Position numbers and translations under genes: made by a program | IMG/VR virus record: IMGVR_UViG_3300044574_000066 | Coordinates: 1-32,413 of that record | Reading direction: 5' to 3' (one strand) | Length of the DNA: 32,413 nt | Origin: a virus | In this document: piece after piece, positions 1-32,413 of the stretch | Position numbering within the stretch: position 1 is the stretch's first letter | Layout: each line of letters opens with the position of its first letter | Notes under the pieces: model-generated | The model's input: the letters and a program-made list of their open reading frames with translations, nothing else | Told to the model about the DNA's origin: nothing | The model's database searches: none

Positions 1-295
1 GCGCGAGCGCGGCCAGCGCGGCCGCGTGATCGGTCAGTCCCGCCGAGCGCAGCGCCGCCACGGCGTGGGCGCGCGCGGCGCGGTCCGCGCAGGCGTAGCC
101 GAACGTCCGCCGCTGCGGCGCGTGGACGTCCGCCGCTTCGAGTAGCCACAGCATCCAGTCGCCTCGCGGGCAGGCGGCCCACGCCTCGGCGAGCGTGGCG
201 TACTGTGCGGCCCAGTCGCGGGCATCATGGCAGGCCTCCAGCGAGCGCAGGAGCGCGTCCAGCGAGGTGGTGCGTGTCGAGGTCATCGAGGTCAT
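1..295 (-). CDS. Imm-5-like small protein, partial (3' end beyond window)
   Basis: A leftward reading frame starts at the ATG complementary to 293-295, behind a GGGGGGAG ribosome site, and stays open to the window edge, giving 98 visible residues. The central segment holds a TLAEAWAAC stretch followed by RGDWMLWLL and then a cysteine-containing FGYACADRAARAHA helix. This Trp/Asp/Trp pattern recalls the Imm-5-like putative immunity proteins that occur widely in phage and actinobacterial genomes as unassigned small proteins; the match is from memory and moderate. It follows the leftward membrane-protein gene by 12 bases, so the two are probably one transcript, opposite to the virion genes. The C terminus is missing. 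No function should be assumed from the family name. Confidence 0.7.
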   Translation of the reverse strand, partial: MTSMTSTRTTSLDALLRSLEACHDARDWAAQYATLAEAWAACPRGDWMLWLLEAADVHAPQRRTFGYACADRAARAHAVAALRSAGLTDHAAALAALA

Positions 296-309
296 GGGTG
301 TTCTCCCCC

Positions 310-480
310 CTATTGTGTGGCGGTGAGCAGCAGGAACAGCGCGGCGGGCAGGTAGCACAGGGCCGCCAAGACAGCGGCAACGGCCAGTGCGGCGAGCAGG
401 GCGCGGGCGTTACGGTCGGCGTCCCGCCCGAGCGCGTCTCGGTCGTCGTTGCCAAATCTGCCACCGTCAAATCGGCGCAT
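310..480 (-). CDS. small single-pass membrane protein (56 aa)
   Basis: The start is placed at the ATG complementary to 478-480 because GGAGG lies 9 bases before it; an in-frame upstream ATG at 513 has no such site. The 56-residue product has a charged N-terminal half rich in Arg and Asp and then one long hydrophobic segment from about residue 28 (LLAALAVAAVLAALCYLPAA) ending LLLTATQ. This fits a C-tail-anchored or single-span membrane protein. It shares a leftward transcript with the gene ending at the window edge. No family is recognised. Small divergent membrane proteins in phages can act in superinfection exclusion or lysis timing, but nothing here shows either. Confidence 0.6.
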   Translation of the reverse strand: MRRFDGGRFGNDDRDALGRDADRNARALLAALAVAAVLAALCYLPAALFLLLTATQ

Positions 481-549
481 ATATGCAGTCCTCCCGTGTA
501 TCGGTCCGTCCACCTAGTGAGCCGGGCCGCCATTGCACCCAGCCCATTC

Positions 550-577
550 ATTATCGGCCGCTGTCACGCACGCGCAA
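550..577 (-). promoter_or_regulatory. possible promoter for the leftward genes
   Basis: Reading leftward, TTGCGC (572-577) and GATAAT (550-555) are 16 bases apart and would start RNA about 60 bases before the membrane-protein start. The -10 is good and the -35 weak, so this is a suggestion only. Confidence 0.3.
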
Positions 578-1300
578 GGGCCACCCGCACACTTTCCGAA
601 GGTGCCACTATTGACGAAACGCTTGCACTACCAGCGCGGAAAGGCAGCGCCACGGCCCGTTACAGCGCCCCCAACCGCGCGCCACCGGAACAAACTTGAC
701 CGCCGCGAACCGCCGTAGTACCGTCGAGCGCACGCGAGACGGCCCACACCAACACGCGCCGCCGGCAAACAATACCGCCGACGACACAAGTCCTGCGCGA
801 CGAACACCACCAACCGACACAGGAATATCGACCGCGCCCCGAAACGCGATGGGCTGCTACGCTCCGCGCCCGCTCTCGCTTGGCCGGCGTGATACCCGCG
901 CCCCACGCAGCCCCGGCAGCAGATGGGCGCCCACCCTCCCCGAGCTTCCGACCGCGTTAGGGCCAACGCGCGCGATACTTCCCGAGCGGCACGCGAGCCG
1001 AACGCCAAGCCGATGGCCCGAGCGCCGCAGCAACACGCCCCGCGCCCACCTCGTGCCCTGCCCCGCGAGGAAAGCGCCCGGCGTCGTCACCACTTCGCAG
1101 CGCGCGCGCGACGCATCGCCCGCGCGCGCAGACGATAGCGCCCGCGCACACCCGCGCGCCTACGCACGCGCGCCTACGCCCAGGCGCCCGCGCGAACCGA
1201 CCCCACCTCGTGGGACTCCGGGCGGCTCCGGACACTGTGGGACTGGTATCATTCCGTCGGCGGAGGTGTCAGGGGTTGGAACGCTAGGAGGAGGTGTTGG
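551..1300. other. gene-free divergent gap, C-rich on the + strand
   Basis: Between the leftward pair and the first rightward gene lie about 750 bases with no convincing gene. The open frames present are Arg/Pro/Ala-rich in every phase, as expected of chance frames in GC-rich DNA, and lack ribosome sites. The + strand is C- and A-rich over most of it, then switches to G- and T-rich from about 1210. A 13-bp direct repeat lies at 1153-1179 within an alternating CG-rich stretch. Such a divergent gap next to packaging genes could hold a replication origin or packaging recognition site, but no iteron set or known site is visible. Confidence 0.5.
1153..1179. repeat. 13-bp direct repeat, 14-bp period
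   Basis: CGCGCGCCTACGC occurs at 1153-1165 and again at 1167-1179, separated by one base. It lies in the gene-free gap. Two copies only; it could be chance in CG-rich DNA or a protein-binding site. Confidence 0.5.
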
Positions 1301-1645
1301 ATGTCTGGTTTGGCGAGGGTGTGGTTGGTGATGCGTTTGTACGGACTGGGAACGGACCTTCCGGCGTATCCGGAGTCTGAATACGCTGGGGAGTCGATTG
1401 TGTTCTCGCACGGGGTTCGTGGGGAGACGGTGGTGTTTCACGGACTGACGGCTCGTGGGGAGATGACGACGCGTTGGCACGATGGTGGACGGGGCCCGTT
1501 GGTGTCCTCGGTGGACTACCGGTTGGGGATGACGATGCGGTTGGGTCGGGTGTTGGTGGTGGCGGAGCACGAGAGCGACCACAATGCGGATCGCTTGGGC
1601 CGTTCTCTTAGGGGGAACTGGGTGGGAGTGGAGGTGGAGTTGTAG
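1301..1645 (+). CDS. hypothetical protein (114 aa), G/T-rich gene
   Basis: The ATG at 1301 follows an unusually long ribosome site (AGGAGGAGGTG at 1287-1297). The product has 114 residues with no membrane span and no motif that I recognise. It looks rich in beta structure, with alternating hydrophobic residues (GESIVF, GETVVFHG, VLVVAEHE). The coding strand is strongly enriched in G and T, unlike the C-rich packaging genes that follow, and the codons end in G or T rather than C. That skew suggests a different origin or a different replication or transcription history. The gene is separated from its neighbours by a promoter region on the right, so it may be a monocistronic early gene. Confidence 0.6.
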   Translation: MSGLARVWLVMRLYGLGTDLPAYPESEYAGESIVFSHGVRGETVVFHGLTARGEMTTRWHDGGRGPLVSSVDYRLGMTMRLGRVLVVAEHESDHNADRLGRSLRGNWVGVEVEL

Positions 1646-1672
1646 TCGTCGTTTGGTACGCTATTCGCTAGG

Positions 1673-1710
1673 GTGTACCTATGGGTACACTTTGTGGCGC
1701 GATGTGTACC
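1673..1710. promoter_or_regulatory. GTGTACC operator-like boxes
   Basis: GTGTACC (1673-1679) and its inverted copy GGTACAC (1684-1690) form a 7-bp palindrome with a 4-base gap. A third copy, GTGTACC, lies at 1704-1710. The boxes end 10 bases before the -35 hexamer of the promoter at 1721, a common position for an activator or repressor site. The binding protein is not identified. Confidence 0.5.
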
Positions 1711-1720
1711 AAATGGGCCA

Positions 1721-1747
1721 TTGACACGCTAGGAACCCCCATATAAT
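1721..1747 (+). promoter_or_regulatory. consensus sigma-70-type promoter
   Basis: TTGACA (1721-1726) and TATAAT (1742-1747) both match consensus exactly. The 15-base spacer is short; using TAATCT at 1744 gives 17. Transcription would begin near 1754 and read through the folded leader into the packaging genes. Confidence 0.7.
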
Positions 1748-1762
1748 CTCGCGTTTAAGCGA

Positions 1763-1783
1763 GCACGGGCAGGGTACCCGTGC
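1763..1783 (+). promoter_or_regulatory. 5' leader hairpin
   Basis: GCACGGG (1763-1769) pairs perfectly with CCCGTGC (1777-1783) around a 7-base loop. It would be the first structure in RNA from the promoter at 1721. There is no T-run after it, so it is not a standard terminator. Confidence 0.5.
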
Positions 1784-1801
1784 AGGTAGTAGGTTTGGGT
1801 T

Positions 1802-1903
1802 AGGTAGTACTGGAAAGTCAGGTTCTACCTTGCAGTGGGGTCTGTGGGCGGTGAAGGTACCGCGTCAGGGTAGCCGACCAGATTCGGTCACAGCACCCCA
1901 CTG
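1802..1903 (+). ncRNA. candidate structured RNA: hairpin plus three-way junction
   Basis: First comes AGGTAG (1802-1807) paired with CTACCT (1825-1830), with a small inner CTGG/TCAG helix. Then a 14-bp helix is formed by 1833-1846 with 1889-1903, broken only by bulged C1894. That helix encloses two hairpins: GCGGT/ACCGC (1848-1852 with 1859-1863) and CCGA/TCGG (1874-1877 with 1884-1887), joined by nine unpaired bases, so the whole is a three-way junction. It lies between a consensus promoter and the ribosome site of the next gene (GGGAGG, 1912-1917). No known RNA family was recognised. It may be a leader controlling the packaging genes or an independent small RNA. Confidence 0.5.
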
Positions 1904-1927
1904 GACACATTGGGAGGTTGCGTGGCG

Positions 1928-2173
1928 ATGGCGAAGAAGCCAGTGGACGAGAAGCCAGTGGAAGCATCGGTAAGGCATCCTCGCGTCGGAGACTCACTGG
2001 TCCTGACCGGCTGGAACCTGGGAGAACAGGGATTGCACGCGGTGTGCGCCAGCGCCGTGGGAGAGCGAGTGAGCATGGCGTACCTGAGCCGGGTCGGATC
2101 GTGGCTGACAGCGCACCTGGTGCCATACGACGAGACTGGAGAGACGCCGGGAAGCTGGCGATGGCCGAGCTAG
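1928..2173 (+). CDS. hypothetical protein (81 aa), first gene of packaging operon
   Basis: The ATG at 1928 lies 10 bases after GGGAGG (1912-1917); a GTG at 1922 is in frame but only 4 bases from the site. The product starts with a Lys/Glu-rich stretch (AKKPVDEKPVE), followed by a compact domain with hydrophobic beta-like runs (GDSLVLTGWN, VGSWLTAHLVPY). No family recognised. Its last 13 bases overlap the start of the next gene, implying translational coupling. It is the first gene after the promoter and folded leader, and so the likely target of any leader-based control. Confidence 0.6.
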   Translation: MAKKPVDEKPVEASVRHPRVGDSLVLTGWNLGEQGLHAVCASAVGERVSMAYLSRVGSWLTAHLVPYDETGETPGSWRWPS

Positions 2174-2832
2174 GGAATGGCCTCCTCGGCGAACAGGCTC
2201 TACAACAGGGGGCCGAACTCGCGTCCCTCGGCTGCGAGCGTGTCGCCCGCGCGCAAGCGTTTGCCGAAGCCGCGGCCCGCGGCGCAGCGAAAGACGAGAA
2301 CGGTATCGACCGCGCCATCCTTTCCTCCGCCGCCGAGTCCGGCTGGGTCATCTGTACGGGGCGTCACGGTCACGGCCAGGTCCGCTGCGTCGATGCCTCC
2401 ACGGGCCGCTATGCGGCCACAGGCGTCTGCGAGCACTGCTACAAGAACGACTGGTCCCCCGAAGTACTCGATCGTCGAACCCGAGAAATCGCCGTCTCCC
2501 AGAGTCTCGAAAAGGAGGCGGCAGCAATCGCCCGGAAACTCGACGACGAACGAGCCGCCGAAAGGCAAGCCCGTCTATTGGTCGATCAGGGGAATCAACA
2601 CCAAGAAGTTCAAGCCCTGCCCCATGATCCGGAACCGCAATCCGCAAACAATCGCCTGGATCAGAGTGCTCCAGCGACTGTTCAAGGGAACCCGGAACAT
2701 GAAGCAAGCCATAGGTTTAATGGGTCCGCAGTGGAGCAATATCAAGGAAGTCGCGCAAGTGGCCGACTATCCAGCTCTGATGCAGACGATCTCCTCGGCT
2801 CTTGGCTTCGACGCACGAGCGCTGATTCCTGA
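2161..2832 (+). CDS. zinc-ribbon-like protein; C-terminal reading frame doubtful
   Basis: The start is the ATG at 2161, overlapping the previous gene. Up to about base 2585 the frame has strong coding character: an Ala-rich helix, a possible zinc site around residues 60-90 (a CTGRHGHGQVRC segment, then CEHC about 20 residues later) and a charged coiled coil (IARKLDDERAAERQ). After that the same frame, open to 2832, turns into Gln/Ser/Asn-rich sequence with poor codons, while the +1 frame takes on good coding character to 2983. Either the gene is shifted into that frame near 2560-2590, or the tail is a chance extension over a second gene. Function is unknown; neighbours suggest a packaging or regulatory accessory role. 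Confidence 0.5.
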   Translation: MAELGNGLLGEQALQQGAELASLGCERVARAQAFAEAAARGAAKDENGIDRAILSSAAESGWVICTGRHGHGQVRCVDASTGRYAATGVCEHCYKNDWSPEVLDRRTREIAVSQSLEKEAAAIARKLDDERAAERQARLLVDQGNQHQEVQALPHDPEPQSANNRLDQSAPATVQGNPEHEASHRFNGSAVEQYQGSRASGRLSSSDADDLLGSWLRRTSADS

Positions 2833-2983
2833 CTTCCTCGCCGAAGCCGCCGCAATCGAAGAAACCAACCGCAACCGCCTCGTCGCCAAACGCCTGAGTA
2901 AAGAGAAGAAACAGCCCTACTACCAACAGGCCATCGACAGGTTGAGGAAAGAAGCCCGGCTCCGGCCACGAAGGTACCGATGA
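2624..2983 (+). CDS. hypothetical helical protein, or C-terminal half of the preceding gene
   Basis: In the frame +1 to the preceding gene, coding-like sequence runs from about 2560 to the TGA at 2981-2983. The first standard start codon in that convincing part is ATG 2624, which lacks a good ribosome site; upstream coding-like residues (KPVYWSIRGINTKKFKP) have no ATG, GTG or TTG start in frame until 2177. From 2624 the product has 119 residues, mostly helical and basic (KRLSKEKKQ and RLRKEARLRPRRYR near the end). The missing start favours joining to the 2161 frame, by frameshifting or because of a sequence error. No family recognised; it may bind DNA given its charge. Confidence 0.45.
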   Translation: MIRNRNPQTIAWIRVLQRLFKGTRNMKQAIGLMGPQWSNIKEVAQVADYPALMQTISSALGFDARALIPDFLAEAAAIEETNRNRLVAKRLSKEKKQPYYQQAIDRLRKEARLRPRRYR

Positions 2984-3001
2984 AACAAAGGGAGAACGGA
3001 C

Positions 3002-3421
3002 ATGGGAACACTGCTGGCCGCACTGGTACTCGGAGCGACCGTCTCGCTGCTGGCGGTCCTGCTTTCACAGGCAAACTCACGGTCGATGCAAGCCTACTCG
3101 CGGGCCGTGATGGAAATGGCCCTGGCGAACCTCGACTCGAAGGAAGCCAGCCTCTCCCGCGACCGAACCCTGACGGAACTGACCCGCGAACTGGAGAAAC
3201 TGAACCTCGTCGTGGGACAACTCTACCTGAAGGTCAACAACCGGACTGTCCTCGACCGAGCCCCACAGGTGGGAGAAGCACCACCGAACTCGCCCACCAG
3301 GACCCAGATACGGACGGAGACTCCACAGGAACCACTGGAACCGGAGGGTTGGGTGGAGACGACGACTTCATCCCCAACACCTCGCAGGGCGCGAGTGACC
3401 GCCTTCGCCGAGCCTACCTGA
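3002..3421 (+). CDS. membrane-anchored coiled-coil protein (139 aa)
   Basis: The ATG at 3002 follows GGGAG by 8 bases. Residues 2-23 form one hydrophobic span (LLAALVLGATVSLLAVLLS), followed by a helical, heptad-like region (residues about 45-85, with LTELTRELEKLNLVVGQLYLKV) and a Pro/Thr-rich tail. Codons end in C or G, in contrast to the other frame over the same DNA. The layout, one N-terminal anchor plus a coiled coil, resembles small phage membrane proteins of unknown role; it is oddly placed among packaging genes rather than in the lysis cassette. Its last 73 bases overlap the proposed start of the terminase-small-like gene. Confidence 0.65.
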   Translation: MGTLLAALVLGATVSLLAVLLSQANSRSMQAYSRAVMEMALANLDSKEASLSRDRTLTELTRELEKLNLVVGQLYLKVNNRTVLDRAPQVGEAPPNSPTRTQIRTETPQEPLEPEGWVETTTSSPTPRRARVTAFAEPT

Positions 3422-3699
3422 TCTGGCTCTCCACACACCCCGCCAACAGAACCCCACCCACCGAACTGGAGTTCTGCAAAGCGTTCCACGTGGAACAATC
3501 CCGGCTCATGCTGTACTGGACCGAGCCCGCCTTCGCCACCTCCGTCTCCGCTGAAATGGCTCCCTCCATCAAGCGCATCCCCGACGTGAAAGGCGCCCTC
3601 CTCAACAACGCCCTCGACTCCAAACGAGAGGACCAATGGATCTGGATGAAACGCTTCGAGGCAATGACCGGAAAACACTTCCTCCCGGACGACGAATGA
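3349..3699 (+). CDS. putative small terminase subunit (helix-turn-helix)
   Basis: The product carries a homeodomain-like helix-turn-helix (residues about 24-56: an AYLIWLSTHP helix, TPPTELEFCKAF, then SRLMLYWTEPAF), as in small terminase subunits of the phBC6A51 type, followed by a helical region ending in WIWMKRFEAMTGK. It lies two genes before the large terminase, the expected place. Small subunits recognise phage DNA and hand it to the motor. The start is uncertain: the frame is open from ATG 2980, which overlaps the previous stop as ATGA, but 2980-3340 reads poorly there and is occupied by the 3002 gene. TTG 3349 is the only later start that keeps the whole domain. It ends in an ATGA overlap with the next gene. 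Confidence 0.6.
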   Translation: MGGDDDFIPNTSQGASDRLRRAYLIWLSTHPANRTPPTELEFCKAFHVEQSRLMLYWTEPAFATSVSAEMAPSIKRIPDVKGALLNNALDSKREDQWIWMKRFEAMTGKHFLPDDE

Positions 3700-4055
3700 C
3701 CAGCGACGACTCCGCCACGCGTGACGCCACCCACATCCTCGTCATCGTCGGCGACACCCCAAAAGACATCTCCGACGCCACACTGTACGTTTCCAAACTG
3801 CCGGCGTGCTCCAACCTCACCGCCGTCACCCGAAACGCCACACACCTGAATGCCCTACGGAAAGCCGCCCGAGAAAGAGGACTACCCCTCACCCCCCACG
3901 ATCGGGCACAAGACGCCATCCGATTCGCGCAACTTTGCATCGTCTTCGGCAAATCCCCGTTCTCGGAACACGACCTGACGCTGATGGAAACACAGGGGAT
4001 CGCCATCGAATGCCACGAGACGAAGCGCAAGAGAGCGCGCTACCGTGGCTTCTAA
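3696..4055 (+). CDS. Rossmann-like hypothetical protein (119 aa)
   Basis: The ATG at 3696 overlaps the previous TGA by four bases (ATGA). The first strand is HILVIVGDTPKD, followed by alternating helix and strand segments (LPACSNLTAVTRN, RFAQLCIVFGKS, IAIECHE), which is a small alpha/beta fold of the Rossmann or SLOG/DUF2493 kind; the exact family is not recognised. The C terminus is strongly basic (KRKRARYRG). Its last bases overlap the GTG start of the large terminase, so it is translated together with it. A nucleotide- or DNA-binding accessory role is possible from fold and position but is inference. Confidence 0.65.
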   Translation: MTSDDSATRDATHILVIVGDTPKDISDATLYVSKLPACSNLTAVTRNATHLNALRKAARERGLPLTPHDRAQDAIRFAQLCIVFGKSPFSEHDLTLMETQGIAIECHETKRKRARYRGF

Positions 4056-6600
4056 AAAGCGCGTCGCCCTCTCCATCGACCAGCTCTACGCCGACCGCGA
4101 CCTGTACTTCCAGTCATGCCTCAAGATCGTCCCCAAGAACGCCTCGGGCCTCGTTCCCCTCGTCATGAAAAAGGAACAGCGACGGCTCGCCGAGGTCATC
4201 GACCGAGAACGCCGAAACGGACGCGCCCCCAAAATCGTCATCCTCAAGTCCAGACGAGTCGGAGCGTGCCTTGATCCTTCGACGCGGGTGCTGACGGACG
4301 ACCTCCGCTGGGTGCCTTTGTCCGCAATCGAGCCCGGCCAGACGATTCTCGCCACAGACGAGAATATCCCGGGCGGTAAGGGCGGGAGCAGGAAGATGCG
4401 CCGCGCAGTCGTTGAAGCCAAACAACACGTCATCGGCAACGTGCTGAGAATAACCACGGACCGAGGATGCATCCTCGCCACCCCCGACCACAGATTCCTC
4501 GTCTATCGCGCAGGCATGTACCGATGGAAGAAGGCGGCCTCACTACGACCCGGGCAAGGACTACGGTTCCTCACCGAGCCGTGGGGAGAGCCTGATTCCG
4601 AGGACGGCTGGTTCGCTGGGATGATGGACGGGGAAGGCTGTCTGCGTGGCAATGAGAACCGCAGGACTGGCACCGAACTGAGCATCACGCAAAACGAAGG
4701 CCCCGTGTTCGACCGGGTGGTCGCATACCTGAACCGGCACGCGGTCCACTACAAAGACGACATGCGCGAGGCCACAACAGTCCGCAAGAGATGCCATAAG
4801 GCCGTGTGTTGCCGCACGGACGAACTGCTTGGGTTGGTCGGGCGCTGCCGGCCGACACGGTTCACTTCCCAGGCGTGGTGGGCAGGCATCGAACTTCCCG
4901 GAAAGAGAACCGGCAACCGTCCCGTTGCGAAAATACTCACCATCGAACGCCTGCCGCAAGCCGTGATGATCGACCTCCAAACCTCAACCAGAACATTCAT
5001 CGCCAACGGCTTTGTTTCTCACAACAGCACCTTCGCCGAGGCTGAACTGTTCCGCGAATGCCACCTGCGGGACCACAAACGCGCCCTCGTCGTCGCCCAC
5101 GAACTCGATAGCGCCCAGACCATCTTCGACATGAGCCAGCTTTTCTACGACGAACTGCCCGAAGGCATCAAACCCCCCACCAAATACCTCACCAAGAAAC
5201 TCATCAACTTCGCCCACAACGGCTCCCGAATGCAGGTCGTCGTCGCCGGCGAAGCCCGCGGCTATACCGCCCAGTACGTCCACATCTCCGAACTCGCGTT
5301 CATGGAAAACGCCGAACAACTCATGACCGCAATCCTCCACACCACCCCCGACGACCCCGAATCACTCGTCATCGCCGAATCCACCCCCAACGGCATCGGC
5401 AACTACTTCCACAACCTGTGGGTCAACGCCGTCGCCAAGAAGAACGACTGGGTACCATTCTTCTCCCCCTGGCACGAGGACGAAACCTATCGGATGAAGC
5501 CGTGGTTCGAGGCCAAAGACCTGTCCCCACACGACGCCCGAGTCATGGCTGACCACAAACTGGACCTGTACCAGATGGCCTGGTACATCAGCACCCGAGA
5601 GAACAAATGCAACGGCGATCAAGACAAGATGGACCAGGAGAACCCGTCCGACGCGACCACCTGCTTCCTCGCCTCCGGCCGCAAAGTATTCGACGGAGAA
5701 GGACTCCAGCACTGCCTCGATACCGCCGCCGCCGCCGAAGCCGCCGGGGAAATGCCGCCCGAGTGCGAGATCGACCGCAACCCGCTCGATAAGAAATCCC
5801 CCACCATACGAGCCGTTCGCCGAGGTCGCTGGCGCATCTACCGAGAACCCCAACGACGACACCGCTACGTCGCCGGCGTCGATACCGCCTCCGGTGACCC
5901 CGGCGGTGACTACACCCCCATCGTCATGCTGAACCAACACACCCTCGACGTGGACGCCGTTTTCTACGGGAAACTCGCCCCCGACCTGCTCGCATGGGAG
6001 TCCGCCTACGCCTGCTGGTGGTACAACACCGCCACCGTCGCAGGCGAAGCCAACAACCAAGGCGTGCTCTACTTCGACGAACTCATACGCCGCGTGAAAT
6101 ACCCCAACGTCTACTACCGTACCGTGGACGAGAAGTCCGTCTACGGGAAGGTCGGAGACAAGCCCGGCTTCTGGACCTCCGAGGCCAACCGAACACCCCT
6201 GTTCAACCTCGCCCGCCGTTACGTCCGCGAAGCCCCCACCCGCGCCTCCGGACGCTGTATCGACCCCTCCATCCTGAAAGAGTTCTCCGAACTGTTCTAC
6301 GACGACGCCAACCGAGTGGATCACCCCAAGGGTGGATACATGGACGCCACCAGCGCCATCTCCCTCGCGCTCTACGTCCACATGGGCAGCTACGAGGCCA
6401 CGCTGGAACCGCTGTCGCTTGAAAGCGCCACGAAGGCTGTTACCATCCACCGCGAGAACTTGGCCCGCAGGAGCATGGGGTTGGCCGACAAACCGTTCGA
6501 TATCGGCGTCCTCACCGGCGACGATATCCAGAAACTGGATGATCTAGAAACCCGCCGCACGGACTCCCGAAAACGCAGCGGGCTCGGAGGATACCGATGA
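4045..6600 (+). CDS. terL: terminase large subunit with in-frame intein
   Basis: This is the ATPase/nuclease motor that packages DNA into the prohead. The frame starts at GTG 4045 and encodes 851 residues, or 598 after removal of the intein at residues 75-327. The split P-loop is KSRRVGA plus ST (Walker A). Later come a Walker B-like strand with catalytic Glu (VHISELAF, E416), a coupling motif (AESTPNG) and an RNase H-like nuclease beginning YVAGVDTASG (D613), with a further acidic position in GGYMDATSA (D767). Numbers include the intein. All expected motifs are present, so the spliced enzyme should be active. Splicing is required for ATPase function because the insertion divides the nucleotide-binding loop. 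It overlaps both neighbours. Confidence 0.95.
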   Translation: MASKKRVALSIDQLYADRDLYFQSCLKIVPKNASGLVPLVMKKEQRRLAEVIDRERRNGRAPKIVILKSRRVGACLDPSTRVLTDDLRWVPLSAIEPGQTILATDENIPGGKGGSRKMRRAVVEAKQHVIGNVLRITTDRGCILATPDHRFLVYRAGMYRWKKAASLRPGQGLRFLTEPWGEPDSEDGWFAGMMDGEGCLRGNENRRTGTELSITQNEGPVFDRVVAYLNRHAVHYKDDMREATTVRKRCHKAVCCRTDELLGLVGRCRPTRFTSQAWWAGIELPGKRTGNRPVAKILTIERLPQAVMIDLQTSTRTFIANGFVSHNSTFAEAELFRECHLRDHKRALVVAHELDSAQTIFDMSQLFYDELPEGIKPPTKYLTKKLINFAHNGSRMQVVVAGEARGYTAQYVHISELAFMENAEQLMTAILHTTPDDPESLVIAESTPNGIGNYFHNLWVNAVAKKNDWVPFFSPWHEDETYRMKPWFEAKDLSPHDARVMADHKLDLYQMAWYISTRENKCNGDQDKMDQENPSDATTCFLASGRKVFDGEGLQHCLDTAAAAEAAGEMPPECEIDRNPLDKKSPTIRAVRRGRWRIYREPQRRHRYVAGVDTASGDPGGDYTPIVMLNQHTLDVDAVFYGKLAPDLLAWESAYACWWYNTATVAGEANNQGVLYFDELIRRVKYPNVYYRTVDEKSVYGKVGDKPGFWTSEANRTPLFNLARRYVREAPTRASGRCIDPSILKEFSELFYDDANRVDHPKGGYMDATSAISLALYVHMGSYEATLEPLSLESATKAVTIHRENLARRSMGLADKPFDIGVLTGDDIQKLDDLETRRTDSRKRSGLGGYR
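4267..5025 (+). other. intein (253 aa) with LAGLIDADG-like endonuclease motif
   Basis: The segment begins with Cys (CLDPSTRVLTDD, block A), has the block B signature TPDHRF with its conserved His 75 residues in, and ends FIANGFVSHN followed by extein Ser, giving the His-Asn/Ser junction of a class 1 intein. In the middle is WFAGMMDGEGC, one LAGLIDADG-type endonuclease motif with its acidic residue at about intein position 121. Removing it restores the terminase P-loop as GAST. All visible splicing residues are intact, so self-splicing is expected. Only one endonuclease motif was seen, so the nuclease may act as a dimer or be degenerate. Confidence 0.93.
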
Positions 6601-6854
6601 ACCTCGACCCTCGAATCTCCGCCGATGGACCACCCCAGGAGTGCTTCATGTGCGCGAAAGACATCACGCGCAACAACTGGGTCGCCGTCGAAACCGGAGC
6701 CTCCCCGCAACTGCTCGCCCACGAATCCTGCGTCAACAACATGCCCGCGCTCACGCTCTACACCCGATACTGGAAAGCCCTGCGAGCCGCCATGCGCGGA
6801 GAACGCGAGTCCCCGAACCCCGCCCCCGCACGGGTGCGAGGTGCGTTCCAGTGA
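6597..6854 (+). CDS. small zinc-finger-like protein (85 aa)
   Basis: Start at ATG 6597 in an ATGA overlap with the terminase stop. The product has a CFMCAKDI pair of cysteines at residues 16 and 19 and an AHESC motif near residue 45, a plausible Cys2-His-Cys zinc site, as in small phage zinc-binding proteins. The C-terminal third is basic and helical (YWKALRAAMRGERE). No named family. It is the first of three small coupled genes between terminase and portal. Confidence 0.7.
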   Translation: MNLDPRISADGPPQECFMCAKDITRNNWVAVETGASPQLLAHESCVNNMPALTLYTRYWKALRAAMRGERESPNPAPARVRGAFQ

Positions 6855-7066
6855 CCTCCGACACCTGCCTAGCCGCCTTCTTCGGCGGACCCGACGACGG
6901 CGCCACCAAGAGCCTCACCGCAGACGACCTGGTGGCCGGGTTCGTGGACACCCACGACTCTCTCGGAACCCCCACCCGCTACTCCATCGTCCCGCTGCCA
7001 GAGCCCGCACAGATCGACGACCTCGTTGTCACCCACAGACTTCTCCCACAGGAGGGCGTCTGGTGA
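6851..7066 (+). CDS. hypothetical protein (71 aa)
   Basis: Start at GTG 6851, overlapping the previous TGA as GTGA. The N-terminal LAAFFGGPDDGATKSL resembles the opening of small phage proteins that begin with an FF(D/G)GP(D/Y)DG motif, which have no assigned function. The rest holds two beta-like runs (YSIVPLPEP, DDLVVTHRLL). It is translationally coupled to both neighbours. Function unknown. Confidence 0.65.
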   Translation: MTSDTCLAAFFGGPDDGATKSLTADDLVAGFVDTHDSLGTPTRYSIVPLPEPAQIDDLVVTHRLLPQEGVW

Positions 7067-7464
7067 AATCAGGACCGTGCTGGGAACCCCGCTGCTCCCG
7101 CTGCGACCACACCAACGGACAAGCCGCGCGCTGGCAGAAACAGCGACCCAAGGACGCGCCTGAACGCTGCGGCTGGTGTCTCGCCGATGGACTGTCGGCC
7201 GTCTGGGAATACTCGCTCGTCAAGCCCACAGGATTCACCGCGTTCGTCGTGGAACCTGAGTTCAGCGAGTACTACTCCGCCTCCCTCGCCACCACCATCT
7301 CCAGCCGAAAACACCTGAAGCACCTACAGAACAAACACGGCATGATGGATGCCGTCGTCAAGGGAGACGCCAGCAAGACCCTGATCCCGCGCGACCTCGA
7401 CCGCCGCGTCAAGGACCACCAAGAAGCCTGCGACCGCATGAACAACCACTGGGTGGACGAATGA
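7063..7464 (+). CDS. double zinc-knuckle protein (133 aa)
   Basis: The GTG at 7063 lies about 8 bases after CAGGAGGG and overlaps the preceding stop (GTGA). The N terminus has CWEPRCSRC and, about 20 residues later, CGWC: two CxxC pairs typical of a zinc ribbon. The remainder is helical and basic (SRKHLKHLQNKHGMM, DLDRRVKDHQEACDRM). It ends in an ATGA overlap with the portal gene. A nucleic-acid-binding packaging accessory is plausible; no family name can be given. Confidence 0.7.
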   Translation: MKSGPCWEPRCSRCDHTNGQAARWQKQRPKDAPERCGWCLADGLSAVWEYSLVKPTGFTAFVVEPEFSEYYSASLATTISSRKHLKHLQNKHGMMDAVVKGDASKTLIPRDLDRRVKDHQEACDRMNNHWVDE

Positions 7465-9335
7465 ACCTGTTCTCTATGCAACTGCCCGACGGACGGCACT
7501 TCATCGCCCACCAGAAGATCGAGAACGACCACGACTTGCTCGGCGGCATGAGCAAGGAGGACTTCACCGGCTGGTTCTTCTCCCGCTTCCGCGAGTCCCA
7601 CGCCGCCAAGAAACCCGAGACAGAACGCCTCAAGATGATGGAGCTGTACTACTCGGGGTTCCACTTCCTCGACTCCCAGATGAACCGCGAGATGAAGGTC
7701 ACCAACCTCTGCTTCGCCACCGTCGAAACCGTTCACCCCGTCATGACCGAAATGCGGCCCCGCCCCGAAATCGTCATGCGCCGCCAGTACGCGAAAGACG
7801 AAGCCACCGCCGTTCAGGAATACGCCCAATGGCTCATGGATACCACCGAGTACGACCACTGGTACCACGCCAGCACCCGCCAGAAACTGAAACTCGGATG
7901 GACCGTCACCGTGCTCGTCGTGGAACCGTCCACTGGGCTGTGCTTTCCCAAGGTCTACTCGGCGTTCGACTTCTACAAAGACCCCTACTCACGGCACGAG
8001 GACGAGATGGAGTTCTTCTTCCTCGCCGCCCCCGTACCGACCGCGTGGCTGCGCTCCCAGTACCCCGAGTACGCCAGCGAAATCTTCTCCGACGATATCG
8101 CCAGCCCCGCCTACGACGTGCTCGAACGACCCTACTTCGACGCCTTTTCCTCCGGCGGTGACTACTCCTCTCTCGACAGCATCGTCGCCGGTAGCGCCCA
8201 CCTCGAAAACGAAGCCGACCCCGGCAACGCTCGCGCCCTCGTGTCCGCCGAAGCCGGACAGATGAAGAACACCGGCACCACGTTCCTCATCCAGGGCTTC
8301 TTCCGGGATCGCCGCACCATCGGCGTCCACTACATGGGCGATATCGCCGAGCCAGACCCCTCCGACCCCGCCGGAACCTCGTGGCTGCACACGCCGTCCG
8401 CCAAGGCTTACCGCAGACACGAACCGTGCGCCGAATCCGGGTGGGTGTGCGTTCCCATGACCGCCTCAGGGGCGCTCCTGAAACCGCATGCCGTGGACCC
8501 GTGCTTCCTCGGTATCCCCGTGGAAATCGGCCGGGACTACGCACAGGAAGGCCGCTTCTACTGTCCCGGAGAACTGGACCACATCATCCCCATCAACCGC
8601 AGCATCAACCGGCGGTACAACCTGCTGAACCGCTCGCTGGAGTACGAGGCCGTGCCCATCCTCGTCGCCGACGGAGACACGGGCATCGACATCGACCAGC
8701 GCGCCGTCGAACCCGGCGACGTGCTCAAGAAGGTGCGCGGAACCGACCTGCGCTGGCTCGACTTCAAGGGCGCCGCCTCGTCCCAGTTCGAGATGCTGTC
8801 GCTGGAGAAGGGCGACATGCAGCAAGTGTCCGGCGTGCAGGACGTGTCCCAGGGCCGACGCCCCGAAGGGATCGAGGCCGCCGCCGCCATCCGCAACCTT
8901 CAGGACGCCGCCCAGACCCGTATCCGCGGCAAGGAAGGCCCAGCGTTCATCGAGCAGTCCCGAGTCCTCAAGAAGATGATGGTCGCCACCGGCAAGAAAG
9001 CCAAGGGCCCCATCTTATTCCGTGGCAGCAACGGTCAGACCCTCAGCGTGGACCCCGCATGGCTCACCTACGAGTACGATATCCGCTTCGCACAGGGTTC
9101 CGGCTCCGTACTCGGACGGGCAGCGAACGAGGAAAAGACCCAAGGACTGTTCGCCGCCGGCCTCATCGACCAGCAAACCGCGCTCGAAGGACTCGGCCAG
9201 CGCGGCATCCCCACCATCCTCCAGCGGATGCAGGCCCAGCAGGCCATCGCCGCCCAAGCCGAACAAGCCAGCAAGAGCATGTCTTTCACGCGCGACGCCG
9301 GCGGAAACCTCGCGGGCGCCAGCATGGGGGGCTGA
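7461..9335 (+). CDS. portal protein
   Basis: A 624-residue protein immediately after the terminase block. The portal is the twelve-subunit ring at one capsid vertex through which DNA enters and leaves and to which the terminase and tail dock. Family traits seen: an early helical region with MELYYSGFHFLDSQMNREMKVTNLCFAT written in parts as YYSGFHFLDSQ and KVTNLCFATVETVHP, then PRPEIVMRRQ, and a long helical C-terminal part with QDAAQTRIRGKEGPA, matching the portals of P22-like and related podoviruses in size and layout. The C terminus is Gln/Ala-rich, as in the helical barrel tail of some portals. Start at ATG 7461 by ATGA overlap. Confidence 0.88.
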   Translation: MNLFSMQLPDGRHFIAHQKIENDHDLLGGMSKEDFTGWFFSRFRESHAAKKPETERLKMMELYYSGFHFLDSQMNREMKVTNLCFATVETVHPVMTEMRPRPEIVMRRQYAKDEATAVQEYAQWLMDTTEYDHWYHASTRQKLKLGWTVTVLVVEPSTGLCFPKVYSAFDFYKDPYSRHEDEMEFFFLAAPVPTAWLRSQYPEYASEIFSDDIASPAYDVLERPYFDAFSSGGDYSSLDSIVAGSAHLENEADPGNARALVSAEAGQMKNTGTTFLIQGFFRDRRTIGVHYMGDIAEPDPSDPAGTSWLHTPSAKAYRRHEPCAESGWVCVPMTASGALLKPHAVDPCFLGIPVEIGRDYAQEGRFYCPGELDHIIPINRSINRRYNLLNRSLEYEAVPILVADGDTGIDIDQRAVEPGDVLKKVRGTDLRWLDFKGAASSQFEMLSLEKGDMQQVSGVQDVSQGRRPEGIEAAAAIRNLQDAAQTRIRGKEGPAFIEQSRVLKKMMVATGKKAKGPILFRGSNGQTLSVDPAWLTYEYDIRFAQGSGSVLGRAANEEKTQGLFAAGLIDQQTALEGLGQRGIPTILQRMQAQQAIAAQAEQASKSMSFTRDAGGNLAGASMGG

Positions 9336-9338
9336 CCT

Positions 9339-9752
9339 GTGCCCATCCGGGACTCGTTCTGCACGGCCTACAAGAAACGCCTGTTGGACCTGACTGCGGC
9401 CGACGCATACAAGATCGCGCTCTACACCAGCGCCGCCGCGTTCGACGAAAGCACGGAGAGGTACACCACAGCGAACGAAGTGGTCGGCCCCGGATACACC
9501 GCCGGAGGGGCCTTGCTCTCGGGGTTCGCCTCGGGAATGTCCGACGGCGTTGCATGGATCGACTGGACCACCAACCCCTCGTGGACCACCTCGACCATCA
9601 CCGCTCGTGGAGCGATGATTTACAACGCCTCGCAGGACAACCTGGCCGTCGCTGTCCTTGACTTCGGGAACGACAGGACCAGCGCCGATGGATCATTCAC
9701 CGTCGTGCTTCCCGCTGCGACCGCTGAGTATGCGACGGTCAGGATAGACTGA
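9339..9752 (+). CDS. conserved phage virion-associated protein (137 aa)
   Basis: GTG start at 9339, behind a G-run, three bases after the portal stop. The protein follows a pattern widespread in phages: KIALYTSAAAF early, GPGYTAGGALL in the middle, then TARGAMIYNASQDNLAV and AVLDFGNDR before a beta-rich end. Homologues with the IALYTS...GYTAGG...ARGA(L/M)IYN...LDFG pattern are common structural-region hypotheticals with no settled role. Its position between portal and scaffold fits a head or decoration component. Confidence 0.75.
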   Translation: MPIRDSFCTAYKKRLLDLTAADAYKIALYTSAAAFDESTERYTTANEVVGPGYTAGGALLSGFASGMSDGVAWIDWTTNPSWTTSTITARGAMIYNASQDNLAVAVLDFGNDRTSADGSFTVVLPAATAEYATVRID

Positions 9753-9753
9753 G

Positions 9754-10653
9754 GTGCCGGACGTACTGCTACAGACCCTGTGGTGGAGCCTCAACCCATC
9801 GGCATCCGTCAACGATATCAACGGTACCGGTGCCTTCCAGTCCCGCGCCATCACCGCCGCCGAAGCCCACGACGCCTCCGACGCCACCTACGAGGAGCTG
9901 ACCTCCCCCGGCGACGGGTTCTCAGAGGGCGACGCTACCACCGACCTCGGGCTGTCCAACAACCTCACCGCCGCCACCCAGTCCCCCATCAGCTTCATCC
10001 GCATCATCACCCGCGGAAGGGTCACGCGCAGCGCCGGCGCAGGCTCCGTATTCGGCACCTACTCGCTCCGTATCAACGGCGTGCCCTTCGGCATTTCTCC
10101 GGGGCTCAACTCGATATTCGTCACTGACACGCAGACTTTCGCCACCGACCCCGCCGACGGCCTGCCGTGGACCCCAGCGAAGATCAATGCCAAGGCGTTC
10201 GGCGTTGTTATTGCCGCATCGACTTCTGACCCATCCTTCGCCACCACCGCCCTTGGTGCCATCTCCGAGTTCACCGTCGAGATTTGGGGCACCCCGGTTA
10301 TCCAGGTCTACAGGCACACCGGAGGCGGAGCACCGACAACACACAATATCCCCAGCGTGCGCGAGTACGTTGGCGGCGTGGCCGCCACGGGGAGGGCTGG
10401 TCTGGCCCGCGTCACGGCCAACCAGAACCGCATCGCCTCGGTTGCGGGGGTTGCTGCCATCACCCACGCCGGACGAACGGCTGTTCGCGTCGAAGGAACC
10501 CCAAAGGACCGTCGGCGTGACGAGGACGAAGTGGCGGCATTCGTCGCGGCTCGGATTCTGTCGCCACAAGGCAATCCGTTTCGCTTGCAGGTGCGCGGGC
10601 GCGATGCAATGATTCTGGAGATGAATACCAAGCGAGAAAGGGCCGGAAGATGA
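9754..10653 (+). CDS. probable virion structural protein (299 aa)
   Basis: GTG start at 9754, one base after the previous stop. The sequence is beta-rich with many Ser, Thr, Ala and Gly residues (LWWSLNPSASVND, FIRIITRGRVTRS, FTVEIWGTPVIQVY), like a beta-sandwich capsid or fibre component. The last 90 residues differ: repeated Ala/Arg/Thr segments (GLARVTANQNRIAS, AAITHAGRTAVRVEG) and a basic tail that may contact DNA or another virion protein. No family recognised. Confidence 0.65.
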   Translation: MPDVLLQTLWWSLNPSASVNDINGTGAFQSRAITAAEAHDASDATYEELTSPGDGFSEGDATTDLGLSNNLTAATQSPISFIRIITRGRVTRSAGAGSVFGTYSLRINGVPFGISPGLNSIFVTDTQTFATDPADGLPWTPAKINAKAFGVVIAASTSDPSFATTALGAISEFTVEIWGTPVIQVYRHTGGGAPTTHNIPSVREYVGGVAATGRAGLARVTANQNRIASVAGVAAITHAGRTAVRVEGTPKDRRRDEDEVAAFVAARILSPQGNPFRLQVRGRDAMILEMNTKRERAGR

Positions 10654-10796
10654 ACGCGACGAGGAAGGCTGCACACAATGCCGCCGCCAAACTCTACGCC
10701 ATGCGGGCGAAGGGCGGCCCAGCCGAAGCCAAGGCGCAAGCCAAGGCCATGTCCAAGACCAAGCGCGCCAGGTTCCGGCGCACCAAGAAGGGTTAG
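10650..10796 (+). CDS. short basic protein (48 aa)
   Basis: Starts at ATG 10650 in an ATGA overlap with the previous stop and ends at TAG 10794-10796. About one third of the 48 residues are Lys or Arg, with Ala-rich helix in between (NAAAKLYAMRAKGG, RARFRRTKKG). Too short for most gene lists, but the coupling overlap and C/G-ending codons support it. A nucleic-acid or scaffold-binding peptide is possible; no family. Confidence 0.6.
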   Translation: MNATRKAAHNAAAKLYAMRAKGGPAEAKAQAKAMSKTKRARFRRTKKG

Positions 10797-10806
10797 GCCA
10801 TCCGTG

Positions 10807-11130
10807 ATGAACCCGTCACTCGACCGCCCGCCCGCGCAGTATGTTCAACCCGGCCCAGACGAGCGGATGCGCTCCGCCGATGAGATCGTGGACGAACTAC
10901 TGGCCGTGGTCAGTGCCGACCGCGTTCTCGACCCCAACGAGACTCGCGCCGTTCAGCGCCTCATGGCCGGACTACAGGCTGTGGCGCAACAGAAGGCCGC
11001 AATGGCGATGCCGGACGAGCAGGGAGGCCCGTCCGAGGAAACGAGCGACTTCGGCGCCACGGAAGGCGCCGAGGCCACAGACGGCTCCGAGCCCATGCCG
11101 GGTCAGGAGTACGCAGGACAGGGGTACTGA
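10807..11130 (+). CDS. acidic hypothetical protein before the scaffold (107 aa)
   Basis: Adjacent GTG (10804) and ATG (10807) codons are both possible starts; the weak upstream G-run fits GTG slightly better by spacing. The first half is helical (SADEIVDELLAVVSADRVLD, RAVQRLMAGLQAVAQQ) and the second half is a disordered Glu/Gly/Asp-rich tail ending GQEYAGQGY. Acidic helical proteins just before a scaffold are common in head gene clusters. No specific function can be assigned. Confidence 0.65.
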   Translation: MNPSLDRPPAQYVQPGPDERMRSADEIVDELLAVVSADRVLDPNETRAVQRLMAGLQAVAQQKAAMAMPDEQGGPSEETSDFGATEGAEATDGSEPMPGQEYAGQGY

Positions 11131-11133
11131 CGC

Positions 11134-11850
11134 ATGGCAGACGACAGCATCGACCTGACGAGTCTCGGAGAGTTCACCGGGGACGACGCGCCACTGGAGG
11201 CAGCGCCGACCCCCGAGCCGACGCCCGAGCCGACGCCCGAGCCCGCCGCCGAGACTCCGGCCAAGGTCGAAGCAGCCGACGACGACTACGAGGACTTCAC
11301 GCTTGAGGACTTGGACGCCCACATCAAGGACAACCTCAAGAGCGTGCTGGATGATTTCAGGAACACCGACCCGGACGCCACTGACGACACCGTGCCGCCC
11401 GAGGTCAAGGCGCTTGCCGACGAGAACAAGGCCCTGAAGGACCGCCTTGCCGCCGCCGAGGCCGAGAAGTCGCAGCGCGATGACGAGGCGGGCATCGCTG
11501 CGCTCGAACACGCCATCAACTCGACGATGGGCAAGTACAAGATGACCGCCGCCGAGGCCGCAGAAACGACTGAATGGCTGCTGAACGAGCCAGGATTCGC
11601 CAAGACCAAGACGTGGGAATGGGCCGCCCTGCGAGTCCACCCCCACATCGCCGGTCGCCTCAAGGCAGCTTCTGGTTCCACTCCGTCTGCGCCCGAAGCC
11701 GGGGCCGACGGGCTGGTTGTTGCGCCAAACGCCAATGGATCTGGCGCCCCCTCCGCGTGGAAGCACACGCCGGAGCGTGGCGTCTACTCGGATATCTCGA
11801 AACAAGCTCTCAGGAGCGGGGAGGCGGCTTCCCTCGGGAAGTACACCTGA
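11134..11850 (+). CDS. scaffolding protein (putative)
   Basis: The 238-residue product has the usual scaffold features and location: directly before the major capsid gene, very acidic, with a Pro/Glu repeat near the N terminus (three PTPE units), a central coiled coil (LADENKALKDRLAAAEAEKSQ) and a helical C-terminal domain (GVYSDISKQALRSGEAASL) that would bind capsid protein. Scaffolds guide prohead assembly and leave or are digested before packaging. No protease domain is seen in it or next to it. The start is ATG 11134, three bases after the previous stop. Confidence 0.75.
   Translation: MADDSIDLTSLGEFTGDDAPLEAAPTPEPTPEPTPEPAAETPAKVEAADDDYEDFTLEDLDAHIKDNLKSVLDDFRNTDPDATDDTVPPEVKALADENKALKDRLAAAEAEKSQRDDEAGIAALEHAINSTMGKYKMTAAEAAETTEWLLNEPGFAKTKTWEWAALRVHPHIAGRLKAASGSTPSAPEAGADGLVVAPNANGSGAPSAWKHTPERGVYSDISKQALRSGEAASLGKYT
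11206..11241 (+). repeat. three 12-bp in-frame repeats (PTPE)
   Basis: Three tandem units of CCGACSCCCGAG encode Pro-Thr-Pro-Glu repeats within the scaffold gene. Probably a flexible linker, prone to length change by slippage. Confidence 0.8.
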
Positions 11851-11869
11851 CCTTCGCCACCTGAGTGCG

Positions 11870-11891
11870 TTCGCGTCAAGGATGACGCGAA
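11870..11891 (+). promoter_or_regulatory. hairpin between scaffold and capsid genes
   Basis: TTCGCGTCA (11870-11878) and TGACGCGAA (11883-11891) form a perfect 9-bp stem with an AGGA loop, in the 65-base gap before the capsid gene. It ends 9 bases before the capsid ribosome site. No T-run follows, so it is more likely an RNA stabiliser, processing site or partial terminator than a strong terminator. Confidence 0.55.
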
Positions 11892-11915
11892 TCTCCACGG
11901 AAGGAGAGGACGCAA

Positions 11916-12962
11916 ATGGCCTATACCATCAACTGGGACATGGTGAGCGCGCTCGCTCGCAACAAGCACGTTGCCAAGCTCAAGGACAACTTCTTCCTGT
12001 CGAACGCCCTGTTCAGCCGGTGGAAGTCTCGGCAGAAGGAGTGGGAGGGCGGGCCGGTGCTCGTCGTTCCGCTCGGCTTCGCTCCCGAGGGAGGCGGCGG
12101 ATCGTGGTACTCGGGCTCTGACAAGTTCGATACGACCGTTCGCAACCCCATCAAGGCGGCCAATTACTTCGCCAAGAACGCGCAGGTCACGGTTGCCATC
12201 GACGGCGACGAGGAACTGGCGGTCAAGGGTCCGCAGCAGGTGCTGAACCTGCTCGAACAGAAGATGAAGATCGCCGAGAGCACGATGGTGGACCTCGTGG
12301 GGACGAACCTGTTCAACACGGGAACGAACGCGAAGGCCATCGGCGGCCTCGGTCTGGCGCTCATCGGCACCATCGTGGCGACGCCCCAGACCTACGGCGG
12401 CATCACCTGTGGCGGTTCGGCTCCGGCCGCCGACACGAACGGCTGGTGGCAGCACAACGCCGATTCGACCGCCTACGTCACGGGAGCCGCAAGCACGCTG
12501 TTCCCGGCGGTTGGAACCTCGGGGCCAGTGCCGAACGCATGGGCCAAGTGCGGGTACCGCTCCGGCAAGCAGCCGAGCGTGCTCGTGTCCAACTGGGGAT
12601 CGTGGTCGGACTTCCACAACTCCATCTCCCGCAACGAACGGTACGACAGGCCGCAGCAGAACTCGGAGCTGGCGAAGGCCGGGTTCACGAACCTGATGTA
12701 CCGCACCGCTCCGTGGGTCGTGGACGAACGCTCCACCCGCAACACCACCACCAACGTCGAAGCCGTCTACGGCATCGACGAGAAGGCGGTGTCGCTGTAC
12801 GCGCACCCCGCACGCGACATGAAGTTCCGTGACTTCGCCAGCCCCATCGACCAGGACGCCAAGGTCGGCTACATCCTGCACCGCACGGAACTGTGCTTCG
12901 ACGAGCGCCGTTCGTCGTTCGTGATCTCGGCGGTCGATACGACCGCCACGATGACTGGCTAG
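11916..12962 (+). CDS. major capsid protein, HK97-like fold (putative)
   Basis: The 348-residue product begins behind a strong ribosome site (AAGGAGAGG, 11901-11909). The N-terminal helical arm (WDMVSALARNKHVAKLKDN), a Gly-rich E-loop-like segment (GFAPEGGGGSWYSG), the long spine helix (AVKGPQQVLNLLEQKMKIAESTMVDLVG) in two parts, and a C-terminal beta-rich region with YILHRTELCFDERRSS fit the HK97-fold capsid proteins of small tailed phages. Position after the scaffold and before a decoration-like protein supports it. High expression is expected from the ribosome site and its own 5' hairpin. Confidence 0.85.
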   Translation: MAYTINWDMVSALARNKHVAKLKDNFFLSNALFSRWKSRQKEWEGGPVLVVPLGFAPEGGGGSWYSGSDKFDTTVRNPIKAANYFAKNAQVTVAIDGDEELAVKGPQQVLNLLEQKMKIAESTMVDLVGTNLFNTGTNAKAIGGLGLALIGTIVATPQTYGGITCGGSAPAADTNGWWQHNADSTAYVTGAASTLFPAVGTSGPVPNAWAKCGYRSGKQPSVLVSNWGSWSDFHNSISRNERYDRPQQNSELAKAGFTNLMYRTAPWVVDERSTRNTTTNVEAVYGIDEKAVSLYAHPARDMKFRDFASPIDQDAKVGYILHRTELCFDERRSSFVISAVDTTATMTG

Positions 12963-12976
12963 TCCCCTGACGGGGA
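12963..12976 (+). promoter_or_regulatory. short hairpin after the capsid gene
   Basis: TCCCC-TGAC-GGGGA forms a 5-bp stem right after the capsid stop and just before the next ribosome site (AAGGAGG). It could modulate translation of the next gene; short stems like this also arise by chance in GC-rich DNA. Confidence 0.3.
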
Positions 12977-12989
12977 AGGAGGCAACGAA

Positions 12990-13547
12990 ATGTCGCAACA
13001 GTCTGTGAACTTCGAGATTCCCCTCAAGGTCATCGGGCCGGACGGCACGGTGCTCTGGCAGGGGAGCGGAATCCTCGGCGTGGTCAAGACGGCCATCTGC
13101 AAGGTCGTCGCCATCACCGCCGCGGACGCCGTGTCGCTGGACCCCGGTACGTTCATCCTTCAGGCGAACAACCTGGCGGCAACGGCCAACTATGGGGCCA
13201 ACGTCATCACGGCGCGTCCGTGCATCACGACGGGCTCGTTCGACCGTGGCATCCTCGGCGTGGCGATGAACTCGGCGGCCATCGGCGAACAGGTGGTCAT
13301 CGCAGGCCGGGATAGCCTCACCACCGTCAAGGTGGCTGGCGCCACCGGCACCATCGGTCACTACGCCCTGCCGTCAGCCACGGTCGGACAAGTGACCAGC
13401 AGTCAGATCGGTGCCGTCAACCCGGCTGAACACGTCGGCAAGGTCATCAAGCCATCGGGCGCAACGGCCCAGCCTTCGGCGACCGATACCGGCGTGGCAA
13501 CGCGTATGGGCATCATCGTCGCTCCGTCCTCGGACAACACCGTCTAG
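12990..13547 (+). CDS. capsid decoration/stabilisation-like protein (185 aa)
   Basis: Starts at ATG 12990 after AAGGAGG. The product is beta-rich, Gly/Ala/Val-rich and without long helices (FEIPLKVIGPDGTVLWQG, GTIGHYALPSATVGQV, TRMGIIVAPSSDNTV). Its Gly/Ala-rich beta pattern and place right after the capsid gene fit a head decoration or capsid-stabilising protein of the lambda gpD functional type; this is inferred from composition and place, not a family match. The GC-rich UUCG hairpin follows it. Confidence 0.6.
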   Translation: MSQQSVNFEIPLKVIGPDGTVLWQGSGILGVVKTAICKVVAITAADAVSLDPGTFILQANNLAATANYGANVITARPCITTGSFDRGILGVAMNSAAIGEQVVIAGRDSLTTVKVAGATGTIGHYALPSATVGQVTSSQIGAVNPAEHVGKVIKPSGATAQPSATDTGVATRMGIIVAPSSDNTV

Positions 13548-13561
13548 CTTCAGTCGGCGAG

Positions 13562-13587
13562 TGGGCGGGGGCTTCGGCCTCCGCCCA
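13562..13587 (+). terminator. UUCG hairpin, terminator-like
   Basis: TGGGCGGGGGC and GCCTCCGCCCA form an 11-bp stem (one G-T pair) closed by a TTCG tetraloop, 15 bases after the decoration-gene stop. There is no T-run after it. It may end or protect the abundant head-gene message. A very similar stem occurs at 31881-31909. Confidence 0.6.
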
Positions 13588-13655
13588 TGAACCGAGACGT
13601 GGACGGAGACTCACCCCAACGAACTGCACAACGGAACCGCCCGGAGGACCGCGAC

Positions 13656-14951
13656 ATGACTTTCATTGGCAACGGCCGTGTAATCTCGGACTCGGGCGCA
13701 ACGCTGCCGCTGTGGCACGACACGTTCGGCGGCACAAACATCGCAAACGACAGGTATCACCTATTCCCCCTTGCGATGGTCCCTGCTCAGGATGGTAGGC
13801 TCCTCGACCTGAATCCAACCGGCACGCTTGGCACCGGGGACTCGGCGACACTTAGCACTCGGCGCACGTTCCCGGTATTCGGTGGTGTCTATCCATGCTC
13901 GTGCGAGATCGTGCTTCAGACCGTTGGCAGGCTTGCCGTTGGCCCCATAAGCAACTGGGGGTTTGGGACGATCATTCCACAAAACTCCAGTATTTTTGAG
14001 GGGGCGTGGTTCTCTTTGTTTACCACCGGCACAACGCCAGTCCTGTCGGGCAATGTTCTTGTCAACGGGGTGACGGTTACCAAGGCGCTTCGTACCGGGA
14101 TCAGCGCCGTTCCAGCCGACAGCGAACTGCATCGCTATCGGGTTGAAGTGCGCCACGACACGGTGAACTTCTCCATCGACGAGTCCCCGGTTGGGAGCAT
14201 CCTCATCGGCACTACCTCGGTGGGGGCGATGTCGTTGTCAGCGCCGAATGCGTTTGTACAGTGCGACAACAGTACCGGAACTGCTACCGCCCGCCGTTTG
14301 CAGGTGTCGTCCATGACGGTCTACGCGAGGTCGGTCAGAGCCAACAAGCCGTGGGCGCATGTCATGTGCGGAGCGGGCGGCCACTCATCGACAGTTCAGC
14401 CAGGCACGGCGAGCGGCAGCACCTCCAACTACGTCAACTCGACTATCCCGGCGACGACGACTCCATCCAATACCATCGCTGGATACCAGACGCTGGGGGG
14501 GCAGTTCGCATTCAACTCCGTCGCGGCATCCGAAACAGACCGCTTGCTGTTCTCTTACTTGAACGCCATACAATCAGACATTCTGGCTGGCCGAACGCTC
14601 TACATCACTGGCGTTTGCGTGAACGAGGTTATGGTGCAGGGGGCCATCACTGGGGCTGGCGCGACCGTGTTTCTGTGGGGCTGCGGAACCAGCACGACGC
14701 AGAGCTTGGTTACGGGTGATGGGAACGCTACATACAGCTACCGTCGGCTGGCGCTGGGATCGCAAACCATACCGGCGGCTTCGGCCATCGGAGCGCTGGT
14801 GGCTGGACCGCCCCGGCTCTTGTTGGATTCAGCGCCGATTGTCGTTCCTCCATCGTGCCGATTCAGCGTGTTCTTCAAGCAACCACTCGGGGCGGCAACC
14901 GTTTCTCTCGTGTGGAGAGGGACCGTGACCATCTTCGGATACTTCGAGTAA
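13656..14951 (+). CDS. lectin-like virion protein, possible host-binding (431 aa)
   Basis: I place the start at ATG 13656, 8 bases after GGAGG, rather than the longer frame from 13587 whose first residues are Arg/Asp-rich and overlap the terminator hairpin. The protein is beta-rich throughout. Residues about 40-215 look like a concanavalin-type jelly roll, with HRYRVEVRHDTVNFSIDESPV typical of such folds when read as two strands. The C-terminal half (YRRLALGSQTIPAA, RFSVFFKQPLGAATVS) recalls exposed beta-sandwich domains of tail proteins. A carbohydrate or receptor-binding role is inferred. It lies between head and connector genes. Confidence 0.6.
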   Translation: MTFIGNGRVISDSGATLPLWHDTFGGTNIANDRYHLFPLAMVPAQDGRLLDLNPTGTLGTGDSATLSTRRTFPVFGGVYPCSCEIVLQTVGRLAVGPISNWGFGTIIPQNSSIFEGAWFSLFTTGTTPVLSGNVLVNGVTVTKALRTGISAVPADSELHRYRVEVRHDTVNFSIDESPVGSILIGTTSVGAMSLSAPNAFVQCDNSTGTATARRLQVSSMTVYARSVRANKPWAHVMCGAGGHSSTVQPGTASGSTSNYVNSTIPATTTPSNTIAGYQTLGGQFAFNSVAASETDRLLFSYLNAIQSDILAGRTLYITGVCVNEVMVQGAITGAGATVFLWGCGTSTTQSLVTGDGNATYSYRRLALGSQTIPAASAIGALVAGPPRLLLDSAPIVVPPSCRFSVFFKQPLGAATVSLVWRGTVTIFGYFE

Positions 14952-14954
14952 TCT

Positions 14955-15764
14955 GTGGGAAACCACCACTACGTCACGTCCTCCGGAAGCCCATACTTCG
15001 TGTTCGAGGCGGCGACGGGTGGCGTGAATACGCTCCCGTCGCTGGGACTTGTCGAGGTGGCGTTTCGGTTCCGCGTGAACCTGCTGCCGGTGATGAAGGT
15101 TGACGCCAACGAGATACACCCGTTTTTCGCGTTCGACCACGACACTCAGACGCAGCCCTCCATTCTTCATGTCGGCATTACTCCGGCCGGAGCTGTCGTC
15201 GCTCGCGCCAAGTCGTACAACGCGGGAACAAACCCCCTCGGGCAGTGGAAGTCCTCCGCAGGCGCTGTTTCTGCGAACGGGGCATGGAACACGCTTAGTC
15301 TCACCTATGGCGTGCAGGCGGCTGGGAACTGGGACGTGACACTGAACGGAACTAAGGACACGAGCGTCACCGATCCCGCCCCCCAAACGCTCCTGCCAGG
15401 AACTGGATACGAAACGCGGCTGCGGCTGTTCAACGGACAAGACGCGCTCGCGCGCACGGACATCAGTATTGAGTCGGCATCGGCAACCTTCGTGGGGGCG
15501 CAGACGAGCACTTATAGCTGGGACTTCCACGAGCACGCTGGAACCACGCTGACGCCAACAAACACGGGCTCTCCGGGAGCGAGCGAGCTGCCGTGGAGCG
15601 GGACGATGTTGGCGGGCTGGCTGGGCCTGGTGCTTTTCCCGCCGTGGGGCGTGGTCCCGACGGAGGAAAGCTCTCCGTCGAGTTCCGCCTACGAGTGGGC
15701 CTTCTCCACCGACCACACAAGGCTGGTACCGCCCGTGACGAACTACTCCCGGGTGGCCGGATGA
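14955..15764 (+). CDS. LamG/concanavalin-like virion protein (269 aa)
   Basis: GTG start at 14955, three bases after the previous stop, without an obvious ribosome site, so probably coupled. The sequence has the spaced strands of a laminin-G or concanavalin-like domain: VEVAFRFRVNLLP, ILHVGITPAGAVVARAKS, GAWNTLSLTYGVQAAG, WDVTLNGTK. These domains bind sugars or act as fibre modules. Together with the preceding gene it makes a pair of adhesin-like proteins. Its final bases overlap the adaptor start (ATGA). Confidence 0.62.
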   Translation: MGNHHYVTSSGSPYFVFEAATGGVNTLPSLGLVEVAFRFRVNLLPVMKVDANEIHPFFAFDHDTQTQPSILHVGITPAGAVVARAKSYNAGTNPLGQWKSSAGAVSANGAWNTLSLTYGVQAAGNWDVTLNGTKDTSVTDPAPQTLLPGTGYETRLRLFNGQDALARTDISIESASATFVGAQTSTYSWDFHEHAGTTLTPTNTGSPGASELPWSGTMLAGWLGLVLFPPWGVVPTEESSPSSSAYEWAFSTDHTRLVPPVTNYSRVAG

Positions 15765-16426
15765 GCGTCAACGCCATGCTGGTCATCAACGAGGCAGCGG
15801 CCCACATCGGCGACCCGCTGTTCAGGCGTATCAGCGCCGACGAATGGCTGTCGTTCCAGAACCAATCGTCACGCGATCTGTGCCGCAAGTTGCGGCTCAA
15901 GTTGTGGACCTCGGTGTTCGATACGGTCTTGAACGAGTCCGAATACTCGCTGCCAGACGACTGCCTGCAAGTGAAGTCCCTGCGATACAACGCCACCCCG
16001 TCGGACCCGACCACGGCCTATTGGCTGACCGAGGCGTTCGAGGACGAATACCGCTCGCTGACGGATCGCACCGTATCGGTATCCCAACCACTTCACTACT
16101 TTGTGTTGACGCAAACCTTCTTCCTGAGCCCCATTCCCGATGCCACTGTGGTTGGGGGTGGCAAGATTCAGTATTGGGGGATGCCCGACAACGTGACCTC
16201 TCCCGTCTCAGAGAACATTCCCGTCGCCGACTTCCTGCGAGACACGCTGCGGGAACGTATGCTGATTTACGGGTGGCGGCGACTGGAGAAGTGGGACTCC
16301 GCGGCGGCGGCCGAAAGCGAGTGGCAGGCGTCGTTGGCAACCGACCGCGACCGGCTGGAGGACCGCTCGGCCGACCGACGGCCCCGCATCCGCACCCGGC
16401 CCGGAAACATCTTCGGTCAGAGGTAG
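15761..16426 (+). CDS. head-to-tail adaptor (putative)
   Basis: A 221-residue protein starting at ATG 15761 in an ATGA overlap. It is helical at the N terminus (SVNAMLVINEAAAHIGDP), has a central beta hairpin region (NESEYSLPDDCLQVKSLRYN), a PLHYFVLTQTFFLSPIPD strand pair and a C-terminal helical pair (RDTLRERMLIYGWRRLEKWD). This layout matches podoviral adaptors or gatekeepers that bind below the portal (P22 gp4 / T7 gp11 functional class). Sequence similarity to those specific proteins is not claimed. Its neighbour downstream is the hub-like protein, as expected for a connector. Confidence 0.62.
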   Translation: MSVNAMLVINEAAAHIGDPLFRRISADEWLSFQNQSSRDLCRKLRLKLWTSVFDTVLNESEYSLPDDCLQVKSLRYNATPSDPTTAYWLTEAFEDEYRSLTDRTVSVSQPLHYFVLTQTFFLSPIPDATVVGGGKIQYWGMPDNVTSPVSENIPVADFLRDTLRERMLIYGWRRLEKWDSAAAAESEWQASLATDRDRLEDRSADRRPRIRTRPGNIFGQR

Positions 16427-16429
16427 CGC

Positions 16430-18577
16430 ATGGCGACGCGGCGGATCACGAGCCGGGTACTGGACTTCTCCGGCGGCATCATCGGCGGCGTGTCGGACTA
16501 CGGACGCCGCGTCAAACACGGCCGCATCATCGAGAACCTCCTGCTGGAACCGCTCGGCTCTCTCTCGGCTCGCAAGGGGTCGCAGCGGCTGTCCTCGGCC
16601 ACGCTCTCCGACGCACCACACTCGGTCATGGAGTGGGTGGCTAGCGCGGGCGCGGGTCATGTATTCGTCGGCTGCGACGGAACCCCCGGCAAGATATTCG
16701 AGGCGAAGGTGGGCGCGTTCACCGCGCAGGCGCTACCTTTCCCGCTGCAATCCTCGGCCAAGCTGGTGCCGGATCAGTTGAACGGCGCGCTGTGGGTCGC
16801 CGAGCAGGGCGGTTCGTCTCCGCCCATGTTCATGCGGGAAAGCAATCCGACGAATATATTCCACACGGCAGTCCTGCCACGCCCGGCGTTCCCGGCGCTG
16901 TCGGCTGGCATTGCGGTGACCGTGGTTTCTGGAGCATCGACGTTGCCGGGCGGTACCACGCTCTTGGCCTCGGTGAATGCCGGAGCGACAACGCTCACGC
17001 TATCGAACAACGCCGGGACCGCCACGGCGGACTGCGTACTGTCGTTTGGCGGCGTTTCCGTTCCGAACTGCCAGCTGACCATCGGCTCGCCCACGGTGAC
17101 CTACGACGGCCCCGGGGCCGCCGCGCAGGTCCAAATGACGCTCGCGCAGGTAGCTGGTGGCGCCCTGACGGCGCTGGCGACCTACTGGTATCGCCTGCGG
17201 TTTCGGTTCACCGATGGGTCCAGCCGCGCTACCGAGAAAGTCCATACGATCACGCTCGGAGCGGGCAACCAGACGGTCAACCTCACCACCATCGCCAACG
17301 AGATTCGCAGCGACTACATTGGCTGGACGCTTGAGCGCACGAAGGCGGGCGGCACCGTGAATGGTCCGTTCTACTTCTTGACCGACGCCACCTCGCTGAC
17401 ACAGTTGACGTACAGCGATCTCACTGCCGACGCCGACCTTGGGTATCGCTCGAACGAGAACGTCCACGGCGAGCCGCCGCACCTGGACGGCCTCATCGCG
17501 TACAAGGACCGCTTGGTGGGCTGGGCGGGCTCTACGCTCTACTTCTCGCAGGCCGTGGCGGATATCGAGGCCACTGGTATCGCCAACTGGAACGCACTCG
17601 ACGCCAGCGTCATCGGTCCTGACGATGGCGACACCATCAAGACCGTGGTGCGGCAGGTGGACCGGCTCATCGTGCTGAAGCGATGGAGCATATGGGGGGT
17701 TGAGGGCGACGACATTACGAGTTTCCGCAGTTTCCCGCTGTTCGGTGGAGCGGGCTGCTCTGGCCCCCGGGCGGCGGCAGCGGTTGGGGCGACGGTTTAC
17801 TTCTGGGGCGACGCTGGGTTGCACCGCATCGTTGGTAATAGCGTGACCCCGTTCGGCTGGGTGGAGGTGGGGCACATCTTCAACGTATTCGTTCCGACGC
17901 TAAGCCCTAGCGTCGTGTTGAAGAACTACTTGGGGCAATACCTACTCATCTCGTTCAGCAGCAATGCGGCATACAACGACGACATGCTCGCCTACGATCT
18001 GCGCTATGGCGCATGGTTCCGCATCAAGGGCTGGTATCTGAACGACATCCTCGTGCAGAAAGCGGGCACGTTCGGGGACTCCAAGGCGCTGGTGACCATT
18101 GACCGCAAGGACCGTGACGCCGGCGCAGGATTCGACTACCCCGTGTGGCTGACGTTCTATGGTTTTCGCGACGAGAAAACGTCGGCTGGGGCTGGCGGAA
18201 CCGCGCCGCTGTGCGTGGTGGAAACGCCGATGATCGACGATGGCGCCCCAGACACAGACAAGGACTGGGAGGCCGTCCAAGTGTTCCTGTCCGGCACGAC
18301 GGTGGCCGCAGGAATCACTCTGACAATGGACCCACAGACCTCGGTTTCGCTGTCTACTACAGCGTCATCTTCTGGCGCGTTGTGGGGATCGGTGACGTGG
18401 GGAAGTTTCCTTTGGGCAGAGGCGTTGGACTCTGGAGAGTTGCTGGCGCTGCCTGCGGGCTCGTCCGGGCGCCGGTACTCGTTGCGGATGACGGCTTCTC
18501 CGCAGAACGACCTGACTTTCAAGGGATACACCATGGATGGTATCGTTCAGCCGAAGGATGGTTACTCGCGGAGGTGA
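16430..18577 (+). CDS. tail hub / DNA-stabilisation protein, propeller-like (putative)
   Basis: A 715-residue protein behind AGAGG. The N terminus (LDFSGGIIGGVSDY, IIENLLLEPLGSLSARKGSQ) matches the opening of podoviral hub proteins of the P22 gp10 / T7 gp12 type: a Ser-Gly-Gly motif, then Asn, Pro, Gly and an Arg-Lys-Gly motif. Repeated WD-like strands follow (DGLIAYKDRLVGWAGSTLYFSQ, VRQVDRLIVLKRWSIWGVEG read in parts), which fit a beta-propeller, with an inserted fibronectin-like segment at about residues 160-330. Such proteins close the tail channel below the adaptor. Order with the preceding adaptor supports the call. Confidence 0.72.
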   Translation: MATRRITSRVLDFSGGIIGGVSDYGRRVKHGRIIENLLLEPLGSLSARKGSQRLSSATLSDAPHSVMEWVASAGAGHVFVGCDGTPGKIFEAKVGAFTAQALPFPLQSSAKLVPDQLNGALWVAEQGGSSPPMFMRESNPTNIFHTAVLPRPAFPALSAGIAVTVVSGASTLPGGTTLLASVNAGATTLTLSNNAGTATADCVLSFGGVSVPNCQLTIGSPTVTYDGPGAAAQVQMTLAQVAGGALTALATYWYRLRFRFTDGSSRATEKVHTITLGAGNQTVNLTTIANEIRSDYIGWTLERTKAGGTVNGPFYFLTDATSLTQLTYSDLTADADLGYRSNENVHGEPPHLDGLIAYKDRLVGWAGSTLYFSQAVADIEATGIANWNALDASVIGPDDGDTIKTVVRQVDRLIVLKRWSIWGVEGDDITSFRSFPLFGGAGCSGPRAAAAVGATVYFWGDAGLHRIVGNSVTPFGWVEVGHIFNVFVPTLSPSVVLKNYLGQYLLISFSSNAAYNDDMLAYDLRYGAWFRIKGWYLNDILVQKAGTFGDSKALVTIDRKDRDAGAGFDYPVWLTFYGFRDEKTSAGAGGTAPLCVVETPMIDDGAPDTDKDWEAVQVFLSGTTVAAGITLTMDPQTSVSLSTTASSSGALWGSVTWGSFLWAEALDSGELLALPAGSSGRRYSLRMTASPQNDLTFKGYTMDGIVQPKDGYSRR

Positions 18578-18580
18578 GTC

Positions 18581-19195
18581 ATGGGATTTGTCACATTGCC
18601 GAACGCGCTCACCAATGGCACGATTGCCTTTGGCTCTGAAACACGGGCGAACGAGGACGCTGTCGTTGCCCAGGTCAACGGCAACATCGAGGACGTGAAC
18701 ATCTCGGCCGCCGCAGCCATCAGCGCGAGGAAACTCTCCACCGTTGCTGGCCTCAAAGTTGACGAAGCACGCATCGAGGCCGACGCGGTGACCGCCACCA
18801 TCCTGCGCGACGACGCCACGGTAGACGCCAACCGGGCCGTCACGACGAACCACCTTCGGGATTCGGCGGTGACAACGGCGAAAATCGGGGCAGCGCAGGT
18901 CATCCTGTCCAAGATCAAGACCACTACCTCGACATGGACTCCGGGCGGAACCATCTTGGCTGGGCAGTCCATCAACTCCAATACGGGCGTTACCACGGCG
19001 CAAGGGGTACCACTGGCAATCGAGATGCGATTCGCGGGAGCACCCGCGGGCGTGCAGGGCCTCACGGCAATCCCGTGGTTCTTCCTCAACACGTCCACCA
19101 GCACCTATTTCATCGCCCTTGGCAACCCATCGCTCTCTGGCCCCGTCAGCGTAGCCGGACTCACGTTCGTCGCCACATTCATCGCCGTAGCGTAG
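18581..19195 (+). CDS. tail fibre or appendage-like protein (204 aa)
   Basis: The ATG at 18581 has a perfect GGAGGTGA ribosome site. The first half has repeated short helical units with regularly placed Asp, Ala and Thr (DVNISAAAAISARKL, DEARIEADAVTATIL, LRDSAVTTAKIGAAQ). This pattern of ISARKL/VTTAKI repeats is common in the shaft of phage tail fibres and baseplate appendages. The second half is a compact beta domain. A trimeric fibre is likely but the receptor is unknown. Confidence 0.6.
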   Translation: MGFVTLPNALTNGTIAFGSETRANEDAVVAQVNGNIEDVNISAAAAISARKLSTVAGLKVDEARIEADAVTATILRDDATVDANRAVTTNHLRDSAVTTAKIGAAQVILSKIKTTTSTWTPGGTILAGQSINSNTGVTTAQGVPLAIEMRFAGAPAGVQGLTAIPWFFLNTSTSTYFIALGNPSLSGPVSVAGLTFVATFIAVA

Positions 19196-19206
19196 CAGGA
19201 GGCTGA

Positions 19207-19596
19207 GTGTCACGAGTCCCGTCGGTTGTTTCGTCCACAGACACGCTCCGGGCCACGTCCGCATCGCAGGGCGGCGACGGTACGCTGGCGCCGGGCGGGC
19301 TCACCTTTGGGCGCATGGTGGACGGCGGGCGGGCTGGCAAGATGCTCGCCGTGTACCGCAAGGCGGCAGGCACCGCCGCGTCTCTGGTCTACAATCTCCA
19401 GCATGACTTGGGCGTGGTGCCCGCGTGGTGCATCCTGTTGGGCGTGGACAACGCCAGCACTCCGGGCACCGTGCTGGCTGGGAACTGGCACGAGTGGGAC
19501 AAGTGGACGGCCTCTGAGGTCCGCATGTCCATCGCCACCAGCGCGGGGAACCGCGCGGGCGCTACGATGTGGTTCTTGATCGGAGGGGAACGCTGA
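19207..19596 (+). CDS. virion-associated hypothetical protein (129 aa)
   Basis: GTG start at 19207, preceded by AGGAGG. Beta-rich with a central YNLQHDLGVVPAWCILLGVD segment, reminiscent of small fibre-tip or chaperone-like domains with the H(D/N)LGxxP motif found in tail fibre tips, followed by a basic HEWDKWTASEVRMSI run. It follows the fibre-like gene closely and may be its tip or partner. It ends in a one-base TGATG overlap with the next gene. Confidence 0.55.
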   Translation: MSRVPSVVSSTDTLRATSASQGGDGTLAPGGLTFGRMVDGGRAGKMLAVYRKAAGTAASLVYNLQHDLGVVPAWCILLGVDNASTPGTVLAGNWHEWDKWTASEVRMSIATSAGNRAGATMWFLIGGER

Positions 19597-20240
19597 TGCC
19601 TAGCCCTGGCGCCGCCGCTAGTCCGTGGGGCATAGCCGCTAATGCCGCGCTGACATTGGCACCACTGGCCCTGGGGTTGTTCAAGAAGAAGCGTAAGGGT
19701 CCGAACCGGAACGCCATCCTCGCGCGCTATCGGGACTCCAAGCCCGTCGGCTACACGACCGCCGAGGACCGCGCGGCGGCCGAGAGCACGCGCACGCGCG
19801 GTACGGCTGCGGCACAGCAGCAGGCGCAGCTCGCCCGGATGATGAACGCGCGGCAGGTGACGGCTCGCGGGCTCGCGGGGCCAGCAGCGGCGGCGTTGGA
19901 GCAGGGCGCGACGGACGTTGCAGCGCAAGGCTCAGAGGAAGCCTCGCGCAACTCGGCGGACCAGCTCTACAAGGCGTTCCAAGGCAACCTCGGCTACGCG
20001 CGCCAGCAGAACGACACCGCCTTCGGGGCCGAGCTGGGGTTGGCGGCTCAGGAGGGTTCCCAGAAGTCGGCTCAGGACGCTACCTTCTGGAACTCGATGC
20101 TGGAAGCGGTCCCGGCCATCGCCAGCGGGTTTGGTGGCTATGGCCGTAGCTCTGCGCCAACGGCAGGGGGCGCTCCGACCATGACGAGCGGCGGGATCGT
20201 CGGCTCGCTTCGGCCGCCCACTCTGCCGATGCAGCGATAG
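19596..20240 (+). CDS. internal virion protein A (214 aa), one membrane span
   Basis: ATG 19596 shares a base with the previous stop and follows GGAGGGG. Residues 11-29 form a hydrophobic span (WGIAANAALTLAPLALGLF) closed by KKKRKG, and the rest is a long Ala/Gln/Arg-rich helix (RGTAAAQQQAQLARMMNAR). Size, single span and place just before two larger proteins correspond to the T7 gp14 slot, whose product forms a channel in the outer membrane during DNA ejection. The similarity is of layout only; no sequence match is claimed. Confidence 0.55.
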   Translation: MPSPGAAASPWGIAANAALTLAPLALGLFKKKRKGPNRNAILARYRDSKPVGYTTAEDRAAAESTRTRGTAAAQQQAQLARMMNARQVTARGLAGPAAAALEQGATDVAAQGSEEASRNSADQLYKAFQGNLGYARQQNDTAFGAELGLAAQEGSQKSAQDATFWNSMLEAVPAIASGFGGYGRSSAPTAGGAPTMTSGGIVGSLRPPTLPMQR

Positions 20241-20249
20241 GAGGGGGCC

Positions 20250-21389
20250 GTGGCGGGTGTCGTGAGGGAACAGGCGGCCAGCCTCGCAGGGGCGTTCGGC
20301 CGTGGCTTCAACGCGGCGCTTGGTCGCTACGACGAGCCCGGCCCTGCGCCGAAAATCTCGCCATTCGAGGCGGGCACCGTCACGCCCGGCGCTGTGGCCC
20401 TCAAGAGCCTTGCCGCCCTCATCAGCGGCCGACGCGGGGCCGCCAACGCTCGGGCCGACCGTGAAACCAATGCCGGGAACGCCGCCTACCGCGCGCTCCA
20501 GATGAAGGCGTTGGACGCGAAGGTGAACCCGCCAGTCGTGCCGACCCGCCGCCTCGCCGTGCCCGGCACCGGGCAGGAGGTGGACGCGACCGAGGCGGAT
20601 ATCATGAATCACCCCGGCGCGTTCCGCACCCCGGCGAGCGAGGCGCCCAACAAGCGCATGAGCGTGCCCACGTCCTATGACGACCTGATCCCCTCGCTGC
20701 GAAGCTACGACCCCGAGACCCACACGGCCGAATCGTCCGAGGTGAGCGCGGCGGCGACGCGGCGTGCACAGCGAGAGATGGGGAACAGATTCGACAAGAC
20801 GTTCGGGCAGCGGGGCGACTTCCACGCGGACTCCGAGGCGCACCGGACCAACGCCGAGGAGCGCACAACGGCCTCGGATATGTTCGTTCGAGCGAAGGAT
20901 CACATTGCCGCGCTCACGAAGAACGAGGACGAGGTTGCAGCCGACGCCGAGTCGCGGGGCTTGAACACGGCCTCGGAGTGGGCGCGTGCGCTTCAAGACC
21001 CGAACGCTCCGCCGGGCAACAAGGCCAAGGCTGCCCGCTACCTCGGCATCCGCCCGCAGATGTTCCAGCAGGACATCAACAAGCCCGGCATGGTGCCGCT
21101 GACCGACGCTGCCGGGAACATCCTCTACGACACGAAAGACCTCGCTGGCGCCGTGACGCGATACGCGAAGAAGTTCGCGGCGCAGAAGCGCGCGCAGATT
21201 ACGGCGACTCATTCCGGCGAGCGGCTGTTCTACGACCAGATGCAGCAGAACGCGGCGGGCATGTACCGTGGCCCCGGACAGACTGCCCCGGCGGCAGGCG
21301 ACAGCGTTGGTGACGCGATCAGGGAGTTGTCTCGCATGTACACCGTGGCGCCTGCGGACTCCATCGGCATCGACATCCCGGCGCCATAG
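20250..21389 (+). CDS. internal virion protein B (379 aa)
   Basis: GTG start at 20250 after AGGAGG. Mostly helical, Ala-, Arg- and Asp-rich, with long amphipathic segments (SLAGAFGRGFNAALGRYD, AGAVTRYAKKFAAQKRAQI) and no membrane span. It sits in the T7 gp15 slot, between the small membrane protein and the giant protein, and probably is packaged in the head and ejected with the DNA. No family recognised and no enzymatic motif seen. Half the length of T7 gp15. Confidence 0.55.
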   Translation: MAGVVREQAASLAGAFGRGFNAALGRYDEPGPAPKISPFEAGTVTPGAVALKSLAALISGRRGAANARADRETNAGNAAYRALQMKALDAKVNPPVVPTRRLAVPGTGQEVDATEADIMNHPGAFRTPASEAPNKRMSVPTSYDDLIPSLRSYDPETHTAESSEVSAAATRRAQREMGNRFDKTFGQRGDFHADSEAHRTNAEERTTASDMFVRAKDHIAALTKNEDEVAADAESRGLNTASEWARALQDPNAPPGNKAKAARYLGIRPQMFQQDINKPGMVPLTDAAGNILYDTKDLAGAVTRYAKKFAAQKRAQITATHSGERLFYDQMQQNAAGMYRGPGQTAPAAGDSVGDAIRELSRMYTVAPADSIGIDIPAP

Positions 21390-21392
21390 CTG

Positions 21393-24300
21393 ATGCCGCG
21401 CTCGCTCTACGACCTGCTGCCCGAGGAAGTGAGACGGGCGTACCCGGCCGAGTCCTTGGATGCTCCGGCGGCGAAGGTGCTGCTGCGGCCCGGCGTGGTG
21501 CCGGACGACTACGACCCCGAGCGGTCGGCAGTAGCCGGGGCGGCGTTGGCGAAACTCGTTCCGCAGATGACCGGGATGCGCGCGATGACGAATCGCGTGC
21601 GCGCAGGGCAGGGCGGGCAACTGGGACCATCGGGCGTCGGGCGAAACACCGAGCCGACGGGAGACTTCGGCCCCGAGCCCACCGAGCCGACGGCGGAAAG
21701 CGGTACGCAGCAACTCTACCGCATGATGGCGGGCGGACTGCCGGCCGCCGTTCCCGGGGGACGCATTCCGGGACCAGTCTACCAAGGCGCGTTGCGGCTG
21801 GTAGCCGGGGCAGTCCAGGCCGCCCCGAAAATCCCCGGCACACCGAGCACACGCGACTTGGTGCCGCCGCCTGAGAACTTCGGCGAGCACGCGCTCGACG
21901 TGGCCGGCGGGCTCGCTGGCTTCACGGCGACCGCTGGTACGCTCACGGCGCTGGGCCTAGGACCGAGCCTCGCCGCCGGCGGGGCCGCTGCGCTCCAAGA
22001 GGGCACGCTCAAACAGCGCGCGGTGCGTGGACTGACGACTCTCGCTGGCGCTGGCTTTGCGGGCAAGACCGGGGCGCTGCTCGCTGGGCCGACCCCCGGG
22101 ATCGCTCGCACCGTCGCCTCGCATCTCCCCGGCGCCGCGGCTTTCGGTGCAGCGGTCCCGTGGGCGGAGCAGCAGATCGCCCAACTGACTGGCGAGAAGC
22201 CCGCACCGTTCACCGGATGGGACGCCGCCAAGGGTTCGCTGGAGATGATGGTGGTCAACACACTTCTCGGTGCGCGCGGCATCGTGGGTGCGCGCGGGGC
22301 TCAGCGCGTGGCTGTAAGGGGCGCGCTGGGGCAGCGCCGGGCCGCCGGTGTCGCTCAGGACGCCGCCCTTGCCGCGCGACGCGCTGGCGGGGCTCCTGAG
22401 CAGCCTACGGCGGTCGCTCCGGAGGTACAGGCGCGAGCGGAGGTCATCGCCAAGGCGGTTGCGCCACCTCGCGGCCTGACGCCGCAGAACGTGGCGGCCT
22501 CCAAGCGGCTTGGCGCGCACCTGAACAGCGTGCTTGCCGGAAAACTCGTGGGCATCAGACTCCCGGGCACCGACCGCGTGGTGGCGGCGAAGATCGAGCA
22601 GGTCATCGCTTACTCGGCCGAGCACGGGGAGACTGTCCACCTGGTTGTCACCGACCCGGCTGGTTCTCCTGTGCCGGTTAGTTTCGGATCGGTGGACGAG
22701 ATGATTCAAGCTATCCGTCCGCTCCCGGGGTCCAAGGCATCGCCAGAGCGGGCGGTTTCACGGGAAGTGGTTGGCGCGGTGCGGTCTGTGCCGGACGAGG
22801 CGAGGCTGGCGGAGGTCGAGGGGAAGCTGGCGCGGTTACAGACCAACGCGCCGCCCAAGGGGAACAGGGACCACCGGCGCTGGGCTCAGCGGGTTGAGAA
22901 TCTGACCGCCGAACGCGACGCACTCAAGGCGAAGGGCGTAAAGACTTCCGCCCCGAGTCCGGCGCCAGCGGCCCGGCCCCAACCGACTTCTGCGGAACTT
23001 CCGGGCGTGGCGGACGCAAGTTCCGCATTGACGCCGGAAGTCGTTTCGCCACAGCCACCTGAAAATAAGCGTGACGAAAGTGTGACGCCGAAGCCTGCGG
23101 CGGTCGAGGATCGCGGCGCCATCGGTAAGGAGGGCGTCGAGCATCCTCCGAGCGAGCATTTCGCTGTGGCGCAGATGCTCGCGCACACCGGAGCCGCCAA
23201 GGTGCTCGCCAAGGCGGCGCGCGAGGGCGGTACGCTGGCCGAGACTCGCACCGCAATCCGCACGCTTTGGAGTGAGGGTGGAGACGGCCAGCACACGTTC
23301 AAGCGCGACAAGAAGGGCGAGCCGGTCATGGTCTACACCGAGCGGACCACGGGCAAGAAGGTCCGCGTCGGCCTCGACCGCATGGCTGCGGTGGCGCACG
23401 AGGGGCTGGGCATCAAGGATCCGAAACCCGCAGCCGCCAGCAGGGCCGAGGAAGCGCCTCCGCCTGCTGCCCCCGAGTCGCCGAGCCCGCCACCCGAACC
23501 CGCGTCGGCCCCGGAATCTCCGAAGCGCGCCGACGAGGAGCCGCCCGAGGACAGCCGATTCGCTCGCAACGATGGCGTGCGCGTACCCAACGAGTTCCCC
23601 ATCCGCAAGAACGACAAGCGCAGCCGCGTGGGCGGCATTGTGACCGGGCACACCACCATGCGGAATCCGTACACCGGCGAGCAGGAGCCAGCCGTCGTCG
23701 TCTCAGTGCGCCACGGCTCCGGCAAGATCGGGAAGTCCGGCGCCAAGGGCATCAAGGGAGGCTTTGCCGGTTTCAGTTGGACCGAGCACACGTTTCCAGA
23801 GCGGCTGGTCCGCAAGGTTCCAACGCTCGCGTCGAGGGAAGCCGCCCAGAAAGCCAAGGACGCCCGCGGCGTGCGAATCAAAGAGTCGCTGGAGAAGCGC
23901 ATCGGCGGGGACGTTGAGAAGGCAAGAGAAGTGGTCGCCGAATACCAAGAAAAGGCCGACGAGATCATCGGCAGCATTGAAGGGGACATGAACCACCCTG
24001 ACTACGCCAGCGTTCGCGCTAAGTGGAAGCGGGCAATGGAGGTGGTCTATCGAGCCAAGGACATCCTGAAGAAGCTGGAGGTCAAGGGCGACGAGGAGTC
24101 TTCCGACTTCCTTCGCCCTGCCAGCGCGCGTCGCGCCCGAGCTGTGGCCGCGCCGCCTACTGCGCCGCCCGTCCGTTCTCGCGGGCTCGTCATCACCCCG
24201 CCGGCGGGCCGAGCCCTGACCGAAGCCGAGGTGGCGAATCTTCCGGCGGCACCGGTGCCCGGCACACCGGCCCAGCGGTTGCGCGGTATGGCGGCACTCA

Positions 24301-27053
24301 AGAAACTGGTCGGCGATGCTGGCGCGAAGGGTGCCGATAAGATTCGTGAGGCGGGCGAGAGCATCATCGCGGCCGTCAACGCTAACTTCCTCGCTCCCAA
24401 GCGCGGGCTCGATGAGTTCTATGCGGCGAAGGGGGATCGTGAGCGCCGGGCGTGGCGAGTGCAGCGGAACCAGCGCCACTTCCAGCGCATGTGGGACCAC
24501 TTCACCCCCGAGCAGGTGCTGGACTTCTACGACCGCTTCGAGTCTGGTCGGGCGCAAGCGACCCCAGACATGCAGGGAGTTGCGGATCAGATGGGCGCGC
24601 GATACGAGGCTGGGTACAAGGCCATCCTGCGCCACAAGGAGGGGCTGAACTACATTCGCAACTACTTTGCCCACATATGGGAGCAGACGCCGGAGAAGTC
24701 GGCGTCAGTCCTACCGAAGCGCCCGCTTGGCGGAACCAAGGACTTCCTGAAAAAGCGATACCTGCCGACCATCCGAGAGGGCTTGGCGAAGGGGCTCAAA
24801 CTGCGCTTCGACAACCCCGAGGTCGCGCTCCAGCACTGGGAAGATGGCGTCGCCAAGTTCCTACTCCTGAACGAGTTGATTACTGAGCCGCGCGAGACGG
24901 ACAGGTCCGGCGCGGTGGTCAAGGAGGGCGGCAGGCTGGTGCAGGCTGGCCTGGTCAAGCGCGTCGGTCTTGGGGCGCGGCCGGGCGATGGAAAGCTCCC
25001 GGAGGGATGGAAGAAGTTCAACCAGTCGTGGGCCGACATTTACCTGCCGCCACGAGTCGAGGTGTCCGAGTACAGCGACCCGGCGATCACGGGCGCATTG
25101 AAGGGGACGCTTGCGGCTATTGGTGGAACGCACAAGCGGAAGATGAACGTGGGTGGCGGCGCGCTCGGCCGGTCAATCTCCAGTCCGGGCCGGGCCGGCG
25201 AGGTTCTGACGAAGCACTTCACGCCGGAACAGGTGCTCGCACACGAGCTGGGGCACGCACTCGATTCCAAGTTCGGGCTTCAGGACGTGTTCCTGCGCGT
25301 CAGGGCCGGGAAGGGCGCTGGTGTGCGTGCGACCATCCGCAAGGAGTTGAAGGCGCTTGCCATGCTTCGCGTCGAGAGCGCGACGAAGGCCGGGAGTCCC
25401 GTTCCCAAGTCCTTTGCCAGCTACATCCGCTCCGCGCCCGAGAAGATGGCTGTGATGACCGAGGCGTTCGTCCACGCGAAGGAGCGGTTCCAAGAGGTCG
25501 CGCCAAACACATACGACGCCTACAGGAGGTTCCTCGCATCGCATCCCGAAACGAGTGCGCTGCTGAAGATGAAGCCGTCGTTGGAGTACGAGGAGACGCC
25601 TGTAGACGTGCCTGTGCATGGCATCGTGAAGGGTGGGGAATACTGGGGCGAGCCCGGCATCGTCCGCATCCTCGACAACTACATGAGCCCGGACGCTATC
25701 CGCTCGAACGTCATCGGAAGAACGGCGCTTGCCACGCGCAACCGGATGAACGCGTTGCAGCTCGGGCTCTCGGCGTTCCACGCGACCAACGTGGCGTTCA
25801 TCTCGTCGTTCCACGACCTTTCGGTGGGCCTGAACCGGATATCTCGCGGCGACCTGCGCGGGCTCAAGAACGTGGGGCGGTCGGTGGTTCCGCTCGCTTC
25901 GGCGGCGCACGCATTCAAGCGCGGACAGGCCATGTTCTCGGACGCCTCGGGGTCGTCTAGGCTGGAGCGCGACTACTTCGGCGGCGGCGGCAGCCTGTTG
26001 CGCCCCGAACACGAGCAGTCCTCTTTTGACAAGACGATTCGCTACACCGTGAAGAAGCAGTACCTGCGGGCTGGCGGACACCTGCCGTTCGCTGCGATTG
26101 AGGCGCCAACGCGGGCGATCATGAGCGCGGTCGAGCGCATGAAGGTGGGCGCGTTCGAGGAGTTGTTTGCAGCCGAGATGGAGCGCAACGCCGACAAGCT
26201 GGGGCGCGGCGAGATGACGCGCGCCGAGATCGCTCGGAAAACGAACGACGAAATCGACAACCGGCTCGGCATCATGAACTACGACAACCTGGGCTGGAAC
26301 AACCTGCTCAAGACCTCTGTGATGTTGCTCGTCCGCGCGCCCGGCTGGACCATTGGGACAGCTCGTGCGCTGGGCGGAGCGGCCCTTATCGACCTGCCCG
26401 TACAGGCGGCTCGCGCCGCGAAGCTGGGCTTGGACGCGGCGACTGGCAAGCCGCTGGGTCCGAGGCCGGAGTTCACGCCACGGATGCAGTACGCGCTGGC
26501 GTTCACCATGCTGCACCTCGGCATCGGCGCGGCCTATCAGGTGCTCCATACCGGCAAACGTCCAGAGACGCTTGAGGACTACATCAACCCGCGCAACGGG
26601 CTGCTGAACCCCGACGGCAGCGAGCAAAGAGTCGTGATGCCGACGGACCTACGCACCGTCATCGCGTGGGTCAAGGCTGGCAGCGCCTTGGTGCATGGGG
26701 AAAGGAACGCTGGGTTGCAGGCATGGAGGGCCGTGGCGACCGGGCCGCTTCCCGACGCCATTGGCGAGTTCATGAACAACCAGTCGTACCGGGGTCCGCT
26801 TCATCGGCCGATCAAAAGCATGGACGACTGGGCGCCTGCCGCTGGCGAAACGCTCAAGTGGATGTTCGGAAAGATGACGCCCATCTCGTTGCAGCCTCCC
26901 GCCGCTGGTGCCGCGCCGAAGCCGCTAGGGCGTGTCGAGCAGTTCTTCGGCATCACGCCCAAACGGCCGGACGGGTCACAGCGCAAGCGGCGCCGGTCGC
27001 GCTCGCGGATAGTCGGGGCGCTGCCTGACAATCGCCCGCGGGCATCGGCATGA
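21393..27053 (+). CDS. giant internal virion / polyvalent protein with HExxH peptidase (1886 aa)
   Basis: A single frame of 1886 residues, the largest gene here. Residues about 150-300 are Gly/Ala-rich and hydrophobic (FTATAGTLTALGLGPSLAAG), able to enter a membrane. Charged Pro-rich linkers follow, then a conserved-looking block (GGIVTGHTTMRNPYTGEQEP) and long helices. At residues 1284-1288 is HELGH, with FTPEQVLAHELGHALDSKFG as context, and a downstream Glu at 1357 (AVMTEAFVHAKERF) suited as the third zinc ligand. This matches the zincin-like peptidase of phage polyvalent proteins. The C-terminal 500 residues are helical, like the T7 gp16 slot. Probably ejected into the host, where the peptidase could act on cell wall or host proteins. 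Start has no clear ribosome site. Confidence 0.75.
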   Translation: MPRSLYDLLPEEVRRAYPAESLDAPAAKVLLRPGVVPDDYDPERSAVAGAALAKLVPQMTGMRAMTNRVRAGQGGQLGPSGVGRNTEPTGDFGPEPTEPTAESGTQQLYRMMAGGLPAAVPGGRIPGPVYQGALRLVAGAVQAAPKIPGTPSTRDLVPPPENFGEHALDVAGGLAGFTATAGTLTALGLGPSLAAGGAAALQEGTLKQRAVRGLTTLAGAGFAGKTGALLAGPTPGIARTVASHLPGAAAFGAAVPWAEQQIAQLTGEKPAPFTGWDAAKGSLEMMVVNTLLGARGIVGARGAQRVAVRGALGQRRAAGVAQDAALAARRAGGAPEQPTAVAPEVQARAEVIAKAVAPPRGLTPQNVAASKRLGAHLNSVLAGKLVGIRLPGTDRVVAAKIEQVIAYSAEHGETVHLVVTDPAGSPVPVSFGSVDEMIQAIRPLPGSKASPERAVSREVVGAVRSVPDEARLAEVEGKLARLQTNAPPKGNRDHRRWAQRVENLTAERDALKAKGVKTSAPSPAPAARPQPTSAELPGVADASSALTPEVVSPQPPENKRDESVTPKPAAVEDRGAIGKEGVEHPPSEHFAVAQMLAHTGAAKVLAKAAREGGTLAETRTAIRTLWSEGGDGQHTFKRDKKGEPVMVYTERTTGKKVRVGLDRMAAVAHEGLGIKDPKPAAASRAEEAPPPAAPESPSPPPEPASAPESPKRADEEPPEDSRFARNDGVRVPNEFPIRKNDKRSRVGGIVTGHTTMRNPYTGEQEPAVVVSVRHGSGKIGKSGAKGIKGGFAGFSWTEHTFPERLVRKVPTLASREAAQKAKDARGVRIKESLEKRIGGDVEKAREVVAEYQEKADEIIGSIEGDMNHPDYASVRAKWKRAMEVVYRAKDILKKLEVKGDEESSDFLRPASARRARAVAAPPTAPPVRSRGLVITPPAGRALTEAEVANLPAAPVPGTPAQRLRGMAALKKLVGDAGAKGADKIREAGESIIAAVNANFLAPKRGLDEFYAAKGDRERRAWRVQRNQRHFQRMWDHFTPEQVLDFYDRFESGRAQATPDMQGVADQMGARYEAGYKAILRHKEGLNYIRNYFAHIWEQTPEKSASVLPKRPLGGTKDFLKKRYLPTIREGLAKGLKLRFDNPEVALQHWEDGVAKFLLLNELITEPRETDRSGAVVKEGGRLVQAGLVKRVGLGARPGDGKLPEGWKKFNQSWADIYLPPRVEVSEYSDPAITGALKGTLAAIGGTHKRKMNVGGGALGRSISSPGRAGEVLTKHFTPEQVLAHELGHALDSKFGLQDVFLRVRAGKGAGVRATIRKELKALAMLRVESATKAGSPVPKSFASYIRSAPEKMAVMTEAFVHAKERFQEVAPNTYDAYRRFLASHPETSALLKMKPSLEYEETPVDVPVHGIVKGGEYWGEPGIVRILDNYMSPDAIRSNVIGRTALATRNRMNALQLGLSAFHATNVAFISSFHDLSVGLNRISRGDLRGLKNVGRSVVPLASAAHAFKRGQAMFSDASGSSRLERDYFGGGGSLLRPEHEQSSFDKTIRYTVKKQYLRAGGHLPFAAIEAPTRAIMSAVERMKVGAFEELFAAEMERNADKLGRGEMTRAEIARKTNDEIDNRLGIMNYDNLGWNNLLKTSVMLLVRAPGWTIGTARALGGAALIDLPVQAARAAKLGLDAATGKPLGPRPEFTPRMQYALAFTMLHLGIGAAYQVLHTGKRPETLEDYINPRNGLLNPDGSEQRVVMPTDLRTVIAWVKAGSALVHGERNAGLQAWRAVATGPLPDAIGEFMNNQSYRGPLHRPIKSMDDWAPAAGETLKWMFGKMTPISLQPPAAGAAPKPLGRVEQFFGITPKRPDGSQRKRRRSRSRIVGALPDNRPRASA

Positions 27054-27550
27054 TGGACCGCTCCGAGAAGTTGTCCGCGCACTTCGCGCTGGGAGAAATG
27101 GTGCCGCTGTCGGCGATGAGCGTTCCCGACGACGTGTTGCACAACCTAGTGTTCTTGTGTTCGCTACTGGAGGTCGTGCGCGAGGAACTGGGGGTGTCGC
27201 TCGTGGTCCACGATGCGTGGCGGCCCCCGGAGCACAACGCGGCGGTCGGTGGCGCGAAGGCCAGCGACCACTTGACCGGGAGCGCGGCGGACTTCCACGC
27301 GGCGGCTGGCGGCGGGCGGACGTGGGAGGAAAACACGCTGGCCGCGTTCGCGTTCATTCGCACGGCCCTGAGTGGCAGGTTCGGGCAGGTCATTATCGAG
27401 GACCACCGTGCCCACTACGGCAAGCCTGGAAAACTGTGGGTGCATCTGGCGATTCTCTCTCACAAGCACCAAGGCCGGGATGACGCTTCAGCCGTACTCA
27501 CGTCGGATCGTCCGGGGCAGTACGCAGCGCATCAGGGGGGCGTCGCTTGA
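27050..27550 (+). CDS. M15-family peptidase endolysin
   Basis: A 166-residue protein starting in an ATGA overlap (ATG 27050; ATG 27053 is equally possible). It has the D-Ala-D-Ala carboxypeptidase M15 signature: RPPEHNAAVGG, then SDHLTGSAADFH with zinc ligands His74 and Asp81, and the C-terminal WVHLAI with His132. M15 endolysins cut the peptide part of peptidoglycan. It has no signal peptide or cell-wall-binding domain, so it should need a holin for release, and three small membrane-protein genes follow directly. It opens the lysis cassette. Confidence 0.85.
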   Translation: MMDRSEKLSAHFALGEMVPLSAMSVPDDVLHNLVFLCSLLEVVREELGVSLVVHDAWRPPEHNAAVGGAKASDHLTGSAADFHAAAGGGRTWEENTLAAFAFIRTALSGRFGQVIIEDHRAHYGKPGKLWVHLAILSHKHQGRDDASAVLTSDRPGQYAAHQGGVA

Positions 27551-27771
27551 CGACATGGTTTCTCGACCCGAAAAGCATCGCTCTCATGGCTGGGGCCGCG
27601 CTGGCGGTAGCAGCGAGCGTGTGGCAGGGAAGGCAGACGGCAGAAATAGTGGCCGACTTGGTGAAGTGGCGTCTGGAGGTGGCTACGCCGGAGCTATCCA
27701 GGCTGCGGGCGAACGTGAGCCACAACACGGGGGAGATTGGACGCCTCCGGGACTTGCGGGAGGGTGTGTGA
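27547..27771 (+). CDS. membrane/coiled-coil lysis protein (74 aa)
   Basis: The TTG at 27547 overlaps the endolysin stop as TTGA, with a G-run about 8 bases before it. The product has one N-terminal span (SIALMAGAALAVAASVW) and then a helical, heptad-like part (AEIVADLVKWRLEVATPELSRL, ending RLRDLREGV). This arrangement occurs in XhlA-like hemolysins and in inner-membrane spanins; the sequence does not decide between them. A role in lysis is inferred from place between endolysin and holin-like genes. Confidence 0.6.
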   Translation: MTTWFLDPKSIALMAGAALAVAASVWQGRQTAEIVADLVKWRLEVATPELSRLRANVSHNTGEIGRLRDLREGV

Positions 27772-27893
27772 CGCCGCAATATGACCCCGTGGCCCGAATC
27801 AGGGCCATCAATCGCAGGGCGACGATGCTGTACGTCCTGATCCTGCTCGCCACGGCCGCGACCATCGCGGGCTTCGCGTGGGCCGGGCGTTGA
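27768..27893 (+). CDS. small membrane protein (41 aa), lysis cassette
   Basis: Starts at GTG 27768 in a GTGA overlap with the previous stop. Only 41 residues: a short polar N terminus with three Arg (ARIRAINRRAT) and one membrane span (MLYVLILLATAATIAGFAWA). The positive inside flank predicts the C terminus outside. Possibly a pinholin-like or antiholin-like peptide, or a holin partner. Supported by coupling and position. Confidence 0.55.
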   Translation: MTPQYDPVARIRAINRRATMLYVLILLATAATIAGFAWAGR

Positions 27894-27910
27894 GCCAAGG
27901 AGACCACACA

Positions 27911-28219
27911 ATGGACCCGCTGACTGTTCTGCTGACCGTCGTACCCATCGCCTGGGGCTTGGTCGTGAAGTTTCACCCGGCGTGGAAGAACGTTCCGAAC
28001 GCCATCATCCCCTACGTCGCATTCCTCGTGACGCTGCTCACCCGCATGGCGGTCCCCGAGGTGGCGCACGCGGGCACCCTCGCCGCCCTGCCGTTCGTCG
28101 GGGCGGTCGGTGGCCTGCTCGGCCACGCTCTGGGCGCCGGCTGGCAGGCCATCCTGAACAGCCTGATCTACGAGACGTTCCTGCGCCACCCCGCAAAAGC
28201 GGTACTGTTGAAACAGTAA
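27911..28219 (+). CDS. putative holin (102 aa)
   Basis: ATG 27911 has AAGGAG 9 bases before it. Hydrophobicity suggests two or three membrane spans: residues 2-19 (PLTVLLTVVPIAWGLVV), 30-46 (AIIPYVAFLVTLLTRMA) and 57-75 (LAALPFVGAVGGLLGHAL). Length and topology suit a class I or II holin that releases the M15 endolysin. It is the last gene before the folded intergenic segment, and its stop codon lies in a palindrome. Confidence 0.6.
   Translation: MDPLTVLLTVVPIAWGLVVKFHPAWKNVPNAIIPYVAFLVTLLTRMAVPEVAHAGTLAALPFVGAVGGLLGHALGAGWQAILNSLIYETFLRHPAKAVLLKQ
28203..28218. promoter_or_regulatory. operator-like palindrome over the holin stop
   Basis: TACTGTT-GA-AACAGTA is a perfect 7-bp inverted repeat. 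It covers the holin stop codon and a possible -35 hexamer, TTGAAA. It lacks the spacing of a LexA box (CTG-N6-CAG rather than N10). A repressor-binding site is plausible. Confidence 0.45.
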
Positions 28220-28236
28220 GAAGTGGCCCTTGTAGT
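28208..28236 (+). promoter_or_regulatory. possible promoter for the recombination genes
   Basis: TTGAAA (28208-28213) and TGTAGT (28231-28236) are 17 bases apart. The -35 is good, the -10 mediocre. The start would fall near 28243, so RNA would include the whole interleaved repeat structure ahead of the next gene. Confidence 0.35.
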
Positions 28237-28265
28237 AAGCGCGAGGCGGGTCTAGATTGCTTCGT

Positions 28266-28359
28266 GCAGGGGGTGGACACACGAGACTGGGAGCGGTGGT
28301 GGATTCGCCCGAGCAGATCACCCCCTGCGAGTGCGATGAAGCCGCCGTTCCCAGTCTCG
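28266..28359 (+). ncRNA. candidate pseudoknot RNA: interleaved inverted repeats
   Basis: Stem 1: GCAGGGGGTG (28266-28275) with CACCCCCTGC (28319-28328), 10 bp, perfect. Stem 2: 28282-28299 with 28342-28359, 18 bp including two G-T pairs; its outer eleven pairs (CGAGACTGGGA) are perfect. The strands are in order 1-2-1'-2', so both together form an H-type pseudoknot with joining segments of 6, 19 and 13 bases. Stem 2 ends 7 bases before the ribosome site AGAGG (28367-28371) of the next gene. No known family recognised. Confidence 0.65.
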
Positions 28360-28380
28360 CTTTCGTAGAGGTACCGAGTC

Positions 28381-28680
28381 ATGCCGGAAGCCCGCAAGAT
28401 TGATCCAGTGGTCGGCCGCAACTCGGCCGGCCAGATTGTGATGGACGTGACGCATTCCGAGAGCCCCGCAATCAGTCTGCGGGTGGTGTTCTGGAACCCC
28501 GAGGACGTGTTGCGGCTCGCGGATGTACTCGCGGAGCACGGCAACGACGACGAGTCGAACGACCGCGCGTACCCGGAACTGCGCGGCTCCGAGGACCGCG
28601 ATGACGCCGTGGCGTCGCTTGTGCGCGACACGCCGAGCGGCGGAAACCTGCTGCACACTCGCGGGGGGGCGCCGCGATGA
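28381..28680 (+). CDS. hypothetical protein (99 aa) before the RecT-like gene
   Basis: ATG 28381 lies 9 bases after AGAGG, directly downstream of the pseudoknot-like element. The first half is beta-like (GQIVMDVTHSES, AISLRVVFWNPEDVLRLADVLAEH), the second is acidic and low in structure. No motif recognised. It overlaps the RecT-like gene as ATGA and is probably its regulator or partner; it is the first target of any control by the folded leader. Confidence 0.65.
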   Translation: MPEARKIDPVVGRNSAGQIVMDVTHSESPAISLRVVFWNPEDVLRLADVLAEHGNDDESNDRAYPELRGSEDRDDAVASLVRDTPSGGNLLHTRGGAPR

Positions 28681-30065
28681 CCACGGCTCTGACGACGCAA
28701 CCCGCGTTCCCGGGCGGGCAAGAGTTGACGGACATGCGGAACGCCGCCGCTCTCATCGCGCAAAGCGCTCTCGTGCCCGAGGCGTTCCGCGGCAAGCCCG
28801 CAGATATCATGGTCGCCATCCTGACCGCTCGCGGCCTCGGCCTCGACCCGATGGTGGCTCTCCAGAAGGGCTATGTGGTCAAAGGCAGGTTCGATGTTGA
28901 GGTGAGCGTCAAACTCGGACTCATCCAGTCGCGCTTGCCGGACTTCGACTACGAGGTGATCGTGTTGGACGATGACCGCTGTGTGGTCGAGGGTGGCCGG
29001 GCGGGGAAGAACAAGGCGCGCTCCGAGTTCACATACCTACAGGCCGTGGCAGCCGGGCTGACCACTGGCAAGTATGGACCGACGCCGACATGGCAGTTCT
29101 ACCGGCGCGATATGCTGCTCAATCGCGCGCTCGGCCGCGTGCTCAAACTGACGTGCGCGGCGGCGCTCTACAACATGCCGGTTATGCTGGACGAGCCGGA
29201 CTTCGCGGACGACAACAACGCCACGACTGTAGCGCCCGTCCGCCCCGCGAGCGGCGCCGAGGTGGTGGAGGACGGCCCGGCGACTCCGGCGCCGACTCCG
29301 CCACCGGCGCAGGTCGTCGAGGCGTCCCAGCCGGTTCCTGTGGACTGGAAGGGCCGCCTGCTTCGCGCAGTCGCAGCCTGCTACAAGCGCACGCCGCCCG
29401 GAACCCACAAGAACTCGTACCAGGCGTGGGCCAAGGCGAACATGGAGCAGATCATGTTCCTTGCGAACGCCTTCTACCAGTCGGTCGGGGAGCCGGAGGT
29501 CAAGGGGTGGATTTCGGTCCCGCCGATGGACTGCGAGCGCATCGCGCTGTGGGTCGAGGCGCGCAACGAGAAGCGGGAGGGAACGGAGGGCTTGCCCTCT
29601 GGCGGCACGGACGCCGCCCCCTCCCAAGCCGTAGAGGACGCGGGCAACACGGATGACGCCCTGGCAGGTGCGCCCGTGGGGGCGAGCATGGCCGCCCCGC
29701 CCGCGTCAGAAGCAGAACCGCTCGTCGAGGATGACGGCGATGACAGGTGGCCCGAGAGCGAGCCGGAGGCCGAACCGGGCTACGTTGCGCTCTCCAAGCG
29801 AGGCCCGGATGTTCTCGTGACGGTGCTGCTCAGGTGCCGCGCCGCGACCAAGAACCTGGTGGCGTATGTGCTCAAGGCGGAGCGGTCTGGGAGGTATCAG
29901 ATCACGCACTCAGAAATCCTCAAATCTATTGGGAGCGTAACCGCAACTGGCACAGCGCAGAGCATGTGGCTGGTGGACGCGGCGAAGAATGACGGGCTCT
30001 GGCTGATGCTGTGCAGGGCGGTTGCGGACGAGGCGACGCGGCTCAAGGTGGATTACCTGAACTAG
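28677..30065 (+). CDS. RecT-like single-strand annealing protein with C-terminal extension
   Basis: The first 190 residues match the RecT family of phage recombinases: LIAQSALVPEAFRGKPADI, then LTARGLGLDPMVALQKGYVVKG, VKLGLIQSRL and a W/F-rich helix with an ML..RALGRVLKL segment. These proteins pair single-stranded DNA with complementary strands in phage recombination. The remaining 270 residues are unusual: a Pro/Ala linker, a helical domain around residues 220-300 (WKGRLLRAVAACYKRT), an acidic Ala/Pro/Glu linker and a final domain (LVTVLLRCRAATKNLVAYVLKA). The function of that extension is unknown. No exonuclease partner is visible in the window. Confidence 0.72.
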   Translation: MTTALTTQPAFPGGQELTDMRNAAALIAQSALVPEAFRGKPADIMVAILTARGLGLDPMVALQKGYVVKGRFDVEVSVKLGLIQSRLPDFDYEVIVLDDDRCVVEGGRAGKNKARSEFTYLQAVAAGLTTGKYGPTPTWQFYRRDMLLNRALGRVLKLTCAAALYNMPVMLDEPDFADDNNATTVAPVRPASGAEVVEDGPATPAPTPPPAQVVEASQPVPVDWKGRLLRAVAACYKRTPPGTHKNSYQAWAKANMEQIMFLANAFYQSVGEPEVKGWISVPPMDCERIALWVEARNEKREGTEGLPSGGTDAAPSQAVEDAGNTDDALAGAPVGASMAAPPASEAEPLVEDDGDDRWPESEPEAEPGYVALSKRGPDVLVTVLLRCRAATKNLVAYVLKAERSGRYQITHSEILKSIGSVTATGTAQSMWLVDAAKNDGLWLMLCRAVADEATRLKVDYLN

Positions 30066-30069
30066 ATAA

Positions 30070-30136
30070 TATCGGACGGGTGTACGCTGGTGGAGGCTGT
30101 ACGCGCTTCGTATAACCGCTGGCGGCCCGCCCGATA
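30070..30136 (+). promoter_or_regulatory. leader stem before the coiled-coil gene
   Basis: TATCGGACGGG (30070-30080) pairs with CCCGCCCGATA (30126-30136), 10 of 11 positions, enclosing TACG/CGTA (30100-30103 with 30109-30112). TGTACGC appears twice inside (30081-30087 and 30098-30104). The fold ends 8 bases before the ribosome site of the next gene. Confidence 0.45.
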
Positions 30137-30155
30137 CCTACACTGGAGGGATGCA

Positions 30156-30899
30156 ATGAGCGGTGGAATGGTGAAGGTGGACCCGGTATCTGAGGCTGTT
30201 TCAGCTATCCTGCTGGGTGAGACGGGTAAGGTGGCCGAGGGTATTCTGGTGAGCGTGAGCACGGGTTGGCGCATTGCCACCGTGGAGGACCGCTCGCAGG
30301 CGAGCGATACGCTCTCGCTGCTGCGCCGCAGCGCCAAGCGCGATGCCGAGGCGCTGACCGAGGCGTTCCGGCCCGTGAAGGCGCGCATGGAGTCACTGGG
30401 GGGTCCTGTGAAGGCGCGTATCGCTCGCTGCGAAGCGGGCGCGGCTACGGTCGAACGCGAGATGCGGCGTTGGGACTCCGACGTTGAGGCAAAGCGGCGC
30501 GAAGCCGCTCGCATCGCTCAGGCCGAAGCGGACGCCGCGGCCAAGGAGGCCGCCGAGCAAGCAGCCTTGCTCGCTGACGACGATGAACCGCTCGCCCCGG
30601 CACAGGTGGTCATCCCGCAGGCCGAGAACATGGTGCGCGGGGCGGTCGGAAAGGACCACAAGACCCGGCGCACTCGGGCCGCCGAGATCGTGGACATCTC
30701 GGCCATCCCGGCCGAGTGGCGGCACCTGGTTGTGCTCGACAAGGCGGCAGCGAAGGCAGAATACGACCTGCTCGTGAAGCGCGGCACGCTCGAAATCCCG
30801 CCCGACTTAGACCCCGATAATCCTCTGGCGGGACAAGGCCGAGTGGTTGGCGGTATCCGGTTCGTTTCCGACGTGTCGTACACCAGTGGGAGGGCGTGA
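30156..30899 (+). CDS. coiled-coil protein next to RecT (247 aa)
   Basis: ATG 30156 follows GGAGGG (30145-30150), so I prefer it to the GTG at 30090. The protein has a helical N-terminal domain (SEAVSAILLGETGKVAEGILV), a long charged coiled coil at about residues 60-150 (RRSAKRDAEALTEAFRPVKAR, then repeated Ala/Glu/Lys stretches) and a C-terminal domain with HLVVLDKAAAKAEYDLLVKRG. Similar proteins beside RecT-type recombinases are often annotated only as domains of unknown function. A partner of the recombinase or a host-nuclease inhibitor is possible, but neither is shown. Confidence 0.65.
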   Translation: MSGGMVKVDPVSEAVSAILLGETGKVAEGILVSVSTGWRIATVEDRSQASDTLSLLRRSAKRDAEALTEAFRPVKARMESLGGPVKARIARCEAGAATVEREMRRWDSDVEAKRREAARIAQAEADAAAKEAAEQAALLADDDEPLAPAQVVIPQAENMVRGAVGKDHKTRRTRAAEIVDISAIPAEWRHLVVLDKAAAKAEYDLLVKRGTLEIPPDLDPDNPLAGQGRVVGGIRFVSDVSYTSGRA

Positions 30900-31144
30900 T
30901 GGAAACCATCTGGTGGTCGGCATCGCAGAAGAAGTATGTCGCACTCTCCACGCTCCACGATGCTCATGTCCTGCGGGCGCTCCTGAAACTGGATCGCGGC
31001 GAGTATGTGCCAGGGGGCGAGCCAGCGGTCGGCCCGCTCTCTGCCGACGAGGAAGCCGAGTTGCGCGAGGCGTTCGACGCTGAGTTCAAGCGTCGGCTCA
31101 TTGGGCCGTATGCGCCGCCGCCGGAAGGAACGGCTGGGGAGTGA
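30899..31144 (+). CDS. hypothetical protein (81 aa)
   Basis: ATG 30899 shares its first base with the previous stop (TGATG) and has GGAGG 5 bases before it; a GTG at 30896 is in frame. The first segment is an aromatic beta hairpin (ETIWWSASQKKYVALSTL), then a helical region with an acidic run (SADEEAELREAFDAEFKRRL). The N-terminal pattern suggests a small protein with a W-rich strand; no family recognised. It ends just before a folded gene-free stretch. Confidence 0.6.
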   Translation: METIWWSASQKKYVALSTLHDAHVLRALLKLDRGEYVPGGEPAVGPLSADEEAELREAFDAEFKRRLIGPYAPPPEGTAGE

Positions 31145-31163
31145 TTTTACGGTGCGCGGGATT

Positions 31164-31348
31164 CGCCGACGGTGTAGCGACGCATCCGCCGTTGGCGCAG
31201 GGGCACGGCGCCCCGTCCGAAAAGCTGGCGAGGGGCACCGATCCTCCTGCTCCGATGACCCGGCTCGCGCACCGAATGGATAGCGGGTGGCGGCGAGGCA
31301 GTGCCGCGCGGCGTCATGTCCGGCGTGGACAAGTGGCGGCCACCCGCT
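31164..31348 (+). ncRNA. candidate structured RNA in a 230-base gap
   Basis: 31145-31374 has no convincing gene; its frame from GTG 31141 reads as Arg-rich, low-quality sequence until the real gene at 31375. Two folds stand out: an 11-bp stem (31164-31174 with 31187-31197, two G-T pairs), and a 10-bp perfect stem AGCGGGTGGC/GCCACCCGCT (31282-31291 with 31339-31348) that encloses CGGC/GCCG and TGTCC/GGACA hairpins, a three-way junction. High GC content makes chance stems likelier here, so the call is cautious. Confidence 0.4.
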
Positions 31349-31374
31349 TGCTCACACTGAACGATGGAGTGGTT

Positions 31375-31518
31375 ATGCTCAGGATGCCCAAACGCTTCCG
31401 TCCCACAGACTGGGACGAGATGGATTACGAGGACCAGGCGTTGCTGGCAGACAAGCTCGAAGCCCAGCTCGAGGACACTGCGGAATACAACCGCGAGCTC
31501 GGGGAGAATGACCAGTAG
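31375..31518 (+). CDS. small acidic hypothetical protein (47 aa)
   Basis: ATG 31375 has GGAG six bases before it. The longer frame from GTG 31141 is in phase but its first 78 residues are Arg/Gly/Pro-rich and cover the folded region, so I take the short start. The product begins MLRMPKRFRPTDWDEMDYED and continues with an acidic helix (LADKLEAQLEDTAEYN). The Pro-Thr-Asp-Trp-Asp-Glu pattern occurs in small phage proteins of unknown function. Confidence 0.6.
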   Translation: MLRMPKRFRPTDWDEMDYEDQALLADKLEAQLEDTAEYNRELGENDQ

Positions 31519-31525
31519 AACAACC

Positions 31526-31539
31526 GCCGCGAGAGCGGC
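31526..31539 (+). promoter_or_regulatory. GNRA hairpin before the ribosome site
   Basis: GCCGC-GAGA-GCGGC is a perfect 5-bp stem with a GNRA tetraloop, ending just before AAGGAGG of the next gene. It may stabilise the message or influence its translation. Confidence 0.4.
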
Positions 31540-31555
31540 AGAAGGAGGTAGCACG

Positions 31556-31870
31556 ATGCAGCAGTATCAGGGAGATATCCGGTGCATGGACGTGTCAGCA
31601 ATCCCCGCCGATGCGGTACCCGTGAAGCCGCGCGGTGGTCGCTACATCGTCGCGGAGGGCGAAGCGACCGGCCACCATCACGCCATCGCTGAGCAGTACG
31701 GCGAGCTATTCGAGACGCCGGACGGAACGCTGTGGTTCCGCGCGGGAGAGGCCGAAGCGCCGATGGTCCACGAGGAACACGCCCCCGTGCGGTTCGCGCC
31801 GCGCAGCATTACGCGGATCGACCAACAGTGCCAGGAGTTCGCTGGCGACGTTCAGCGCGTCGTGGACTGA
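31556..31870 (+). CDS. HHH/HEEH-motif hypothetical protein (104 aa)
   Basis: Strong ribosome site (AAGGAGG) before ATG 31556. After a beta-rich start (VPVKPRGGRYIVAEGEATG) the protein has GHHHAIAE and, 30 residues on, MVHEEHAPVRF, two conserved His clusters on a compact beta fold that could bind metal. I recall small proteins with this GHxH...HEEH pattern lying next to DUF6745-like genes in bacterial and phage genomes; the next gene here looks like that family, which supports the pairing. Function unknown. It is followed by a terminator-like stem. Confidence 0.6.
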   Translation: MQQYQGDIRCMDVSAIPADAVPVKPRGGRYIVAEGEATGHHHAIAEQYGELFETPDGTLWFRAGEAEAPMVHEEHAPVRFAPRSITRIDQQCQEFAGDVQRVVD

Positions 31871-31880
31871 CGCGGCACCC

Positions 31881-31909
31881 GTGGGCGGGGGCATCGCGCT
31901 CCCGCCCAC
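31881..31909 (+). terminator. GC-rich terminator-like stem
   Basis: GTGGGCGGG (31881-31889) pairs perfectly with CCCGCCCAC (31901-31909), 11 bases after the previous stop. No T-run follows apart from a short CTTCTC. Its 5' arm is the same ten-base run, GTGGGCGGGG, seen in the hairpin at 13562-13587. Confidence 0.55.
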
Positions 31910-31940
31910 ACCTTCTCAACCCCGCAGTGGAGGTGAAATC

Positions 31941-32413
31941 GTGGCTACGCCGAAGAAGTACGAACTGACGCCGGAGCACGCCGCACAGATGGCCCCGTGG
32001 GCCGAGAGGTGGAAGCGCATCGTCATGTCCACGGACGCGATGACGGAGGCTGACCGGGCGGTGTGCCGCGGGGCGGTCGTGGGCCTGTACGCCGCCGCGA
32101 AACTGCCGCCTCCCAAGCATATCGTGTTCGTGCCCTCCCCGTTCGTGCTGTCGTTCGCGGGCGGGTTCGCCTCCGCCGTCTGGTGGCTGTTCCGCAAGAA
32201 CAAGCCCACCAGCGATGCCACCAGCGATGCCACCCGCGCTGCCACCCTCGCTGCCACCAGCGATGCCACCCGCGATGCCACCTACGCTGCCACCCGCGCT
32301 GCCACCAGCGATGCCACCCGCGCTGCCACCTACGCTGCCACCCTCGATGCCACCCTCGATGCCACCTACGCTGCCACCCGCGCTGCCACCCTCGATGCCA
32401 CCAGCGCTGCCAC
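31941..32413 (+). CDS. DUF6745-like protein with ATx tetrapeptide repeats, partial
   Basis: GTG 31941 lies 6 bases after a full GGAGGTGA site, and the frame runs off the right edge. Residues 1-90 contain WAERWKRIVMSTDAMTEADRA, then GLYAAAKLPPPKHIVFVPSP and a hydrophobic stretch, which resembles the start of DUF6745 proteins (recalled, not searched). After FRKNKPT the product becomes an array of four-residue units (S/R/L/Y)-(D/A)-A-T, 17 visible. The array is in frame with no break. The number of units probably varies between relatives. Function unknown; DUF6745 proteins often lie beside HEEH-type small proteins such as its neighbour. Confidence 0.6.
   Translation, partial: MATPKKYELTPEHAAQMAPWAERWKRIVMSTDAMTEADRAVCRGAVVGLYAAAKLPPPKHIVFVPSPFVLSFAGGFASAVWWLFRKNKPTSDATSDATRAATLAATSDATRDATYAATRAATSDATRAATYAATLDATLDATYAATRAATLDATSAA
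32211..32413 (+). repeat. 12-bp tandem repeat, 17 units, only three variable positions
   Basis: Units of NNC-GMT-GCC-ACC follow each other without spacer from 32211 to the edge (last unit lacks one base). Bases 3, 4 and 6-12 are identical in all units. The first codon is AGC, CGC, CTC or TAC and the second GAT or GCT. The array lies inside the reading frame and is not a CRISPR. Confidence 0.95.

Follow-up and report, generated by a model that had tools for sequence, protein, structure and literature searches.

A probable RNA pseudoknot leader ahead of a phage recombination operon

Positions 28264 to 28359 of the window (the whole stretch of DNA analysed, an IMG/VR virus record of 32,413 bases) probably encode a conserved RNA pseudoknot which forms the 5′ leader of the recombination-operon mRNA and acts in cis. 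A rough probability of 0.55 was assigned to this reading. The leader would most likely control the operon at the mRNA level, through translation or stability. Sequence comparison revealed interleaved stems, covariation, a location on the gene-sense strand and a position 16–21 nt before the first start codon. If the reading is correct, this compact RNA of about 120 nt, whose pairing covaries among uncultivated phages, would be a second leader pseudoknot for phage recombination, unrelated to that of T4 gene 32 and much larger.

No nearby record was found in the phage collection. The + strand genes of the window include a P22-like portal gene, an intein-split terminase gene and the gene of a 1,886-aa protein without a PHROG match. 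An M15-type endolysin gene and two small lysis-region genes, also on the + strand, are followed by a gap and then by the recombination genes (a 99-aa gene, a RecT-like annealing protein gene and an exonuclease-like gene, in this order). In the terminase large subunit (4267–5025), the in-frame intein lies within the Walker A motif (SRRVGA/C...HN/STFAEAE); the same site is uninterrupted in the terminases of relatives G001, G002, G003 and G005. The features of the operon are as follows.

28368–28371 (+): GAGG, ribosome site of the first operon gene (from the sequence)
28381–28680 (+): first operon gene, 99 aa, no family
28677–30065 (+): RecT-like single-strand annealing protein, 462 aa (PHROG 561, E 3.6e-13)
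30090–30899 (+): exonuclease-like gene (PHROG 10477, E 8e-9); the ATG at 30156 is probably the true start

Two interleaved inverted repeats had been reported in the gap by the initial annotation. They were recovered at exactly the coordinates it gave, and the GAGG at 28368–28371 begins 8 nt past the end of the second.

28266–28275 (+): stem 1, 5′ arm, GCAGGGGGTG (sequence, covariation)
28282–28299 (+): stem 2, 5′ arm, CGAGACTGGGAGCGGTGG (sequence, covariation)
28319–28328 (+): stem 1, 3′ arm, CACCCCCTGC, within the apical loop of the stem 2/3 hairpin (sequence, covariation)
28342–28359 (+): stem 2, 3′ arm, CCGCCGTTCCCAGTCTCG (sequence, covariation)

Stem 1 is made of 10 Watson–Crick pairs, plus a U-G pair at 28265/28329. 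Stem 2 is made of 16 Watson–Crick and 2 G-U pairs, plus a U-G pair at 28300/28341, and is included in the longest close inverted repeat of the whole window. The element is single-copy in the window. Helices in the order 1-2-1′-2′ were searched for with a descriptor and scored by summed stacking energy, which was −70.7 kcal/mol for the window element. This value was reached by none of 300 dinucleotide shuffles of the whole window (best −64.6) and, when the gap alone was shuffled, by none of 8000 (best −47.1). The pair is thus far stronger than chance would give, a chance origin having already been judged hard to accept in the initial annotation, and GC content is no explanation.

Relatives were retrieved from IMG/VR using the TerL query minus its intein. 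Terminase identity to the window was 66% for G001, 62% for G005 and 53–54% for G002 and G003. The G005 record ends before the region, and no RecT was found in the 10.7-kb fragment G002. IMG/VR scans with RecT alone, the portal, the holin-like protein or the exact stem sequence gave no relative, nor was a close relative found in the genome contigs searched. Matches of the region obtained by blastn in phages and plasmids were short (E >= 0.5) and were taken as chance. In G001, whose RecT is 58% identical to that of the window, the gap ahead of the operon contains TGCACGGGGGTA...TACCCCCGTGCA interleaved with CGAGAACGGATGTGCTGG...CCGGCGCATCCGTTCTCG, in the same place as the window element.

Covariation in relatives, which had been named beforehand as a check on the element, was observed for both stems in G001, the closest relative. 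Column by column, the comparison covers two sequences only (window and G001): stem 2 shows 5 double compensatory changes and 2 one-sided changes (to or from G-U), with 0 of 18 pairs broken. When substitutions were made at random with the same base count, the 18 pairs were retained in none of 400,000 sets. The counting tool gave 97.9% of stem 2 cells as paired, compared with 27–52% once the partners were slid. Stem 1 of G001 has one inserted C-G pair and one G-C to A-U change at the stem top. Compensatory changes, by which a conserved structured RNA is recognized, were thus present in both helices of the window and G001, and the topology was seen again in G003 and G036. Since the relatives retain the knot while the letters change, a working RNA is indicated. 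The sequence-only covariance model matched the element only in G001, where a weak second full-length match falls in coding sequence. A short reading frame within the element (MKPPFPVSLS) was rejected; it is not retained, its ATG being ACG in G001.

A short third stem and an internal loop were predicted inside stem 2.

28301–28303 (+): internal loop GGA, opposite GAA at 28338–28340, possible tandem G-A pairs (both sides identical in G001; stacking putative)
28305–28308 (+): stem 3, 5′ arm, TCGC (predicted fold; GTCGC/GCGAC in G001)
28333–28336 (+): stem 3, 3′ arm, GCGA (predicted fold; GTCGC/GCGAC in G001)

Stem 3 has 4, 5 and 10 bp in the window, G001 and G003, respectively, and stems 2 and 3 combined make up about 22–24 pairs. 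Because of this short stem, the 3′ arm of stem 1 is located in the apical loop of a long hairpin. The internal loop between stems 2 and 3 is GGA/GAA (plus one base per side) in the window and G001, and GA/CACGA in G003; in all three, its bases could stack as tandem G-A pairs. The joins measure 6/19/13 nt in the window, 4/21/11 nt in G001 and 5/19/15 nt in G003. According to a simple geometric estimate, stem 1 (10–12 bp) placed alongside the hairpin would, with the join of 4–6 nt, just span the hairpin length. The pseudoknot would therefore be tight yet possible, and stem 3 would be the likeliest part to give way.

The initial annotation had proposed a pseudoknot or a two-state switch. Covariation bore out the conserved structured RNA; no observation calls for the switch half. 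In such a switch, stems 1 and 2 would be mutually exclusive, alternating in the course of transcription or on binding of a factor, and ribosome access would be altered. Stem 1 can be complete while stem 2 has still to be transcribed, threading would be tight with stem 3 formed, and the nested folds without stem 1 have a similar predicted energy, all of which would suit alternating stems. By inspection, however, neither state blocks the ribosome site. There is no conserved alternative pairing, and the joins are similar in three phages, as a single fold would require. A single three-dimensional fold would account for these similar loop lengths no less well than a switch, and alternation of the stems was considered improbable. 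A simple on/off switch, in which the 5′ arm of stem 1 would pair with the first gene's own ribosome site, was also discarded: G003 alone shows this pairing, in its nested fold.

G-U pairs are kept in stem 2 of all three related copies (window, G001 and G003). As such pairs form only in the gene-sense RNA, the RNA was placed on the gene-sense strand. On the opposite strand they become A-C mismatches, which argues against a DNA-level element, that is, a cruciform used as a replication origin or as a packaging or recombination site. Strong inverted repeats at the boundary of the lysis and recombination genes would be in keeping with such a site, but interleaved arms are no help to a cruciform and the position is fixed relative to the ribosome site, so that very little credence was given to it. 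A self-cleaving ribozyme of the HDV-like nested-pseudoknot type was judged extremely improbable as well. HDV-like ribozymes have their main helices in the same 1-2-1′-2′ order from the 5′ end, and the 5′ end here would lie at stem 1. However, stem 1 has 10–12 bp and not the 7 bp of their P1, the separate P3 and P4 hairpins and the catalytic core are missing, almost nothing would lie 5′ of a cleavage site and no Rfam match was obtained, even at E up to 10.

Related phage DNA was searched with the descriptor (1.13 Mb, then 1.65 Mb). A Streptomyces repeat array aside, the strongest interleaved pairs were those of G001, the window, G036 and G003. The more distant relative G003 and the unrelated phage G036 have the same topology with independent sequence, and for each of them 0 of 8000 gap shuffles matched the native element. 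The pseudoknot topology proposed for the window as a structured RNA thus recurs in two further phages, in the same place relative to the operon. All four elements are directly upstream of a ribosome site and start codon (stem-to-start distances of 21, 16, 20 and 18 nt in the four phages) and every operon contains recT. This gene is first in G003, second in the window and G001, and second after a recE-like gene in G036; the first gene encodes 99 aa in the window, 136 aa in G001, RecT in G003 and a RecE-like protein in G036. Zero nucleotides separate the stem 2 5′ arm from the stem 1 3′ arm in G036, whose element may be convergent rather than homologous. Because the loci were fetched via TerL or RecT, the association with recT is partly a matter of sampling. 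No comparable leader was found in eight recE-type regions of cultured phages (first two operon genes). If the pseudoknot is indeed a leader, its recurrence ahead of recT operons would point to structured leaders as a way of controlling single-strand annealing proteins that has been adopted more than once. The Streptomyces loci beside RecT relatives (L082 6404–6578, − strand; L081 6359–6497) carry repeat arrays with many overlapping inverted repeats of the GGGACACTGA type.

A candidate promoter and operator had been placed just upstream of the element. For the operator, no evidence was found. The promoter is plausible, with a −35 region conserved in G001, and weak, a strict consensus promoter scan of the window having found none.

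28220–28232 (+): conserved GAAGTGGCCCTTG, upstream/−35 part of the likely promoter (identical in G001)
28230–28235 (+): putative −35-like hexamer TTGTAG (17-nt spacer to the −10-like hexamer; same spacing in G001)
28253–28258 (+): putative −10-like hexamer TAGATT (sequence inspection)

GAAGTGGCCCTTG is present, identical, upstream of the element in the window and in G001. One further exact copy is located ahead of another operon of G001 (L069 13502, − strand, corresponding to G001:13490–13502), together with the −10-like TATCCT; the minus-strand gene behind it has a leader without a comparable pseudoknot. Every copy is followed by a −10-like hexamer, 16–17 nt from the TTG hexamer, which suggests that GAAGTGGCCCTTG is a promoter motif common to the phage group. 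No clear promoter was found in G003. In the window, the transcript would be expected to start at 28264–28266, at the first bases of stem 1. At 28240–28266, CGCGAGGCGG/TTGCTTCGTG could form a hairpin beside stem 1 if transcription began farther upstream; this possible hairpin includes the candidate −10 hexamer.

For the cis-acting leader, the following mechanism is proposed. The transcript made from the promoter at 28230–28258 would start at the 5′ arm of stem 1; on forming, this stem would tie the extreme 5′ end of the message into the apical loop of the hairpin that stems 2 and 3 form. Thus folded, the leader would hide the 5′ end from end-dependent decay and a rigid structure would be held beside an open ribosome site. 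The leader may also be the site where a phage nucleic-acid-binding protein limits translation, RecT, common to the four operons, being a candidate. The first gene varies while the leader persists, which fits operon control better than control of a single gene. A cis-acting mRNA leader is further favoured by the constancy of the leader, the 16–21 nt to the start codon and the ribosome site lying outside the stems. An intrinsic terminator was ruled out, the GC-rich hairpin having no run of U behind it: CTTTCG follows stem 2, and a terminator scan of the window found none.

By analogy with HK022 put, the nascent RNA could instead bind the host RNA polymerase and help it to resist pausing or termination along the recombination operon. 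The put RNA is likewise a structured RNA at the start of a phage early transcript and does not need a particular downstream gene (PMC9378689). The present element is predicted to be the first transcribed part of its operon, as putL is, and its first gene is exchangeable. However, put consists of two adjacent stem-loops of about 70 nt that act on RNA polymerase, rather than of the interleaved helices of a pseudoknot (PMC9378689). A constant short distance to the start codon would be unneeded for action on the polymerase and no downstream terminator was identified; an effect of this kind is a main alternative to the cis-acting leader but was regarded as unlikely.

The initial annotation knew of no named family with this layout, and Rfam likewise gave no match: searches at the gathering threshold and with E values allowed up to 10 returned nothing beyond microRNA models of the long-hairpin type and chance matches. 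In the literature searched, no such leader ahead of recT genes was found. The RNA is new relative to Rfam and this literature; its kind, the phage leader pseudoknot, is already known from gene 32. To our knowledge, T4 gene 32 is the only phage recombination gene with a well-studied pseudoknot by which it is controlled at the RNA level. In an early operon of lambda, the N-leader RNase III hairpin is likewise long and directly precedes the ribosome site of the leading gene; it resembles the present leader in this respect and differs from it in having no pseudoknot.

The pseudoknot of T4 gene 32 is acted on by gp32 (PMC535899), in the manner suggested above for RecT or another phage protein that binds nucleic acid. 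Like the present element, for which the transcript start is a predicted one, the T4/RB69 gene 32 operator is a 5′ untranslated pseudoknot ahead of the gene of a single-strand nucleic-acid-binding recombination protein, and its sequence varies among phages (PMC535899). Unlike it, the gene 32 pseudoknot has about 28 nt, compared with about 96 nt here, and is followed by >40 nt of little-structured UUAAA/UAAA repeats (PMC535899), whereas 16–21 GC-rich nt with no such repeats are found here; moreover, recT is the first gene only in G003. The STAXI motif (RF01728) is also a pseudoknot RNA near genes of DNA-handling proteins such as SSB, but it is made of two or three tandem pseudoknot repeats and belongs to Enterobacteriales (PMC2864571). 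The present element is single-copy and has no Rfam match.

A further role was considered post hoc for the strand in the apical loop (the 3′ arm of stem 1). As an antisense regulator, it would block other genes of the phage by pairing with their ribosome sites, and the 5′ arm of the same stem would serve as a built-in competitor copy of the target. The 5′ arm has an exact copy at the ribosome site of the G001 exonuclease gene and at two start sites of G003 (those of an ATPase-like gene, PHROG 249, and of a 162-aa gene), so that the loop strand is a perfect 13–14 nt antisense there. Among random 27-mers from other GC-rich phages, used as the comparison set, equally long exact complements of start sites were rare (59/12,000 for G001 and 21/12,000 for G003), and the own genome ranked first of 25 for the loop strands of the window, G001 and G003. 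However, the targets differ among phages, and neither the window (exact over 10 nt) nor G036 stands out from the random 27-mers. Judged by pairing energy, 18–44 of 480 random genomic 27-mers perform equally well. Since the loop is C-rich and resembles an anti-Shine–Dalgarno strand, matches at ribosome sites are also to be expected. One possible target was noted in the window.

28656–28668 (+): CACTCGCGGGGGG ahead of the start of recT, able to form 13 pairs (one of them G-U) with the loop strand; a weak candidate target

By energy, this site at the recT start is the best in the window; 14 of 480 shuffled loops scored as well, as did 18 of 480 random genomic 27-mers. Antisense pairing of the loop strand is suggestive as a post hoc reading of the sequence, and regulation by this route was held to be doubtful. 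Equally tentative is a new class of two-way phage leader, in which the 5′-end pseudoknot would cap the recombination mRNA and the loop strand could instead pair with the ribosome sites of other genes. If true, its targets would be the G001 exonuclease gene, the two opposite-strand genes of G003 and recT in the window, and leader synthesis would tune the remaining programme. In G003, an 18-nt start region, AGGAGGACTTGGGAATGA, is common to two genes (20403 and 23095, + strand, corresponding to L074 403 and 3095), one ATPase-like (PHROG 249) and the other unknown.

Follow-up and report, generated by a model that had tools for sequence, protein, structure and literature searches.

A fast-changing tetrapeptide array in a family of phage DUF6745-type proteins

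The array gene and its neighbourhood

The stretch of DNA analysed here, referred to throughout as the window, is a virus contig of 32413 bases from IMG/VR. A terminase, a portal and a major head protein represent the phage head genes, and an endolysin is also encoded. The window terminates within a 12-bp repeat because the contig itself stops inside the array. Upstream of the gene that contains the repeat lie a RecT-like annealing gene, whose end is 1.9 kb away, an exonuclease-like gene and a small gene for a protein of 104 aa, which we call the partner. The features are:

28677..30065, + strand: RecT-like single-strand annealing protein gene (phrog_561, E 4e-13)
30090..30899, + strand: exonuclease-like gene, start codon uncertain (phrog_10477, E 8e-9)
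31556..31870, + strand: small partner gene, 104 aa, adjoining the array gene, predicted all-beta (phrog_27831, E 5e-5)
31941..32413, + strand: array gene, N-terminal domain plus tetrapeptide array, with GTG start and homologues; incomplete at the contig end
31941..32205, + strand: N-terminal domain of ~88 aa with the conserved motif '..IVFVPSPF...FAGGFA..', 43-76% identical to 22 relatives
32206..32413, + strand: 12-bp in-frame repeat of (S/R/L/Y)(D/A)AT units, 17 when counted from 32211, the last cut by the contig end

From its GTG start at 31941 the array gene reads through the 88-aa domain into (x-y-Ala-Thr)n and off the contig. A previous sequence-only reading had described 17 units that vary only at bases 1, 2 and 5, with Ser, Arg, Leu or Tyr followed by Asp or Ala and then a fixed Ala-Thr. 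The unit alignment of 32211-32413 (16 full units, then a final one of which the contig preserves 11 bases) and the translation in the frame of the gene agree with this description on every point; seven of the eight possible x-y combinations are present, YD being the missing one. Tandem Repeats Finder places the repeat at 32206-32413, with a period of 12 and 17.3 copies, and the 12-base self-match fraction is 0.838 in the repeat, whereas 4571 other window positions average 0.312 and do not exceed 0.492. No block repeats were seen in the window's own array. Elsewhere in the window, at 11205-11243, a short 12-base repeat of 3.2 copies (GCCGACGCCCGA) lies within ORF 11134-11850.

The family to which the partner was assigned, phrog_27831, also contains gp175 of the phage Ma-LMM01, and through it the window copy could be recognised, so that the window carries the two-gene cassette. 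A small partner was found clustered beside the array gene in 29 of 68 loci, many of which are cut by contig ends. It sits just upstream of the DUF6745 gene in Ma-LMM01, in prophiGD102-1, and in plasmids of Streptomyces and Deinococcus; in Ma-LMM01 the gene pair is placed among DNA replication genes. The neighbours of the array gene in the window and in Ma-LMM01 are thus recombination or replication genes and not tail genes, and these are not tail-fibre contexts. In the two plasmids the cassette has no array and lies near STM4011-4015-type genes (radical SAM proteins, hydrolase); by eye, apparent leucine-rich-like repeats replace the N-terminal domain in the Deinococcus copy (the two loci are L122 and L123). 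Structure prediction gives the partner an all-beta fold with a pLDDT of 91. A Foldseek search of the PDB returned nothing for it at E <= 0.001, and the VIA-align comparison, at most Z 3.2, was not informative. PADLOC models had no match for four of the five proteins submitted, with a weak partial Cas2 match (15.9 bits) for one partner protein, and NCBIfam gave no match.

Relatives and family layout

Thirty-six viral loci match the N-terminal domain of the window protein, and a profile built from 23 N-domain sequences recovers 59 viral and 8 bacterial loci, the latter including Sphingobium, Sphingomonadales, Hansschlegelia, Novosphingobium, Bdellovibrio and others. A profile of the C-terminal domain gave 147 matches, of which the best 80 were kept; this set overlaps those found with the N-domain. 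Full-length relatives are arranged in the order N-domain, array, C-domain, and in all four that were tested the C-terminal part scores over the Pfam cut-off for DUF6745 (PF20530); one of the four (L027) is without array. The window record itself has no PF20530 match, as the contig ends before the C-terminal domain seen in the relatives. With its homologous N-domain followed by an array, the window protein falls in the subfamily that combines this domain with x-y-A-T units. On the best reading, therefore, a phage DUF6745-type protein has this repeat as its central array, and its gene adjoins that of a small beta-protein. A tblastn search of the phage collection with the N-domain found no match, and a PF20530 search in 299 genomes of one phylum found 3.

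DUF6745 proteins such as gp174 of Ma-LMM01, a Microcystis phage, and gp38 of the Mycobacterium prophage prophiGD102-1 have the same C-terminal domain as the relatives of the window protein. The former, like the Streptomyces, Deinococcus and Nostoc copies, differs in having no array; the latter, together with one further genome, has an array of x-y-Gln-Leu units. Array size ranges among relatives from a few units up to 95, and in some of them the units read x-y-Q-L or x-y-A-V in place of x-y-A-T. Other array-less members are L071 (on the same contig as L027), L156, L181, L183, L184, L198 and L200. Among the best 80 of the 147 C-terminal loci, 33 lie on contigs that start inside the array and one more starts in the C-domain, while in one contig both ends overlap by 10 bases within the array once they are aligned to a relative. 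It appears that the array breaks contigs, which accounts for the point at which the window stops.

Several members depart from the common layout. In Bdellovibrio bacteriovorus kdesi (L106, NZ_CP102930.1) the gene starting at 8001 has the N-domain and one or two units, and its reading frame continues, as judged by eye, into apparent host transporter sequence; with no DUF6745 match in the whole genome, this is probably a truncated prophage remnant. In another locus (L092, array gene from 8001) the array goes on in a different frame after about 26 units (TPHTKPRSTPHTT...) and then stops, so that it is probably a frameshifted, broken copy. The array of Hansschlegelia zhihuaiae (L101) is a long, almost perfect SAAT-DAAT alternation, other arrays being near-random in order; this could be either a recent dimer expansion or an effect of assembly. 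L069 and L153 have compound arrays in which a longer block recurs (GAATYHETVDAI...), giving higher-order units, and L037 and L089 have x-y-Ala-Val units with a very small vocabulary (RG, DD, DG, GD).

Literature on DUF6745 or on a hypervariable phage tetrapeptide array was not found by title, in a search for which subscription papers and preprints were mostly outside the scope; PMC7159879 and PMC10907252 deal with conflict systems of bacteria and with the targets of retroelements. The phage DUF6745 array protein is widespread but unstudied.

Variation within and between arrays

Diversity at each base of the unit was calculated for 50 arrays, each with 8 or more A-T units, and then for 40 held-out arrays. 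L076 and L088 (duplicates) and L089 (A-V units) were left out of the analyses of DNA diversity, residues by third base, flanks and class shares; the analysis of neighbours and order additionally left out L068, L077, L101 and L106, and near-identical partners and contigs already used were left out of the held-out and class-share sets. The mean diversities over the 50 arrays are 0.645, 0.509, 0.097, 0.129, 0.395 and 0.049 for bases 1 to 6, and 0, 0, 0.030, 0, 0 and 0.054 for bases 7 to 12, where the zeros (bases 7, 8, 10 and 11) are due to the filter, as only units reading A-T were counted. Bases 9 and 12, the third bases of the Ala and Thr codons, are 4-fold degenerate. These sites are less diverse than bases 1, 2 and 5 in 50 of 50 arrays, and both are invariant within the array in 37; in the held-out set the corresponding figures are 40 and 32 of 40. 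The consensus base at the two sites varies between arrays (between-array diversity of 0.58 and 0.61). Two x-y-Q-L arrays, that of prophiGD102-1 among them, show a similar pattern, with variation mainly at bases 1 and 5. Random synonymous change, which the sequence-only reading had named as evidence against itself, was looked for across the arrays and not found.

The residues at x were grouped into classes in 69 arrays (2274 units). Their shares are close to one quarter each: 0.26 basic, 0.27 acidic, 0.25 aromatic and 0.23 other. For the first three classes dispersion is 2.2-2.5, as compared with 4-8 for most single residues at x (7-8 for residues such as E, W and S) and 7-27 for the residues at y; the class of other residues, which accounts for 0-62% of the units of an array, has a dispersion of 6.0. 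R, D and Y are used in arrays whose third base is C, and R, E and W in those where it is G: D and E replace each other at x, as do Y, W and H, while the class shares stay near-equal. Basic and acidic residues exceed the random expectation in both groups of arrays; aromatic residues are clearly above it in the G group (0.25 versus 0.07) and stand at 0.23 versus 0.19 in the C group. All three classes are present in 42 of the 45 arrays with a dominant third base and in 36 of the 40 held-out arrays, a class being missing from a few. That different codons reach the same residue classes points to selection on the protein. Overall, a rule holds across the family: within an array the silent sites are uniform and x and y are diverse, and between arrays the chemistry is kept and the order is not.

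Pairs of closely related phages indicate how fast this happens. L136 and L137 match throughout 3400 upstream bases and have 1 mismatch in 1500 downstream bases, and their arrays differ by +24 and -81 bases (L142, which groups with them, shows 25 mismatches over 673 bases downstream). Between L131 and L132 there are 0 mismatches in 6000 downstream bases, and 84 bases plus a few mismatches separate the arrays; between L145 and L146 there are 2 mismatches in 6000 bases, and the arrays differ by 207 and 12 bases, with 8 mismatches in 216 aligned positions. The opposite behaviour is also observed: in L075 and L076, which come from two metagenome records and have 2 mismatches in 9302 bases, all 95 units are unchanged, and unit order is kept between L190 and L191. 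At greater distance order disappears before vocabulary. L188 and L190, whose C-domains are 97.5% identical, have an order similarity of 0.22, versus 0.26 for shuffles, and 62% of their DNA unit types are common to both arrays; for L139 and L140 (C-domain 92.1% identical) the common fraction is 15%, and among the pairs listed at 80-88% C-domain identity 11 of 12 have no unit types in common. The array is the fastest-changing stretch among those compared in these phages. The suggestion of ongoing exchange of units, made from the window alone, is thus upheld: 0-2 flank differences in 6 kb stand against 84-207 array bases, and the order of units no longer exceeds shuffles in a pair whose adjoining domains are still 97.5% identical. 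A search for distant relatives with the same order, which would have spoken against exchange, found none. In-frame changes of copy number by gain or loss of whole units, of the kind that marks variable-number tandem repeats (VNTR), were seen between near-identical phages among the relatives.

The units appear to be copied whole: of 40 arrays, 18 contain recurrent multi-unit blocks in excess of shuffles (p <= 0.02) and 21 show linkage of x with y inside the unit (p <= 0.01). Over the arrays there is no excess of identical direct neighbours, which speaks against simple slippage by one unit. The proposal of a shuffling of a few unit types therefore stands in part: it is supported by this linkage and these blocks, but the array of the window is without block repeats, and vocabularies differ between relatives, so that new unit types must keep arising. 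Homologous recombination from unit to unit would account for the changes most simply. The RecT-like protein of the window is a possible local agent; as a general agent RecT is no more than a candidate, phrog_561, the annealing family searched for, being found in only 6 of 45 records.

We also considered the array as the target of a diversity-generating retroelement. None of the 42 virus records, one of them a 36.7-kb record with both ends overlapping in the array, has a reverse transcriptase (PF00078), and on this ground a retroelement acting in cis was rejected. One of four bacterial genomes has PF00078, on a contig other than that of the array; 3 of 14 control genomes are positive.

Interpretation of the array

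AlphaFold draws the array as a helix with pLDDT of about 38-62, the end domains being confidently predicted, so that the regular solenoid or helix of the sequence-only reading is conjectural; its binding surface is conjectural too. Foldseek found nothing in the PDB for the array protein at E <= 0.001, VIA-align reached at most Z 5.2 and was not informative, and at the same E-value a library of viral structures returned two matches, the Ma-LMM01 DUF6745 protein and an uncharacterised phage fragment. Unit order gave no clear lag signal that could serve as a guide to the fold. A signal of charge pairing between neighbouring units (z of -3.5 in the first set) fell to -0.3 in the held-out arrays and was dropped, and a charge signal at lag 3 (-2.6 in the held-out arrays versus -1.0 in the first set) is unreliable; as the neighbour signal was not replicated, there is no ordering rule that would indicate a specific ladder or fold.

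The reading that we prefer, with a probability of about 0.5, is that of a multivalent scaffold under selection for composition. Homologous recombination between copies would duplicate, delete and re-insert units, leaving the silent sites uniform, and selection at the level of the protein would keep x and y mixed, with variation surviving only where the chemistry of exposed residues changes. The array may then be a long scaffold that holds the two end domains apart, with composition mattering more than order and with putative binding by arginine, acidic and aromatic contacts to a protein, to nucleic acid or to another copy of the array. Several considerations temper this reading: the share of other residues varies widely between arrays and a few arrays lack one of the classes; since array-less members exist, the array is not essential to the end domains; many arrays probably derive from short-read assemblies, where collapse can imitate the deletion of units; and targeted mutation at three bases would also account for the contrast with the silent sites.

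The main rival, tentative in our judgement, is that the x-y pairs are contact modules directed against a changing target, be it host defence, a competing phage or a host factor, and that positive selection for new combinations drives both x-y substitution and the shuffling of units. The loss of order between close relatives, the confinement of variation to residue-changing bases, the repeated multi-unit blocks (which would represent combinatorial growth) and the position of the gene by recombination or replication genes rather than tail genes all agree with such an arms race. Classes held near one quarter each, however, fit a rule of composition better than an escape to novelty, PADLOC produced no meaningful match, and two near-identical phages have 95 units unchanged. 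A related idea, rather doubtful as it stands, is a combinatorial recognition polymer, in which each 4-aa unit would be one of a few contact types, in up to about 95 modules; recombination would rebuild the array continually with no retroelement involved, selection would favour new or balanced combinations, and the polymer might act in counter-defence or as a device of recognition between phages.

The remaining alternatives place the cause in the DNA or in the data. A process that mutates bases 1, 2 and 5 directly would explain why these vary in nearly all arrays while the other bases are uniform, and it would fit the lack of excess identity between neighbours, for which single-unit slippage alone is not suited. 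Diversity-generating retroelements direct mutation to adenines. Their targets resemble the array in being hypervariable at set codon positions of one gene; they differ in that the array has no reverse transcriptase, its whole units are copied and deleted, and its variation goes beyond adenine positions, all four bases occurring by inspection at unit base 1, which speaks against an adenine-specific change. Given, in addition, the linkage of x and y, which indicates copying of whole units, and a choice of residues far from random NNC or NNG, we regard targeted mutation as unlikely. An unconstrained spacer, whose length is driven by slippage and whose x and y are free to vary, would agree with the wide range of lengths and with the members that lack an array, but neutrality predicts silent sites at least as variable as the others, and the opposite is found in all 90 arrays, with strongly non-random residues; this we hold to be quite improbable. 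Finally, lengths and orders could have been created by short-read collapse: the 33 contigs among the best 80 of 147 that begin inside the array are what one would expect where assemblers fail, and some differences are pure deletions of units. Such an artefact is very improbable as the general cause, because related phages differ in vocabulary and third bases and not just in number, the same arrays are present in bacterial genome records, and the identical 95 units were recovered from two metagenome records.

The scaffold reading can also be placed beside known repeat proteins. As in VNTR proteins, the number and order of units change in frame between near-identical genomes; unlike them, the array has a 4-aa unit with two variable residues, near-uniform silent sites and balanced residue classes. 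TAL effector repeats are nearly identical units of 33-35 aa with two adjacent variable residues, and their order differs between relatives; the unit of the array is of 4 aa, no homology is expected and there is no evidence of a base code.

The array breaks many assemblies, and the two-gene cassette to which it belongs is common to phages and bacteria. With uniform silent sites and two diverse residues per unit in the absence of a reverse transcriptase, it provides a natural test, and it lets one ask whether selection sees the composition of such a repeat or its order.
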